Source of the DNA: Allopusillimonas soli
Lineage (GTDB): Bacteria; Pseudomonadota; Gammaproteobacteria; Burkholderiales; Burkholderiaceae_B
Direction of reading: 5' to 3'
DNA length: 64,000 bases
Assembly: GCF_004153445.1 (NCBI RefSeq)
Contig: NZ_SDQC01000004.1
Location: 1-64,000, forward strand
The translations under genes and the position numbers were made by a program. The notes under the pieces are model-generated. The model was given only the letters and a program-made list of their open reading frames with translations, searched no databases and was not told the origin of the DNA. Positions 1-64,000 of this stretch are shown one piece after another. Each line of letters begins with the position of its first letter. Positions within the stretch are counted from its first letter, which is position 1.

Positions 1-232
1 CAAAACCCATCAGGGACAGCAAGCTCAGCTTGCAAGCAAAGTCCGAATGTACGGGTGCAATCTTCCTTCCTCGTCATTACGTCTGGAAGCTTGACAAACG
101 GGGGCGTCCATGTACGTCCGGCGGCAAAACGCCGCCTGCGTGCCGGGCACTGAAGATTATTCAGTGCCGGATGCTAGCATGGCGCGCGGAAATATTGGGG
201 CAATCCCTATTGGGGTTAACCCTGGTTTGACG
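1..232. other. Left-edge intergenic segment downstream of parB
   Basis: No supported gene. The segment contains two neighbouring hairpins (see the terminator entry) and ends at the parB stop codon. In relatives the ATP synthase operon often lies beyond parB, but nothing of it is visible here. Confidence 0.5.
120..170 (-). terminator. Tandem hairpins downstream of parB, possible transcription end
   Basis: Positions 120-125 and 131-136 pair as GGCGGC/GCCGCC around AAAAC. Positions 143-154 and 160-170 pair (arm TTCAGTGCCGG) around a short AT-rich loop. Both lie 60-110 bases past the parB stop. Neither has a clear T-tract, so they could equally be regulatory hairpins. Confidence 0.4.
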
Positions 233-1147
233 TCAACTTTCCAGCAGGCCGGCCATGCCCTGTCGCTCGAGCAATGCATTGAGATGATCCCAGCCGTGAA
301 AATCTATGAGCATCTGGCCTTTATTGCGTGCGCCCATCTTCAGCGTAACGCGTGTGCCAAGATGGTCGGACAGGGCGTCCTCGAGGCGCTTGGCGTCGCC
401 CGACTTGGCTGCGTGCTTGCGCGCAGGGGAAGCCGCCTGACCGGCCTCTTGCTGGCTGCGCGCCACAAGCTTCTCGGCCTCGCGCACCGACAGTCTGCGC
501 GCCACAATTTCATTGGCCAGCAGAATCTGGCTGGCGGCATCCGCCGCCAGCAGCGCGCGGGCATGGCCCATATCGATGTCGCCCGCCAGCAGCATGGTCT
601 GCACCGGCTCGGCCAGATTGATCAGCCGCAGCAGATTGCTGGTGGCCGATCGGGAACGCCCTATGGCCTGGGCCGCCTGCTCATGGGTCAGGTTGAACTC
701 GTCCAGAAGGCGGCGAACGCCATGCGCCTCTTCAAGCGGATTCAGGTCTTCACGCTGGATGTTTTCTATGAGCGCCATGATGGCGGCGTTTTCGTCGGCC
801 ACTTCTCGCACGAGCACGGGGACCTCGGCCAGCCCGGCGAGCTGGGCTGCGCGGAAACGCCGCTCGCCCGCTATGATCTCGTACTTGCCGGCCGCCCTGC
901 CGCCAAGCGGCCGAACAAGAATAGGCTGCATGATTCCCTGGGCCCGGATCGAGTCAGCCAGTTCCGCAAGCGCGCCTTCGTCCATGCGCGTGCGGGGCTG
1001 GTATTTTCCCGCTTTCAGGGCGTCGATGCGCAGAGAGGAAGGCTGCTTTTCTTCCGGCGCATTCCCCAGGGTGCCGATCACACCCGCATCCTTGCCCAGC
1101 AATGCGTCCAATCCACGGCCAAGGCCTTTGGGTTTCTTCGTAGCCAT
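233..1147 (-). CDS. parB: Chromosome-partitioning protein ParB
   Basis: ParB is the CTP-dependent DNA clamp that loads at parS sites near the origin, spreads along DNA and works with ParA to segregate the chromosome. The 304-residue protein has the lysine/glycine-rich N-terminus typical of the family, the GERRFRA box at residues 94-100, and a helix-turn-helix region around residues 153-176. The C-terminal part should form the dimerisation domain. It lies 30 bases after parA on the same strand, forming the usual parAB pair. Its likely targets, four parS-type palindromes, lie about 3.5-4.7 kb away upstream of mnmG. Confidence 0.96.
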   Translation of the reverse strand: MATKKPKGLGRGLDALLGKDAGVIGTLGNAPEEKQPSSLRIDALKAGKYQPRTRMDEGALAELADSIRAQGIMQPILVRPLGGRAAGKYEIIAGERRFRAAQLAGLAEVPVLVREVADENAAIMALIENIQREDLNPLEEAHGVRRLLDEFNLTHEQAAQAIGRSRSATSNLLRLINLAEPVQTMLLAGDIDMGHARALLAADAASQILLANEIVARRLSVREAEKLVARSQQEAGQAASPARKHAAKSGDAKRLEDALSDHLGTRVTLKMGARNKGQMLIDFHGWDHLNALLERQGMAGLLES

Positions 1148-1177
1148 ATCGATTTCCTGTTCCAGTATCTATCAGAT

Positions 1178-1993
1178 TCAGATGCGCGGACGTGCCTGCA
1201 GGCGCAACGCTTCCTTCTTGACCCGACGTATGAGTTCGTTGCCGAACTCCACATAAGCTTTGGCGCCTCGTGAGCTCTTGTCGTACACAATACCCGGAAG
1301 GCCATGACTGGGCGCCTCCGCCAGCCGCACATTGCGCGGCACTATGGTTTCAAAAACCCGATCGCCGAAATGCGATACGATTTGAGCGGAGACCTGCTGC
1401 TGCAACGTGACGCGCGCATCGAACATGACGCGCAGCAGGCCTATCAGACGCAAGTCCGGATTGAGATTGTTGTAGACTCGTTTGATCGTATTGACGAGAT
1501 CCGAGAGGCCTTCCAAGGCAAAATATTCGCACTGCATGGGTATGATGACGCCATGGGCCGACGACAAGCCGTTCAATGTGAGCAGCGACAGGGTCGGAGG
1601 GCAGTCTATCAGCACAAAATCGTAGTCGTCGGCAATCTGGGCTATCGCGTTCTTCAGCTGGCGTTCGCGATCATCCATTTCGATCAGGTCGATTTCTGCG
1701 CCTGACAGCTCGCGGTTCGAGGGCAGCACATCGTAACCGCCAGCCTCGGACTTCACACGCGCTTGCGCTATGCCCGCCTCACCGAGCAATACCTGGTATA
1801 GATTGACATCGGCCGCGTTCTTGTCGACCCCGCTGCCCATCGTGGCATTTCCCTGAGGGTCCAGGTCGATCAGCAGCACCCGCTTGTCCAGCGCCGCCAG
1901 GGCTGCAGCCAGATTGATGGCCGTGGTCGTCTTGCCGACGCCACCCTTCTGGTTGGTAATGCAAAAGATGCTGGCGGTATTGTTGGCGTTCAT
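1178..1993 (-). CDS. parA: Chromosome-partitioning ATPase ParA
   Basis: ParA is a deviant-Walker ATPase that coats the nucleoid as an ATP dimer and is stripped by ParB, moving the origin region. The 271-residue protein shows the deviant Walker A box KGGVGKTT at residues 16-23 and LIDLDPQGN soon after. The frame stays open upstream, but the ATG at 1993 is chosen: it has an AAAGGA ribosome site and gives the family N-terminus MNANNTASIF. The gene begins 2 bases after the rsmG stop, so mnmG-rsmG-parA-parB looks like one operon. Confidence 0.95.
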   Translation of the reverse strand: MNANNTASIFCITNQKGGVGKTTTAINLAAALAALDKRVLLIDLDPQGNATMGSGVDKNAADVNLYQVLLGEAGIAQARVKSEAGGYDVLPSNRELSGAEIDLIEMDDRERQLKNAIAQIADDYDFVLIDCPPTLSLLTLNGLSSAHGVIIPMQCEYFALEGLSDLVNTIKRVYNNLNPDLRLIGLLRVMFDARVTLQQQVSAQIVSHFGDRVFETIVPRNVRLAEAPSHGLPGIVYDKSSRGAKAYVEFGNELIRRVKKEALRLQARPRI

Positions 1994-1995
1994 GG

Positions 1996-2652
1996 TTATC
2001 CTTTGCGACTCATCCAGACCAGGCAACGCTGCGCGTCCAGTTCCGGTACATGCAATGCCTGTACATGATCTATGCGCCAATCGGTGAGCTGCTCGAGCGC
2101 AGTGGCTTCTTCCGAAGGCTGGTGCCCTTTCATGGCAACCAGCCACCCTTGTGGACGCACATGGCGCCCCGCAAGTCCGGCAAAGTCCGCCAACGCGGCA
2201 AACGCGCGCGAAATGACGAGATCTGCATTACCAGACTCCAGCGATTCTACCCGCCCATGTGTGGCATGGAGATTGGGCAGGGCTAAAACGCCCGCCATCT
2301 GACGTATGAAGGCTATTTTCTTTTCCACCGCATCGACACAGGTGACCTGCCACGACGGTCGCATGATGGCCAGGATGAGTCCGGGCAGGCCGGCTCCCGC
2401 ACCAATATCCATGACAGATACTGTTTTTTTATACAGCATTTTATCCAATGATGGCAAAATCGACAGGCTGTCGAAGACATGCTGCACAAGCATCTGCCCC
2501 GGCTGGCGAATTGCCGTCAGGTTATAGGTGCGATTCCATTTGTGCAACTGCCCCACATACGTCTGCATGGCTTCGGCCTGGAGATTGTCAATAGACAGGC
2601 CCATGGCCTGGCCCGCATCCACAATGCGGGAGAGATAACTCTCATCCCCCAT
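1996..2652 (-). CDS. rsmG: 16S rRNA (guanine527-N7)-methyltransferase RsmG (GidB)
   Basis: RsmG uses S-adenosylmethionine to methylate N7 of G527 in 16S rRNA within the assembled 30S subunit. The 218-residue length is normal. The SAM-binding glycine loop DIGAGAGLPG is at residues 82-91 of a Rossmann-like methyltransferase fold. Its ATG overlaps the mnmG stop in a TGATG arrangement, so translational coupling is likely. The gidA-gidB-parA-parB order is the classic bacterial origin-proximal arrangement. Confidence 0.96.
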   Translation of the reverse strand: MGDESYLSRIVDAGQAMGLSIDNLQAEAMQTYVGQLHKWNRTYNLTAIRQPGQMLVQHVFDSLSILPSLDKMLYKKTVSVMDIGAGAGLPGLILAIMRPSWQVTCVDAVEKKIAFIRQMAGVLALPNLHATHGRVESLESGNADLVISRAFAALADFAGLAGRHVRPQGWLVAMKGHQPSEEATALEQLTDWRIDHVQALHVPELDAQRCLVWMSRKG

Positions 2653-4568
2653 CAGGCGGCCCGATTTCGGTATTGCATCCGCTTTATATGGATGAGCAAC
2701 AGTGAGATGGCCGCAGGCGTCACACCAGAAACCCGGCTGGCCTGGCCTATGGTCTCGGGCCTGCTTGCCTTGAGACGCTGCCGCACTTCGAATGACAGGC
2801 TTGTAATGGCATCGTAGTCGAGATCATTGGGAATCACCTGCGATGCCTGCGATGCCTGGCGTTGCACTTCTTCCATCTGCTTGGCCACATAGCCTGCGTA
2901 CTTGACCTGAATTTCCACCTGCTCGGATGCCACTTTGTCTTCCAGGCCTGGCGCAGCGACTCGCTGGCCGTCGGACGACTCCAGGCTTATCAGCGTTTCG
3001 TAGTCAAGCTGAGGACGCTTCAACAAATCGAGCAAGGAATAGTCTCGTTCCAAAGGCTTGCCAAACAAACGTACAGACGTGCTGTCATCGAACGTGCGTG
3101 GGTGAACCCAGGTGGACTTCAGGCGTTCTATCTCCGCGGCCACCGCATCACGTTTCCGGTTGAACCTATCCCACTGCCTATCGCCGACCAGACCCAGCTT
3201 CCGTCCTATTTCAGTAAGACGCATGTCCGCATTGTCTTCTCTCAGACTCAGTCTGTATTCCGCCCGTGACGTAAACATTCGATATGGCTCTGTCACGCCG
3301 CGCGTGATTAAGTCATCCACCAGCACACCCATGTACGCATCGCCGCGCCCAGGCGTCCAGCCTTCTTCGCCCTGCACGCGCCGCGCGGCGTTCAGCCCCG
3401 CCAGCAAGCCTTGCGCCGCCGCCTCTTCGTAGCCCGTTGTACCGTTGATCTGCCCCGCAAAGAACAAGCCGCTTATTGCCCGGGTCTCAAGCGTGGCATG
3501 CAATTCACGTGGATCGAAATAGTCATACTCGATTGCATATCCCGGACGCATGATCACGGCATTTTCCAGTCCACGAATTGACCGCAGCATGGCAAGCTGC
3601 ACATCGAATGGCAAGCTGGTGGAAACGCCGTTGGGGTAAATCTCCCGCGTCGTCAGGCCCTCGGGCTCCAGGAATATCTGGTGGCTGCTTTTGTCGGCGA
3701 AGCGGTGGATCTTATCCTCTATAGACGGGCAGTAACGCGGGCCTATGCCTTCGATCGTGCCTGCATCGCTGTACATGGGCGAACGATCAAGCCCCGCCTT
3801 AATGATCTCGTGCGTACGGGCATTCGTCTGGGTAATCCAGCAAGGCAGCTGTTCAGGATGCATGGATGCCGCCCCAAGCACTGAGAATACTGGAACGGGA
3901 TTGCTGTCCCCTGGCTGCATTTCCGTTTTACTGAAATCGATGGTGCGTGCATCAATTCGAGGTGGCGTCCCCGTCTTCAGGCGCCCTTGCGGAAGCTTTA
4001 GCTCCTTGAGGCGCTGTCCAAGACTGATGGCAGGTGGATCTCCCGCTCGCCCTCCGGAATAATGATCCAGTCCAACGTGAATCAAGCCATTCAAAAAAGT
4101 ACCGGCAGTCAGCACAACTGCGCGCGCGCGAAAGCTCAACCCAATCTGTGTACGTGCGCCTACAACACGGTCGCCCTCGAGCAGCAGATCATCCACCGCC
4201 TGCTGAAAGATAGTCAGATTCTGCTGATTCTGTAGAACGGTGCGGATGGCCTTCCTATATAGGGAACGATCCGCCTGTGCGCGCGTAGCTCGCACGGCAG
4301 GCCCTTTTGACCGGTTCAATATACGAAACTGTATGCCTGCATGATCTGTGGCTAGCGCCATGGCGCCGCCCAGGGCATCCACCTCTTTGACGAGATGGCC
4401 CTTTCCTATCCCGCCTATGGAGGGATTGCAGGACATCTGTCCCAGGGTTTCCATGTTGTGTGTCAGGAGCAGGGTGCGCACGCCAATACGTGCAGCAGCC
4501 AAGGCGGCTTCTGTGCCCGCGTGTCCGCCGCCGACCACAATGACGTCGAATTCGTCAGGGTAAATCAT
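2652..4568 (-). CDS. mnmG: tRNA U34 carboxymethylaminomethyl-modifying enzyme MnmG (GidA)
   Basis: MnmG is the FAD-binding partner of MnmE; together they install the (carboxymethyl)aminomethyl group on wobble uridine 34 of several tRNAs. The 638-residue protein has the FAD dinucleotide-binding motif [10 protein letters not shown] at residues 11-20 and the signature [11 protein letters not shown] at about 47-57, whose cysteine is catalytically important in the family. It is full length. It is the first gene of the minus-strand operon leading to parB, and its upstream side is the gene-free parS region. Its partner mnmE lies about 16 kb away at 20184-21584. Confidence 0.97.
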
Positions 4569-4623
4569 TGAATCGCTTCAGCGAGGAAATGTGCAATGTT
4601 CAATTATACGTCGTGCGATCTAA

Positions 4624-4639
4624 TGTTTCACGTGAAACA
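4624..4639. other. parS: parS site, perfect consensus
   Basis: TGTTTCACGTGAAACA is a perfect 16-base palindrome identical to the bacterial parS consensus. It is about 55 bases upstream of the mnmG start and is the expected ParB-loading site for the parB gene in this window. Confidence 0.95.
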
Positions 4640-4938
4640 AACAACTGACGTTCAATGCATTGCTTATTTATACCGCGAACCGCACTTACTCCAGCCGCAT
4701 GAAATGGGAGGTGAAATCTGACGCGTGTACACCTCGAACTCATCTTCTCGTCGGCATCTATCTCATTTAGAAAGAAGGAGGGCATGCTACTTTTCCACTT
4801 GTAATGGAACCCACGCACTTCCATTATCGGATTTTCCTCTCAGCCATAAGGCGTTTTCAAGTCAATTGATGTCCAATGGGGAGCATATCGCTTTAACAGG
4901 TAAGTGAGATTTCCCACAATGCTTGCGTATGGCTACAC

Positions 4939-4954
4939 TGTTTCACGTGAAACA
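4939..4954. other. parS: parS site, perfect consensus
   Basis: A second exact TGTTTCACGTGAAACA, 315 bases from the first. Confidence 0.95.
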
Positions 4955-5224
4955 TTACTATTGACGTCACAAAGTGCCGTCCACACGGCGCATAGCCATG
5001 CTACCAAAGCCAACGGGCTTCCAAATGCATACCAAGCACATATAGCGGAACATTTGCTAAGAGAAATGCTGCCCCAATTTTCTGAGAAAAATAGCCTTGC
5101 TAGCGAGAACGGTGCCACACATTGTCGCTCCGGGGTAAATTACGCCAAATACCTTGTCAGTTTGCTCGACCTATTGACGTCAACAACACACTTCTTTAAC
5201 CGGCCCGCCCCAAGTAAATAGCAT

Positions 5225-5240
5225 TGTTTCACGTGGAACA
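5225..5240. other. parS: parS site, one-base variant
   Basis: TGTTTCACGTGGAACA differs from the perfect palindrome at one base. The GGAACA half-site is also found in known parS variants, so ParB binding is likely. Confidence 0.85.
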
Positions 5241-5841
5241 ATCTCCTATTGCTCACCCTGTAGGAACCTTGTGGGCTAATAGCCATACCCCCAGTAAACA
5301 TTGCCGCGACACGCTATCGCTATCTGCCCCTTAATAAGAGCATTGCTCATCTGCAGTTTCAGCGACATCCATCTGCCAGCATACAAGGCCTTATTAGTAG
5401 CTCAGTTGGGTACCACTAATCCATGGTATTTATCAGTTGGAAACCAATAAGATGGAACAGATCAACAGAAAGCGGCTTGGAAGAAATGTACCGGCCGCAC
5501 TCTCAAACCAAGACGCACTCTCACAGCCCATAGGCAGTGGGGTTGCTGTCGCAAGTCTGGACCGTGCCTACAACGTGGTCTGTACATACGTTTCCCGCCA
5601 CCCGCGTAACTCGAAAAGCCACTACTTCTCGTAGCTATCCTGCTAGCATCGTTTACTTATAGCGCCAGTGTTTTTTCGATGGCACCTCATTTCTGTAAAA
5701 GCCACGACTCATTAAGCTAACCCAGCCCCTTTCCGGACACAGACATAGGTAACCTGCTTTGATTAGTTCGACATTATCCCAACTGCACTAAGCAGAGCCG
5801 CGCACAGTCAGTTCCCGATAGATGAATATGAACGATCAAAT

Positions 5842-5857
5842 TGTTCCACGTGAAACC
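5842..5857. other. parS: parS-like site, two-base variant
   Basis: TGTTCCACGTGAAACC keeps the CACGTG core and both half-sites, with two changes from the consensus. It is probably a weaker ParB site. Confidence 0.7.
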
Positions 5858-5950
5858 ATCCTTAGCGTGCCAAGAAGCTGTTGCTTAAAGTATTCAATTA
5901 AACTCTTGTCAACGCAGCTTGCGGTATTTCTAACGCGGCCCTAACCAAGC

Positions 5951-5959
5951 TGTGGATAA
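5951..5959 (-). other. DnaA box
   Basis: TGTGGATAA is the reverse complement of the consensus DnaA box TTATCCACA. Looser relatives (TGTAGATAG, TAGGGATAA) follow within 60 bases, suggesting DnaA may also bind this side of the region. Confidence 0.65.
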
Positions 5960-6068
5960 CTTCGTGCATAAGCCTGTAGATAGCGTAGGGATAATCTGTG
6001 GAAAGCCAGGGATAACTTTTCCGCAATACAGCACTATGAGCCCAGCATTATCTTGATCTCGCGCTAAC

Positions 6069-6097
6069 AAAAAACGCCTGCAGTTACCTGCAGGCGT
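6069..6097 (-). terminator. Intrinsic terminator of the cold-shock gene
   Basis: A perfect 10-base stem (ACGCCTGCAG with CTGCAGGCGT, 6074-6083 and 6088-6097) encloses a TTAC loop. On the minus strand it is followed by a run of T residues. It sits 25 bases after the csp stop and is a textbook rho-independent terminator. Confidence 0.93.
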
Positions 6098-6121
6098 CTT
6101 CAGATCAAACTATAGGGTGTC

Positions 6122-6328
6122 TTATAAAGGACGAATCTCCGCCGCCTGAGGGCCCTTAGGGCCGTCTTTCACTTCATACTCCACTTCCTGACCTTCGTTC
6201 AGGCTGCGATACCCGCGGCCCTCGATTGCCGAAAAGTGTGCAAACACATCGCTACCACCTTCATCCGGAGTAATAAAGCCGAAGCCCTTATCCGCATTGA
6301 ACCATTTAACTTTGCCCTTCTGAGCCAT
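6122..6328 (-). CDS. Cold-shock protein, CspA family
   Basis: This 68-residue protein is a single cold-shock domain, a small beta-barrel that binds single-stranded RNA and DNA and acts as an RNA chaperone. RNP1 is KGFGFI at residues 14-19 and RNP2 is VFAHFS at 28-33, with the family's KWFN start. An AGGACG ribosome site precedes the ATG. It has its own strong terminator and an AT-rich 5' region, so it is a single-gene unit. Which paralogue (cspA, capB, cspD) it is cannot be decided, so no symbol is given. Confidence 0.96.
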
Positions 6329-6670
6329 ATGCCTAGCGTCCTAAAAATATAAAAATATGCGTATAACCAAGAACGCCGACACGAAACGAAACAGACCGCA
6401 TTAAATTCCGCCGATATCCATCAGCCAAAATTCAATATACCGCCACCCGCGAAACCTGCGACTACTTGATTAAAACTGCACATATGAGCATAACCACGCC
6501 CAAGTGGATTATCAAATGAATATTTACCCCAGTGTGGTATTTTGCCGTCATATATATAGTCGCTTCAGGCCGCATTTACCAACGCGGATAATTGAAGGGA
6601 TAAAGTTGAATTGCCTCATCATTATTCCGGGGGCAATAAATAATCAAATCAGCAATCAGATAATCGAGAA
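6329..6670. promoter_or_regulatory. Divergent promoter region between csp and the aminotransferase
   Basis: This 342-base AT-rich intergenic region must hold the csp promoter (minus strand, with TATA-rich stretches near 6340-6370) and that of the aminotransferase (plus strand). No recognisable regulator site was found. Motifs such as GGATTATC and GGATAAT resemble degenerate DnaA sites but are too weak to call. Confidence 0.45.
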
Positions 6671-7840
6671 ATGAAACTCAAGTCAAAACTGCCGGAAATA
6701 GGCACAACCATATTCACAATAATGAGCCAACTGGCCACCGAGCATGAAGCCATCAATCTTGGTCAAGGCTTTCCGGATTTCAATCCCCCGGGGCAGTTGT
6801 TGGAGTTGGTAAACAAAGCCATGCTTGACGGCCATAACCAATATCCTCCCATGGCTGGCATACCTGCGCTGCGCCAGCAAATCGCTTCAAAAATGGAAAG
6901 CAGTTATGGGCATCACTATGACTGGAATACAGAAGTCACAGTGACCGCTGGCGCCAGCGAAGCCTTGATGGCAAGCATTCTTGCCTTGGTGGGTGCCGGC
7001 GATGAGGTGATCGTCATCGAGCCTTTTTATGACCTGTATATACCCGTCATTCGCCTGGCTGGTGGTACGCCGGTAATTGTCGCCATGGATGCGCCATCTG
7101 CGTCCTGCCCGTCATATCGCGTGAATTGGCAGGCTGTCCAGGATGCCGTTACACCCAAAACGCGCATGCTGATTCTCAATTTTCCCCATAATCCGACTGG
7201 TATCCGTCTACAGGAAAGCGACCTGGCCGCGCTGGAAACCATTATCCAGAAAACAGGCATTCTTTTGCTTTCGGATGAAGTTTATGAGCATCTGGTGTTT
7301 GATGGAGAGGGGCATCTGAGTCTTTCCTGCAGTCCTATATTGGCCGATCATGCCATTACTGTATTTTCTTTCGGCAAAACATACAGCGCGACCGGATGGA
7401 AAATAGGCTATTGCTGTGCGCCTGCTCCGATTACCGCCGAGATCCGGAAAGTACATCAATTCAATGTATTCACTGTGACTTCTCCCATGCAATTCGCGCT
7501 TGCGCAATATATGCAAGACCGAACCCATTGGCAGGATTTGCCCGCCTTTTATCAACAAAAGCGCGACCGCCTTGTCAAGGGCCTTTTGACCACCCGATTC
7601 AAACCGCTTCCGGCAAATGGCACCTTCTTTCTGCTTGCCGACTACAGCCAGATTTCAGACATGCCGGAAGCCGAATTCGCACGATGGCTGACAATCGAAC
7701 ACGGTGTTGGCGCGATTCCGGTATCCGCCTTTTACCGGGATCCTGCCGCTACCGAGTCCAATCACCGCCTGGTTCGCTTCTGTTTTGCCAAACGTGACGA
7801 CACCCTGAATACCGCCATTGAAAAGCTCGCCGGTGCTTGA
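6671..7840 (+). CDS. Methionine aminotransferase-like PLP enzyme (YbdL type)
   Basis: This is a fold-type I, class I/II aminotransferase of 389 residues, resembling the methionine/glutamine aminotransferases related to E. coli YbdL that act on keto-methylthiobutyrate in methionine salvage. Visible features are the GQGFPDF N-terminal motif (about 31-37), NPTG at 174-177, SDEVYE at 201-206, and the PLP-lysine motif SFGKTYSATGWKIGY with Lys236. It is a lone plus-strand gene between the two origin-region gaps, and its Shine-Dalgarno is weak. Substrate assignment rests on family resemblance; another aromatic or neutral amino acid is possible. Confidence 0.85.
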   Translation: MKLKSKLPEIGTTIFTIMSQLATEHEAINLGQGFPDFNPPGQLLELVNKAMLDGHNQYPPMAGIPALRQQIASKMESSYGHHYDWNTEVTVTAGASEALMASILALVGAGDEVIVIEPFYDLYIPVIRLAGGTPVIVAMDAPSASCPSYRVNWQAVQDAVTPKTRMLILNFPHNPTGIRLQESDLAALETIIQKTGILLLSDEVYEHLVFDGEGHLSLSCSPILADHAITVFSFGKTYSATGWKIGYCCAPAPITAEIRKVHQFNVFTVTSPMQFALAQYMQDRTHWQDLPAFYQQKRDRLVKGLLTTRFKPLPANGTFFLLADYSQISDMPEAEFARWLTIEHGVGAIPVSAFYRDPAATESNHRLVRFCFAKRDDTLNTAIEKLAGA

Positions 7841-8012
7841 AGGGCCTGCGGCATGGCATTTGCAAGTTCGTCGTCGACTTGTCCGGCATGTCTGTGCCGA
7901 CGCGATGCAGTATAGCCCCAGACGTGGCAATCTGGCCAAAGGCCCTGGGGCTGGAAATCCAGAGGTTTTTAATAACTGTTCTTATATCAAAAGATTGGTA
8001 ATGATGGGTGTC

Positions 8013-8021
8013 TGTGGATAA
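8013..8021 (-). other. DnaA box
   Basis: TGTGGATAA, an exact reverse-orientation DnaA box beside the AT-rich tract of the candidate oriC. Confidence 0.8.
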
Positions 8022-8193
8022 GTGGCATAACTGAAAAATTCTCTTGGATATCAATTGATTGTGCGCTGGAGTTGGATGGGCATAACCAAGGTTTAATTGA
8101 CGGATGGTTTGGGGACAACTTTCGCTGCTACATTGAAATGTTTCCTTATCCATAGCTCATCAACAGGCTATTCACAGTCGCTGTCTACAGTAG

Positions 8194-8202
8194 TTATCCA
8201 CA
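8194..8202 (+). other. DnaA box
   Basis: TTATCCACA, an exact forward-orientation DnaA box at the right side of the candidate oriC. Two imperfect boxes lie within the preceding 50 bases. Confidence 0.8.
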
Positions 8203-8380
8203 GTCGTTGTCACGGCACCAGTGAAAATTTATTTTGAAACTATATGTAACCTGCTCTGCAGCCGTACCGCATTTGCTGCAAAGATTGGCTTCGTGGCTGC
8301 GGTGTATGGAGGCGCCCCTGACGGGCTTGGAAGCGGCAGCGATTTGAAGGCGGGGAGTGTCGCGGGTATCGGAGGACGCG

Positions 8381-8992
8381 ATGAATACACGATACGATGT
8401 GGCTGGCTCGCAAGGCATGTTTCAGCCGGGTTCCGACGACAAAGTGCTGGCGAACAAGGTTGGCATAATCTTGCCGTCGGAAATGGATGAAGCCGAGCTT
8501 GTGCTGCTGCAGAAACTCTACGAGGCCGTGTTGGGACGTCTGCCCGCAGGGCGCATAACGATGAGTCTGTTACGCACCTGGCATAGGCGCTGGCTGGGAA
8601 ATGTATACAGTTGGGCTGGCCAGCCTCGCACAGTGAATATGAGCAAGGGCGGTTTTCCATTTGCGCCTTCGGCGCAGGTGCCGCGTCTTATGTCGGAGTT
8701 CGATGCCTGTCTGGCGCGTTACACACCGTGCATCAATATGGACGTCGAGCAGGTTCAGGAAGCCATTGCCGTCACCCACGTCGAGTTTATTCTGATACAC
8801 CCGTTCAGAGAGGGAAACGGACGCATATCGCGCCTGCTGGCAGATGTGATGGCGGGGCAGTCAGGCCGGGGTCCGCTGGATTACAGTTGCTGGGAGTCCA
8901 ACCGGGATGCCTACATAGCGGCCATACAGCATGGGCTGGGCCGCAATTACGAGCCCATGAAATCCTGGGTGGAGAAAGCCTTGCGAAGCTGA
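8381..8992 (+). CDS. Fic-domain protein (probable AMP-transferase)
   Basis: Fic proteins transfer AMP or related groups from nucleotides to target hydroxyls, often as toxins or housekeeping regulators. This 203-residue protein has the intact active-site motif HPFREGNGR at residues 140-148, including the catalytic His and metal/phosphate-binding residues, and an upstream flap-like segment around GGFPF. The ATG at 8381 is preferred over a GTG at 8357 because GGAGG lies 5 bases before it. No inhibitory helix motif (S/T-x3-E-G/N) was noticed in the protein and no antitoxin gene precedes it. The small minus-strand gene downstream is discussed separately. It sits directly beside the candidate oriC. 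Confidence 0.88.
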   Translation: MNTRYDVAGSQGMFQPGSDDKVLANKVGIILPSEMDEAELVLLQKLYEAVLGRLPAGRITMSLLRTWHRRWLGNVYSWAGQPRTVNMSKGGFPFAPSAQVPRLMSEFDACLARYTPCINMDVEQVQEAIAVTHVEFILIHPFREGNGRISRLLADVMAGQSGRGPLDYSCWESNRDAYIAAIQHGLGRNYEPMKSWVEKALRS

Positions 8993-9036
8993 CAACAAGG
9001 CTGTGCCGATAGAGAGCGGCACAACCAGCGGATGGT

Positions 9037-9201
9037 TCAGGCAGCGGCCAACGAGAGTTGCTGGAACTTGCTGGTTTGCGCTTTGAGAAAAGCTTCGAGT
9101 TCTTTGACAGGCTGGCCCGTTTCGATGGCAGTGGAACTGGCCACTGCACGAATGATGCGCATCTGGAGGGACATTTCTGTGCCAGCGGGTTGAATGTTCA
9201 T
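9037..9201 (-). CDS. Small conserved-looking protein of unknown function
   Basis: This 54-residue protein is convergent with the upstream fic gene and divergent from the nitroreductase. I do not recognise it. It looks like a real short alpha-helical protein: a polar N-terminus followed by a long amphipathic stretch. Residues STAIET approach the Fic-inhibitory motif (S/T)xxxE(G/N), missing only the last position. The start is uncertain: the ATG at 9201 is chosen, an upstream GTG at 9264 would add 21 residues, and no strong Shine-Dalgarno is visible for either. Confidence 0.5.
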   Translation of the reverse strand: MNIQPAGTEMSLQMRIIRAVASSTAIETGQPVKELEAFLKAQTSKFQQLSLAAA

Positions 9202-9352
9202 TGAATGAATTGGATTTTCCACGTTTCGATTATAGTCTTTGCGCACTCGATTAAGAAGTTTCACAGTCTGCCCCGGCCTTGTTTGTTACCCTGAAACCAC
9301 AGGAAAGCAGCCATTCCAGCTTCTTGTATGTATTACAGGGGAAAACAGCCAT

Positions 9353-9976
9353 ATGGATACGATTCAGCATTACACCGATCTAGAGGCAGCCTTGCAAAAG
9401 CTCTTCGAGCAGCGCGCAAGTTGCCGGCGCTACGCATCAATGCCCGTTCCCTTGCGGGCGGTTGACATGATAATGCGCAGTGCGCAGGGGCGAAGGCACG
9501 ATGATGCGGGCCGTTACACGCCGTCCGCTCACGCGCTGTATCCACTTAGACTGTACTTGCTCTCGCGCCGCGTAGCAGGGCTGGAGCGTGGGTTGTATCG
9601 GGTCGATACGGAATCATCGGGTGGTCACGTCAAGCTGGCCGATGCGCCGCCTGTTGGTGCGCTGCTGTCCGCGTCATTGGCCGACGACGCATGTCTGGAG
9701 GAGGCGCCGGCGATTGCGGTGGTGGCGGCGCGAACGGATGAGGCCTTGGCCCATTTCAGCGGCCAGCAGGCGGATGGGTTGCGCGGAGCGCGCTACGTGG
9801 ACGTGGAGGCCGGTGCGGCAGTACAGAATATGTCTCTGTGTGCCGCTGCGCAGGGCCTGGGCGGCGTCCTGGTTATGGGGCTTGATGAGGCCCGTACGGC
9901 ACAGGTGCTGGCCTTGCCGAAAGGCGACGCGATAGTGTGTCTTTACTGTATGGGTCTGCCGGCAAACCAATCTTGA
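9353..9976 (+). CDS. Nitroreductase-family oxidoreductase, SagB-like
   Basis: This 207-residue member of the FMN-dependent nitroreductase superfamily is closest in feel to SagB/ThcOx-type dehydrogenases. It has the N-terminal R-x-S-x-R-R FMN-phosphate region (RASCRRYA, about 20-27), a central SAHALYPLRLY segment, and a C-terminal QNMSLCAAAQGLGGV helix that usually contacts flavin. The ATG at 9353 is preferred; upstream in-frame starts lack support. No peptide-modification partner genes are adjacent, so an azoline-oxidase role is not supported and a general quinone or nitro reductase role is possible. Confidence 0.75.
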   Translation: MDTIQHYTDLEAALQKLFEQRASCRRYASMPVPLRAVDMIMRSAQGRRHDDAGRYTPSAHALYPLRLYLLSRRVAGLERGLYRVDTESSGGHVKLADAPPVGALLSASLADDACLEEAPAIAVVAARTDEALAHFSGQQADGLRGARYVDVEAGAAVQNMSLCAAAQGLGGVLVMGLDEARTAQVLALPKGDAIVCLYCMGLPANQS

Positions 9977-9995
9977 TGCGATGTTGACCTGTTTG

Positions 9996-10856
9996 TCAGG
10001 CAAAGCGGCGCGCTGCGGCAACACAGATTACGACACCGGCGGTGGGCAGGATCATTGTCCAGTCGACGTGCTCGTGCAGTATGAGCGCGGCAAGCATCAA
10101 GCCGAGAAAGGGCTGCAGCAGCTGTAATTGACCAACCGAAGCGATACCGCCGCGTGCCAGCCCGTGATACCAGAAGAAAAAGCCGACCAGCATGCTGAAC
10201 ACCGATACATAGATCAGCCCGAGCCAAGCCGCTGACTGTATACCTTGCCATGTCGCGGGGCGCCAGGCGACGCTCAACCCCAGCATGACAGGCAGGGAAA
10301 GAGCCAATGCCCAGGAAATGACTTGCCAGCCGGCAAAATCGCGCGCCAGGCGGCCGCCTTCAGCATAGCCGTAGCCGCACGTAATGATAGCCGCCAGCAT
10401 GAGCAGGTCTCCCCGAAGCGTGCCTTCGGCATGTTGAGTCAGCGCAAAAGCCACTACGCACAAGCTGCCCAGTATGGTGAAACACCAGAACAGCGGTTTG
10501 GGCCTTTCTCCCGCGCGCAGGACGCCGAAGAACGCCGTGGCCAGCGGCAGCAAGCCGACAAACACCAGGGAGCGGGCCGCCGTGATGGACTCCAGTGCGA
10601 ATGCCGAGAAGAGGGGAAAGCCCACTACCACGCCAAGCGCAACCACAGTCAGCGAGGCAAGGTCTTTCATCTTTGGCCGGCGCGCCCGCAAAAATACCAA
10701 CAGCGCAATACCGAGCAATCCGGCAATGGCCGCACGAGCAGCGGTCAGGAATACAGGATCAAAGCCGGTGATGGCGACCCGCGTGGCGGGAAGCGACCCG
10801 CTGAAAATAGTGACGCCGATCATGCCGTGTATCCACGCACTGGCGGATTTATTCAT
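9996..10856 (-). CDS. EamA/DMT-family inner-membrane transporter
   Basis: This 286-residue, ten-helix drug/metabolite transporter has two EamA repeats. Hydrophobic segments alternate with short polar loops throughout, and the N-terminal repeat begins MIGVTIFSGSLPATRVAI. Such proteins usually export amino acids or metabolites. A GGAG site precedes the ATG. It is divergent from the MocR-type regulator at 11032 across 175 bases containing a clear palindrome, so regulation by that protein, with an amino-acid-like effector, is a reasonable inference. Confidence 0.88.
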   Translation of the reverse strand: MNKSASAWIHGMIGVTIFSGSLPATRVAITGFDPVFLTAARAAIAGLLGIALLVFLRARRPKMKDLASLTVVALGVVVGFPLFSAFALESITAARSLVFVGLLPLATAFFGVLRAGERPKPLFWCFTILGSLCVVAFALTQHAEGTLRGDLLMLAAIITCGYGYAEGGRLARDFAGWQVISWALALSLPVMLGLSVAWRPATWQGIQSAAWLGLIYVSVFSMLVGFFFWYHGLARGGIASVGQLQLLQPFLGLMLAALILHEHVDWTMILPTAGVVICVAAARRFA

Positions 10857-10969
10857 CAGATGCTCCGGTAACCGCGGGCCATGCGCAGTCAGTCATTGAA
10901 AATCCGGGGGCGGTGTGCTTCCCTGCGGACAAGTGTGGATGTACTTATTGTGCAAACCGGAGGATAGTG

Positions 10970-10992
10970 TGTACATACACAATATATGTACA
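10970..10992. promoter_or_regulatory. Palindromic operator between EamA and MocR genes
   Basis: A perfect inverted repeat, TGTACAT-N9-ATGTACA, lies in the divergent intergenic region. Further GTAC-containing half-sites occur nearby (GATGTACTT near 10939, AGTACACAT just before the MocR ATG). It is probably the autoregulatory and target operator of the MocR protein. Confidence 0.7.
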
Positions 10993-11031
10993 ATCTGATG
11001 AAACTGTACCGGTATAAATTCAAGTACACAT

Positions 11032-12477
11032 ATGGCCTTCAAATTGCCGATACGCGGTGAGCCCAGTCACACCCTCACTGCCCAGGTCGCCGGACATATC
11101 AAGCAGCACATTGCCACGCGGCAACTGGCTGTCGGCATGCGGTTGCCCTCTATTCGAGGCCTGGCCGAGGCCATGGCTGTTTCGCGGTCAACGGTCATAG
11201 AAGCTTACGACCGCTTGGCGGCTGAAGGATTGATCCGTGCACGGCAAGGTTCCGGATTCTATGTCTGTCCAATGCCACAGCCTTTATCCCTAGCGGATAT
11301 CGGCCCCAGGCTTGATCGTGAAGTCGATCCGTTCTGGGTGGCGCACCAGGCCCTGGCCGGAGGAGGCGGGCTGCTCAAGCCGGGCTGCGGCTGGCTGCCG
11401 CCAGAGTGGCTGGCGCAGGACAGCCTGCGGCGCGCCTTGCGGTCTATTGCGCGATCCGACGCGACGGAGTTGGCCGACTATGCCTCCCCATTGGGCCTGG
11501 GAAATCTGCGGCAGTGGATAGCCCGCCGTCTTGCCGATTTTTCCCTTGAAGCGAGTCCCGATCAGATACTGCTCACCGACTCGGGCACGCAGGCGCTGGA
11601 CCTCGTCTGCCGTTTTCTGATCGAAGCGGGCGATACGGTACTGGTGGATGATCCTTGTTATTACAATTTCCATGCCCTATTGCGCGCACATCGCGCCAAA
11701 GTGGTGAGCGTGCCTTACACGCCCAACGGGCCGGACATTGCATCTTTCGAGCGCGTTTTGCGCGAGCACGCGCCGCGTCTTTATCTGACTAATTCCGTGC
11801 TGCACAATCCCACAGGTTCAAGTCTTGCGCCGGCGGTTGCGCATCAGGTGCTGCGCCTGGCCGAGCAGCATGCGCTTACCATTGTTGAGGACGACGTATT
11901 CGCCGATTTCGAGAGAGATCACGCAACGCGGTTGGCGGCATTCGACGGGTTGAAACATGTCGTGCATATCAGCAGTTTTTCAAAAATGCTGTCCGCATCT
12001 GTACGCTGCGGCTATATTGCCGCACGGCCGGATTGGATTGCCGCGCTCTCCGATCTCAAGATCGCAACCACTTTTGGCGGCAGCCGCATGTCGGCATTGC
12101 TTGTGTATCGCATGCTGAACGACGGCAGCTACCGGCGCCATTGCGAAACCCTGCGCAACAGGTTGGCGCGCGCCATGGGCCCGGTTGCTGCAAACCTGCG
12201 ACGCCTGGGCATGAAGCCATGGATCATGCCGCGCGCGGGCATGTTTCTATGGTGCGAGCTGCCGCGAGGCATGAACGCCACCGAGATTGCGCGCGCCGCG
12301 CTTGCCAGGGATATTGTGCTGGCGCCCGGCAATGTATTCAGCATGTCTGGCTCGGCGGCCAATTTTCTGCGCTTCAATGTGGCGCAATCGCAGGACAGGC
12401 GTTTATACAGTGTTCTTGCGGACCTGCTGGTCAAGCCAGGCCGCAGAAAGACGCAGCAGGAATCAATGGCGGAATGA
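11032..12477 (+). CDS. MocR/PdxR-type GntR regulator with aminotransferase domain
   Basis: This 481-residue fusion has an N-terminal GntR winged helix (about 10-80, including LPSIRGLAEAMAVSRSTVIEAYDRL) joined to a fold-type I aminotransferase domain that binds PLP and senses amino-acid-like ligands. Visible are the NPTG motif (HNPTGSSLA), VEDDVFADFE and the PLP-lysine region SSFSKMLSASVRCGYI. There is no clear Shine-Dalgarno; the ATG directly follows the GTACACAT half-site, so the mRNA may be nearly leaderless. It is divergent from the EamA transporter. Its 3' end overlaps the convergent ChaN gene by 15 bases. Confidence 0.92.
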   Translation: MAFKLPIRGEPSHTLTAQVAGHIKQHIATRQLAVGMRLPSIRGLAEAMAVSRSTVIEAYDRLAAEGLIRARQGSGFYVCPMPQPLSLADIGPRLDREVDPFWVAHQALAGGGGLLKPGCGWLPPEWLAQDSLRRALRSIARSDATELADYASPLGLGNLRQWIARRLADFSLEASPDQILLTDSGTQALDLVCRFLIEAGDTVLVDDPCYYNFHALLRAHRAKVVSVPYTPNGPDIASFERVLREHAPRLYLTNSVLHNPTGSSLAPAVAHQVLRLAEQHALTIVEDDVFADFERDHATRLAAFDGLKHVVHISSFSKMLSASVRCGYIAARPDWIAALSDLKIATTFGGSRMSALLVYRMLNDGSYRRHCETLRNRLARAMGPVAANLRRLGMKPWIMPRAGMFLWCELPRGMNATEIARAALARDIVLAPGNVFSMSGSAANFLRFNVAQSQDRRLYSVLADLLVKPGRRKTQQESMAE

Positions 12478-13365
12478 TTTGCCGCTGATGCCAGCGCACG
12501 GGTCTGTTCGGTCGGCGGTGGGCACAACAAAATTGCGATCGTACGCCATGGTTGTTGCAGGCGCTTCAGTAATGCCGACCGAAAGGCTGTCCATGCCGGT
12601 CAGCATGCGCGGCACGCCCAGGTCGCGGCGAACATGACCGTTTCCGGCAAGCAGGGCCACAGGCTGCAGGGGCTTGCCCGCACCCGTTCCATTGCGCGCT
12701 GCCTTGCGCACGATACCGCTCATGACGGCATCGCGCGCGATCTGCGCGGTCGCCATGCCCTCGTGCAGGCTCTTGGGAAGCATGCCGCAGTGCGACTGCA
12801 CCACCTCGTCAATCTGGCCTTGAAGCAGCGCGGGATCGGGCCCATGCGACAGGCCAAGGGCGGCTATCGTTTGTTGATCGAATACTGCCGAAAGGCCGCC
12901 CCGCATGACGCGCCCGGCATCCTTGCGTGACAGATTGGCGGCCCAGAGCGGCAAGTGGTATTGGAGAGCCAGGGAAATGACGGGCTTGTAGTAATCCCAA
13001 TGCCAATGGCTCTTCCCGGGTGCTGCGGTTCGAATGACGCAATCCGCGTCCTGGCAAGACTGCATGGCCGCACTGAGCTGCGCCTGATGCTCGCGGTCAA
13101 ATTGTTCCATGACAATAGCGGGACGCCAACCGTTCTTAATGGCAATCTCCATGGCCTGCCAGCGCAGGCGGTGCCCGTCTGGATTATCATGCACTTCGCC
13201 GAGCAACACCACCTGATGTTGCGGCAGAAGCTGCGCCAATGAAGAGGCCTTGCCGCCAGCATCCGCGACGGCGTTGGAAGGCGAGGACATTGAGCACGCG
13301 GTCAATAGCGCGGCTGGCGTCATGCCGAGCTGCATACGGAACGGGGTGCGGCCAAGCGTATTCAT
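12463..13365 (-). CDS. ChaN-family haem/iron-associated lipoprotein
   Basis: The 300-residue protein matches the ChaN (DUF399, erythromycin-esterase-like/Tiki) family, whose Campylobacter member binds haem at the outer membrane. The core motif VVLLGEVHDNPDGH lies near residues 50-65, and VMEQFD and LLAGNGHVRRDLGVP are family signatures. The N-terminus ends in a lipobox-like LLTAC, indicating lipidation. The ATG at 13365 has GGAG seven bases upstream and is preferred over one four codons earlier. It fits the iron/haem theme of other genes in the window but is not in an iron operon. Confidence 0.82.
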   Translation of the reverse strand: MNTLGRTPFRMQLGMTPAALLTACSMSSPSNAVADAGGKASSLAQLLPQHQVVLLGEVHDNPDGHRLRWQAMEIAIKNGWRPAIVMEQFDREHQAQLSAAMQSCQDADCVIRTAAPGKSHWHWDYYKPVISLALQYHLPLWAANLSRKDAGRVMRGGLSAVFDQQTIAALGLSHGPDPALLQGQIDEVVQSHCGMLPKSLHEGMATAQIARDAVMSGIVRKAARNGTGAGKPLQPVALLAGNGHVRRDLGVPRMLTGMDSLSVGITEAPATTMAYDRNFVVPTADRTDPCAGISGKSFRH

Positions 13366-13458
13366 TGAGAACTCCATTCGGGACCTGTCGCGCGGGTTTG
13401 CGGCAACGTGGCGCGGGCACGGCGACGTTGCGTGCTCGGCCAGCCTGTACAGGCTCCG

Positions 13459-13995
13459 TCAGCCAGCGAATCCACCATCGTCGAGAAAGGCTTGCTCTTG
13501 CGGCGTGGTGTCGCGCCCGAGTATCGCATTGCGGTGGGGAAAGCGGCCGAACAGTTCAATGATGCGTAGATGTTCTCGCGCATGGTGCAGCCAAGGGTCG
13601 CCGATGCGTTGATTCAGTGCCAGGGCCCTGTGCTGATCTTCCATATTCTCGGAATGCGACAAGGGAAGGTAGCAGAATACACGCAGCTCCAGCGGCAGCT
13701 GGCCGTCCAGGTCCGCATCAAGCAGGATGCGCGCGTAGCGGCGGGCAAGAGGATCCGTGGCATACATATGACCCGTGCCGCGAAAGGCATTGCGTGGGAA
13801 CTGGTCGAGGAGAATCATGAGGGCCAGCGCCCCTTCCGGGCTTTCCAGCCAGTCTTCCAGTTCCCGGCGGGCGGCCGCCATATGCAGATCCAGAAAGTCG
13901 GCGCGAAACCGGGCATCGAACGCGGTGTCTTTCTCAAACCATTTTTCAGGGCCGGCATCGCGCCAGAAGGTTACGACGTTGTTTGCGTTCTGCAT
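13459..13995 (-). CDS. DUF924 family protein
   Basis: The 178-residue protein has the DUF924 hallmarks: an N-terminal FWRDAGPEKWFEKD segment, LILLDQFPRNAFRGT in the middle and RFPHRNAILGR near the C-terminus. The family is a mainly helical, TPR-like fold of unknown biochemical role, widespread in proteobacteria and plants. It is transcribed in the same direction as ChaN, 93 bases upstream of it. GGAG lies about ten bases before the ATG. No function is proposed. Confidence 0.88.
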   Translation of the reverse strand: MQNANNVVTFWRDAGPEKWFEKDTAFDARFRADFLDLHMAAARRELEDWLESPEGALALMILLDQFPRNAFRGTGHMYATDPLARRYARILLDADLDGQLPLELRVFCYLPLSHSENMEDQHRALALNQRIGDPWLHHAREHLRIIELFGRFPHRNAILGRDTTPQEQAFLDDGGFAG

Positions 13996-14092
13996 GATGA
14001 AAAAAGCTCCTTGGGCTTGCTTCGTGCGCTGTTAGCATACCTCATGGTTGTGAGCTGTCGCCATGACGTGCTGTATGCGCGATAATTCCTCC

Positions 14093-14434
14093 ATGTCGCT
14101 TGCTCTCGCCTATACCTATCTGATCGTCGCCATCGTTGCCGAGGTCATCGGCACGACCGCCTTGAAGGCGTCCGCAGGCTTCACGCGGCTCTGGCCGAGC
14201 CTGCTTACAGCCGCGTCCTATGCCCTGGCGTTCTATCTGTTGGCGCTGACGCTCCGGGTACTGCCCACGGGCATTGCCTATGCGATCTGGTCCGGCGTTG
14301 GGATCGTGCTTGTGTCGCTGGCCAGCTGGTTCGTCTACAGGCAGGCGCTGGATTTCGCCGCCATGCTGGGCATGGGCCTGATCATTGCCGGCGTCGTCGT
14401 GTTGAACTTGTTCTCAAAAAGCGTTGGACATTGA
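14093..14434 (+). CDS. Small multidrug resistance (SMR) family protein, EmrE/QacE type
   Basis: This 113-residue, four-helix inner-membrane protein belongs to the SMR family, whose members work as antiparallel dimers exchanging protons for cationic substrates. The first helix contains the essential glutamate in IVAEVIGTTALKAS, matching Glu14 of EmrE. The third helix carries GIAYAIWSGVG, as in EmrE/QacE. The ATG at 14093 gives the usual SMR N-terminus; another at 14063 would add ten residues. Substrate class (quaternary ammonium, guanidinium) cannot be told from sequence; no riboswitch is visible upstream. Confidence 0.9.
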   Translation: MSLALAYTYLIVAIVAEVIGTTALKASAGFTRLWPSLLTAASYALAFYLLALTLRVLPTGIAYAIWSGVGIVLVSLASWFVYRQALDFAAMLGMGLIIAGVVVLNLFSKSVGH

Positions 14435-14478
14435 GGCTGCCCAAGCGCTTCTCATCTGACTTGCAGGGAGACAGGCCC

Positions 14479-14928
14479 ATGGTTTCACCTGAGACACCAT
14501 CAGCGAGCATATCCGCACAGCGACCGGTCGCTGCCGTCATCGCAGTGGTCGAGCGCCAGGGCCATTTATTGCTGGTCAGGCGCGGCAACGCGCCCGATGT
14601 AGGCCGTTGGGGATTTCCGGGAGGAAAGATAGAGTTTGGTGAAACCGTCTTTGAAGCCGTCGTGCGGGAGCTGCGGGAAGAAACCGGTGTGCGGGGCCAG
14701 GCGCTTTACACGATGGATTCCGTGGATGTGTTGGTGCCGGGAAAGGGCCGGCTGGCGCGTCACCATTATGTACTGATCGCCGTTAAATGCCGCTGGCTGT
14801 CCGGAGAACCCGTGGCGGCCGATGATGCCCTGGAAGCGCGCTGGTTCACGCCAATGGAGCTGGGAAGCGGCCAGTGGGACCTCAGTGACCGGGTCATGGA
14901 CATAACCCGGCAGGCCTTGCAGCCATAA
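14479..14928 (+). CDS. Nudix hydrolase
   Basis: The 149-residue protein has a complete Nudix box: GGKIEFGETVFEAVVREL continuing into REETGV, with the metal-binding glutamates in place. Such enzymes cleave nucleoside diphosphate-linked compounds. The preceding WGFPGGKIE stretch is typical of ADP-ribose/NADH-type or MutT-like members; the substrate is not predictable. The ATG at 14479 has AGGGAG eight bases upstream; a TTG overlapping the SMR stop is a less likely start. It follows the SMR gene closely and may be co-transcribed. Confidence 0.9.
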   Translation: MVSPETPSASISAQRPVAAVIAVVERQGHLLLVRRGNAPDVGRWGFPGGKIEFGETVFEAVVRELREETGVRGQALYTMDSVDVLVPGKGRLARHHYVLIAVKCRWLSGEPVAADDALEARWFTPMELGSGQWDLSDRVMDITRQALQP

Positions 14929-14954
14929 AGATACACCCGAGCTTTCCGTCCGTG

Positions 14955-15587
14955 CTAGCGCTGCCCGATCTGCCACCAATCGGCCATGCCTGCCCGTTCC
15001 CATTGGCGGTGTACATAGCGGCGAATCTTGTCCGGGACGCTGTCGCCATTGGCTACCAGACGATTCAGCATGACCGCCAGATCCGTATCGGCAATACACC
15101 ATGCGCCAAACAAGGGATCGCCTTCGTTGTCGATAAGCCGGCCGGCTGCCGCCAGAAGCTTGTCAGCGTCTTGTTGGGCCTGCGGTGACAGGGGCGCGGG
15201 CCTGCGCTCGCCATGAAAAATCCACGTGGGGCGCTCGCTGCGCAGTGCCGCCATGTCGCTGCGTATCCATGCCTGGATTTGCCTGGCCATGGCGCGCTGC
15301 TGGATATCTTGCGGCAGCGCGCAAGGGAACTGTGGCGGCGGGAAAGCCTCTTCCAGGTATTCGACTATGGCCGACGATTCCGACAGAGAAAAGTCGCCAT
15401 GAACCAGGGTTGGCACACGCGCCGTAATCGACAGGCGCGTGTAATCCTGAGTGTGATGCGCGCCGGCACCCAGGTCGGTTTCCACCATATCGAACAGCAG
15501 GCCTTTCTCCATGAGCGTTGCATAGGCGGACAGGGCATAGGGACTGGCATGGTTGCTATCGACGTACAGCACGATGTTGGCTTTCAT
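14955..15587 (-). CDS. yfcF: Glutathione S-transferase, YfcF type
   Basis: The 210-residue protein aligns by eye along its whole length with E. coli YfcF, a glutathione S-transferase/peroxidase. The N-terminal thioredoxin fold has SPYALSAYATLMEKGL, the RVPTLV cis-proline motif and the glutathione-contact motif SLSESSAIVEYLE. The helical C-terminal domain has ARQIQAWIRSDM and WCIADTDLAVMLNRL. A GGAG site precedes the ATG. It is convergent with the Nudix gene with only 26 bases between stops. Confidence 0.9.
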   Translation of the reverse strand: MKANIVLYVDSNHASPYALSAYATLMEKGLLFDMVETDLGAGAHHTQDYTRLSITARVPTLVHGDFSLSESSAIVEYLEEAFPPPQFPCALPQDIQQRAMARQIQAWIRSDMAALRSERPTWIFHGERRPAPLSPQAQQDADKLLAAAGRLIDNEGDPLFGAWCIADTDLAVMLNRLVANGDSVPDKIRRYVHRQWERAGMADWWQIGQR

Positions 15588-15675
15588 CGGATGCTCCGTA
15601 TTCGAACGTTGATGACGAGGCTAGGCGAGGCGCGGCCCGGGTCGCGCAAGACGCACCCCGAGCCCTGGCGTCATT

Positions 15676-16539
15676 TTAAATGATTCCTTTCCGGCCTAGC
15701 ACCATCCACAAACCGCAGAGAATGCCGGCCATGCCGATGAGCCCATAGGTGGACAGGGCATTGCCGAACACGAGGAAATCCAGCAGCACGGTCACCAGTG
15801 GAACAAGGTAGAAGAGGCTGGTGACATTGACGAGGTTGCCGCCACGTATCATGCGGTACAGCAGCAATTGCGCCGCCACGGATATGCCTAGCCCCAGCCA
15901 CAACAGCGGTATCACAAAGCCCGGTTGCCAGCTTGCCTCGAAAGGCATGAACGGCGCGCAGACGAGAGACAGCACAAGGCTGACCACATATTGCAGCGGT
16001 AAAACGTCTGTCGGCGCCTGCTGAATGCGTTTCTGCAACAAGGATCCGCTGGTAATGCAGGCGAGTGCACACAGCGCCAACAGTATCCCCGTGACCGAAA
16101 ATCGCGCCAGCACGACGCTCTGCCACACGACCAGTGCCAGGCCGGCAAGCGCCAGCAGGAGGCCGGCCAGGCGCGACGGAGAGTAGCGGCGCTCTGTCAG
16201 CAGCAAGGTCAGTACGGGCTGCACACCCAGCAGCGTTGACATGACGCCGGGCGTTACGCCGTGATCCATGGCCAGCAGATAGCATAACGAATAAAGGCCT
16301 ATGAGCAGCGCGCCGGCCAATACCACCTGCAGCCGCGTGCCCGGCGCTGGCAGCCAGCGACCGCGACGCAGGCGCAGGGCGGACAGCACGCATAGTGCGA
16401 GAGAGAAGCGCAGCACGAGGAAAGCCAGCGGCGAACCGTTGTCCAGACCCCAGCGCGTGAAGAGCGGGGCGCTGCCCCAAAGCAGGACGAACAGGGCGAT
16501 GGTGGATGCCATGCGCCATGACGTGTGTTTGTAAGTCAT
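15676..16539 (-). CDS. EamA/DMT-family inner-membrane transporter
   Basis: A second EamA-type transporter of 287 residues with ten predicted helices in two repeats (first begins ALFVLLWGSAPLFTRWGLDN). It is not closely similar to the one at 9996. It follows the siderophore-interaction gene by about 380 bases on the same strand; with that gap, co-transcription is uncertain. Substrate unknown. Confidence 0.87.
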   Translation of the reverse strand: MTYKHTSWRMASTIALFVLLWGSAPLFTRWGLDNGSPLAFLVLRFSLALCVLSALRLRRGRWLPAPGTRLQVVLAGALLIGLYSLCYLLAMDHGVTPGVMSTLLGVQPVLTLLLTERRYSPSRLAGLLLALAGLALVVWQSVVLARFSVTGILLALCALACITSGSLLQKRIQQAPTDVLPLQYVVSLVLSLVCAPFMPFEASWQPGFVIPLLWLGLGISVAAQLLLYRMIRGGNLVNVTSLFYLVPLVTVLLDFLVFGNALSTYGLIGMAGILCGLWMVLGRKGII

Positions 16540-16915
16540 GATGTTTACTCATCTGTCGATGCATTTGAACGGCAGCAGCCCTCCGCAGGCACAGTAAGCC
16601 CATGGAAAGAAACTGAAGCCAGGAAACCGGCTGGAGATCAGCCTGCCACGACGACTGCGGCAACGCCGACAGGCGGCGCGCAGACGATCGTCGGCGGAGC
16701 GACAGATGAAACTGGCGGGGGAATTTGCGCGCACGCGCGCCGGCCCGCCCGAAGCGGCAGCCAAGATTGCGAATGTGCGCGTGCGTTCATGATGAGGTGT
16801 CGTTGTTCGGGACAACCGGCGAGTGCCGGATGGAAAATACTATATCACGTTTGAGACCCGGCCAAGATCGCAAGAATGCGGGCGGTGTATGACATGCAGG
16901 GCTTGCTGTCGCGGC
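16540..16915. other. Intergenic region without a supported gene
   Basis: An 88-codon minus-strand open frame (16549-16815) is arginine-rich with scattered cysteines (C-x-C-G near the end) and resembles no family I know; it probably reflects GC-rich composition. No terminator or operator stands out. Confidence 0.5.
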
Positions 16916-17743
16916 TCAGTCGGAAATGGTTTCATGCACGCCGCTGGCGCCTTGGCGCCAGTAGCTGGCGGCGCGAATGTGTTGTTTGTCGATGCCGCAT
17001 TCCTCTACCAGGTACGCGCGAATGCTGCGCACGACGGCGGATTCGCCCGCCGCCCACACATAGCCTTCGCCCTCGGGCAACTGCAGGCGCCGCACCACGC
17101 GCTCCATGACGGACATGCCGCCTGTATATCCCGCGCCGCGATAGGCCCAGTGGATGGTGGGATCGCTGTGTGTGGCTAATGGTATGCGGGCGTCGGGATG
17201 GCGTGTTTCCAGCACGGCCAGAATCCGAGCCTCTTCGGGCAGCGCTTCGAGGCGACGCGCCACGGCTGGCAATGCTGTCTCGTCTCCGATCAACAGGTGC
17301 CAGTCGTAATCGTGGGGAATGATGAAAGAGCCGCGGGGGCCGCCTATGCCCACGGTCTGGCCGGGACGTGCCTGGGCCGCCCAGCTAGCGCCTGGCCCAT
17401 GCCCGTGGAGCACGAAATCAATATCCAGTTCGAGTTTCTGTGCATCGAAACGGCGCGGCGTGTAATCGCGACTGACAGGACGGGGTTGTCCTTCGGGGAA
17501 TACGAGGCCCTTGGGGCCCAGTTCGGGCAGCACCAGGCCGTCTTGAATGGATGGCGGCAGAAAGATCTTGACGTGATCATCAAACCCGGGGCTGATGAAA
17601 TCGTGCAGATCGGGGCCGGTGAAGGTAATGCGCAGCAGGTAGGGGTTCAGTGACGCGACGCGTTTTACCTGTAGAACGCGTATCTTGAGTGGGTGCATGA
17701 CCTTGCGCACGATGCGTTGATCTTGCTGGACGGATGTTGTCAT
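16916..17743 (-). CDS. Siderophore-interacting protein / ferric-chelate reductase, YqjH/ViuB type
   Basis: This cytoplasmic flavoprotein uses NAD(P)H to reduce ferric siderophores and release iron. The 275-residue protein has the SIP FAD-binding region (SRDYTPRRF, about 104-112), the PGQTVGIGGPRGSF loop, a LLIGDETALPAVARRLE nucleotide-binding segment, and a C-terminal WAAGESAVVRSIR motif. Its ATG overlaps the stop of the PadR regulator by four bases (ATGA), so the two are translationally coupled, like the yqjI-yqjH pair of enterobacteria. Confidence 0.93.
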   Translation of the reverse strand: MTTSVQQDQRIVRKVMHPLKIRVLQVKRVASLNPYLLRITFTGPDLHDFISPGFDDHVKIFLPPSIQDGLVLPELGPKGLVFPEGQPRPVSRDYTPRRFDAQKLELDIDFVLHGHGPGASWAAQARPGQTVGIGGPRGSFIIPHDYDWHLLIGDETALPAVARRLEALPEEARILAVLETRHPDARIPLATHSDPTIHWAYRGAGYTGGMSVMERVVRRLQLPEGEGYVWAAGESAVVRSIRAYLVEECGIDKQHIRAASYWRQGASGVHETISD

Positions 17744-18396
17744 TGCGGCTCCTGGGTGTTGGTGGTGTCGCCTTCTCCTTCCTGGATATCCTTGGTTGCC
17801 CGCCGAAGTATGGCCGCGATGCGATGTTGCTGCGCCGCGGTCGCGTCGCTGTGCCGCCCCAGCGCCTCTTTCAGCGCGCGCCGCGCCTCGACGAATTCGC
17901 GCAGCCAGCCCGTGGCCGCGAACATCTCTTCATCGGTTTCACCGCCATGCCGCCACGCATGCCGCACCCACGCCATCTTGCGGGCGACGTGGCGCAGGCT
18001 CGCGAACATGCGCTCGGCCCGCTCGCGCTGGGCGTCAAGATAAATGCGGCCGGCTTCTGTGAGGCTGTATTGCTTGCGTGTACCGTGTGTACGCACGCTG
18101 GTGTAGCCGATGTCCTCCAGATAGCTGAGAGCCGGGTACACCACGCCGGGGCTGGGACTGTAAAAGCCATTCGATAGCGCCTGCAGTGCCTTGATGAGCT
18201 CATAGCCGTGGCGGGGCTGCTGTTCAAGCAATGCCAGCAACATGACTTGCAGCTCGTCGGCCGAGAATTTGCGGCCGCGCATGGGGCCGCCGCCATCGTC
18301 ATCCATGTCGTGGGGATTGCCCCAGCCGCGTGAATGCCCGTCCCGGTGCCCATGACCCCTGCCATGGGCGAGGGACGAGGGCGAAGCGTTAAGCAT
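17740..18396 (-). CDS. PadR-family regulator, YqjI-like
   Basis: The 218-residue protein has a histidine/glycine/aspartate-rich N-terminus (HGRGHGHRDGHSRGW), which in E. coli YqjI binds nickel or iron. A PadR winged helix follows (ELQVMLLALLEQQPRHGYELIK, then PGVVYPALSYLEDIGY) and a helical C-terminus. YqjI represses yqjH, and here the coupled next gene is the yqjH-like reductase. I chose the ATG at 18396 because the metal-binding tail follows it; a further ATG lies upstream in frame. A TATATC-GTAA-GATATA dyad lies about 70 bases upstream. Confidence 0.88.
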   Translation of the reverse strand: MLNASPSSLAHGRGHGHRDGHSRGWGNPHDMDDDGGGPMRGRKFSADELQVMLLALLEQQPRHGYELIKALQALSNGFYSPSPGVVYPALSYLEDIGYTSVRTHGTRKQYSLTEAGRIYLDAQRERAERMFASLRHVARKMAWVRHAWRHGGETDEEMFAATGWLREFVEARRALKEALGRHSDATAAQQHRIAAILRRATKDIQEGEGDTTNTQEPQ

Positions 18397-18462
18397 GCGT
18401 GCGCGAAGAAGGAAGGGAAGATTGGGCCAGAAGAGCATACAGTGCATCTCTATGTTGTAAGT

Positions 18463-18478
18463 TATATCGTAAGATATA
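18463..18478. promoter_or_regulatory. Candidate PadR/YqjI operator
   Basis: TATATC-GTAA-GATATA is an inverted repeat inside an AT-rich stretch upstream of the PadR-SIP operon, where the promoter should lie. Autoregulation by the PadR protein is inferred from position. Confidence 0.5.
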
Positions 18479-18588
18479 TAAGTCTGCGCGGGAAGTCAAG
18501 GAAAGTCTGCGCAGTCCTGCAACGCTCAGACTTGTTGATGTGTTCATTATTGAGTATATTGAAGACATTAAGACTGCAAGGAGCTGAC

Positions 18589-18849
18589 ATGCCCCGCAGG
18601 AACACCACCACCATGACAGTGCGCCTCAGTGGCCCTCTGAGCGAATTCGTTGCCGCAAATGTTGGTGAGCAAGGCGACTATGAGAACGTCAGCGAGTATG
18701 TACGGGACCTCATTCGTCGTGACAAAGAAACCAGAGAGGCGACTGCATTCGAGCGGCTCAAGGCCGAACTCACCCATGCTTGGGCGGCGCCAGAGCCGTC
18801 ATACAAGCCCTTGACGGCAGCAGACATTATCGCGCGTAACCGAGTCTGA
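18589..18849 (+). CDS. ParD/RHH-type antitoxin
   Basis: This 86-residue ribbon-helix-helix antitoxin should neutralise the ParE toxin encoded 13 bases downstream and repress the operon. The N-terminal strand TTTMTVRLSGPLSEFV and the following helices (YENVSEYVRDLIRRDKE) match the ParD/CopG fold. The C-terminal tail would wrap the toxin. AAGGAG lies just upstream of the ATG at 18589. The module is part of a small accessory segment ending at mnmE. Confidence 0.9.
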   Translation: MPRRNTTTMTVRLSGPLSEFVAANVGEQGDYENVSEYVRDLIRRDKETREATAFERLKAELTHAWAAPEPSYKPLTAADIIARNRV

Positions 18850-18862
18850 TCTGATTTCCGTT

Positions 18863-19183
18863 ATGGTCAAGGCACAGATACGCGTTCAGGAAGCCGCATC
18901 CTGGCGGCTGGACGATATTTACCGCTATACGCACGAGCGATGGGGAGCGCAACAGGCCGAGCGCTACATCACGGGTATATTTGAGGCATTTGAGGGTATT
19001 GCCACACACCAGACAGTATCCCGTACTATTCCGGCCACGTTCGGCATTGATGGTTATTTCTTCCGTTATGAGCGGCACTTTGTCTATTGGCGCCGTCTCT
19101 CGAATGGTGACATCGGTATCGTGACCATTCTGCATGAGAAGATGCACCACATTGGGCGCTTGCGAGAGGATTTCGGTCTTTGA
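18863..19183 (+). CDS. ParE/RelE-superfamily toxin
   Basis: This 106-residue toxin has the ParE pattern: VQEAASWRLDDIYRYTHERWG in the N-terminal helix pair, then the beta-sheet core ending FVYWRRLSNGDIGIVTILHEKM. ParE toxins poison DNA gyrase; RelE relatives cleave mRNA. The pairing with a ParD-type antitoxin favours ParE. It is full length and appears intact. Confidence 0.88.
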   Translation: MVKAQIRVQEAASWRLDDIYRYTHERWGAQQAERYITGIFEAFEGIATHQTVSRTIPATFGIDGYFFRYERHFVYWRRLSNGDIGIVTILHEKMHHIGRLREDFGL

Positions 19184-19312
19184 GTGCCCAACGTGTATGC
19201 GGTATGCGTGTCTCTTGAGGAATATCCAAGCGCATTGTGGAGCCATCGTTCGCCGCTAGGCTGTCAGAATGGGTGTAAAAGGGTTGTTAAATAGGGTGGA
19301 TGAGCTAATTGG

Positions 19313-19912
19313 GTGTTCGAGACCGCTGCGCCTTTCGATACGCCACGCCTGATGGCCGAATTCGTGGCCTGGTTCAACGAGGAACGAGAAACGGGTCGCC
19401 TTCACTCACTGCTGCTGATTGGCATCTGGGTTGTGGTGTTTCTGGAGATCCACCCGTTCCAGGATGGTAACGGTCGCTTGAGCCGGGTGCTGACCACCTT
19501 GCTGTTGCTGCAGGCCGGCTATGCCTACGTGCCCTACAGTTCGCTGGAAAGCATGATCGAGCAGAACAAGGAAGCCTATTACCTGGCACTGCGCCAGACA
19601 CAAGGCAGTATCCGCACCGATGCACCGAACTGGCAGCCTTGGCTGGTGTTCTTCCTGCGTGCATTGTCACAGCAAGTACGCCGCCTGGAACGCAAGGTCG
19701 AGCGCGAGAAGCTGGTGCTGGCCAAGCTGCCGGATCTGGCGTTGCAGATTGTCGAGTTCACGCGCGAGCATGGCAGGATCACCATGGCCGAAGCCATCCG
19801 CCTGACCGGCGGTAACCGCAACACGCTCAAGCAACATTTCCGGGCGCTGGTGGAACAGGGGCATTTGGTTCAGCAGGGTGGTGGGCGTGGGACGTGGTAT
19901 GAGCTGCGCTGA
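19313..19912 (+). pseudogene. 5'-truncated Fic-family gene
   Basis: The 199-codon frame encodes the Fic core with an intact active-site motif HPFQDGNGR and a C-terminal winged-helix segment (HGRITMAEAIRLTGGNRNTLKQH). Full-length relatives of this type are about 330-390 residues, with an N-terminal Fic_N domain and inhibitory helix. Here an in-frame stop sits four codons before the first possible start (a GTG with no convincing ribosome site), so roughly 150 N-terminal codons are missing. Loss of the regulatory part while keeping the catalytic motif suggests decay, though expression of the remnant cannot be excluded. Confidence 0.8.
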
Positions 19913-19945
19913 CATACCTGTCGAACCGGACAAGACGCCAATACC

Positions 19946-20160
19946 ATGAGCGAATACCAATACTATGAATTCGCGGCCATTGACCAGCCGCTGACTCGTG
20001 CCGAGCTGGCCGAGCTGCGTGCTGTCTCCACCCGAGCTGTGATTCCCCCCAGACAGTTTCGTCAATCACTATGAATGGGGCAATCTCAGGGCCGATCCTG
20101 CTGATTGGATGCATCGCTACTTCGACGCCTTCGTCTATTCCGCTAACTGGTGCTGTTGCC
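19946..20160 (+). pseudogene. Frameshifted remnant of a conserved hypothetical gene
   Basis: The start MSEYQYYEFAAIDQPLTRAE matches, from memory, a conserved proteobacterial family with N-terminus MSEYQYYEF-x-AIDRPLT. The frame stops early, but removing one C from the C6 run at 20045-20050 restores a continuation (PPDSFVNHYEWGNLRADPAD and beyond to NW) with the expected family pattern. Resemblance ends about 20155, some 30 bases before the mnmE stop. The gene is therefore both frameshifted and cut off at the 3' end. Confidence 0.7.
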
Positions 20161-20183
20161 AGTGGACGTCCATGGACCCCAAC

Positions 20184-20201
20184 CTATTTCCCAATACAGA
20201 A
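20184..20201 (-). other. Conserved mnmE 3'-end sequence matching the SGI1-type attachment site
   Basis: On the minus strand the last 18 bases of mnmE read TTCTGTATTGGGAAATAG. From memory, the attachment site used by SGI1-type integrative elements at the 3' end of trmE is almost the same 18 bases (TTCTGTATTGG-x-AA-x-TAA). A second copy marking the far end of the adjacent island was not found in the window. Confidence 0.55.
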
Positions 20202-21584
20202 GCTGGAAAAAATCTCCCCCAGCAGGTCGTCGCTTGTGAACTGCCCCGTGATCGCGCACAGCGCCTCGTGCGCCAGGCGCAGTTCTTCGGCAAACAGGTC
20301 CAGCACCTGATCATTGTGGCTGGCGTGGCCGGCTGCCACCGCCAGGCGGTCACGGGCGGATTCCAGCGCGGCCAGGTGGCGTTCGCGGGCAAGCCAGGGA
20401 GATTCGGCGCCGGGGTTCCAGCCGGCAATGTCGAGCAGGCGGCGGCGCAGCTCGTCCAGACCGGCGCCGGTTCGGGCTGAGATGTATAGCGTACGGTGTG
20501 GGCCGGCGTCCGGGTTGTTGGCCGCGTCATCGGCGGTTTCCCATGGCGCCTGACCGTCGGAAAGCAGATCCACCTTGTTATTGACTTTGAGCACGGGGGT
20601 TCCCGCCGGCAGGCGAGCGGTGATGGCGCTGTCCAGCGCATCTTGCGGATTGCGTGCGTCCTGCAGATGGAGAATGACATTCGCCTTCTCAATCTCGGCC
20701 CAGGTCCGCGCTATGCCTATGCTCTCAACCGTGTCTTCGGTTTCGCGCAACCCGGCAGTGTCGATGATGTGCATGGGCACGCCGTCGATATGGATCTGCT
20801 GGATGACCTTGTCGCGCGTGGTGCCCGCGATGGGCGTGACAATGGCGATCTCGTCGCCGGCCAGGGCATTGAGCAGACTGGACTTGCCGACGTTGGGCTG
20901 GCCGGCAAGCACTACATGAAGGCCTTCGCGCAGAATCATGCCCTGGCGGGCCTGGGCAGTCAGCGCCGCGAGATCCTGCCGTATGCCGCCCAGCGTGGCG
21001 GCGGCCTGGTACTTCTCGAGAAAGTCGATTTCTTCCTCGGGAAAATCGAGTGTGGCTTCGACCAGCATGCGCAGGCGCACAATGCGGTCGCTGAGCGCAT
21101 TGACCTTCTCGGAGAAAGCGCCGCTGAGCGAGGCCATCGCACTGCGGGCGGCGGCCTCGGACGAGGCGTTGACCAGGTCGGCTACGGCCTCGGCCTGCGC
21201 GAGATCCATGCGGTCGTTCAGAAAGGCGCGCTGGGTGAACTCGCCGGGCTCGGCCAGCCGCAAGCCGGCATCGCGGCCGGCCTCCAGGCAGTGCTGCAGC
21301 ACGCGGCGCAAAACGGCCGGGCCGCCATGCCCCTGAAGCTCCAGTACATCTTCGCCGGTATAGGATTGAGGCCCCTTGAAGAAAAGGGCGATGCCCGCAT
21401 CCATGGCTTGGCCCCGGCTATCGTTGAAGGGCAGATAGTGGGCATGGCGCGGCTGTAGCGCCTTGCCGGTCAGCCGCACGACAAGCGGCTCGAGGTTGCG
21501 ACCCGAGATGCGGATGACACCGATGCCGCCGCGCCCGGGCGCGGTGGCGATGGCGGCGATGGGCTCGTGGGCGCGAAGAATCAT
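20184..21584 (-). CDS. mnmE: tRNA modification GTPase MnmE (TrmE)
   Basis: MnmE partners MnmG in wobble-uridine 34 modification. The 466-residue protein has the N-terminal folate-binding domain ([14 protein letters not shown]), the helical domain, and an inserted Ras-like G domain: G1 [29 protein letters not shown] and NKVDL. The family C-terminus FCIGK is intact. The ATG at 21584 is chosen because family homology begins there. In most proteobacteria it directly follows yidC; here about 7 kb of other genes lie between. Its 3' end abuts a decayed accessory segment. Confidence 0.97.
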
Positions 21585-21665
21585 GGCAAATGAAACGTAG
21601 TATAAAAATGGCTTCGGCGCAGTTGCCGCCGCAGCGGCCCATGCGTATCCAGAACAGGAGTCATC

Positions 21666-21962
21666 ATGCCATATCTCATCGAAACCTTCGACAAGCCCGA
21701 TTCCCGCGAATTGCGTCTTGCGGTCCGGGACAAGCATTTGCAATTCCTGGAGACCAACAAGAAGCTGCTGCTGGCTTGTGGCGCCAAGCTTGATGATGAA
21801 GGCGTCGATGCGTCAGGTGGTATCTACATTCTGGATGTGGACTCGCGTGCCGAGGCCGAGGATTTCATCAATGCCGATCCGTTCACCGAAGCGCAATTGT
21901 TCCAACGCATTGATATCACGCGCTGGCGCAAGGCCTATTTCGACGGCGAAAACTGCCTGTAA
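21666..21962 (+). CDS. YciI-like protein
   Basis: The 98-residue protein has the YCII dimeric alpha-beta barrel pattern: [22 protein letters not shown], then HLQFLETN and [20 protein letters not shown] near the end. The conserved His and Asp of the family's putative active site appear present. Function is unknown for most YciI proteins. AGGAG precedes the ATG. It is divergent from mnmE across 81 bases and convergent with the catalase gene. Confidence 0.9.
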
Positions 21963-21973
21963 AAGGCGCCAGG

Positions 21974-21997
21974 CGCAGGCGGCAAGCGCCGCCTGCG
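21974..21997. terminator. Hairpin between convergent yciI-like and catalase genes
   Basis: CGCAGGCGGC and GCCGCCTGCG pair perfectly around a four-base loop, between two convergent stop codons. It lacks a T-tract, so it may act bidirectionally with help or only stabilise 3' ends. Confidence 0.5.
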
Positions 21998-22034
21998 GTC
22001 CGGCTGGGGGCGGTTCCCCGCGCCTGGGCGAGAT

Positions 22035-23519
22035 TCAGGCGCCGGCCTCGTCGGGCGAGCCTGAGTCCGCAGGCGTGCTGGCGGTTTTCTCGACTTCAGC
22101 GATGGCCGCCGACACGCCAGCGCCATAGGCGGGGTCAGCCTGGTTACAGTGATCGATGTGCAGTTGCTGCACATCCTTGCTTACCCCGGCAATGGCGCGC
22201 GCCGTGTTGTAGAACAGCGCATTCTTCTGTGCGTCGCTCATGAGACGGAACAGCGCGCCGGGCTGGGAGAAGTAGTCTGGGTCCTCGCGATGGTTCCAGT
22301 GATCGGCGGCGCCTTCCAGGGACAAAGGCGGCTCGCGGAACTCAGGCTGCTCTTCCCATTCGCCGCTGCGATTGGGCTGGTTGCCGGTAGTGCCGCCATA
22401 GTTGCCATCCACGCGCATGGCGCCGTCGCGATGGAAGCTGTGATAGGGGCATTTGGGCGCATTCACCGGTATCTGATGATGATTCACACCCAGGCGGTAG
22501 CGGTGCGCGTCGCCGTAGGAAAACAGGCGAGCCTGTAGCATGCGGTCCGGCGAAAAGCCAATGCCTGGCACCACGTTGGCGGGCGAGAAGGCGGCCTGCT
22601 CCACCTCGGCAAACACATTGTCGGGATTGCGGTTCAACTCGAGCTGGCCCACTTCTATCAGCGGATAGTCGCCATGAGGCCAGACTTTTGTCAGATCGAA
22701 GGGATTGAGGTGATATGAACCGGCATCTTTCTCCGGCATGATCTGCACATACAGCGTCCAGCGTGGGAAATTGCCGTTTTCTATGGCCTCGAACAGATCG
22801 CGCTGCGAGCTTTCACGATCGCGGCCGACCAGCTCGCCGGCCTCGGCGTCGCTCAGGTTCTTGATGCCCTGTTGAGTGCGGAAATGGAACTTGACCCAGA
22901 AACGCTCGTTTTCGGCATTGATGAAGCTGAAAGTGTGGCTGCCAAACAGATGCATGTTGCGATACCCGACCGGAATGCCGCGGTCGCTCATTACGATGGT
23001 GATCTGGTGCAGCGCTTCGGGCAGGCCCGTCCAGAACTCCCAGTTGTTCTGCGCGCTTCGCATACCCGTGCGGGGGTCGCGCTTGACCGCGTGGTTCAGA
23101 TCAGGGAATTTCAGCGGGTCGCGGAAAAAGAAAACGGGCGTATTGTTGCCGACCAGGTCCCAATTGCCTTCCTCGGTATAGAACTTCATCGCAACACCGC
23201 GGATATCGCGTTCGGCGTCGGCTGCGCCACGCTCGCCCGCCACAGTGGAGAAGCGAATGAACATGGGCGTCTGTTTGCCGATTTCGGAAAAAATGCGTGC
23301 CCGGGTATAACGCGTGATGTCGTGTGTCACGGTAAACGTGCCATAGGCGCCCGATCCCTTGGCATGCATGCGCCGTTCGGGAATGACTTCGCGATCGAAG
23401 TGGGCGAGTTTCTCCAGGAGCCATACATCCTGGAGCAGAGCCGGACCGCGCGGTCCGGCGGTCATGATGTTTTGGTTGTCGGCGACGGGCGCGCCGGCGG
23501 CGGTGGTCAGTTTCTTCAT
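22035..23519 (-). CDS. katA: Haem catalase, small-subunit monofunctional type
   Basis: This 494-residue monofunctional catalase converts hydrogen peroxide to water and oxygen. The active-site His lies in [18 protein letters not shown], the distal Asn region is [18 protein letters not shown], and the proximal haem Tyr is in [17 protein letters not shown]. Length and the short C-terminus fit the small-subunit clade rather than HPII. The ATG at 23519 follows an AGGAGG-type site; an in-frame ATG 18 codons earlier is less likely. A near-perfect OxyR-type site lies 64-100 bases upstream, so peroxide induction is expected. Confidence 0.95.
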
Positions 23520-23582
23520 GGGCCTTGCCTCCTGGCTGGTTGACGGTAGGCTCAGTGTATCGGGACACATCAATTTGGTAAA

Positions 23583-23619
23583 ATTGATTATTACTAGATA
23601 GACAATAGATTATTACTAT
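23583..23619 (-). promoter_or_regulatory. OxyR-binding site upstream of catalase
   Basis: On the minus strand: ATAG-N7-CTAT, a seven-base spacer, then CTAG-N7-CAAT. This reproduces the spacing of the 37-base OxyR site (four tetranucleotides at about ten-base steps); the first pair is exact and the second has two changes. Both N7 segments are TAATAAT. Confidence 0.82.
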
Positions 23620-23691
23620 AAATCGTCTCGTCGCCTGCCAAATACCATCGTCGCTGGACCAGGTTCGCTGCGGCATGCGCCGGTGTCCACG

Positions 23692-24405
23692 CTACACACC
23701 AAGAGAGGACTGCAGGGTTTCGCGCTGTGCGGTCAGTTCGCCCGACGTGCCGCTCCATACCGCGCGCCCTTTTTCGACGATGTAGTGGCGATCGGCCAGG
23801 GGCAACAGGGAAGCCAGGTTCTTGTCTATGCACAATATGGTCATGCCTATTCGCTTCAGCTCGGCCAGGCAATGCCAGATCTCCGCGCGTATCAGCGGCG
23901 CCAGGCCCTCCGTGGCTTCGTCGAGGATAAGCAGCCGAGGGTTGGTCATCAACGCGCGGCCTATGGCCAGCATCTGTTGTTCTCCCCCGGACAGTTTGTC
24001 GCCGCCGTTGCGGGCGCGTTCCTTCAGGCGGGGGAACAGGGCGTAGATACGTTCCAACGTCCATGGCTCGAGCGCCGCCTGGCGGTTGTGCGCCGTTGCC
24101 ACCAGGTTTTCCTCCACCGAAAGATTGGGAAAAATCTGTCGGCCTTCCGGCACCAGGCCCACCCCGGCACGCGCGATCTTGTAGGGAGCCAGGCCGGCGA
24201 TGTCCTTGCCGGCCAGGGAAATTGTGCCGGCAACCGGGGCAGCCAGCCCTACGATGGCCTTGACGCTTGTGGATTTACCCATGCCGTTGCGGCCCAGCAG
24301 CGTAACGAACTCTCCGGCGCGAACCTCGAAACCCATGCCGAAAAGCGCCTGACTGGCACCATAAAACACGTTGATCGCATCAACCTTGAGCAAGGGCGCC
24401 GTCAT
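23692..24405 (-). CDS. livF: Branched-chain amino-acid-type ABC transporter ATPase LivF
   Basis: The 237-residue ATPase has Walker A GRNGMGKST, the signature LSGGEQQMLAIGRAL and Walker B LLILDEAT, with the LivF-specific VPEGRQIFPNLSVEENL. It energises uptake together with LivG. Its ATG overlaps the livG stop by one base. It is the last gene of the five-gene liv operon; the catalase unit starts 170 bases further on with its own control site. Confidence 0.94.
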   Translation of the reverse strand: MTAPLLKVDAINVFYGASQALFGMGFEVRAGEFVTLLGRNGMGKSTSVKAIVGLAAPVAGTISLAGKDIAGLAPYKIARAGVGLVPEGRQIFPNLSVEENLVATAHNRQAALEPWTLERIYALFPRLKERARNGGDKLSGGEQQMLAIGRALMTNPRLLILDEATEGLAPLIRAEIWHCLAELKRIGMTILCIDKNLASLLPLADRHYIVEKGRAVWSGTSGELTAQRETLQSSLGV

Positions 24406-25148
24406 TATTCTTCGTCTCCCAGATAGGCTGCGCGTACATCGGGATGCGAGCGTATGTACTGCGGATCTCCGGTGGCAATATTGCGTCCGTAAACCAGGAC
24501 GCTTACCGTATCGGCCAGCCGGAATACCGCGTCCATGTCATGTTCCACCAACAGCATGCCATAGTCGCCCTTGAGCGAGTGCAGCAGTTCAGTCATCTGC
24601 GCCGACTCGGCCTGGCTCATCCCGGCCATGGGCTCGTCCAGCAGGAGCAATCGCGGCTTGCCGGCCAGGACCATGGCCAGTTCCAATTGGCGCTGCTCGC
24701 CATGCGCCAGGTCGGCGGCGGCAACATCGCGCCGGTGCGCCAACCCCGCACGAGCCAGCGATGCCTCGGCGGGACCCACCAGCGCGGCCTGCGACGATAC
24801 GCGGGTCCAGAAGCGAAAGCTATGCCCCTGTTGCGCCTGCACGGCCAGCATTACATTCTGCAGCGCGGAGAATTCCGGAAAGATGGATGTGATCTGATAC
24901 GAACGGGCCAGGCCGCGCAGGGCGCGTTGCGCCACCGGCTCGCCACTGATATCGGCGCCATCGAACAGAATGCGCCCGGAATCGGGGCGTATTTCGCCGG
25001 CAAGCTGCGTAATCAGCGTGCTCTTGCCCGCGCCGTTGGGTCCGATGACGGCATGGATTTCACCGGCGGCCACATCCAGGTCCACATTGTCTGTGGCTAC
25101 CAGCCCACCGTAGCGCTTGACGAGATTCCGTACGGAAAGCAGGCTCAT
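24405..25148 (-). CDS. livG: Branched-chain amino-acid-type ABC transporter ATPase LivG
   Basis: The 247-residue ATPase shows Walker A GPNGAGKSTLITQLAG, the modified signature LAHGEQRQLELAMVLA and Walker B LLLLDEPMAGMSQAE. The frame is open far upstream through livM, but the ATG at 25148 starts the family N-terminus MSLLSVRNLVKRYGG and overlaps the livM stop by four bases. It partners LivF on the cytoplasmic face of LivHM. Confidence 0.94.
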   Translation of the reverse strand: MSLLSVRNLVKRYGGLVATDNVDLDVAAGEIHAVIGPNGAGKSTLITQLAGEIRPDSGRILFDGADISGEPVAQRALRGLARSYQITSIFPEFSALQNVMLAVQAQQGHSFRFWTRVSSQAALVGPAEASLARAGLAHRRDVAAADLAHGEQRQLELAMVLAGKPRLLLLDEPMAGMSQAESAQMTELLHSLKGDYGMLLVEHDMDAVFRLADTVSVLVYGRNIATGDPQYIRSHPDVRAAYLGDEE

Positions 25149-26134
25149 CTCCCGTCTCCCTGCCGTTGCGTGGCCATGCGCCTGCGATCCAGGGCGGTGA
25201 GCAGGCCGGCCAGGCCCTGTCGGCTTACAAGCACGACCAGCACGATCAGCGGTCCAAAAATCACCATCCAGTGGTTGGTCAACTGCTTCAGCCCCTCCTC
25301 CGTCAGTATCATGGCAAGCGCGCCGAACAAGGGGCCGAACAGGGCGCCGATGCCGCCGAGCATCACCATGACGATCAGCTCGCCGGACGTCTGCCATGAC
25401 ATATAGGATGGCGAGGCGAAATTGGTGAGATTGGCATACAACAGGCCTGCCACGCCGCACAGGGCGGCAGACAATGTGTAAGCGGCAAGCCGGTAGCGGA
25501 AGGTGGGAAAGCCCAGGGCGCGCATGCGCCGCTCGTTGCTCTTGCTTGCGCGCAATACAGTGCCGAAACGCGAGTGCACCAGCCGATGACAGCCGTACAA
25601 AGCCAGGCACAGCAGCGCAAAGGCCGTGAAGTAAAGCGTATTGGCGCCGTCCAGCCGCAGTACCCCGAAATCGCTGTTCTGGCGCAGGCGCAGTCCGTCG
25701 TCGCCGCCGTACTGGCTCAGGCTTACGAACAGAAAATAGAACATCTGGGCAAAGGCAAGGGTAATCATGATGAAGGAAATCCCGCGTGTGCGCAGCACGA
25801 TGGCGCCGGTTACCAGCCCCACCAGGCCGCAGCACGCCATCGAGATCAGCAGTTGCAGCCAGCCGTTGTCTATTCCGTGAAAGCCGGGAATGGCCGCGCT
25901 GTAGACCCCCAAACCGAGAAACAATGCGTGGCCGAAACTGACCAGCCCGCCATAGCCCAGGATCAGATTCAATGACAAGGCGGCGAAGGCCAGGATCAAG
26001 ATACGGGTGAACAAGGTGATGACGAAGGGATATGCGCCGGCGTACAGCGGCAGCAGGCCCAGCAGCACCAGCAAGGCCACGCCGAGCAGCGTGCTGGCGG
26101 AATGCCGTGTCGAGACGATGGTGCGAATGCTCAT
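25145..26134 (-). CDS. livM: Branched-chain amino-acid-type ABC permease LivM
   Basis: This 329-residue permease has about ten hydrophobic segments. The family motifs LSLNLILGYGGLVSFGHALFLG near the N-terminus and MVMLGGIGALFGPLFGA near the C-terminus identify LivM. The C-terminal tail is short and arginine-rich. It is coupled to livG by a four-base overlap and follows livH by 34 bases. Confidence 0.93.
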   Translation of the reverse strand: MSIRTIVSTRHSASTLLGVALLVLLGLLPLYAGAYPFVITLFTRILILAFAALSLNLILGYGGLVSFGHALFLGLGVYSAAIPGFHGIDNGWLQLLISMACCGLVGLVTGAIVLRTRGISFIMITLAFAQMFYFLFVSLSQYGGDDGLRLRQNSDFGVLRLDGANTLYFTAFALLCLALYGCHRLVHSRFGTVLRASKSNERRMRALGFPTFRYRLAAYTLSAALCGVAGLLYANLTNFASPSYMSWQTSGELIVMVMLGGIGALFGPLFGALAMILTEEGLKQLTNHWMVIFGPLIVLVVLVSRQGLAGLLTALDRRRMATQRQGDGR

Positions 26135-26168
26135 GCGAAGGAGGCGGAAAAGTGGGCGGGCATGGAAA

Positions 26169-27089
26169 TCAGCCGCGGTGAACGGGAAACAGCCCTTCCG
26201 GGCGGATGGCGAGCACGACAGCCATCAGAATGTAAATCATCATGGATGCCAGCGCAGGCCCGGCGATGTCGGCGCTGCTGCGTTCCAGGAAGGTGCGCAG
26301 CAGCGCGGGCAGCAGCGTGCGGCCCAGCGTGTCCACGACGCCGACGATGAGCGCTGCGTAGAAGGCGCCGCGTATCGAGCCGATGCCACCGATCACAATG
26401 ACCACCATGGTCAGGATCAATATCGGCTCGCCCATGCCTGCCTGCACCGACATGATGGGGCCGGCCAGCAAACCGGCCAGGCCTGCCAGCGCGGCGCCCA
26501 GCGCGAACAGCATGGCATTGAGTAGATTGATGTTCACGCCCAGCACGCCGACCATGGTACGGTTGGTTGCACCGGCGCGAATCAGCATGCCTATCCGGGT
26601 CCGGTGTATGAGCAGATAGCAACCCAGCGCCGTGAGCAGGCCGGCGCTGATGATGACAAGGCGATAGGCGGGATAGCGGATGCCGAACAGGTTGATGGTG
26701 CCGATCAGGAACTCGGGCACTTCCATGTAGTAAGGGGATGATCCCCATATCATGCGCGCCAGTTCGTTGAAGAACAGGATCAGTCCAAAGGTGGCCAGAA
26801 CCTGGTCGAGGTGGTCGCGGCGGTACAGTTTGCGCAGGGCGATCCAGTTCAGCGCCAGGCCGAGCGCCATCATGGCAGGTATCAGCAGCAGCGCGGCCAG
26901 CACAAAGGAGCCGGTGTAGTTGTACAGCGAGGCCGCAAAAAAAGCGCCCATCATGTACATGGAGCCGTGTGCAAGGTTCACGAAGCTCATGATGCCGAAC
27001 ACGAGCGTCAGGCCCGCGGCCATGAGGAACAACAGCACACCCAGCTGAAGACCATTGAGCGTCTGCAGGACAAATAAGGTAAGGCTCAA
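26169..27089 (-). CDS. livH: Branched-chain amino-acid-type ABC permease LivH
   Basis: This 306-residue permease has the LivH motifs GLTLVFGIMSFVNLAHGSMY near residue 27 and VIGGIGSIRGAFYAA in the second half. The start is a TTG with GGAGG five bases upstream. It forms the membrane channel with LivM. About 118 bases separate it from the solute-binding gene. Confidence 0.93.
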   Translation of the reverse strand: MSLTLFVLQTLNGLQLGVLLFLMAAGLTLVFGIMSFVNLAHGSMYMMGAFFAASLYNYTGSFVLAALLLIPAMMALGLALNWIALRKLYRRDHLDQVLATFGLILFFNELARMIWGSSPYYMEVPEFLIGTINLFGIRYPAYRLVIISAGLLTALGCYLLIHRTRIGMLIRAGATNRTMVGVLGVNINLLNAMLFALGAALAGLAGLLAGPIMSVQAGMGEPILILTMVVIVIGGIGSIRGAFYAALIVGVVDTLGRTLLPALLRTFLERSSADIAGPALASMMIYILMAVVLAIRPEGLFPVHRG

Positions 27090-27207
27090 GCAGGCCTCCG
27101 GGTTGGGGCGGAAGAAATGAAGCGCGCCGATGCGGAATCACGCGTCCGCATGGCGGCAATGGGTCGGGGGCGGCCACGCAAAAGGGCGCCCCCGGACCGA
27201 CTTGCGG

Positions 27208-28410
27208 CTACTTCATCGGACATTGCGCGGCAAAATTGGCGCGCGTCTTGATGACAATAGGCGTCTTGGCTTGGAGCTCGGCGCCGTTGCTGCCCTCCAC
27301 CACATCCACGCGATAAAAAGGCGCATTGGGGAACTGATTGGATGCAAAGGAGAAGTCTCCCCGCACCGATTCGAAATCGGCTTCCTTCAGGGCCGCGCGG
27401 AAAGCCTCTTTATCGCCCAGGTCGCCGTTGACCTTGGCCAGCGCCGAGTCGAGGAGGTTGGCTGCGTCGTACGACTGGGCCGCGTACATGGACGGCTGAC
27501 GTTCATAGGCCTTGACGAAGGCTTCGACGAACTGCTTGTTCTGCGCGTTGTCGAGATTGGGAGCATAGGGAGCGCTGGTAATTGCGCCCACGGCCAGCGA
27601 CTTGAGGGCCGGCAACGTGGAGCCGTCGATGGTGGACACCGAGATGAGGGGCAGCGTGCCCAGCAGCCCGGCCTGGCGGTACTGTTTGACGAAGTTCACG
27701 CCCATGCCCCCGGGATAGAACACATATACGGCATCGGGCGAGGAGGCCTGCAGCTGTGCGAGCTCCGCCGAGTAATCGGGCTGATTGACGGTGGTGTACA
27801 CCTCGTTGACGATGTTGCCGGTATAGTCGCGCTTGAAGCCCGACACGGCATCGCGGCCAGCTTGGTAGTTAGCCGCCATCACATACATGTTCTTGTACCC
27901 GAGGTCGGTTGCCAACTGGCCGCCGGCCTCATGCAGCTGGTCATTGTCCCAGGAGGTGGAGAAGAAAAAGGGCGAGCAGTCCTTTCCGGCAATGGGCGCC
28001 GGGCCGGCATTGGATCCGATCAGGAAGACTTTGGCATCGGTGATGGGCTTGTGTATGGCCATCATCACATTGGAAAAGGTTACCCCTGTAATGATGGGCA
28101 CTTTTTCGCTCTCGAGCAGGCGCGTTGCCGCTTGCACGCCGACGTCGGGCTTGAGTTGATCGTCTTCGCGGATAACTTCCACCGGAACGCCGCCCAGCTT
28201 GCCGCCCTTCTGTTCGATGGCCAGCATGAAGGCGTCGAGCTGATCCTGACCAAGCGCGCCGCCGGGACCCGAAAGCGTGCCGATAAAGCCGATCTTGATG
28301 GGCTCCTGTGCATGGCTGGTACCCGCGATCCCAAGCGCCGCGCAGACCAGGGCGCTGGCCAGTCCCAGGCGCAGAAGCTGGCGCCGGGCGGGTAATGTGG
28401 CTGAATTCAT
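27208..28410 (-). CDS. Periplasmic solute-binding protein of a liv-type ABC transporter
   Basis: This 400-residue type I periplasmic binding protein starts with an arginine-bearing signal peptide ending in SHA-QEPIKIG. The mature part begins with KIGFIGTLSGPGGALGQD, typical of LivK/J-like receptors. The ligand need not be leucine; many betaproteobacterial paralogues bind aromatic or other carboxylates. It is the first gene of the operon with an AAGGGG-type ribosome site. No regulator gene is adjacent. Confidence 0.92.
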   Translation of the reverse strand: MNSATLPARRQLLRLGLASALVCAALGIAGTSHAQEPIKIGFIGTLSGPGGALGQDQLDAFMLAIEQKGGKLGGVPVEVIREDDQLKPDVGVQAATRLLESEKVPIITGVTFSNVMMAIHKPITDAKVFLIGSNAGPAPIAGKDCSPFFFSTSWDNDQLHEAGGQLATDLGYKNMYVMAANYQAGRDAVSGFKRDYTGNIVNEVYTTVNQPDYSAELAQLQASSPDAVYVFYPGGMGVNFVKQYRQAGLLGTLPLISVSTIDGSTLPALKSLAVGAITSAPYAPNLDNAQNKQFVEAFVKAYERQPSMYAAQSYDAANLLDSALAKVNGDLGDKEAFRAALKEADFESVRGDFSFASNQFPNAPFYRVDVVEGSNGAELQAKTPIVIKTRANFAAQCPMK

Positions 28411-28561
28411 GTATGTCCCCTTTTGATCAAAATAGCCGCAATGGCCATGCGAGTGAGTTTTATATTAATGATGCGGCAATTTACATTAAGCCTAAAGCTT
28501 TTTGTATCAGGATTTACCCAATGGCGGCGGCGCGCCGCTTAGCGCATGTAAAAGACGTGCA

Positions 28562-28642
28562 AAAGAAAACGCCCCCTCGCCGACTGGGCTCGCAGGTGCC
28601 GGATAAGCATCCGGCGTTCGCGAGAACAGCCTTGAGGGGGCG
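28562..28642 (-). terminator. Terminator downstream of yidC
   Basis: An outer stem CGCCCCCTC/GAGGGGGCG (28570-28578 with 28634-28642) encloses a second perfect hairpin (GCCGGAT/ATCCGGC, 28598-28615). On the minus strand the outer stem is followed by TTTTCTTTT. It ends the rpmH-rnpA-yidD-yidC transcript and isolates it from the liv operon. Confidence 0.85.
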
Positions 28643-28669
28643 CCGGGGCTGGCTGCCGCGGGACGGGGA

Positions 28670-30382
28670 TTAGCGGCTGGCCGCCGCCTTTTCCTGGTCC
28701 AGCTTGTGCATGATGTAACGCTGCTGTGCGATGGACACGGCGTTGTTGACACACCAGTACAGCACCAGGCCAGCGGGGAAGAAGAACATCATGCCGCCGA
28801 ATACCAGAGGCATGATCATCATGACCTTGGCCTGGGTGGGGTCTGGCGGCGTGGGGTTGAGTTTGATCTGCAGGAACATGGTGGCCATCATGATGGCCGG
28901 CAGAATGAAATAGGGATCGCGTGCCGAGAGGTCGTGAACCCATAGTATCCAGGGCGCACCGCGCATTTCGACGCTGCCCAGCAGCACCCAGTACAGGGCG
29001 ATGAAGACGGGAATCTGAACCACCATGGGCAGGCAGCCGCCCAGAGGATTGATTTTTTCAGTGCGGTACATCTCCATCATGGCCGCATTCAGCTTGGCCT
29101 TGTCGTCGCCGAACTTGTCCTTCAGGGCCTTCATGCGCGGGCCCACCTGCTTCATCTTGGCCATGGAGCGGTAGCTGGTGGCCGACAGCGGATAGAACAC
29201 CGCCTTGATCAGCAGCGTGAGCACCACGATGGTCCAGCCCCAGTTGCCCAGCACGCTGTGGATCCAGGTCATGAGCTTGAAAACGGGCTTGGCGATGATG
29301 GTAAGCCAGCCGTAGTCGACCACCAGTTCCAGGCCAGGCGCCAGGGCGCTCATGGCTTTCTGGTCTTGCGGGCCAACCCATAGATGGGCATCGACCGCGT
29401 GGTGCTGCCCGGGCTGTATCGTGCCAACCGGCTCTATGCTACGGATGGCATACAGGTTGTCGGACAGGCGCAGGGCCTCGTTGTGGCGCTTGGTGCCTTC
29501 TGGCGGAACCCACGCCGTGGCAAAGTAGTGCTGCACCATGCCGATCCAGCCGTTATCGGCCTGCTTGGTGTAGGTGGCCTTGCCCTTGTCGATATCCGAG
29601 AACGCGATCTTCTGGAATTTGTCTTCCTCGGAATACAGCGCCGGGCCGGTGAAGGTGCGGTAGAAATGGGAGGAGTCGGCCGGCGCATCGCCGTCGCGGG
29701 TGAGCTGCAGGTACAGGGAGGGCGAAATCGCCTGTCCGCCGGTGTTGTAGATGTCGTGCCGAACGTCGATATCGTAGCGGCCGCGATGCAGGGTATAGGT
29801 TTTGACCACCTTCACGCCGTCCGATTCCGCCTCGAACACCACGTCCAGCTTGTCGCCCGTGAGCGAGGTCTGGGTTGACACGAGCTTGAAGGGGGTAAGG
29901 TGGGTGGGGAACTGCTCGCCCTTGGGCGCGCCCACCACACCGGTCTGGGCCACGTACAGGTCGTCCTTCGTGTCGTTCAGCAGCACCATAGGCTGGTCTT
30001 CGGTGCCGGGTGCGTTGTAGTTCAGAAGCTGGGCCCTGACAAGCTGCGCGCCCAGCGTGTCGAAAGTCAAGGTGTAGACGTCTGTATGAATGGTGACCTT
30101 CTCGGACGCCGGCTGCTGTGCCTGCGTCTCGGCCCTGCCGGGCACCGTGGCGTCCTGGGCCGCGTGCGCGGCAGACTGCTGCACGCCTGCGGGCACGCTG
30201 GTATCTTCGGCCTGGGCCGCGTCTTGCGAGCCGGACTGTGCGCCCTTCTTGTCGCCGGACTGGGTGACGGCGGGCGTTGTGCCGAACAGCGAAGCCTTGC
30301 CATTGTGGACCTGCCAGTTGTTCCAGAGCAGCAGGAGCGAGAAAGAGAAAATCATCCAGAGGATGGTGCGTCGGATGTCCAT
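28670..30382 (-). CDS. yidC: Membrane protein insertase YidC
   Basis: YidC inserts and folds inner-membrane proteins alone or with Sec. The 570-residue protein has the N-terminal membrane anchor (ILWMIFSFSLLLLWNNWQ), a long periplasmic domain beginning with an Ala/Gln/Ser-rich linker, and the C-terminal five-helix insertase core (ILPAIMMATMFLQIKLNPTP, then MIMPLVFGGMMFFFPAGLVLY). It follows yidD by 44 bases. mnmE does not follow directly as it usually does. Confidence 0.97.
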   Translation of the reverse strand: MDIRRTILWMIFSFSLLLLWNNWQVHNGKASLFGTTPAVTQSGDKKGAQSGSQDAAQAEDTSVPAGVQQSAAHAAQDATVPGRAETQAQQPASEKVTIHTDVYTLTFDTLGAQLVRAQLLNYNAPGTEDQPMVLLNDTKDDLYVAQTGVVGAPKGEQFPTHLTPFKLVSTQTSLTGDKLDVVFEAESDGVKVVKTYTLHRGRYDIDVRHDIYNTGGQAISPSLYLQLTRDGDAPADSSHFYRTFTGPALYSEEDKFQKIAFSDIDKGKATYTKQADNGWIGMVQHYFATAWVPPEGTKRHNEALRLSDNLYAIRSIEPVGTIQPGQHHAVDAHLWVGPQDQKAMSALAPGLELVVDYGWLTIIAKPVFKLMTWIHSVLGNWGWTIVVLTLLIKAVFYPLSATSYRSMAKMKQVGPRMKALKDKFGDDKAKLNAAMMEMYRTEKINPLGGCLPMVVQIPVFIALYWVLLGSVEMRGAPWILWVHDLSARDPYFILPAIMMATMFLQIKLNPTPPDPTQAKVMMIMPLVFGGMMFFFPAGLVLYWCVNNAVSIAQQRYIMHKLDQEKAAASR

Positions 30383-30426
30383 AGCGCCTGTTATTGAATA
30401 TATAAGCGGGGCAAAAGCCCAACAGT

Positions 30427-30678
30427 TTAACCTAGCCCACCTGAATGGGAATTGAGCCCGGAGCGGGGCGGGACGGGATCATGTCCGCCTTTGCACCAGG
30501 GATGGCAGCGGCCTATGCGACAGGCCGCGAGATAGCTCCCTTTTACCGCGCCATGGGTTTCTATGGCTTCGATGGCGTAGGCGGAGCAGGTGGGCGTGAA
30601 GCGGCAGCCGTGACCGACCCAGGGGCTAAGGAAATACCGGTAGAACCGGATTGGGGCGACAAGCAGTGCGCGCATCAT
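30427..30678 (-). CDS. yidD: Membrane protein insertion efficiency factor YidD
   Basis: This 83-residue YidD-family protein is thought to help YidC-dependent insertion at the inner membrane. It contains [22 protein letters not shown] with the conserved cysteines, and [13 protein letters not shown] at the end. The ATG at 30678 overlaps the rnpA stop by four bases, fixing the start and implying coupling. Confidence 0.95.
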
Positions 30679-31046
30679 TGCGCAGCCCTGGCCAGCAGAG
30701 CATCCGCCTCGGCGCGCACTCGCCGTTTGAGCTCGCAAAGTGAGGATGGTTCCACGCGGACGTGCAGCCGAAAGACCAGATCGCGGCCGGGCAGCATATG
30801 CCGCTTGTGCCGGAAGGCTTCCCGCAACACGCGTTTTATCGCATTACGCGTGACGGCATGCGGGGCAAATCGCTTGGCGATGATCATGCCCAGCCGCGGC
30901 GAGGAGGCGTTCATGCCCTCGGTGCCGGTGTCGCGGGGTGTCATGACAACGAACAATGCCCCTCGGGCCAGCCGTCGACCCTTCAGGGCCGAGGCATACT
31001 CGGAGGGGCAATGCAAGCGTGCCGTGGCGGGAAAGGAGGCGCGCAT
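30675..31046 (-). CDS. rnpA: Ribonuclease P protein component RnpA
   Basis: RnpA is the protein subunit that helps RNase P RNA bind pre-tRNA 5' leaders. The 123-residue protein has the arginine-rich [13 protein letters not shown] motif and the preceding KRFAPHAVT. The frame is open upstream, but homology begins at the ATG at 31046. It lies 49 bases after rpmH in the standard ribosomal protein L34-RNase P order. Confidence 0.95.
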
Positions 31047-31095
31047 GATGCGAACGCCAGCCGCTGGCCGCCGGCAGGAGCGGGAAGAAGCCGAC

Positions 31096-31230
31096 TCAGA
31101 CGGCCAGCTGCTTGCGGCCTTTTGCACGGCGCGCATTGATGACGGCACGGCCGCCACGGGTTTTCATGCGTACGCGGAAACCGTGGGTGCGCTTGCGGCG
31201 GGTAACAGAAGGCTGAAAAGTGCGTTTCAT
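31096..31230 (-). CDS. rpmH: 50S ribosomal protein L34
   Basis: This 44-residue, highly basic ribosomal protein has the invariant start MKRTFQPS and the family pattern [14 protein letters not shown]. The ATG at 31230 is fixed by that start. It heads the rpmH-rnpA-yidD-yidC operon and is divergent from dnaA. Confidence 0.98.
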
Positions 31231-31503
31231 GGATAGTCCGGATATAAAAAGAGCAGTTGGGTTGGCGCAGGGGCCGCCTTGGCAAGGCCCGCGCTCGGCG
31301 AAGCCTCGGTACAGTACCCGGCCCTGCCTGGCCGTGCGCATATGGCGCGCATCTGCCCATTGGGTGAAAATTCTGCGTCAAGCCCGCCATTTCAGCAAAT
31401 TTCTGCCATTTAGTCAAATGCTTAGGGGCCTGGCGTCCGCGCGGAAGTTGTTACCCCTGTGGATAACTCCGGCCTCGACAGGGTAGAATCGAGGTTTACT
31501 GAA
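31231..31503. promoter_or_regulatory. rpmH-dnaA divergent promoter region with DnaA box
   Basis: This 273-base intergenic region between rpmH and dnaA carries an exact DnaA box TGTGGATAA at 31458-31466, about 38 bases before the dnaA ATG. This placement suits DnaA autoregulation. Only one exact box is present and the region is not long, so it is a weaker origin candidate than 7841-8380. Confidence 0.75.
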
Positions 31504-32943
31504 ATGACCGACATGAACGAATTCTGGCAGACCTGCGTTCGGCAACTCGAGCAGGACCTACCTCCGCAGCAAATCAGCGCCTGGATACGCCCACTGGTGC
31601 CGCTCGCCTTCGACGAAGCGCGCGCGGTGCTGCGCGTGTCCGCTCCCAATCGCTTCAAGCTGGACTGGGTGCGCAAGAATTTCTCACACCAGATCGAACA
31701 GCTCGCCACAGCCTGGTACGAACGCCCTGTGCAGGTGGCTTTCGAGCTTGCCAGCCACGGAAACGGCGCGGCACGCGGCGTCCGCGCGGCGTCCGCGCCC
31801 GCAGCGGCCACCGCCTCCGCCGAGGCTTCGGCCGCGGTGCCGCCGCCCCCAGCCAGCCGGCCGCCTGCCGGTGCTTCAGCCGGCGCCGTGGCCAATGCCG
31901 TTGCCGAGGCCGCCAACGATCGTTCCCGCCTTAATACCGACCTCACCTTCAAGAACTTCGTCACGGGCAAGGCCAACCAGCTGGCGCGCGCGGCGGCGCT
32001 GCAGGTCGCCGAGAATCCGGGCGTCTCCTACAACCCGCTGTTTCTGTACGGCGGCGTGGGCCTGGGCAAGACCCACCTCATTCATGCCATCGGCAATGCG
32101 CTGGTGGCCAACGGCACCGGCACGCGCGTGCGGTACGTGCATGCCGACCAGTACGTGTCCGATGTGGTCAAGGCGTATCAGCGCAAGGCGTTCGACGAGT
32201 TCAAGCGCTATTACCATTCGCTGGATCTGCTGCTTATCGACGATATCCAATTCTTTGCCGGCAAGAACCGTACCCAGGAGGAATTTTTCTACGCATTTGA
32301 GGCCATGGTGGCCCAGCGCAAGCAGATCATCATTACCTCGGACACCTACCCCAAGGAGCTGGCCAACATCGACAGCCGCCTGATTTCCCGTTTCGACTCC
32401 GGCCTTACCGTCGCCATAGAGCCGCCCGAGCTCGAGATGAGGGTGGCTATTCTGCTGCACAAGGCCGAAACCGAAGGGGTGAGCATGCCCGAGGAGGTCG
32501 CCTTCTTCATCGCCAAGCACCTGCGCAGCAATGTGCGCGAGCTGGAGGGAGCGCTGCGCAAGGTGTCAGCCTACGCGCGGTTCCACGGCCGCGAGGTCCT
32601 GACCGTGGATGTCTGTAAAGATGCGCTGAAAGATCTGCTGTCTGTCTCCAACGGCCAGATTACCGTCGAGAATATCCAGAAGACGGTGGCCGATTTCTAC
32701 AAGATCAAGGTCGCCGATATGTACTCCAAGCGACGGCCGGCCAACATCGCCATGCCGCGTCAGGTGGCCATGTACCTGGCCAAGGAGCTGACACAGAAAA
32801 GCCTGCCGGAGATAGGCGATTTGTTCGGCGGCAGAGACCACACTACCGTACTGCACGCGGTACGCAAAATCGCTGATGCGCGGTCCAAGCAGACCGAGCT
32901 TAATCATGCCCTTCATGTACTGGAACAAACCCTTAAAGGATAA
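31504..32943 (+). CDS. dnaA: Chromosomal replication initiator DnaA
   Basis: DnaA-ATP binds DnaA boxes and unwinds oriC. The 479-residue protein has domain I ([20 protein letters not shown], about 6-25), a long Ala/Pro-rich linker (about 86-136), the AAA+ domain with Walker A in [11 protein letters not shown] at about 181-191 and [10 protein letters not shown], and the domain IV signature [12 protein letters not shown] chose ATG 31504 because GAGG lies about 12 bases upstream; the ATG at 31513 and a GTG inside the DnaA box are alternatives. dnaN follows with a 2-base gap. Confidence 0.97.
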
Positions 32944-32945
32944 TC

Positions 32946-36594
<3,649 letters not shown>

Positions 36595-36629
36595 TTGTGT
36601 CTGTAAGTGAACCCATAATATGAGAACTT

Positions 36630-36661
36630 GAAACCCATAAGTTGAGACACTTATGGGTTTC
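36630..36661 (+). terminator. gyrB terminator
   Basis: A perfect 13-base inverted repeat (GAAACCCATAAGT with ACTTATGGGTTTC) around a six-base loop, followed by TTGCTTTTG. The left arm lies in a direct repeat (AACCCATAA with TGAGA, 36610-36630 and 36632-36652), so part of the terminator looks duplicated. Confidence 0.88.
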
Positions 36662-36699
36662 TTGCTTTTGATTGCCTTCTTCTATAGTCCTTCAGGTGA

Positions 36700-36726
36700 T
36701 TGGCAACTCACAAAGGACACTATAAA
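36700..36726 (+). promoter_or_regulatory. Possible thiC promoter
   Basis: TTGGCA and TATAAA are separated by 15 bases, ending just before the TPP riboswitch. The spacer is short for sigma-70, so the exact elements are uncertain. Confidence 0.4.
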
Positions 36727-36732
36727 ATTATT

Positions 36733-38895
<2,163 letters not shown>

Positions 38896-38919
38896 CTGTA
38901 GTTACTGGCGAATGCTGCT

Positions 38920-38936
38920 CCCCCTTTTTAAGGGGG
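38920..38936 (+). terminator. Hairpin downstream of thiC
   Basis: CCCCCTT-TTT-AAGGGGG forms a compact stem 25 bases after the thiC stop. No T-run follows, so termination strength is uncertain. Confidence 0.6.
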
Positions 38937-39379
38937 GTAATCCCCCGCACTCATATGAAGGAACGCCTCCGGACACTTTGTCTTAGCGGGGCGATGTGGG
39001 GTTAATTTTGGGTGACCGGCGCGTTATTGTCAGGTGGAAACATCCACGCATGTCCTATGAGGACGAGATTCAGGATTGGACGTGGAGCGATGCGGGAGAG
39101 CCTCCTGCCCGAAGGTTCTTCGTTCGCCGGTAGATCAGCGTGGCCTTTGTTTGGCGCGTGGTGCGCGTTCCATACCCCGTAGGGTCTAACCCTAGGGAAA
39201 ATGGGGTTTCTTCAGTCAGAGGTTGCTCGGTATTTTGGAATACCAGTTTTAGAAGCAGAAATGTCGGTGCATCAGCTGTCCAAGTTAACCGGCTGGAAAA
39301 TGGAAAGCATTAAACATTGGATGGATTACCTATCGAATTTCATAATTAATGAAAAATCCGCAGCGACAGCCCAAGCGAC
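38937..39379. other. Low-information region between thiC and vapBC
   Basis: No recognised gene. A 45-codon frame (38996-39133, GTG start) encodes a basic peptide rich in Arg, Trp and acidic residues that I do not recognise; it could be the tail of a lost gene. A second frame beginning at 39201 (MGFLQSEVARYFGIPV) runs in phase into vapB without a stop but is unlike VapB. Confidence 0.45.
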
Positions 39380-39402
39380 TGTATATTACATTGACATATA
39401 CA
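39380..39402. promoter_or_regulatory. vapBC operator, copy 1
   Basis: Perfect inverted repeat TGTATAT-N9-ATATACA upstream of vapB. An identical-arm copy lies 41 bases downstream, close to four helical turns, which suits cooperative binding by VapB-VapC complexes. Confidence 0.75.
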
Positions 39403-39420
39403 TCCATGCGTGCCACTATA

Positions 39421-39443
39421 TGTATATACCATGTGCATATACA
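39421..39443. promoter_or_regulatory. vapBC operator, copy 2
   Basis: A second TGTATAT-N9-ATATACA with the same arms and the same nine-base spacer length, ending just before the AAGGTGG ribosome site of vapB. Confidence 0.75.
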
Positions 39444-39455
39444 AAGGTGGTGGCC

Positions 39456-39686
39456 ATGTCCCGCACTACTGTTTTCATGAACAACCGCAGCCAGGCCGTC
39501 AGACTTCCCAAAGCGCTTGAGCTGCCGGAAAACGTCAAGCAAGTCGAAGTGACCGCCATCGGTCGCGCTCGTTTGATCAGCCCTATCGACGCCACATGGG
39601 ATAGCTGGTTTGACGGCCCTGGCGTGACGGAGGACTTCATGAATGAGCGCAGCCAGCCGGAATCCCAAGCACGCGAGACGCTATGA
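39456..39686 (+). CDS. vapB: VapB-type antitoxin (AbrB/SpoVT fold)
   Basis: This 76-residue antitoxin has the N-terminal VapB/MazE-like DNA-binding swapped-hairpin pattern SRTTVFMNNRSQAVRLPK, followed by an acidic C-terminal tail (DSWFDGPGVTEDFMNE) that would bind the toxin. AAGGTGG lies six bases before the ATG at 39456. Its stop overlaps the vapC start. Two identical-arm operators precede it. Confidence 0.92.
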   Translation: MSRTTVFMNNRSQAVRLPKALELPENVKQVEVTAIGRARLISPIDATWDSWFDGPGVTEDFMNERSQPESQARETL

Positions 39687-40093
39687 TGCTTCGCTACATG
39701 CTCGATACCAACATCTGCATCTTCACGATCAAAAATAAACCGCCCTACATCAGAGATACATTCAATTTGAATCAAGGGCGGCTTTGCATCAGCGCTGTAA
39801 CCCTTAGCGAGTTGATCTTCGGGGCGGAGAACTCACAGGCTCCTGCACGGAACCTGGCAGAAATCGAAGGCATGGCCGCAAGGCTTGAGGTGTTGCACTT
39901 TGACAATGCCGCAGCCTCTCACAGTGGCCAAATCCGGGCCGAGTTGAAAACTAAAGGAGCACCAATTCGCCCTTATGATGTGTTGATCGCTGGTCACGCC
40001 CGGTCACTTGGCTTGGTACTGGTAACAAACAACACGCGTGAGTTTGAACGAGTCGATGGCCTACGCATAGAAGATTGGATCAAAGGCCATTGA
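39683..40093 (+). CDS. vapC: VapC-type PIN-domain ribonuclease toxin
   Basis: The 136-residue PIN-domain toxin has the acidic active-site residues in LRYMLDTNICIF (Asp near residue 8), SELIFGAENS (Glu), RPYDVLIAGHA (Asp) and the C-terminal NTREFERVDGL. VapC proteins cleave initiator tRNA or rRNA. The ATG at 39683 overlaps the vapB stop; a second ATG follows immediately. A hairpin ends the unit. Confidence 0.94.
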   Translation: MMLRYMLDTNICIFTIKNKPPYIRDTFNLNQGRLCISAVTLSELIFGAENSQAPARNLAEIEGMAARLEVLHFDNAAASHSGQIRAELKTKGAPIRPYDVLIAGHARSLGLVLVTNNTREFERVDGLRIEDWIKGH

Positions 40094-40101
40094 ACCCAAG
40101 C

Positions 40102-40130
40102 CATGCCCCTCTCTTCATATCTGGGGCATG
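40102..40130 (+). terminator. Hairpin downstream of vapC
   Basis: CATGCCCC and GGGGCATG pair around a 13-base loop, followed by TTCATTATT. A modest intrinsic terminator 8 bases after the vapC stop. Confidence 0.7.
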
Positions 40131-40367
40131 TTCATTATTGCGCTGACATCTGGCTGCATTAGAAATTTTCAGCAGTGGTGAGAAAAATCGGGTTTCTCCA
40201 TTAGTTGTGTGAATGTGCTCACCAACGTATTGTGAGAACCGACAGGACAGGTGTGTAGGCTTGTTGACCCGTCCGTATCGCAGAGAGAAGATTTTCATGT
40301 TATGGGTTCTCCTACAGCACCGTCCCCAGGTAAAGGCACATCCCACAGCCAAACGACTGGAAGGCCG

Positions 40368-41300
40368 ATGAAAAAGCTACCAGACCTGGAGGCATGGGCG
40401 ATTTTTGCAAAGGTTGCGGAGATGGGTTCTTTTGCCCGTGCTGCCGCCGAGCTGTCTTTGTCCCAAGCCACGGTGTCCAAGGCGATTGGCAGGTTGGAGG
40501 CTCGCACGGGCACGGTGCTTTTTCACCGCACGCCGCGCAGAATGTCCTTGACCGAAAGCGGTCAGGCGGCTCTGGAGCGCGCATCCCGCATTCTTGAAGA
40601 AGGAGAGGCGGTCGAGGCTGAAATCGCCGAGCAGGCCGTCAGCCCGCGCGGATTGATTCGGGTGTCAGCGCCCATGTCCTTTGGGCTGAGCCGCCTCGCG
40701 CCGATCACGCCAGGCTTTCTCGCTGCCTATCCTGAGGTGGAGCTCGATATCCAGTTCGACGACAAGCAAGTGGACCTGGTGGCGGAGCGGTTTGACCTTG
40801 CATTGCGGATCGCCAGCCTTGCAGACTCAAGCCTGCTGGCGCGCCGCCTATGCGAAGTGCGTATCCTGCTGGTGGGCTCGCCGGCCTATTTTGCGCAGCA
40901 CGGAAAGCCGCGGCATCCTCGAGATCTCCAGCGGTACAAGGCCTTGTGGTATTCCTATTCCCGTGGCGGAACCAGCTGGCGGTTTCGGCATAAGAAGCAC
41001 GGCGATTTCGCTCAGGCCGTGCCCTCGCAGATGCGCGCCAACAATGCCGAGGCCTTGACGCCAGCGCTTCTGGCGGGGCTTGGCCTGGCGCTCCAGCCAG
41101 AGTTTCTTGTCTGGGATGAGCTTCAGTCGGGGCGGCTGGAGACGGCTCTGGACGAGTGGGAAGTCGCGCCCATCGCGCTCTACATCGTGACGCCGCCCGG
41201 GCGCAGACGGACCGCGCGCGTACAGGCTTTCATCGACTATCTGCTGCAAAGCCTGGTCCGCGAGCCATGGGCGCGGCTGCCCGCCACCACCTCCGAATAG
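40368..41300 (+). CDS. LysR-family transcriptional regulator
   Basis: This 310-residue LTTR has the N-terminal winged helix (LEAWAIFAKVAEMGSFARAAAELSLSQATVSKAI recognisable in pieces, about 5-45) and a C-terminal substrate-binding domain. It resembles the subgroup with the VSAPMSFGLSRLAP segment, often regulating small oxidoreductase or transport genes. The ATG at 40368 follows GGAAGG. It is followed 24 bases later by a thioesterase gene in the same direction, unlike the usual divergent LysR arrangement. The target is unknown. Confidence 0.92.
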   Translation: MKKLPDLEAWAIFAKVAEMGSFARAAAELSLSQATVSKAIGRLEARTGTVLFHRTPRRMSLTESGQAALERASRILEEGEAVEAEIAEQAVSPRGLIRVSAPMSFGLSRLAPITPGFLAAYPEVELDIQFDDKQVDLVAERFDLALRIASLADSSLLARRLCEVRILLVGSPAYFAQHGKPRHPRDLQRYKALWYSYSRGGTSWRFRHKKHGDFAQAVPSQMRANNAEALTPALLAGLGLALQPEFLVWDELQSGRLETALDEWEVAPIALYIVTPPGRRRTARVQAFIDYLLQSLVREPWARLPATTSE

Positions 41301-41324
41301 ATTACCTACCCGTAAAAGTACACC

Positions 41325-41771
41325 ATGACGGAAATTGCCAATCCCGACTTCGCCGTTGATGTCCGCGCCAGCTTTGACCGGCAGGGGGCGATGCATTTGA
41401 TACGCGCCGCATTGCCTGTCGTTGAACACGGGTATACGGAGATCCATGTACCGCATTGGGACGGCATCCTGCAGCAGCACGGCTTTGTGCATGGGGGTGT
41501 CGTTGGCATGATTGCCGACTCGGCGGGCGGCTATGCGGCCATGACTGTGGCGCCACCCGCGGCATCCGTTTTGACGGTGGAGTACAAGATGAACCTCATG
41601 GCGCCTGCGAACGGCGAAAAGCTGGTTGCGCGGGGGCAGGTCGTTCGGCCGGGCCGGACGCTGATTGTGGTCAAGGCGGAAGTCTTTGCCGTCAACAGTG
41701 GCAAGGAAACGCTGTGCGCGCTCATGCAGCAGACCATCATGGTGATGCAGGGAAAGACGGAAAAAACATGA
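41325..41771 (+). CDS. PaaI-type hotdog-fold thioesterase
   Basis: The 148-residue protein has the hotdog-fold pattern with HGFVHGGVVGMIADSAGGYAA, including the usual substrate/CoA-contact glycines and acidic residue, and VEYKMNLMAPANGEKL. Such enzymes hydrolyse acyl-CoA or aryl-CoA thioesters. It lies between LysR and SRPBCC genes; the physiological substrate cannot be inferred. Confidence 0.88.
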   Translation: MTEIANPDFAVDVRASFDRQGAMHLIRAALPVVEHGYTEIHVPHWDGILQQHGFVHGGVVGMIADSAGGYAAMTVAPPAASVLTVEYKMNLMAPANGEKLVARGQVVRPGRTLIVVKAEVFAVNSGKETLCALMQQTIMVMQGKTEKT

Positions 41772-41888
41772 CAGCCGGTGTTTGCGAATGGAAACAGACA
41801 GGACGGCCTTGGCGGTATAGAGTTGACGTGCGGTGCGCGGCCTGATGGCCTATGGCGGGCGGCCTGCTCAACTCTGGGGGAATTGATC

Positions 41889-42335
41889 ATGACGACCGGA
41901 ACAGTCCAGCTGCACCGTGTGCTGCGTGCGCCGCCCGAGCGCGTCTATCGCGCGTTTCTTGAACCCGATGCCATGGCGAAGTGGCTGCCGCCTTATGGCT
42001 ACACCTGCCAGGTCGAACACATGGATGCGAAAGAGGGTGGCACGTTCAGAATGTCCTTTCGCAGCTTCGGCAGCGGCAACAGCCATTCGTTTGGCGGCGA
42101 ATACCTTGATCTGGTGCCGGGCGAAAAAATCCGCTACACGGATCGCTTCGATGATCCAGACCTGCCGGGGGAAATGATCACCACGGTGCTGCTGAGACAA
42201 GTGACATGCGGCACTGACCTCGACATTACGCAGGAAGGCGTACCTTCGGCCATTCCAGTCGAGATGTGCCATTTGGGCTGGCAGGAGTCGCTGGCGCAGT
42301 TGGCAAAGCTGGTGGAAGCGGAGACCTCCGAGTAG
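41889..42335 (+). CDS. SRPBCC (AHSA1/polyketide-cyclase-like) protein
   Basis: The 148-residue protein has the START/AHSA1-like pattern VLRAPPERVYRAFLEPDAMAKWLPP at the N-terminus and GWQESLAQLAKLVE at the C-terminal helix. Such proteins bind hydrophobic ligands or act as activators of unknown partners. GGGGGA precedes the ATG at 41889. It may share a transcript with the thioesterase upstream. Confidence 0.87.
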   Translation: MTTGTVQLHRVLRAPPERVYRAFLEPDAMAKWLPPYGYTCQVEHMDAKEGGTFRMSFRSFGSGNSHSFGGEYLDLVPGEKIRYTDRFDDPDLPGEMITTVLLRQVTCGTDLDITQEGVPSAIPVEMCHLGWQESLAQLAKLVEAETSE

Positions 42336-42372
42336 GCCGCAGCCGTAAAAAGGTCATTCGGCCGGGATGTGA

Positions 42373-43758
42373 TCAATAGACATCCCGCCGATACCGCCCA
42401 TCCCGCATCAGTGCTTGTACGGTCTGCGTACCCAGTACATCAACCAGCGCCTTGTGCACGCCCGGGGCCATGCTGTCCCGGCTGCCGCACACATAGATTG
42501 CCGCGCCCTGTTCCACCCAGTTTCTTATATCGGTCGCGGCGCCGCGCAGCCTATGTTGCACATAGATCCGCTCGGCCTGATCCCGGGAAAAAGCCAGGTC
42601 AAGCCGCGCCAGCGCGCCATTGGCGTGCCAGCTTTCGATATTCTCGCGGTAGTGATAATCGTGGGCGCGAAAACGTTCTCCGAACAGCAACCAGGTCTGA
42701 TGCTGCCCGGCCCCGATGCGCGCCTTGAGGTGTGCGCGCAGCCCGGCCAGCCCGGTTCCGTTGCCGATCAGAATCAATCGGCGCGCTGAATCGGGTGCAT
42801 GAAAGTTGCGATTGCCACGGATGCGTAGAGGAATAGCAGTGCCGTGCGCGGCAGTCTCGGTAAGCCACCCGCTTACGCGGCCCAATTGCCCATCGGGCTT
42901 GCGTACCTGTCGAACAAGCAGGTGTATGGCGCCATCTTCGGGCAGCGACGCAATGGAGTATTGCCTATGCTGTGGCAGGGCATCAACGGTGCCGGCGGAC
43001 AATTCGATTTCCGCAATATCACCGGCCTGCCAGGCGGGCTGAAGGCCGGCAGGCGGACGCAGCTCGATATGAAAGCAAGGCGCCTCGGCGTTGCCGGGAT
43101 TGAGCCGCTGGCGCCGCGCCAGCGTCCAGCCATCATAAGATATGGGCGCGAGACTGATGGGGTTGGAAAGAGCCAGCGCTCGCGACAGTTCAAGACTCCA
43201 CTGGTCGAGGGACTCCGGACGCGCGTTGTCGACATCGATACGGTCGAAAAGCGGTCGCGCTCCGTGCCTGCGCAACCAGTCGTCCAGGCTTGCGCCGAAA
43301 GCGCAGAAACGCGCGTACTCCCTATCTCCCAATGCAAGCAGGGCGAAGCGCATATGCGCCAGGGTGCTCATGGCAGCCGGTGCGGCGCCGTCGGCGGGCT
43401 GCGGCGCCATCAGCGCCGACACAAAGGAAGAAGCGGCATCGGGCGGATCGCCCTCGCCCGTCGTGCTTACCACGAACAGCATGCGCTGCGCGCGTTTCAT
43501 CAGGTTGGCATCGATATGGCCAAGCGGCAGGCAGAGCGCGGCCTTGCCTGCGCCGCGAAGGCTGGCCGCGGTGCGGTTGGCGAGATCTTCGGCAACGCCG
43601 GTCTGGCTTGCGTAGGCCACGATGATGTCACCGTCGGCGGCATGCGCCAGGGTGGACGCCTCCTGCGTGGCCTTGCGGCGATGGGTGCGCCAGGCGCGCA
43701 GGCACAGTACGCACCACGCTGCGGCAATACAGACCGCGATGAGGTATCGCTCGAGCAT
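42373..43758 (-). CDS. Membrane-anchored flavodoxin/FNR-type flavoprotein reductase
   Basis: The 461-residue protein has an N-terminal membrane helix (LIAVCIAAAWCVLCLRAW), a flavodoxin domain (IIVAYASQTGVAEDLANR, STTGEGDPPD, ALGDREYARFCAFG), then a ferredoxin-NADP reductase-like half (RQYSIAS, GNGTGLAGLRAHLKAR, YVCGSRDSMAPGVHKAL). This is the layout of sulfite-reductase alpha/P450-reductase flavoproteins. In this operon it probably passes NADPH electrons to membrane PepSY partners for ferric reduction. It is the last gene of the minus-strand iron operon. Confidence 0.88.
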   Translation of the reverse strand: MLERYLIAVCIAAAWCVLCLRAWRTHRRKATQEASTLAHAADGDIIVAYASQTGVAEDLANRTAASLRGAGKAALCLPLGHIDANLMKRAQRMLFVVSTTGEGDPPDAASSFVSALMAPQPADGAAPAAMSTLAHMRFALLALGDREYARFCAFGASLDDWLRRHGARPLFDRIDVDNARPESLDQWSLELSRALALSNPISLAPISYDGWTLARRQRLNPGNAEAPCFHIELRPPAGLQPAWQAGDIAEIELSAGTVDALPQHRQYSIASLPEDGAIHLLVRQVRKPDGQLGRVSGWLTETAAHGTAIPLRIRGNRNFHAPDSARRLILIGNGTGLAGLRAHLKARIGAGQHQTWLLFGERFRAHDYHYRENIESWHANGALARLDLAFSRDQAERIYVQHRLRGAATDIRNWVEQGAAIYVCGSRDSMAPGVHKALVDVLGTQTVQALMRDGRYRRDVY

Positions 43759-43763
43759 GGTGC

Positions 43764-44798
43764 CTATCCCGCCGACGCCAAGGCGGAGAAGGCGGGCGTT
43801 TCGTGTTGTATGAATCCGGTGTCGGTGGCGACGATGAACAGGGCGGCCAGATCGTGATTGCGCGCATATTCAAATCCCGCCCTGGGGCCGAGCACAAACA
43901 GGGCAGTGGCCAGGGCATCGGCCTGCATGCATTGCGCGTGCACCACGGTTACGGATGCGCTGCCGTTGTCCGCCGGCAGGCCCGTGCGCGGATCGATAAT
44001 GTGCGCGTAGCGAGTATGCCCTTCCTGGAAATAGCGGCGATAGTTGCCCGATGTCGCTACCGACAGGCCATTCAGGGGAATGACCGCGGCGGCCTCGGCG
44101 CGCTGCGTCGTGGCCGGGCGTTCTATGGCCACATGCCAGGGGCCTCCGCTTGGGCGATGGCCATGCCCGCGCAGTTCACCACCCACTTCCAGCAAGTAGT
44201 CCGTCACGCCCAGTGCCTCCAGCGCGAGCGCGGCCCGATCCACACCGTATCCCTTGGCGATCGAGGACAGGTCCAGGTTCGCGTTGCCAGGTTGATACGC
44301 CCGCGAGGTGGCGGCGTCGAGCTGGACCCTGCGCCAGCCGACGCGCGCGCGGGCCTGGGCCAGCGCGGATGGGTCGGGCCGGCGCCGTTCGTGATGTGCG
44401 GCACCGAAGCCCCATGCGTCGACCAGCGGGCCTACGGTGGGATCGTAGGCGCCGTCGGTGCCTGCCGCGATAGCCATGGCCTGATGCAGAACCTCGAAGA
44501 ATGATTTGGGAATGCTGTGCCAACCGGCGGGTGCGCGGTTCCAGTGGGAGATGTCCGAGCCGGGCTCCCAGGTGCTCATCTGGGCAACAACCTGGTCCAG
44601 TGCTGCCTGGATATCGCGGCGCGCCCGATTGGCCGCAACGCCGACAGGCAGCACAGCCTGGGCCGACCATGTGGTGCCCATGGTGGCACCGCGAAGAACA
44701 ACGGCATCGGGCTCGGCCGCTGTGGCGCAGGCCGACAGGGCCAGCATCAATGCCCACAGCGCGTGCAGGAAACGCTTATGGGCTGTTGCCGCGCGCAT
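43764..44798 (-). CDS. apbE: FAD:protein FMN transferase ApbE
   Basis: ApbE attaches FMN covalently to Ser/Thr residues of flavoproteins exposed at the membrane. The 344-residue protein has GATMGTTWSAQ near the start of the mature part, LDLSSIAKGYGVDRAA, and the metal/active-site region DPRTGLPADNGSASVTV followed by ADALATALFVLG. A lipobox-like LALSAC ends the signal peptide, so it is likely lipidated. The ATG at 44798 overlaps the upstream stop (TGATG), fixing the start. It may flavinylate a partner in the operon. Confidence 0.93.
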   Translation of the reverse strand: MRAATAHKRFLHALWALMLALSACATAAEPDAVVLRGATMGTTWSAQAVLPVGVAANRARRDIQAALDQVVAQMSTWEPGSDISHWNRAPAGWHSIPKSFFEVLHQAMAIAAGTDGAYDPTVGPLVDAWGFGAAHHERRRPDPSALAQARARVGWRRVQLDAATSRAYQPGNANLDLSSIAKGYGVDRAALALEALGVTDYLLEVGGELRGHGHRPSGGPWHVAIERPATTQRAEAAAVIPLNGLSVATSGNYRRYFQEGHTRYAHIIDPRTGLPADNGSASVTVVHAQCMQADALATALFVLGPRAGFEYARNHDLAALFIVATDTGFIQHETPAFSALASAG

Positions 44799-45601
44799 CA
44801 CTGAGGAAGGACCTCGAATGTCGCCACATAGGCCAGTCGCCGTTCGCTTGCACGGCTGGAGGCGGTCTTGTTGTCCTGTGCGTCGGCATCCAGCCAGTAC
44901 ATGCCGGCATGGGGCCATTGCACCGAGAACTTGCCCTGTTCGTCCGAAGTCAGCTTGATGGCCTCAAGCTGATCGCGATAGCGGCTTGCGCCCGGCACGA
45001 CCTGAATTTCGACGCCGGATGCGGGTTTGCCGTCGAGCAGCATCTGGAAGGTTGCGGTTTCTCCCGCATAAAGGTCGTTGGGATGCGTGATTGGCAGTAA
45101 TTCCAGGCCCTTGCCGACAGGCTTGATCTCGGTGGGCTTGCCGGCGGTCACGAAGGCTTCGATGCGGCGCACCGATTGCCACACCCTGAGCTTGTCGGCC
45201 TGGGCGGGCACTTGGTCAGCAACCTCGTCGGGCGTGCCGAACCAGCGCTTGCGTTCGCCGTTTTCTTCCCAGGCGGCGGCGATGGCGTCGCTGGCAATGG
45301 CAAGGCGGTAGGTGCCGGGCTTGGTCAGCTTCAGATCGAATGTGCTGCGTAGCTCGCCGGTGTTCTGGTTTTGAGGCTCAATCGCGGAACCGTCGGCGGC
45401 TGTCACGGTAAGGCCGTTAAGGCGCAGGGGGCGATGGTTGAAATAGAACTTGTCATTGCCCGCGGCGGCGTCCACGGTAATCCAGGCGTTTTCCGCGGAC
45501 AGCACGGTGGCGGACGGCAGCAGCCAGACGTCGTGCGCGCGGGCCGCAAGGGATGTGCAGAGCAGCAGTGCCGCCAGAGCGCATTGGTGTATCGGTTTCA
45601 A
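44798..45601 (-). CDS. DUF4198 periplasmic protein
   Basis: This 267-residue exported protein has a signal peptide (CALAALLLCTSLAARA) directly followed by HDVWLLPSATVLS, the DUF4198 start. The conserved pattern continues with FNHRPLRLNG and ends in an all-beta domain (GMYWLDAD). The family is found with iron and nickel uptake genes; its exact role is unknown. The start is a TTG with AAGGAG six bases upstream; no ATG fits. Confidence 0.85.
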   Translation of the reverse strand: MKPIHQCALAALLLCTSLAARAHDVWLLPSATVLSAENAWITVDAAAGNDKFYFNHRPLRLNGLTVTAADGSAIEPQNQNTGELRSTFDLKLTKPGTYRLAIASDAIAAAWEENGERKRWFGTPDEVADQVPAQADKLRVWQSVRRIEAFVTAGKPTEIKPVGKGLELLPITHPNDLYAGETATFQMLLDGKPASGVEIQVVPGASRYRDQLEAIKLTSDEQGKFSVQWPHAGMYWLDADAQDNKTASSRASERRLAYVATFEVLPQ

Positions 45602-45629
45602 GACAGACTCCTTGGAAAAACAGCGGTTT

Positions 45630-46139
45630 CTAGGGTTCAAGATCGAGGTCGACGCGGCCAAGCTCATGCTTGCCCTGCGCGCTTTTCTGTTCGGCCTGGG
45701 CCGGCGGCCAGGAGAACGGCAGCCGCAGTTGCTCGCGCCCGCCCAGTTCGCGCGCGGCCTCGACAACCAGCCCGTACTCGCCCGGGGCAAGGCCCGCAAG
45801 CGGTGCGGTCTTGCCGTCGAACGTCAGCGTGTGCGTGCCTACCGGTTTCGTGGCGCCGCTGACCCCATCTATGGGATAGCTGTGATCGCGGCCGCTGCGG
45901 CGCCACCACTGGCGCAGGTCTTTGAGCCATTTGGTGCCTTCGCCTTCCTCGGTGTCGTACCAGACAGCCAGGTCGGCGGCGACACTGCGGTCGGGTCGTT
46001 CCAGCCAGATTGCGACGTAGGGCCGGTGATAGGCGGCGACATTCAGCTCGGGTATCTCCACGCTGACGGTGAAATTGGCGGCTTGAGCCGTGCCTGCGAG
46101 CAGCGCCGCCAGCCAAAGGGAGCGAAACAATATGCGCAT
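45630..46139 (-). CDS. DUF2271 periplasmic protein
   Basis: This 169-residue protein has a signal peptide (LWLAALLAGTAQAA) and the DUF2271 pattern: VSVEIPELNVAAYHRPYVAIW, VWYDTEEGEGTKWLKDLRQWWRRSG, and GVSGATKPVGTHTL. The family occurs with PepSY-type reductases. The function is unknown; a role in periplasmic iron-siderophore handling is inferred from context. It begins 11 bases after the PepSY gene. Confidence 0.87.
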   Translation of the reverse strand: MRILFRSLWLAALLAGTAQAANFTVSVEIPELNVAAYHRPYVAIWLERPDRSVAADLAVWYDTEEGEGTKWLKDLRQWWRRSGRDHSYPIDGVSGATKPVGTHTLTFDGKTAPLAGLAPGEYGLVVEAARELGGREQLRLPFSWPPAQAEQKSAQGKHELGRVDLDLEP

Positions 46140-46150
46140 GAATACCCCAG

Positions 46151-46774
46151 TCAATGAATGAAAAGAAGCGCCAGCAATGCCGGTATCAAGACGCCGAGGC
46201 CGACCACGGGCCAGGTTGCGAAGCGACCTCCCGCGTGCATCTTGAGCAGAAACAGCCCCGTAAGCGAAAACACCAGACAGGCGGCGGCGAAAATATCGAT
46301 GAACCAGCGCCAAACCACGCCGGTGTTGCGGCCTTTGTGCAGGTCATTCAGGTAGGAAACCCATCCGCGGGTGGTCAGCTCGTATTCGACTTCGCCGCTG
46401 GCCAGATCCACGGCCAACCAGGCGTCGCCGCCAGGGCGCGGCAGGGACAGGTAGATTTCATCCTCAGACCACTCAGCGTCGCGCGACCCGGCCTCCACGG
46501 ATAACTCGTGTTTCAGCCACGCTCGCAGCGTGGCGGGCAGCGGCGCCTTGCGGGGGGCAGCGCCGCCGTCGGACTGGATCTGGTCCAGCATGGCGTCGGG
46601 CAATTGCGCGACGAGGGATTGGACCTGGGGCGCGGATTCGATGGAGGCCGCATGATTGAGTGTAATGCCGGTGGCCGCGAAGATGATCATGCCGATCAAA
46701 CACAAGGCGGAACTGATCCAGTGCCATCGGTGCAGTGTTTTCAGCCAATAGGCGCGGCGCGTGGAATCGGACAT
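46151..46774 (-). CDS. PepSY-associated TM-helix protein, putative ferric reductase component
   Basis: The 207-residue membrane protein has the PepSY_TM pattern: LHRWHWISSALCLIGMIIFAATGITLNH near the N-terminus (with haem-ligand-type histidines), a soluble central part, and a C-terminal LNDLHKGRNTGVVWRWFIDIFA segment. Such proteins pass electrons across the inner membrane to reduce siderophore-bound iron. It is the first gene of the minus-strand operon. A Fur-like site lies upstream. Confidence 0.9.
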   Translation of the reverse strand: MSDSTRRAYWLKTLHRWHWISSALCLIGMIIFAATGITLNHAASIESAPQVQSLVAQLPDAMLDQIQSDGGAAPRKAPLPATLRAWLKHELSVEAGSRDAEWSEDEIYLSLPRPGGDAWLAVDLASGEVEYELTTRGWVSYLNDLHKGRNTGVVWRWFIDIFAAACLVFSLTGLFLLKMHAGGRFATWPVVGLGVLIPALLALLFIH

Positions 46775-46821
46775 GGCCTGGTTCGACAGGGAGAAAAGAA
46801 GCGCAAAAAATATTTCGGGAT

Positions 46822-46846
46822 ATTATCACGAATGAGAATTAATATC
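46822..46846. promoter_or_regulatory. Fur-like box upstream of the PepSY-flavoprotein operon
   Basis: TTATCAC followed by GAATGAGAATTAATATC is an AT-rich imperfect palindrome close to the Fur consensus GATAATGATAATCATTATC. It lies about 50-70 bases before the PepSY gene start. Confidence 0.65.
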
Positions 46847-46951
46847 AGGTATATTCGCGTAATTTTCAGTATTTTCGAATAATTCCTATTTAATCCCGTT
46901 TGACCGCCATTCTGTGGGCGTTGGCGGCATGGTGCGCACCCAAACGATTAA

Positions 46952-46970
46952 ATTATAATCATTATCATTC
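46952..46970. promoter_or_regulatory. Fur box upstream of the DUF3325-DUF3649-PepSY operon
   Basis: ATTATAATCATTATCATTC matches the Fur 19-mer pattern well; its reverse complement contains TGATAATGATTATAA, 13 of 15 bases of the 7-1-7 motif. It lies about 35 bases upstream of the DUF3325 ATG. Confidence 0.78.
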
Positions 46971-47004
46971 AATATGGTCCGCCACAAACCTGGAGCATCT
47001 CATC

Positions 47005-47265
47005 ATGCTGGGTTTCCTTGCTTTTCTGCTTACTTCGACGGGCGCAGCCTGCTTTTATCTCGGCTCGCCCAACCAGACATGGCGCCGCAAGCCCCTGGAT
47101 AGCGGCCTGATAGCCCCTGCTGCGGCGGTGCTGCTGGTGCTCGGCATGGGGATGTGGGGTCTGGCCATGCGGCCGGTCACCGGCTTCTTTGTGTTTCTGA
47201 CGCTTCTGATGCTGTTATGGGTTATTTTTCCGTTTATAGGCGCATTGCGGCGGAGCCGGCAATGA
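47005..47265 (+). CDS. DUF3325 family membrane protein
   Basis: This 86-residue protein has three hydrophobic segments (FLAFLLTSTGAACFYLG at the start, AAAVLLVLGMGMWGLAM, FFVFLTLLMLLWVIFPFIG). It matches the small DUF3325 proteins encoded with siderophore receptors and DUF3649/PepSY genes. GGAG lies nine bases before the ATG. It is coupled to the next gene by ATGA. Function unknown. Confidence 0.8.
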   Translation: MLGFLAFLLTSTGAACFYLGSPNQTWRRKPLDSGLIAPAAAVLLVLGMGMWGLAMRPVTGFFVFLTLLMLLWVIFPFIGALRRSRQ

Positions 47266-47546
47266 GGCGGGCGCGGCGCCATCATGGCGGCTGGATGGGC
47301 AAGACGCTGGCCGGCACCCTATGCGGTCTGGCGCTTGCGCTGATCGCCAGCGGGCTTTTCATGCATGCCGGCAGCCAGGGCAGCATGGTGTTCGACAAAT
47401 ACCAGATCGCGCTGTGGATAGTCCCGCCGGTCTGGCTTGCCGTATTGTCCTGTTGTTTTCTCTTCCGTGACGCCGTGCGGGCCTGGCTTTGGCTGGGAGG
47501 GGCAAGCATCGCTAGCTACCTTCTGCTTCTGGCGGTTGCGCCATGA
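47262..47546 (+). CDS. DUF3649 family membrane protein
   Basis: This 94-residue protein has three hydrophobic stretches (LAGTLCGLALALIASGLFM, IALWIVPPVWLAVLSCCFLF, AWLWLGGASIASYLLLLA). Order and size match the DUF3649 member of the DUF3325-DUF3649-PepSY trio found with TonB-dependent siderophore receptors. The start overlaps the DUF3325 stop (ATGA). Confidence 0.8.
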   Translation: MRRARRHHGGWMGKTLAGTLCGLALALIASGLFMHAGSQGSMVFDKYQIALWIVPPVWLAVLSCCFLFRDAVRAWLWLGGASIASYLLLLAVAP

Positions 47547-49210
47547 AGATTCAAGCGGACGTCCTCCGCATATACAAGGCGGTTCATACCTGGACAGGCA
47601 TCATCGCGGGCCTGGCGCTGTTCATTGCTTTCTATGCCGGTGCGCTCACCGTGTTCAAGTACGACCTGGCGGCCTGGGTGTCCCCGCCCATGCACGATAC
47701 GCGTCCCGTCGCCATACAGGATGCGGGCCGCCTCATCGACCAGACGCTTGCCGCGCATCCGGAGGCCTCGCGCGACTTCCGGCTGACGCTGCGCGCAACC
47801 GACGCCGAGCCGGCGCAGCTCTCATGGAAAAGCCAGGACGGCACGCGCCAGTACCACGCGGTTCTTGATGGCGAGGGCGCATTGAAAATCAGCGAGCGCG
47901 CACCCACGGATGTGGCGGAACTGGTCGACTATCTGCACCGCACGGCGGGCTTTGTGCCGGGCAATCTGGACGCCGGCGTGCTGGCGATAGGCGTGATTGC
48001 CATGATGTACGGCCTGGCGCTAGTGTCGGGCATCGTTATCCTGCTTCCCACCCTGGCCAAGGATCTCTTTGCACTGCGCCTGGGCAAGAACCTGAAGGTG
48101 CTATGGAAGGATGCCCACAATGCCATTGGCTTCTTCAGCTTGCCTTTTCACGTGATCATCGCGTTGACGACAGTTGTCTTCGCTTTTCACGAACCGATAT
48201 ACGACATTCAGAATCATCTGATCTACGACGGCAAGCTGCGAACCTTGTGGACCCTGCCCGCCCCGCCGATTGACGTGCCGGACGCTGCGGCAACGGGCGC
48301 GGCGCAAACCGCCACGCGGCAAGGGGCGGCTGTGCCTCCGGCGCAAGCGGTGCCATCAGCCCCGAGCAGATCGGCCATTGCCCCGGTGGCGCCGCCCGCG
48401 CAGCTTCTGCACACACTGCGGGTGCTGTCTCCCGGGTTCGAGCCTGAATATATGCATTATCGTGGCCTGGCCGGCGATCGCCCGACCGTGCGTGTGCATG
48501 GTGTCGATCCCGACTACATGATGCGCTACGATGCCTTTGCGATCATGGATCCGTTTACCGGCAGCATCATCAACGGCGCCTATCTGCCAGGCCACACCAC
48601 AGGTTGGACGCGTTGGCTGGCGGTATTTTTTGCGCTGCACTTCGCCACGTTTGGCGGCGCCGTCGTGCAATGGCTGTATTTCCTGCTTGCTCTTGCCGGC
48701 GCCTTTCTGTTCTATTCAGGCAACCTGCTATGGATGGAATCGCGCCGTCGCCGTGCGCGCGAATCTGGGCTGCCGGAGCAAAAAACCTCGGTGCGCATAT
48801 TGTCGGCGCTTACGGTCGGCGTGTGCCTGGGCTGTGTGGCGGGCGTCTCCGCCAGTCTTGTGACGGGAAAATGGCTGCATGGCCTGGTGCCGAACCTGAA
48901 CAGCTGGCATATTGTTGTTTATTACGCTGTGTTCTTCCTGAGCATCGTCTGGGCTTTCCTGCGCGGCGCCGCGCGTGGCGCGGTGGAATTGTTGTGGTTG
49001 TGCGCCGCCGCCACAATCGCCATACCGCTGACCAGCCTGGCGGGATGGCTGCAGCCAGCCACGGGATTATGGGCCAATACCTCGCAGGCCAGCGTGGGCG
49101 TCGATCTGACGGCTGCGGTCGGCGCGCTGTGCATGATATGGATGGCCAGGGCCGCACGGCGGCGTCAGGCGCGCGGCCAGCGGGACAGCATATGGGCCGG
49201 TGCGGCCTGA
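47543..49210 (+). CDS. PepSY-associated TM-helix protein (siderophore-iron reductase type)
   Basis: The 555-residue membrane protein has an N-terminal helix (YKAVHTWTGIIAGLALFIAFYAGA), a periplasmic PepSY region, further helices including FFSLPFHVIIALTTVVFAF, a low-complexity Ala/Pro linker (about 245-290), and a C-terminal multi-helix part beginning WTRWLAVFFALHFATFGG. Paired histidines in the helices suit haem b ligation. It ends the plus-strand Fur-boxed operon and overlaps DUF3649 by four bases. It probably reduces periplasmic ferric siderophore. Confidence 0.9.
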   Translation: MKIQADVLRIYKAVHTWTGIIAGLALFIAFYAGALTVFKYDLAAWVSPPMHDTRPVAIQDAGRLIDQTLAAHPEASRDFRLTLRATDAEPAQLSWKSQDGTRQYHAVLDGEGALKISERAPTDVAELVDYLHRTAGFVPGNLDAGVLAIGVIAMMYGLALVSGIVILLPTLAKDLFALRLGKNLKVLWKDAHNAIGFFSLPFHVIIALTTVVFAFHEPIYDIQNHLIYDGKLRTLWTLPAPPIDVPDAAATGAAQTATRQGAAVPPAQAVPSAPSRSAIAPVAPPAQLLHTLRVLSPGFEPEYMHYRGLAGDRPTVRVHGVDPDYMMRYDAFAIMDPFTGSIINGAYLPGHTTGWTRWLAVFFALHFATFGGAVVQWLYFLLALAGAFLFYSGNLLWMESRRRRARESGLPEQKTSVRILSALTVGVCLGCVAGVSASLVTGKWLHGLVPNLNSWHIVVYYAVFFLSIVWAFLRGAARGAVELLWLCAAATIAIPLTSLAGWLQPATGLWANTSQASVGVDLTAAVGALCMIWMARAARRRQARGQRDSIWAGAA

Positions 49211-49245
49211 GGCATGCAAGCGTCGCGCCGCAACCGCTTGCGCAT

Positions 49246-50340
49246 TCAAACCAGGCGTCGGCGCAGATAGTCCCGCACCTCCCGGCGATTGCCGCTGAAG
49301 ATAATGCGATCCTGGCGCTGCCGCCGCTGGTAGGCGTACATAGGATCATAATAATGGCGCAGCAACTGGTCTATCCATACGCGATGGCTCGCGGTTCCGT
49401 TGCCCGCCGCCTGCGACTTCAGCGCCTGTCGCATATGGGCGGCCAACTGGCGGTAGCGCTCCTCGCCCAGCCGCCTGGCGATTCGGGCGAGGCCAGCCAG
49501 CAGATGATCCGAAAAGGCCGCCATGCCGGCCTCAGGGCCGTGCAAGGCCACAAACTCGCCTGATAGGTCCAGCACGTAGTCCCGCAGGATGCGGTCTGTG
49601 CGTGCGGACAGATCTTCGTCCAGCCATACCAGGGGATAGCGCTGCATGCCATCCCGCAAAGGCAGCGGCAGGTTGCAGCTGCCTATCATGCGGCCTTCTT
49701 CCTCCAGTGCCAGCTCGCGCAGGCCCAGCGCCTGCTTTTTGAGCAAGGCTATGGCCAGCGCGTTCTCGAAGTCGATTTGCGTGGGCTGCGGTGTTGCGTG
49801 GCGGCCGAAGCTTGAGCCCCGATGATGCGCCAGGCCTTCCAGGTCGATTGCATGTTCCAGCTCGTGCAGCAGCGCCGTCTTGCCGCTACCGGTCAGCCCG
49901 CCAACCAGTACGAAACGGCCGGTTTGAAAGGCCTGCGCCATCACACCGGCGAGATAGGCGCGCAGCGCCTTGTAGCCGCCCGCGACACGAGGATAGTCTA
50001 TGCCGGCTTGCGCCAGCCATTGCTGGGCGATCTGGGAGCGCAGCCCGCCGCGGAAGCAGTACAGATACCCGTCCGGATGCCGGCGCGCGAAACGGACCCA
50101 TGCGGCGATGCGTTCGTCGCGCACGGCGCCCGAAACGAGTTTGTGGCCCAGCGCAATGGCTGCCTGCTGGCCTTGCCTGGCATAGCAGGTGCCCACGGCC
50201 TCGCGCTCGCTGTCGGTCATCAGCGGCAGGTTTACGGCATGTGGAAACGCACCCCTGGCGAACTCCACGGGTGCGCGCATGTCCATCATGGGCGTATCGG
50301 CCAGGAACAGCGCGCGATAGTCCTGCGTGTCGCCGCGCAT
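49246..50340 (-). CDS. selU: tRNA 2-selenouridine synthase SelU (MnmH)
   Basis: SelU replaces sulfur by selenium at wobble 2-thiouridine of tRNAs using selenophosphate. The 364-residue protein has an N-terminal rhodanese domain with the catalytic Cys in [18 protein letters not shown], then a P-loop domain with Walker [13 protein letters not shown]. Its ATG overlaps the selD stop, so the pair is coupled. selA and selB are not in the window, so selenium here may serve tRNA modification. Confidence 0.95.
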
Positions 50341-51374
50341 CAGTTCACCACGACGCCATGAGGCTGCCGCGGCCCCAGGTGCCCAATGGGCGAGAGCCGC
50401 AGGCCCAGCGCGGCGGCCTGTGCCAGAAAGTCGTTCACCTCTGCCGGTTCGACCGCCACGAGCAGGCCGCCGCTGGTCTGGGGATCGCAAAGCAGCAGGC
50501 GCTGTTCTTCCCGCATGGGGGCGACGCCCTGCCCATAGCTGTCGAAGTTGCGCTGTGTCCCGCCCGGGACGCAACCTTGAGAAAGATAATGATCGATGCC
50601 TGGAATGCGGGGTACCGCGTCGTAGTCGAGATATGCCGTCAGCCCGCTGCCATCGGCCATTTCCAGCAGATGGCCCAGCAGGCCGAAACCGGTGACATCC
50701 GTCATGGCCTTGACGGCGGGCAGGGTGCCGAAGCGGCTGCCTGCCGTGTTGGGCGTGCACATCCAGTCGCGTGCCACATGCCTGTCTTGCGGCCGCAGCC
50801 TCCCCTGCTTCTCGGCGGTGGTCAGAATGCCCACGCCCAAGGGCTTGGTCAGGAACAGCACGCATCCCTGGGTGGCGGTGTCATTGCGCTTGAGATGCTC
50901 ACGGCGCACCGCGCCGGTCACGGCCAGACCGAAAATAGGCTCGGGCGCATCGATGGAGTGTCCGCCCGCCAGGGCAATGCCCGCCGCATCGCAGGCTGTG
51001 CGCCCACCCCGCACGACTTCGCGGGCGATTTCCGGCGGCAGCACATTCACGGGCCAGCCCAGGATGGCGATCGCCATGAGAGGGGTGCCGCCCATGGCAT
51101 AGATATCGCTGATGGCATTGGTGGCGGCAATGCGCCCGAAGTCGAATGGATCGTCCACGATAGGCATGAAAAAGTCGGTGGTGGATACGATCCCTTGCTG
51201 TTCGTCGATGCCGAACACGGCGGCGTCGTCGCGCGAAGCGTTGCCCACCCACAGGTTGACATCATGGTTCTGCGCGCCGCTGCCTGCCAGGATGACGTCC
51301 AGCACACGCGGAGAAATCTTGCAGCCGCAACCCGCGCCGTGGCTGTATTGGGTGAGGCGTATGGGTTCTGACAT
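50340..51374 (-). CDS. selD: Selenophosphate synthase SelD
   Basis: SelD makes selenophosphate from selenide and ATP. The 344-residue protein has the glycine-rich AGCGCKISP with Cys17 in the position that is Cys or Sec across the family, followed by the catalytic Lys. [28 protein letters not shown] and [20 protein letters not shown] are family motifs. GGAG precedes the ATG at 51374. The minus-strand frame continues open upstream to 52778, but that part is antisense to a CoA-transferase gene and is not SelD. Confidence 0.95.
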
Positions 51375-51608
51375 GCTGGATGCTCCGGAAAGAAATCGCC
51401 AAAAATTGTACCCCCGCCGCCGCGGGGAAAGCCGGTTGCGCGGCGAAAGCGGCCGCTGCGTCATAGGTTGGCGGCCACCTGCGCCGTGGCACAGGAATCT
51501 ATGAAATGGCATATTTGACGCGGGTTTCAGCCATTTTCCCGCGTTCGCTCCAGCATAAGCATATGACAAAAATCCTAATAAATAGGATCTATGTACTAAA
51601 AGTTGAGC
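51375..51608. promoter_or_regulatory. Divergent region between selD and the catabolic cluster
   Basis: This region must hold the selD promoter and the promoter of the first CoA-transferase. It becomes AT-rich near 51560-51600, where ATCCTA/TAGGAT forms a short inverted repeat just before the IclR-like operator. Confidence 0.5.
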
Positions 51609-51626
51609 AATGGAAATTTTTCCATT
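51609..51626. promoter_or_regulatory. IclR-family-type operator
   Basis: AATGGAAA-TT-TTTCCATT is a perfect palindrome with 8-base arms. It closely resembles the IclR operator pattern TGGAAAT-N-ATTTCCA. It lies about 37 bases upstream of the CoA-transferase ATG, where a repressor could block transcription. An IclR-family gene lies downstream in the cluster at 59357. Confidence 0.65.
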
Positions 51627-51662
51627 AGCATTGCCCACACGATGTTCCTCACGAGGCGAGGC

Positions 51663-52817
51663 ATGAAGCAGGAATCTACGCTGGAAGGCGTCCGGGTTAT
51701 CGAGATCTGCAACGTGGCGGCAGGCCCCTTCTGCGGGTTGCTGCTGGCGGACATGGGAGCCGATCTCATCAAGATCGAGCACCCAGGCGGCGGCGACACG
51801 CTGCGTAGCTGGGCGCCCATCACGCAGGGTTACAGCGAGAATTTTGCGTCGCTCAACCGGAACAAGCGGTCGGCGGCACTTGATTTGAAGAATGAGCAGG
51901 ATCGCGACGCGGCCCGCCGGTTGATCGCTTCGGCCGATGTGCTGATCGAGAACAATCGACCTGGGGTCATGGATCGCCTGGGGCTGGGTTATGAGCACAT
52001 GCGCGCGCTGAACCCTCGCCTGCTTTACTGCTCTATTTCGGCCTATGGGCAGTCGGGGCCGCGCAGCCAGGAAGGCGGATTCGACCTGACGCTGCAGGCC
52101 ATGAGCGGCCTCATGAGTGTTACCGGAGAGCAGGGCGGCGCGCCCGTCAAATGCGGTGTGCCCGTGTGTGATTTTGCCGCCGGTCTGTACGCCGCTTTTG
52201 CCATTGCCTCGGCGCTGCGCGCAGTGGAGCGCGACGGGCGGGGTGCGCATATCGATATTTCCATGCTGGGTGCGACGCTGGGCATCGCGGCATTGCAGAC
52301 ATCGCAGTATTTCGGCACGGGCATCAATCCTGAGAAACTGGGCTCGGCGCATCCACGCAACGCGCCGTATCAGGTATTTCGCTGCCGCGGCGGCTATTTC
52401 GGCATGGCTGCGGGCAACGATGCGTTGTGGAAAGCGGTGTGCGCCACCGTGGAACGCATGGACCTGCTTGCGGATCCGCGCTTTGCGAGCACGACGCTCA
52501 GGGCGGAACACCAGGAGGCGTTGCGCGACATCCTGGAAGAAATTTTCGCCGAACACGATGCCACGGCCTGGCTGGCGCGGTTTCGCCAGGCGGGTGTGCC
52601 CTGCGCGCCCATCAACACTTATTCGGATGTGCTGGACGACGAGCAGGTGCGGCACATGAATTGGGTGCAGGCCCTGGATCTGCCCAATGGCGTGCAAACG
52701 CGGACGTTTGCATCGCCCATACGCATGGACGGCAGGACGGCGGATATCCAGCGTCGACCGCCGGCGCTGGGCGAACACACAGACGAAGTGATTGCCGGCA
52801 TATCGGTGCAGTCATGA
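51663..52817 (+). CDS. Family III CoA-transferase (CaiB/BaiF)
   Basis: This 384-residue CaiB/BaiF transferase moves CoA between acids through an aspartyl-CoA anhydride. The N-terminus has [31 protein letters not shown], recognisable in pieces, with [13 protein letters not shown]; the catalytic Asp is probably in [16 protein letters not shown] precedes the ATG at 51663. It is first in the cluster, directly after a palindromic operator, and overlaps the next gene by four bases. Confidence 0.93.
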
Positions 52818-53617
52818 GCGCGCAGCCTTTGAACGCCGCCCTGCGCATTATGCGCCAGCCCGACCACTGGGTTTTTCTTCTCAACAGGCCGGCCAAGCGC
52901 AATGCGTTAAGCGCCGATCTGGTGGAGGCATTGCTGCAGGGCGTGATGTCGGCATTGCAGGAGGATGTGCCATTGCTTGTGTTCCAAGGCGAGGGCAGGA
53001 ATTTCTCCGCAGGCTTCGATTTCACGGATTACGAAGAGCAAAGCGAAGGCGATCTGCTGCTGCGTTTCGTTCGCATCGAGATGTTGCTGGAGACGCTGGC
53101 CACTGCGCCCTGCATGACGCTGGCGCTGGCGCAGGGACGCAACTATGGCGCCGGCGCGGATCTGTTTGCCGCCTGCAGGCGGCGCATCTGCACGTCCGAT
53201 GCCAGCTTTCGCATGCCGGGCTTGAACTTCGGGCTGGTATTGGGTTCGCGGCGCCTGCGCGCAATCGTGGGCGAGGCTGAGGCGCTGCGCATATTGGGCG
53301 AGAGCCTCAGCTTCGACGCCGGCCAGGCGCGTGCCAGCGGCTTCGTCCACGATTTGGCGGACGAGGCAAGTTGGGGTGGAATCATCGAGCAAGCGCGCGA
53401 AGCGGCAGCGGCGCTGGACAGCGATACCAGACACCGCCTGTACGCGGCACTCGACGGACCCGGCGCGAGCGTCCAGCGTCAGCACGACATGGCGGCACTC
53501 GTGCGGTCGGCTGCCAGGCCGGGGCTGAAGGCCCGCATCGGGCAGTATCTGGAAACGCAGAAACCGGCGCTGGCGGGCCGGACGAGTTTGGCGACCGGCG
53601 CGTCCGACAGGACATGA
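52814..53617 (+). CDS. Enoyl-CoA hydratase/isomerase family protein
   Basis: This 267-residue crotonase-fold protein has NRPAKRNALS near the N-terminus, the oxyanion-hole region GEGRNFSAGFDF and the second region GRNYGAGADLFAACRRR. The typical catalytic glutamate of classical hydratases is not obvious, so the reaction (hydration, isomerisation, decarboxylation or hydrolysis) is unclear. Its ATG overlaps the CoA-transferase stop. A C-terminal helical extension is present. Confidence 0.88.
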   Translation: MSAQPLNAALRIMRQPDHWVFLLNRPAKRNALSADLVEALLQGVMSALQEDVPLLVFQGEGRNFSAGFDFTDYEEQSEGDLLLRFVRIEMLLETLATAPCMTLALAQGRNYGAGADLFAACRRRICTSDASFRMPGLNFGLVLGSRRLRAIVGEAEALRILGESLSFDAGQARASGFVHDLADEASWGGIIEQAREAAAALDSDTRHRLYAALDGPGASVQRQHDMAALVRSAARPGLKARIGQYLETQKPALAGRTSLATGASDRT

Positions 53618-53689
53618 TGCGGCGCGCGCAGGCGTGAATGACGGTGCCGCTCTGGCACCGCCGCGCAGTATCCACGTAAGGAGAAGGCG

Positions 53690-54892
53690 GTGAAGATTAC
53701 GCGGGTGGAGACGCTGAGTTGCGATGCGGGATGGCGCAACTATCATTTTCTGAAGATGGAGACCGACGAAGGCCTGACTGGCTGGAGCGAGTATGACGAA
53801 GGCTTTGGCTCGCCCGGCGTGACGGCGGTCATCTCGCAGCTGTCAGGCCTGTTGGTGGGTCAACCTGTGCCGGGTCTTGAGTATTTTCATGCCCAGGCAT
53901 ATAGCCGCACGCGTCCCGCCGCCGGCGGCGTGGTGGCCGAGGGCATGGGTGCGCTGGAGAATGCCCTGCTGGACTTGCATGCCAAGGCGCTGAATGTGCC
54001 TTGCCATGCCTTGCTGGGTGGCAAGGTGCGCGATCGGCTGCGTGTATATTGGTCGCACTGTCCTGCCTGGCGCATCAACCATCCCAAGTACTTCGGTCCG
54101 GCTGTCACGGATCTGGACGGTGTCAGGGCCATGGGCGCGGAAGCTCGGGAGCGGGGCTTCACCGGCCTGAAGACCAATACATTTATTTTTGACGACGGGC
54201 CCGCCTATGCATGGCGCCCGGGCTTTGCGGCACCGTTCTATCCGGAGCTTAACGTGGAGCGCGGGCTTGTACGCAACCTGCAGGCATGCATCGAGGCTTT
54301 GCGCGATGGCGCGGGGCCGGACATGGATATTCTGCTGGACCTGAATTTCAACGCCAAGACCGAAGGCTATCTGAAGCTGCTGCGCGCGATTGCCGATCAA
54401 GACATTTTCTGGGTGGAGATCGACAGTTACAGTCCCGATGCGCTGGCCTACATCCGGAACCACAGCCCGCATCCCATCAGTTCCTGCGAAACACTGTTCG
54501 GCGGGCGGGAGTTCCTGCCTTACTTCCAGAAGAACGCGGTGGATGTGGCCATTGTGGATGTGGTCTGGAACGGTGCGTGGCAGTCACGAAAAATTGCCGA
54601 CCTTGCGGACATCCATGAAGTGAATGTGGCGCCTCACAACTTCTACGGCCATTTGTGCACCATGATGAATGCGCAGTTTGCCTGCACGGTGCCGAACTTC
54701 CGGATCATGGAAACCGATGTGGACCGGCTTGCGTGGGATGACGAGCTGTTCACGCACGTGCCCGAATACCAGGACGGCCACCTCGTCGTGCCCGACCGCC
54801 CGGGCTGGGGCACTGACCCCATCGAAGAAGCAATACGGGCGCATCCGCCGAAGGCCGGCGGAGGCCTGATCAAGCCGCGGCCCCGTTCCTGA
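53690..54892 (+). CDS. Enolase-superfamily (MR/MLE) sugar-acid-dehydratase-like protein
   Basis: The 400-residue protein has the MR/MLE capping domain (ETDEGLTGWSEYDEGFG) and barrel domain. Likely metal ligands are Asp217 (LLDLNFN), Glu243 (FWVEID) and Glu267 (SSCETLF); His316 in VAPHNFYGHL is the probable C-terminal base. The second-strand motif is Lys161-Thr-Asn163 rather than the racemase KxK, as in acid-sugar dehydratases of the galactonate type. The start is GTG with AAGGAG. It probably dehydrates a hydroxy or sugar acid; the substrate is unknown. Confidence 0.88.
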   Translation: MKITRVETLSCDAGWRNYHFLKMETDEGLTGWSEYDEGFGSPGVTAVISQLSGLLVGQPVPGLEYFHAQAYSRTRPAAGGVVAEGMGALENALLDLHAKALNVPCHALLGGKVRDRLRVYWSHCPAWRINHPKYFGPAVTDLDGVRAMGAEARERGFTGLKTNTFIFDDGPAYAWRPGFAAPFYPELNVERGLVRNLQACIEALRDGAGPDMDILLDLNFNAKTEGYLKLLRAIADQDIFWVEIDSYSPDALAYIRNHSPHPISSCETLFGGREFLPYFQKNAVDVAIVDVVWNGAWQSRKIADLADIHEVNVAPHNFYGHLCTMMNAQFACTVPNFRIMETDVDRLAWDDELFTHVPEYQDGHLVVPDRPGWGTDPIEEAIRAHPPKAGGGLIKPRPRS

Positions 54893-54931
54893 CGCGGGCA
54901 CTTGTTCAATTGGATGGAGAGGAAAGACAGC

Positions 54932-55273
54932 ATGTGGATAGATTGGAAAAGCACCCTGAGCAACCTGCGCAAGGCTGGAAGCGCGCTGGCCGAAAAGAAC
55001 CCGCCCCTTGTCAAGGCCTATCAGGGGCTGAACAAATCACTGGGCGAGGGCACGGCGCTTGACGCCAAGACCCGCGAGTTGATCGCGCTGGCCGTGGCCG
55101 TCACCACGCGCTGCGATGGCTGCATTTCTTCGCATTCGGCGGCGGCGCGCCAGGCGGGCGCAACAGCCGAGGAGGTAGCCGAGGCGCTTGGCACAGCCAT
55201 TGCCTTGAACGCCGGGGCCGCGTATGTGTATTCCGCGCGCGCCATGGAAGCGTTCAATCAGTTTTCGGAGTAA
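54932..55273 (+). CDS. Carboxymuconolactone decarboxylase/AhpD-family protein
   Basis: This 113-residue all-helical protein has the AhpD-type redox motif CDGCISSH (C-x-x-C-x3-H), preceded by ALDAKTRELIALAVAV and followed by AEEVAEALGTAIALNAG. Such proteins are peroxidase-like or general CMD-fold proteins. The ATG at 54932 follows a GAGAGGA site. It lies in the catabolic cluster; a detoxifying or redox role is possible but unproved. Confidence 0.87.
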   Translation: MWIDWKSTLSNLRKAGSALAEKNPPLVKAYQGLNKSLGEGTALDAKTRELIALAVAVTTRCDGCISSHSAAARQAGATAEEVAEALGTAIALNAGAAYVYSARAMEAFNQFSE

Positions 55274-55400
55274 GGCCGCATGCCGCCGGCGCATCGGCGC
55301 AGCACCTGCTCGCCGGCAACCACAAGGATTGATTCAGTGTCGCACAAACCATAAAAGGCCCGACGGCGGCAGTTCAGCCCACGGCGCAAAGGAGCGTGGA

Positions 55401-56381
55401 ATGAAGAACGAGGCAAGAAAAACGATAGGCATGGGATTGACGGCGGCATTTGCCGCGCTGGCATGGCTGGCGCCACCGTCGGCACAGGCCGCCTGGCCCG
55501 ACGACCAGCCCATACGGATGATCATTCCCTATGCGCCAGGCGGCGCAACAGATATTCTCGGACGAGCCATTTCCGATAAGCTCGGGCCGCAACTGGGGCA
55601 GACCATCGTGGTGGAGAACAAACCCGGTGCGGGCAGCATGATCGGTTCGGAGTATGTGGTGCGCGCCGAGCCCGATGGCTACACCTTGGTGCTGGGTAGT
55701 ATTTCCAACGTGCTCAATGCTTATTTCTACAAGAAGCCTTTGTACAACCTGCTTACCGACCTGAAGCCGGTCACGCAGATCGTGACGGTGCCCAACTATC
55801 TTGCCGTGAACAAGTCGCTGCCGGCGAAGAACGTGAAAGAGTTGATCGAGCTGGCAAAAAAAGAACCCGGCAAGTTGAGCTGCGCCGTTTCGGGTGTGGG
55901 TTCGTCGCCCTATCTGTCCTGCGAACTGTTCAAGACACTGGCCGACGTCAATATCATCACCGCGCCTTTCAAAGGTGGTGCGCCGGCGATCCAATCCACC
56001 TTGGGCGGGCAGACCAGCATGGTGTTCGCCAATGAAGTGTTTCCCTACATCAGCTCGGGGCAGCTGCGCGGGCTGGGGGTGACCACCAAGGATCGCTCGT
56101 CGTATTCGCCGGATCTGCCCGCAATCTCGGAAACCCTGCCTTCCTATGACGTTACGGCTTGGTACGGTATCTGGGCGCCAATCAAGACGCCCGATGCGAT
56201 TGCCGAACGGCTCAGCAAGGAGGTCAATGAAGTGCTGAAGGATCCGGCCGTGCTGCAAGTGCTCCAGAAGTTGGGTGCAACGCCGGTGCAGAGCAGTCCG
56301 CAGGCATTCGACCGCTATGTGCGGGCCGAAATGGATCGTTGGGGCAAGCTCACCAGAAAGATGAACGTCGAGCCGCAATAG
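55401..56381 (+). CDS. Bug-family (tripartite tricarboxylate transporter) solute-binding protein
   Basis: This 326-residue periplasmic protein has a signal peptide (LTAAFAALAWLAPPSAQA) followed by the Bug-family start WPDDQPIRMIIPYAPGGATDILGR, recognisable in pieces, and ENKPGAGSMIGSE. Bug proteins capture carboxylates and other small acids. No TctA/TctB membrane genes are adjacent, which is common for Bug genes in Alcaligenaceae. GGAG lies before the ATG at 55401. It likely binds the substrate, or a related acid, handled by the cluster. Confidence 0.92.
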   Translation: MKNEARKTIGMGLTAAFAALAWLAPPSAQAAWPDDQPIRMIIPYAPGGATDILGRAISDKLGPQLGQTIVVENKPGAGSMIGSEYVVRAEPDGYTLVLGSISNVLNAYFYKKPLYNLLTDLKPVTQIVTVPNYLAVNKSLPAKNVKELIELAKKEPGKLSCAVSGVGSSPYLSCELFKTLADVNIITAPFKGGAPAIQSTLGGQTSMVFANEVFPYISSGQLRGLGVTTKDRSSYSPDLPAISETLPSYDVTAWYGIWAPIKTPDAIAERLSKEVNEVLKDPAVLQVLQKLGATPVQSSPQAFDRYVRAEMDRWGKLTRKMNVEPQ

Positions 56382-56389
56382 GAGGCATC

Positions 56390-57889
56390 ATGAAACGTCT
56401 GGCGGACTGCCTGTCGCAATGGGCGCAAGCCACGCCCGATGCGCCGGCAGTGTCTGACGCGCATCACGATTGGTCGTATCGCATGCTTGCAATGCGAGTC
56501 GATGAGGCGGCATGTTTTCTGCGTGAACGAGGCGTGGGTGCCGGCGATCGCGTGATGCTGATAGGCGAGAATGGCGCAGCGCTTGCCGCGCTCATTCTTG
56601 CGGCGGGCAGGCTGGATGCCTGGGCTGTGCTTGAGAATGCACGCCGCGCCGCAATGGAGGTTGATGCCGTCCATGCGCACGCGCAGCCGCGTACGGTGGT
56701 CTTTGTGGTGGACAACTCCCCTTCCGCACAGGCGCATGCCGAGCGGCATCAGGCGGCAGCAGTGGCCGCGCCGTTCGGCAATGTTGCGGTGGGAGACCTG
56801 GACGGCGCAAGCGAAGCCGAGCCCGTGGATTCGGATCCGGCCAGCCAGGTGGCCGCGATGATCTATACCACCGGTAGTACAGGCAAGCCCAAGGGCGTCA
56901 TGCTTACGCATGCGAATCTGCTCCACATCGGCGCCCTCATGGTTCGGCAGCGCCATCTGACGCACGCCGACCGGGTCTATGGCATATTGCCGATTACGCA
57001 TGTCATGGGCCTGTCTTCAGGGCTGATTGGCACCTTGTCGGCCGGCGCGCATATCCGTCTGGTGCCGCGCTTCTCCAAGGACGATTGCCTGCGGGCGCTG
57101 CGCGAGGACGGCATCACCATCCTGCAGGGAGCGCCCGCCATGTTCGCGCGACTGGTCCAGGCCATGCCGCGAGGAGAGCGGCTGCAAAGCGCCCTGCGCT
57201 TCATCGCCGTGGGCGGCGCGCCCCTGGATCCGGCGCTCAAGGCGCAGACCGAGTCGGCGTTTGGTCTGACGCTGCACAATGGCTACGGCCTGACGGAAGC
57301 GTCGGCAAGCGCCTGGACGAGGCTCGAGGAGGAGAGTGCCGATTGCTCGGTGGGCCCGCCCAACCCGGGCATGGAGGCGCGCGTGCTTGATGCGCGCGGC
57401 AAGCCGGTCGGGATGGGCGGCACGGGCGAACTATGGGTGCGGGGCCCTTGCGTGATGAAAGGCTATTTCCGCATGCCGGAGCGTACACGCGAAGTGCTCA
57501 AGCCCGACGGCTGGTTCAATACCCAGGATCTCGCACGCCTGACACCCGACGGGCGCATCCATATCGAAGGACGCAGCAAGGACTTGATCATCAGATCGGG
57601 CTTCAATGTGTCGCCGCTGGAAGTGGAAACCGCCCTTAACGCCTACGAGGGAGTGCAATATTCGGCCGTGCTGGGCGTTGCGCAGGACGGCAACGAGGAG
57701 ATCGTCGCCATCGTCGAACCGGCACCGCTCCGACAGTTGACCGAAGCCGCGCTGCGCGATTTTCTCACGCAGCGGCTGTCGCCATACAAGCGACCCAGCC
57801 GCATTCTCTTCGTGCAGTCCTTGCCTGTCGCACCCAACGGCAAGGTGCTGAAACATCGACTCAGGGAGCAACTTGGAGACATGCTGTGA
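56390..57889 (+). CDS. Acyl-CoA ligase (AMP-dependent synthetase)
   Basis: The 499-residue ANL-superfamily enzyme activates a carboxylic acid to its acyl-CoA through an acyl-AMP. It shows the P-loop-like YTTGSTGKPKG, the NGYGLTEAS motif, GWFNTQDLARLTPDG and the C-terminal SLPVAPNGKVLK with the adenylation lysine. AGGAGG precedes the ATG at 56390. It follows the Bug gene by eight bases and overlaps the next hydratase by four. The acid is unknown. Confidence 0.93.
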   Translation: MKRLADCLSQWAQATPDAPAVSDAHHDWSYRMLAMRVDEAACFLRERGVGAGDRVMLIGENGAALAALILAAGRLDAWAVLENARRAAMEVDAVHAHAQPRTVVFVVDNSPSAQAHAERHQAAAVAAPFGNVAVGDLDGASEAEPVDSDPASQVAAMIYTTGSTGKPKGVMLTHANLLHIGALMVRQRHLTHADRVYGILPITHVMGLSSGLIGTLSAGAHIRLVPRFSKDDCLRALREDGITILQGAPAMFARLVQAMPRGERLQSALRFIAVGGAPLDPALKAQTESAFGLTLHNGYGLTEASASAWTRLEEESADCSVGPPNPGMEARVLDARGKPVGMGGTGELWVRGPCVMKGYFRMPERTREVLKPDGWFNTQDLARLTPDGRIHIEGRSKDLIIRSGFNVSPLEVETALNAYEGVQYSAVLGVAQDGNEEIVAIVEPAPLRQLTEAALRDFLTQRLSPYKRPSRILFVQSLPVAPNGKVLKHRLREQLGDML

Positions 57890-58632
57890 ATGATGCCGTA
57901 ACCTACGAATCGAAAGACGGAATCGCCGTCATATCCATCAACCGGCCGGACAGGCTCAACGCCATCGGGCCGGAAGTGGAGGCCGGCTTGGCCAAGGCGT
58001 GGGAGCGCTTGCGCGACACCGAGGAAGATCGCGTCGGTATTCTCACCAGCGTGGGGAACAAGGCCTTCTCGGCGGGCAAGGACATGAAGTCCTCCGCGCC
58101 ACCCGACTACCGCAGCTTCACACCGGGTGTGGGCGTGCTCATAGAAAAGCCGCTTATTGCCGCGATCAGCGGCTGGTGCATAGGCGGGGCCATTGTGCTC
58201 ACGCAGATGTGCGACCTGTGTGTGGCGACCGAAGACGCCAAGTTCACGTATCCGGAAGCCAAGATGGGTTTCGCCGGCGGCATGATCGCATCGCTGGCGG
58301 CACGCATACCGCTCAAGGTCGCGATGGAGCTCATGCTTCTGGGCGAGGTCATTGACGCGCGCAGGGCCTACGAGGTAGGCATGGTCAATCGCCTGGTGCC
58401 GCCGGGGCAGCATCTGGAGGAGGCGATGAAGCTTGCGCGCCGTCTGGCTGACAACGCGCCGCTGGTCATGACCATGCTCAAGCGGTTCGCCGCCGCGACT
58501 GTGCCGCAAAGCCCTGTCGAAGTGGCCGGACATGCCTGGCGCGAGAACGAGCGTGTGTTTCGCAGCCATGACTTTCAGGAAGGCCTCGACAGCTTTGCGC
58601 AGAAGCGCAATCCCATGTTCAAAGGAAACTAG
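57886..58632 (+). CDS. Enoyl-CoA hydratase/isomerase family protein
   Basis: This 248-residue crotonase-fold protein has INRPDRLNAIGPEV, the oxyanion region GNKAFSAGKDMK and SGWCIGGAIVLTQMCDLCVA, then FTYPEAKMGF. The start is a GTG overlapping the ligase stop (GTGA); an ATG follows after it. It is unlike the first hydratase of the cluster (52814), so the two probably act on different CoA esters. Confidence 0.92.
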   Translation: MNDAVTYESKDGIAVISINRPDRLNAIGPEVEAGLAKAWERLRDTEEDRVGILTSVGNKAFSAGKDMKSSAPPDYRSFTPGVGVLIEKPLIAAISGWCIGGAIVLTQMCDLCVATEDAKFTYPEAKMGFAGGMIASLAARIPLKVAMELMLLGEVIDARRAYEVGMVNRLVPPGQHLEEAMKLARRLADNAPLVMTMLKRFAAATVPQSPVEVAGHAWRENERVFRSHDFQEGLDSFAQKRNPMFKGN

Positions 58633-58677
58633 CGACCGCGTTGCCCAGCCTGCTGCGCGGGGGCGAAGGAGCAGGAA

Positions 58678-59283
58678 ATGGAACCAGGAATTGATCGACT
58701 ACGCCAGTTTGTCGTGCAGGCCACGCGGCTGGCGGATCAGGGACTTCTGGCGGAGATGCCGCCGGCGTCGCTTCTCACGGCATTCCAGCGTCTGGTGAGT
58801 CATGACGACTGGCTGCCGGCCGATTGTGCGCGTCCGGATCCGGCTCACTATCAACAGTACCTGCTGCATTGCGATCCATGTGAGCGTTTCTGCATCGTGA
58901 GCTTTGTATGGGGCCCCGGCCAGTCCACGCCGGTGCACGACCATACGGTCTGGGGCTATGTGGGTATGCTGCGCGGCGGCGAGATGAGCCAGCGCTATGC
59001 CCGTACCGCCGAGGGGGGCTACGAAGCGCTTGGCGAGCCGGTTCGGCTCGCTCCCGGCGAGGTTGAGGTACTGTCGCCGCGCGACGGCGACATACATAAA
59101 GTCTGGAATGCGCAGCGCAGGCGCGCCTCGATCAGCGTGCATATGTACGGCGGCAATATCGGGGCCATCGTGCGGCATGTGTACGACACGCGCACGGGCC
59201 AGGCGCGGCCGTTCGTGTCCGGCTACTCATCCAGGCAGGTGCCCAATCTGTGGGACCGCTCCGCCAGCGTCCGCGCGGCCTAG
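58678..59283 (+). CDS. Cysteine-dioxygenase-like cupin (thiol dioxygenase)
   Basis: The 201-residue protein has the CDO/thiol-dioxygenase pattern with the three iron-ligand histidines His87 and His89 in STPVHDHTVWG and His140 in GDIHKVWN. The Cys-Tyr crosslink residues of mammalian CDO are not required in bacterial 3-mercaptopropionate-type enzymes. Family members oxidise cysteine, 3-mercaptopropionate or mercaptosuccinate. Its place among CoA genes hints at a sulfur-containing acid or a side product. AGGA precedes the ATG. Confidence 0.87.
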   Translation: MEPGIDRLRQFVVQATRLADQGLLAEMPPASLLTAFQRLVSHDDWLPADCARPDPAHYQQYLLHCDPCERFCIVSFVWGPGQSTPVHDHTVWGYVGMLRGGEMSQRYARTAEGGYEALGEPVRLAPGEVEVLSPRDGDIHKVWNAQRRRASISVHMYGGNIGAIVRHVYDTRTGQARPFVSGYSSRQVPNLWDRSASVRAA

Positions 59284-59356
59284 TCCGCCGGCGCGGAAGA
59301 TTGCCTGTCCTGCGGCCCATGCTATCTTCTCAGCATTGCAAACTGGGTTCTGGGCA

Positions 59357-60145
59357 ATGGACAAGACACTATTGAAGGGGCTCATGGTCCTTGAGGCCGT
59401 GACCGACATGGACCAGCCGCCCCGCACCGTGGACGAGCTGGCTGCGCTGGTTGGCCTGACGCGCAGCAATGCGCATCGTACGCTGCAGACGCTGATACAT
59501 GCGGGCTATGTGGCCCGGGACGAGCGCGGCGGCGGCTATCGCGGCACGATACGCCTGTTCGAACTGGGTGCGCGGCAGCTGGCGCAGCTCGATATCCGCA
59601 AGGTGGCCTCGCCCCTGATGCAGGCGCTTGCCGACAAGACGGGAGAAACCGTGCATCTGTCTGTGCTTGACGGCTTCGATGTGGTGTACATCGACAAGAT
59701 CGATTCGCCGCAGCCTATACGCGCCTATTCCATGGTTGGCGGACGTGCGCCCGCCTATGCCGTGGCCACGGGCAAGGCCTTGCTGGCCTATCAGCCAGCC
59801 AGCTATGTCGAAGCGCGCGCCGATGCCTTGATATCGCATACGCGCGCAACGCTCACCAGCCTTTCCGCGCTGCGCGATGACCTCGCGCGCACACTGAAGC
59901 AGGGTTATGCCGTCAACAGAGGGGAGTGGCGCGAAGGCGTGGGTGGCGTGGCGCGGGTAGTTTTCGACAGCCTGGGCCAGCCCATGGCGGCGGTGGGCAT
60001 ATCGGGGCCGCTCGACCGGCTTACACCGGCTCAGGTCAGGCGTTTCGCACCCGAGGTGGTCAGCTGCGCTGTGGCCATATCGCGCGACATGGGCTACAGA
60101 GACGCGGCGCCGCGGCGCCGCGGCGCCAAGGCCGGGCTATCATAA
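59357..60145 (+). CDS. IclR-family transcriptional regulator
   Basis: This 262-residue regulator has an N-terminal winged helix (TVDELAALVGLTRSNAHRTL) and a C-terminal GAF-like effector domain (TGETVHLSVLDGFDVVYIDKI). It is oriented with the cluster and lies between the dioxygenase and the lyase. It probably senses a small organic acid and controls the cluster; the TGGAAA-TT-TTTCCA palindrome at 51611 fits an IclR site. The final residues are Arg/Gly-rich. Confidence 0.93.
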   Translation: MDKTLLKGLMVLEAVTDMDQPPRTVDELAALVGLTRSNAHRTLQTLIHAGYVARDERGGGYRGTIRLFELGARQLAQLDIRKVASPLMQALADKTGETVHLSVLDGFDVVYIDKIDSPQPIRAYSMVGGRAPAYAVATGKALLAYQPASYVEARADALISHTRATLTSLSALRDDLARTLKQGYAVNRGEWREGVGGVARVVFDSLGQPMAAVGISGPLDRLTPAQVRRFAPEVVSCAVAISRDMGYRDAAPRRRGAKAGLS

Positions 60146-60222
60146 GTTCGACGCACGTTCCCGCGTCGCGATATAAAACCCATGCGTATTGTCGGCAAGA
60201 CCGGCACCGGAGGAAGAGAGAA

Positions 60223-60294
60223 ATGAATGCTGCACAGACTGTAGCGCCGCGCTCGACGGCGAGCCGCGACAAGGCAATGGGGGGCCAGCCATGA
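60223..60294 (+). CDS. Short coupled leader ORF (23 codons)
   Basis: An ATG with GGAGG nine bases upstream opens a 23-codon frame (MNAAQTVAPRSTASRDKAMG and three more codons) whose stop overlaps the lyase ATG by ATGA. The strong ribosome site belongs to this frame rather than to the lyase. It may be a translational-coupling leader or the start of a deleted gene. No homology is recognised. Confidence 0.5.
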   Translation: MNAAQTVAPRSTASRDKAMGGQP

Positions 60295-61169
60295 TGCGAT
60301 CGCTGCTGTTCGTACCCGCCGATAGCGAGCGCAAGCTCGAGAAATCGTTGCAAAGCGGCGCCGATGCGCTCATTTTCGATCTTGAGGACGCCGTGTCGCT
60401 CGCGCGCAAGGAGGATGGGCGCCGCTGCCTGGCGGGTTTCCTGGATGCGCAGCGCGACGCAGATGATTTGCCCGCACTGTATGTTCGCGTCAATGCGCTG
60501 TCCACCGGCATGACGCTGGCTGACCTTGCCGCAGTCATGCCTCATCGGCCAGCCGGGGTGGTTTTACCCAAATGCGCCGGGGCAGCCGATCTGCTCAGGC
60601 TCGCGCATTACCTGGAAGCCTTCGAGCACCTGCACCCGGGCGGGCGTACCGGCCGCGAGACATCCATCATCGCCATCGTCACAGAGACCGCCGAATCGCT
60701 GGCGCACCTCAATGAATATACGCAGGCCGGGCCTCGTCTCGCGGGAATGATGTGGGGTGCCGAAGACCTCTCGGGTGATGTGGGCGCCCTGGCCAGCAAG
60801 TGCGAGGAGGATGCGCAGGCATGGACGGCGCCTTTCACGCTGGTGCGCTCGCTTTGTCTGTTTGCCGCTGCCGCGGCGGGTGTGCCCGCCATCGATACCG
60901 TACCCACCGAGATCAATAATCCGGATGGCCTCCGACGCGAAGCTCGCCAGGCTTATCGGGATGGATTCACGGCCAAGGCGGCCATCCATCCGGGCCAGGT
61001 GCCTGTCATCAACGAGGCGATGACCCCGGATGCAGCATCGCATGAATGGGCGACGCGCGTTATCGCCGCGTTTGAGGCCAGCGCGGATGTCGGTGTGGCC
61101 ACCCTGGACGGCAAGATGCTGGATACGCCGCATCTGAAGCTCGCGCGCAAGATACTCGGCGTGGCCTAG
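60291..61169 (+). CDS. HpcH/HpaI-family CoA-ester lyase (CitE-like)
   Basis: The 292-residue protein is a CitE-like lyase that cleaves or forms C-C bonds of malyl-, citramalyl- or similar CoA esters. It has RSLLFVPADSERKLEKSL, FDLEDAVSLARK with the metal-site acid, IVTETAESLAHLNEY and MWGAEDLSGDVGAL. It would produce acetyl-CoA or pyruvate plus an aldehyde or keto acid. Start: ATG 60291 within the coupled overlap; a second ATG follows at once. Confidence 0.92.
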   Translation: MMRSLLFVPADSERKLEKSLQSGADALIFDLEDAVSLARKEDGRRCLAGFLDAQRDADDLPALYVRVNALSTGMTLADLAAVMPHRPAGVVLPKCAGAADLLRLAHYLEAFEHLHPGGRTGRETSIIAIVTETAESLAHLNEYTQAGPRLAGMMWGAEDLSGDVGALASKCEEDAQAWTAPFTLVRSLCLFAAAAAGVPAIDTVPTEINNPDGLRREARQAYRDGFTAKAAIHPGQVPVINEAMTPDAASHEWATRVIAAFEASADVGVATLDGKMLDTPHLKLARKILGVA

Positions 61170-61240
61170 CGCGCAGCGCGCCGTGGCGCCACCGCCGCCG
61201 GCAACGCCTTGCCGAGCAAACCATCAAAGGAGGATCTCTC

Positions 61241-62392
61241 ATGTCGGGGCCGCTTGCGGGAGTACGCATCATTGATCTGACCGCTGTGGGCATGGGTCCG
61301 CATGCAACGCAGATACTGGGCGACATGGGCGCCGATGTCATCAAGGTGGAGTCGCCCGAAGGCGATCTGTTTCGGCATGTGGCGCCCGCTGTGCATCCTG
61401 GCATGAGCGCCGCTTTCATGCAGCTGAACCGCAACAAGCGCAGCGTGGTGTTGAACCTGAAGCAGGAAGCTGACGTTGCTGTGCTCAAATCCCTGCTTGC
61501 GGATGCCGACGTGCTGGTTTCGAGCATACGCCCGCAGGCCATGCGAAGGCTGGGTCTTGCCTATGAGGCGTTGCAAAAGGAGAATCCCAGGCTGATCTAC
61601 TGCGGCGTCTACGGCTTTTCTGAAAAGGGCCGCTACGCGGGGCGCCCGGCCTTTGACGACATCATCCAGGCGCGTAGCGGGCTGGCCGGTCTCCAGGGGC
61701 GTGGCGAGGGCCGCGAGCCGGCCTATGTCAACACGGTAGCCGCCGACAAGATTGCAGGCATGGCAGCCGCGAGCGCCATAGGCATGGCGCTGTACGAGCG
61801 CGAAAAGTCCGGCCTGGGCCAGGCCATCGAGGTGCCCATGTTTGAAACCATGGTGTCGTTCAATCTGGTCGAGCACATGGCCGGTGCGACCTTCGAGCAA
61901 TGCGATGCGCCCATGGGCTATGGCCGTGTTCTGTCGCCTCATCGCAAGCCTTACCGCACGTTGGACGGCTACATCAGCATGCTGCCCTACACCACGGAGC
62001 AGTGGCGCCGGTTCTTCGAACTGGCGGGCCATCCCGAGCATGCACGCAATCCCCGCTTCATGGATCCGGCGCAGCGTGCGGCAGAGATCGGACACATGTA
62101 CGCCCTGGTGGCGGATATCGTGGCCGGGCGCAGCACCCAGGCCTGGATCACGCTGCTTGAAGATGCCGACATTCCGGTGGCGCCGGTGTCGGCATTGGAA
62201 GACCTGCTGGATGACCCGCATCTGCGCGATATCGGTTTTTTTCATACGGCAGTGCATCCGACCGAGGGGCGAATCACGCTTACCGGTATTCCGGTGACGT
62301 TCTCTCGCACGCCCGGCGACATCCGCCGCCTGCCGCCCAGCCTGGATCAGGACGGCGATGTGATACGCCGGGACATCGCCGGCACCGACTGA
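61241..62392 (+). CDS. Family III CoA-transferase (CaiB/BaiF)
   Basis: The 383-residue CaiB/BaiF protein has GVRIIDLTAVGMGPHATQILGDMG recognisable in pieces, LNRNKRSVVLNLK and the probable catalytic Asp in GRPAFDDIIQARSG. AGGAGG precedes the ATG. It resembles the next transferase (62598) more than the first one of the cluster. The stop lies inside a 17-base tandem repeat. Confidence 0.93.
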   Translation: MSGPLAGVRIIDLTAVGMGPHATQILGDMGADVIKVESPEGDLFRHVAPAVHPGMSAAFMQLNRNKRSVVLNLKQEADVAVLKSLLADADVLVSSIRPQAMRRLGLAYEALQKENPRLIYCGVYGFSEKGRYAGRPAFDDIIQARSGLAGLQGRGEGREPAYVNTVAADKIAGMAAASAIGMALYEREKSGLGQAIEVPMFETMVSFNLVEHMAGATFEQCDAPMGYGRVLSPHRKPYRTLDGYISMLPYTTEQWRRFFELAGHPEHARNPRFMDPAQRAAEIGHMYALVADIVAGRSTQAWITLLEDADIPVAPVSALEDLLDDPHLRDIGFFHTAVHPTEGRITLTGIPVTFSRTPGDIRRLPPSLDQDGDVIRRDIAGTD

Positions 62393-62433
62393 TACATAGC
62401 GCCGACTGACACATAGCGCCGACTGACACATAG
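62383..62433. repeat. 17-base tandem repeat, three units
   Basis: Three head-to-tail units of CGCCGACTGACACATAG (the first with two changes) span the stop codon and 41 bases beyond. The first unit contains the last codons and TGA of the CoA-transferase; the others add further TGA/TAG codons. Confidence 0.95.
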
Positions 62434-62456
62434 CAAATAATGCCGTGCATTAGTGT

Positions 62457-62478
62457 AAGCCCCCAGAAAGAGGGGCTT
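62457..62478 (+). terminator. Hairpin between the second and third CoA-transferases
   Basis: AAGCCCC and GGGGCTT pair around an eight-to-nine-base loop. A T-tract is absent, so it may be a weak terminator or an mRNA 3' stabiliser. Confidence 0.5.
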
Positions 62479-62597
62479 GTCGCGCGCTGTGCGCCTTGTT
62501 ATTCTTTTGCTGGATACAGAAAAACAATTCGCATCTGTGAAAAGCAGGATGGCGCATCAAGGCGCCCGCAGGCTCGAAAAACAGGAGAGCGGCAGCA

Positions 62598-63815
62598 ATG
62601 GGTGGTCCACTGGAGGGAGTGCGGATACTGGACATGACAACGGTCCTCATGGGGCCGTACGCGTCCCAGGTTCTGGGCGACATGGGCGCGGAAGTCATCA
62701 AGGTGGAGTCTCCGCAGGGCGACCTGGTGCGCGGTCTGGGGCCCCTGCGGCATCCCGGCATGGGCGCCTTGTTTCTGCACATCAATCGCAGCAAGCGCTC
62801 GGTGGTGATAGATGCCAAACAGCCGCGCGGGCGGGAAGCGCTGCTTCGCCTCGCCGCCAGATCCGACGTGCTGCTGTACAACGTGCGGCCGCGGGCCATG
62901 GCGCGTCTGGGCCTGGACTACGAGACTGTTTCGGGTGTTAATCCGCGCATCATATACCTGGGCACCTTCGGCTTCGGCCAGGGCGGCCCTTATGCCGCCA
63001 AGCCTGCATTCGACGACCTCATCCAGGGCGCCATAGGGCTGCCTTCCCTGATCAAGGCATCGGGATCCGATGTGCCCAGATATGTGCCGTCCAATATCGT
63101 GGATCGCACCGTCGGGCTGTACGCCGTGGCGGCGCTGTGCGGGGCGCTTTATCATCGCGAGCGAACAGGCCGGGGCCAGCGCATCGATGTGCCCATGTTC
63201 GAGACCATGGTCAGCCATCTGCTCAGCGACCACATTGCGGGGGAGACATTCGATCCGCCCGAGGGCCCCACCGGCTATGCGCGACTGCTGGCCGCCAACC
63301 GCCGCCCCTATCGCACGCGCGATGGCTACGTGTGCGCAGTCATCTACAACGACAAGCAGTGGGCGTCATTCTTCCGCATCATCGGGCGGCCGGAGGCCAT
63401 GTCCGATCCGCGCCTGGCCGATCTGGATACACGCACGCGCAACATCGACGACCTGCAGGCCATGGTGGGCAAGATCTTTCTTGAGCGCGGGACAGAGGAA
63501 TGGCTGGCTTTGCTGGAGGAAGCCGATATCCCCTGCATGCCGCTGCACGACATGGATTCCATTCTGGAAGATCCCCATCTGCGCGAAGTTGGTTTTTTCC
63601 AGTGGGAAGACCATCCGAGCGAGGGCCGCGTGCGGTCGGTTGGCGTGCCTGCGAGCTGGTCGGATTCTCAGCCCAGGCCGGGACGCCCCGCGCCGCGTTT
63701 TGGCGAGCATAGCGCAGAGGTTCTGGCCGAGGCCGGCTATGACGCCGACGAGATTGCCGCCATGGCGCGTGATGGAATCACCCATCTGGCCGAAGCCCCG
63801 CAGGAGGCCGAATGA
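62598..63815 (+). CDS. Family III CoA-transferase (CaiB/BaiF)
   Basis: The 405-residue CaiB/BaiF protein has GVRILDMTTVLMGPYASQVLGDMG recognisable in pieces, INRSKRSVVIDAK and the probable catalytic Asp in KPAFDDLIQGAIG. AGGAG precedes the ATG. It overlaps the next gene by four bases. Together with the transferase at 61241 it could form a heteromeric enzyme or act on successive acids. Confidence 0.93.
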   Translation: MGGPLEGVRILDMTTVLMGPYASQVLGDMGAEVIKVESPQGDLVRGLGPLRHPGMGALFLHINRSKRSVVIDAKQPRGREALLRLAARSDVLLYNVRPRAMARLGLDYETVSGVNPRIIYLGTFGFGQGGPYAAKPAFDDLIQGAIGLPSLIKASGSDVPRYVPSNIVDRTVGLYAVAALCGALYHRERTGRGQRIDVPMFETMVSHLLSDHIAGETFDPPEGPTGYARLLAANRRPYRTRDGYVCAVIYNDKQWASFFRIIGRPEAMSDPRLADLDTRTRNIDDLQAMVGKIFLERGTEEWLALLEEADIPCMPLHDMDSILEDPHLREVGFFQWEDHPSEGRVRSVGVPASWSDSQPRPGRPAPRFGEHSAEVLAEAGYDADEIAAMARDGITHLAEAPQEAE

Positions 63816-64000
63816 CGCTGGCGCACGTGACACCGGCATGCGCGGACCAGCTGCGGACGTTGTCCGCGGATCAGCTCGATCTGCGTCGCTTTATCCGTCC
63901 GGGCGACACTATTCTGTGGGGTCAGGGGCCAGCCGAGCCGCTTGCCCTCTCCCGGGCCGTGGTACGTCAGCGACACGCCTTGGGCGGCTGCCGGGTTTTC
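63812..64000 (+). CDS. Acetyl-CoA hydrolase/transferase-like protein (partial, runs off the window)
   Basis: Sixty-three codons are visible. The segment LRRFIRPGDTILWGQGPAEP followed by LALSRAVVRQRHALG matches the N-terminal glycine-rich CoA-binding part of acetyl-CoA hydrolase/transferase (family I CoA-transferase) proteins. The ATG overlaps the preceding stop (ATGA). The catalytic glutamate would lie beyond the window edge. Confidence 0.75.
   Translation, partial: MTLAHVTPACADQLRTLSADQLDLRRFIRPGDTILWGQGPAEPLALSRAVVRQRHALGGCRVF

Follow-up and report, generated by a model that had tools for sequence, protein, structure and literature searches.

Candidate gene clusters for the catabolism of a sulfur-containing acid and a dicarboxylic acid, side by side in Allopusillimonas soli

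What is broken down by the dense run of CoA-handling genes at the end of a 64,000-nucleotide stretch of the Allopusillimonas soli genome (contig NZ_SDQC01000004.1, positions 1 to 64,000; hereafter the window), and does this run serve one pathway or two? The host is a relative of Bordetella and Advenella, and the genes had been read in an earlier note as one CoA-dependent cluster with an IclR switch. Its gene calls were borne out, all the listed classes being open frames on the + strand with profile support (Table 1): three family III CoA-transferases, an AMP ligase, two crotonases (PF00378), an enolase-superfamily protein (ENO), a CMD protein, a Bug/TctC binding protein, an IclR regulator and a CitE-like protein. 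The thiol-dioxygenase-like cupin (MDO) reaches PF05995 weakly (26 bits against a cut-off of 23) and is recognized through its similarity to a solved 3-mercaptopropionate dioxygenase. The supposed acetyl-CoA hydrolase-like gene is a PF13336 frame cut by the window end, although its closest relatives are 4-hydroxybutyrate CoA-transferases, and the first gene more likely begins with the ATG at 51663. The packing with overlaps was confirmed: 4 bp are shared by g01/g02, g06/g07 and g12/g13 in the window and by g13/g14 outside it, the remaining gaps between window neighbours measuring 8 to 205 bp. A family III CoA-transferase is nothing unusual by itself in this genome, which has 28 PF02515 matches. 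A scan for promoters and terminators was uninformative, with 7 promoter-like sites against 6.2 in shuffles and 21 terminator-like sites against 15.0.

Table 1. Genes of the two sets within the window, with the profile or structure match of each.
Gene	Product	Position	Strand	Support
g01	CaiB1, family III CoA-transferase	51663..52817	+	PF02515 437.3 bits
g02	ECH1, crotonase fold, Glu-poor	52814..53617	+	PDB 3isa 292.3 bits; alignment with 5zai
g03	ENO, mandelate-racemase-like enolase superfamily	53690..54892	+	PF13378, PF02746
g04	CMD/AhpD-fold protein with CxxC	54932..55273	+	PF02627 75.2 bits; TIGR00778 68 bits (cut-off 27.8)
g05	Bug/TctC periplasmic binding protein	55401..56381	+	PF03401 213.5 bits
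g06	AMP-forming acyl-CoA ligase	56390..57889	+	PF00501 271.1 bits, PF13193
g07	ECH2, crotonase, both Glu positions intact	57886..58632	+	PF00378 152.4 bits
g08	MDO, 3-mercaptopropionate-type thiol dioxygenase	58678..59283	+	PDB 3uss/4tlf 225.7 bits
g09	IclR1 regulator	59357..60145	+	PF01614, PF09339
g10	CitE-like C-C lyase	60291..61169	+	PF03328 120.8 bits
g11	CaiB2, family III CoA-transferase	61241..62392	+	PF02515 372.8 bits
g12	CaiB3, family III CoA-transferase	62598..63815	+	PF02515 369 bits; 73% in G001
g13	4-hydroxybutyrate-CoA-transferase/RipA-like	63812..64000, on to 65146 outside window	+	PF13336

At the level of organization, the genes fall into two neighbouring sets, cluster A (51663-60145, from CaiB1 to IclR1) and cluster B (60291-72017, which runs 8 kb beyond the window). 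Their shared strand and dense packing would suit a single pathway over the whole 51663-72017 run in which cluster A feeds cluster B, and so would the second species of the genus (G001), where CaiB1-ECH1-MDO lie about 5 kb ahead of an almost complete cluster B. This reading is nevertheless quite unlikely, because each cluster was found without the other in stretches fetched from other genera, whose genes were called by a simple script on codon-position GC. Cluster B stands without ENO or MDO in G136 and G211, and cluster A stands without CitE, MaoC or a B-type acyl-CoA dehydrogenase in loci of Bordetella, Achromobacter and Advenella; moreover, each set possesses its own IclR and its own transporter part. 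Since both lie near each other in G001, a link between them within this genus is possible. A scheme in which every gene serves a single pathway with the CitE lyase as its last step was rejected on the strength of these separate occurrences; the set is two units, with IclR1 in cluster A and a second IclR in cluster B. We give about an even chance to two neighbouring catabolic systems, cluster A acting on a sulfur-containing carboxylic acid and cluster B on a dicarboxylic acid. Among the papers listed in searches of an open-access library, none was recognized as describing this gene set; the earlier note knew no described pathway with exactly these genes.

The main question in cluster A is the reaction of ENO; the structure of a close relative has been solved. 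Residues 1-395 match the group of PDB 2oo6/3go2/3sn0/3sn1/3sn4 at 707.5 bits; 'putative L-alanine-DL-glutamate epimerase' is only the name given by its depositors, and a tested function for the group was not found, the literature search by PDB codes returning unrelated titles among the matches listed. The residues noted in ENO were D217, E243, E267, D290, H316 and E341, the first five of which are unchanged in all 41 ENO sequences aligned; from the family, we take these five to comprise three acidic metal ligands and a His-Asp dyad. Two-base racemases of the enolase superfamily are marked by a KxK motif, which is absent from ENO, where K161-x-N163 (KxN) occupies its place in 41/41 sequences. 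The best-scoring curated profiles are those of acid-sugar dehydratases (galactonate and mannonate dehydratase), all of them under their cut-offs.

The gene company of ENO provides the evidence that carries our reading. The window protein belongs to a clade of 13 loci (tree support 100/99), and 28 other ENO loci served as an internal control. MDO lies near ENO in 10/13 clade loci, the acrylyl-CoA reductase AcuI in 11/13, and the CoA ligase and Bug in 12/13 each, against 0/28 for all four in the other loci, while ECH2 (13/13) and CMD (12/13) are each found in 1/28 of the others; the 13 loci are not independent, as five come from Bordetella and three from Advenella. The AcuI equivalog cut-off of 440 was exceeded in all ten cluster copies scanned (11 exist, that of L018 being left out). 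AcuI is missing from the cluster in the window, and a copy scoring 554.3 bits lies elsewhere in the genome. Together with a published dithiodipropionate cluster (see below), this controlled association makes an organosulfur acid the most likely substrate of cluster A, which would be converted to a mercapto-acid and an acryloyl-CoA-level product. To this extent the earlier idea that a hydroxy or sulfur-containing acid is degraded in a CoA-dependent manner is supported for cluster A, with MDO, AcuI, CMD and Bug as company, but not for all the genes as one pathway.

It could be argued that cluster A instead handles a sulfur-free hydroxy or sugar acid through dehydration by ENO and CoA chemistry, MDO serving in thiol protection or in the recycling of cysteine-like compounds. 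The sub-threshold dehydratase scores of ENO agree with this, as does a D-2-hydroxyacid-dehydrogenase-like gene in the Herminiimonas cluster. In addition, ENO relatives outside the clade (about 56-70% identity) stand without these companion genes, and three adjoin GMC oxidoreductases, so ENO may use a sulfur-free hydroxy acid; aldehyde dehydrogenase and GPH-type transporter genes beside such relatives were recognized by eye, as were TctA, SoxD cytochrome, beta CoA-transferase subunit, MFS, SelD, MnmH and nitroreductase neighbours in the fetched loci generally. The clade distribution of MDO and AcuI speaks against it, however, and residues 125, 270 and 292, which are specific to the clade, lie at most three residues in sequence from the invariant H123, E267/G271 and D290, a hint of a different substrate. 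On balance we regard the sulfur-free alternative as somewhat unlikely. Sulfite dehydrogenases were also observed near cluster A in a few loci (SoxC-like in L017, L018 and L023; SorT in L020) and near one ENO outside the clade, too few cases to carry weight. L017 is the cluster A locus of the Advenella incenata type strain DSM 23814.

The sulfur-acid reading leans on MDO; no other protein of this genome is matched at E<=1e-20. Its three His iron ligands and an Arg are kept in 17/17 aligned sequences and the S-H-Y triad in 16/17, features that place it, as predicted from sequence, among the 3-mercaptopropionate dioxygenases. In Advenella mimigardefordensis DPN7, the 3,3'-dithiodipropionate (DTDP) cluster (MIM_c31380-31430) encodes a family III CoA-transferase, the desulfinase Acd, Mdo, an AhpD protein and two TctC, under LysR control (PMC5373536), so that transferase, dioxygenase, AhpD-core and TctC are common to it and cluster A, a comparison made at the level of the published gene list. 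In Variovorax paradoxus TBEA6, crotonases are required for growth on 3,3'-thiodipropionate (TDP), and one proposed route consists of CoA activation followed by beta-elimination of TDP-CoA to 3-mercaptopropionate and acryloyl-CoA (PMC6370202); by its description, this catabolism resembles cluster A in having Mdo and several crotonases, includes the CoA-transferase Act, and differs from the window's genome in having the desulfinase AcdA. CaiB1, a family III transferase in one run with MDO, is a candidate for an Act-type enzyme; its best NCBIfam match is succinate--glutarate CoA-transferase (332.5 bits, under the cut-off of 750).

These shared genes would allow cluster A to be a plain DTDP/3-mercaptopropionate pathway of the Advenella/Variovorax type, which is very unlikely given that none of the 26 matches to 3-sulfinopropanoyl-CoA desulfinase in the window's genome reaches the cut-off of 600 (highest score, 297.8 bits) and that AcdA exceeds it in only 1/11 cluster A genomes searched; plain membership was rejected on these grounds, and cluster A is thus not the known DTDP pathway. 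Furthermore, ENO, the CoA ligase and the AcuI of cluster A relatives lie outside the DPN7 gene list (PMC5373536), and the word enolase is absent from the main text of PMC6370202 and of the other papers searched for it. The single positive genome is Herminiimonas (628.7 bits), whose AcdA adjoins a further family III CoA-transferase together with orthologs of IclR1, ECH1 and CaiB1; CaiB1-ECH1 accompany MDO in P. heleia and G001. Across the order, 2/399 genomes exceeded the desulfinase cut-off, with at most four candidates scored per genome. Neither the G276 stretch, which ends at a contig end, nor that of G137 has an MDO or CMD match near the desulfinase, so that outside the ENO clade the published cluster is the one case of MDO-AhpD-TctC linkage.

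The two crotonases of cluster A differ in their catalytic residues. ECH2 retains both catalytic Glu in 16/16 aligned sequences. In ECH1 the canonical enoyl-CoA hydratase pair is absent: the first position is Gly in 7/7 aligned sequences and the second is Arg or Ser in 6/7 and Glu in L020, the window protein having Gly and Arg; its near relative PDB 3isa carries only a 'putative' name. Crotonases and CoA-transferases would also be compatible with acrylate/3-hydroxypropionate utilisation or detoxification, of which sets of the AcuN-AcuK-AcuI kind are known, with an incidental dioxygenase, and the proximity of AcuI in the clade points the same way; yet ENO, CMD and MDO are left unexplained and AcuI is missing from the window locus, which makes this a poor prospect.

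For the organosulfur reading, a route can be proposed in which every step derives from family and gene company. The Bug protein would bind the sulfur acid for uptake, and the His316-Asp290 dyad of ENO would take the alpha proton with expulsion of a beta leaving group, which could be water or else the thiolate. A CoA thioester would be made by the AMP ligase, and ECH2 would catalyze thiol elimination from, or hydration of, a beta-thio- or enoyl-CoA. Acryloyl-CoA would be converted to propionyl-CoA by AcuI, whose gene adjoins the cluster in most relatives but lies elsewhere in this genome. The released mercapto-acid would be oxidized to its sulfinate by MDO, CaiB1 would place CoA on the sulfinate, and ECH1 or another enzyme would share in its breakdown to sulfite. 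A bolder version, which we consider improbable, is that the ENO clade constitutes a new kind of C-S lyase, which would deprotonate the alpha carbon of a beta-thio acid (for instance, 3-mercaptopropionate joined through a thioether to lactate or propionate) and release the thiolate for MDO, the Glu-poor ECH1 and CaiB1 replacing the desulfinase where AcdA is lacking. On thioethers of this kind, the literature listing contained a single paper, which concerns S-(2-carboxyethyl)cysteine. If the organosulfur reading is correct, the solved and functionally unassigned 2oo6 group and the 3isa-like Glu-poor crotonase would be tied to organosulfur-acid catabolism, small substrate panels would become available for testing both enzyme groups, and mercapto-acid oxidation in these bacteria would often proceed without the known desulfinase.

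Regarding cluster B, g13 is followed up to 72017 by IclR2, DctQ, DctM, two DctP, an acyl-CoA dehydrogenase, for which methylsuccinyl-CoA is a putative substrate, and two MaoC-like proteins; the cluster is conserved in G001, G136 and G211, and its 12 genes include no MmgE/PrpD gene. Itaconate/methylsuccinate degradation is encoded by ict-ich-ccl-mcd-msi (PMC12290011). Cluster B resembles that system and RipABC in its CoA-transferases, MaoC hydratase, CitE-type lyase and acyl-CoA dehydrogenase, and differs from them in its TRAP transporter and in the IclR within the cluster. RipABC membership was discarded, since the CitE-like protein (177.4 bits) stays under the RipC/Ccl cut-off of 375, as do all five genome matches, and MaoC1 (143.1) and MaoC2 (28.3 bits) stay under the RipB/Ich cut-off of 340. 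Judged by its gene families, cluster B is likely to serve the catabolism of a small dicarboxylic acid, which would be imported by the TRAP system, activated by the CoA-transferases, oxidized by the acyl-CoA dehydrogenase, hydrated by MaoC and cleaved by CitE, as in itaconate/methylsuccinate degradation. MaoC1 exceeds the cut-off of the Pfam family for mesaconyl-CoA hydratase (PF19315, 69.1 against 26.5) and that of PF01575 (96.3 against 27), and through this predicted activity cluster B is consistent with C5-dicarboxyl-CoA degradation in the wide sense.

Clusters A (putative organosulfur-acid degradation) and B (putative small-dicarboxylate degradation) lie entirely on the + strand, and the family assignment is backed by a Pfam match for 20 of their 21 genes. 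The exception, MaoC2, matches no Pfam family at E<=0.001, and its MaoC-like label comes from weak NCBIfam and PDB matches. Family III CoA-transferases (PF02515) give 28 matches in the 4.15-Mb genome. Elsewhere in the window, a TPP riboswitch is found at 36730-36841 (+; 60.6 bits vs the Rfam gathering score of 54.3), and upstream of cluster A (49246-51400, -) two genes look by eye like selenophosphate synthase and tRNA 2-selenouridine synthase.

Genes of clusters A and B (positions beyond 64000 lie outside the window)
Cluster	Gene	Product	Position	Strand
A	g01	CaiB1, family III CoA-transferase	51663-52817	+
A	g02	ECH1, crotonase	52814-53617	+
A	g03	ENO, enolase superfamily	53690-54892	+
A	g04	CMD, AhpD fold	54932-55273	+
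A	g05	Bug, TctC-type binding protein	55401-56381	+
A	g06	AMP ligase	56390-57889	+
A	g07	ECH2, crotonase	57886-58632	+
A	g08	MDO, 3-mercaptopropionate-dioxygenase type	58678-59283	+
A	g09	IclR1	59357-60145	+
B	g10	CitE	60291-61169	+
B	g11	CaiB2, family III CoA-transferase	61241-62392	+
B	g12	CaiB3, family III CoA-transferase	62598-63815	+
B	g13	4-hydroxybutyrate-CoA-transferase/RipA-like	63812-65146	+
B		IclR2	65143-65877	+
B		DctQ, DctM, DctP, DctP (TRAP)	65926-69885	+
B		acyl-CoA dehydrogenase	69895-71061	+
B		MaoC1	71088-71540	+
B		MaoC2	71553-72017	+

The two clusters recur apart from each other. Among 399 genomes of this order, 44 hold an ENO match at E<=1e-110, with up to four candidates scored in each; 20 named loci were fetched with the ENO protein as query, followed by 20 more ENO regions, namely 19 of the 52 order-wide matches listed plus that of a second genome of the genus (G001). 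Members of cluster A co-occur in Bordetella, Achromobacter, Advenella and Herminiimonas loci that contain no CitE, MaoC or B-type dehydrogenase. Cluster B was found again in two (G136 and G211) of 13 g13 regions fetched out of 26 matches listed, with IclR, TRAP, CaiB3, MaoC1, CitE and acyl-CoA dehydrogenase present, and with neither ENO nor MDO in the stretch fetched around it.

In a tree of 41 ENO sequences, that of the window and 12 others form one clade (support 100/99), and this clade keeps a distinct gene company. Within 10 kb of ENO, clade (n=13) vs outside (n=28) counts are 13 vs 1 for ECH2, 12 vs 1 for CMD, 12 vs 0 for both CoA ligase and Bug, 11 vs 0 for the acrylyl-CoA reductase AcuI, 10 vs 0 for MDO, 7 vs 0 for IclR1 and 4 vs 0 for both CaiB1 and ECH1, in a set where clade rows are not independent of each other, some flanks are short (outside loci included), and L013 and G018, apparently one genome given their identical coordinates, are entered once. 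As for the clade loci lacking a member, MDO is missing from L011, lies about 12 kb off in L022 and is on another contig in L091; CMD is absent from L091, whose right flank spans only 2 kb; L022 has an ADP-forming-type ligase (profile score below cut-off) in place of the AMP ligase; Bug is truncated at the contig edge in L019; and AcuI is missing from L022 and from the window cluster. The AcuI cut-off is passed by all 10 cluster copies scanned, and the window's genome has an AcuI over it outside cluster A (554.3 bits). Outside the clade, the ENO relatives in the fetched loci are not accompanied by the cluster A genes. In L026, L106 and L109 they adjoin a GMC oxidoreductase (called from profile matches below cut-off in L026 and by similarity in the other two), and by eye a small gluconate-dehydrogenase-subunit-like gene follows in L026 and L109; this hints at an acid derived from a sugar or polyol in these loci. 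In G001, ECH2-like, CMD and 3-mercaptopyruvate-sulfurtransferase-like genes (the last with 122.7 bits, under the cut-off of 250) are consecutive at L110:3826-6146; a more distant ENO lies roughly 4-5 kb away.

At the active-site level, ENO residues K161, N163, D217, E243, E267, D290, H316 and E341 are invariant in all 41 sequences. By analogy with the enolase superfamily, KxN in place of KxK and a single His-Asp dyad make elimination a likelier reaction for ENO than racemisation. Fourteen positions set the clade apart from the other sequences; three of these (125, 270 and 292) are each no more than three residues in sequence from an invariant active-site position. ECH2 keeps both catalytic Glu (16/16 sequences), and ECH1 has lost the first in 7/7 and the second in 6/7. 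The metal ligands and carboxylate-binding Arg of MDO are conserved in 17/17 sequences. A 100/100 split in the MDO tree places nine Alcaligenaceae cluster copies, including that of the window, on one side; opposite them are the copy from the Herminiimonas cluster, those near CaiB1-ECH1 in P. heleia and G001, and five further copies. In G358 (L171:8494-10109) two thiol dioxygenase genes are adjacent, one with Phe for the triad Tyr.

In favour of a link between cluster A and sulfur, the nearest solved relatives of MDO are 3-mercaptopropionate dioxygenases. In Herminiimonas, the 3-sulfinopropionyl-CoA desulfinase AcdA (628.7 bits vs a cut-off of 600) and an additional family III CoA-transferase adjoin orthologs of IclR1, ECH1 and CaiB1; a separate contig carries MDO, ENO, CMD, AcuI, ligase and ECH2. 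P. heleia has ECH1, CaiB1, MDO, CMD, Bug, ENO and ECH2 within about 19 kb. Sulfite dehydrogenases over cut-off occur in L017 and L020; SoxC relatives are present in L018 and in the outside-clade locus L023. The published dithiodipropionate cluster comprises Acd and Mdo, a family III CoA-transferase, two TctC proteins and a protein with the AhpD core (PMC5373536), and growth on thiodipropionate requires crotonases (PMC6370202) and a TctC protein (PMC8102459). One route proposed for thiodipropionate is β-elimination of TDP-CoA to 3-mercaptopropionate and acryloyl-CoA (PMC6370202); it would be served by CoA activation, a crotonase, acryloyl-CoA removal and MDO, and cluster A plus AcuI supply a candidate for every step. 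Three observations speak against this reading: profile search found no desulfinase over cut-off in the window's genome, nor in 10 of the 11 cluster A genomes searched; AcuI is missing from the window cluster; and outside-clade ENO are devoid of cluster A genes. A hydroxylated thioether acid is therefore a guess at the substrate. The gene set is described nowhere recognisable in the open-access literature searched, and cluster A is rated as a new variant of organosulfur catabolism yielding a mercapto-acid.

Cluster B is probably a variant of C5-dicarboxylate degradation. Its TRAP uptake, CoA transfer, dehydrogenation, hydration and C-C cleavage fit the logic of itaconate/methylsuccinate degradation (PMC12290011), and MaoC1 scores over the cut-off of the Pfam mesaconyl-CoA hydratase family. 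It differs, however, in that its proteins do not reach the curated cut-offs of the itaconate-degradation models RipB and RipC (none of the five RipC matches in the genome does) and in that no MmgE/PrpD protein is found among its 12 genes. G001 holds cluster B almost whole, with 11 orthologs and one other family III CoA-transferase; since CaiB1-ECH1-MDO end about 5 kb upstream of it there, the neighbourhood of clusters A and B may be old within the genus. In both G001 (L175:14166-14924) and the window's genome (at about 73 kb, contig C13), nitroreductase-like genes that look similar by eye flank cluster B.
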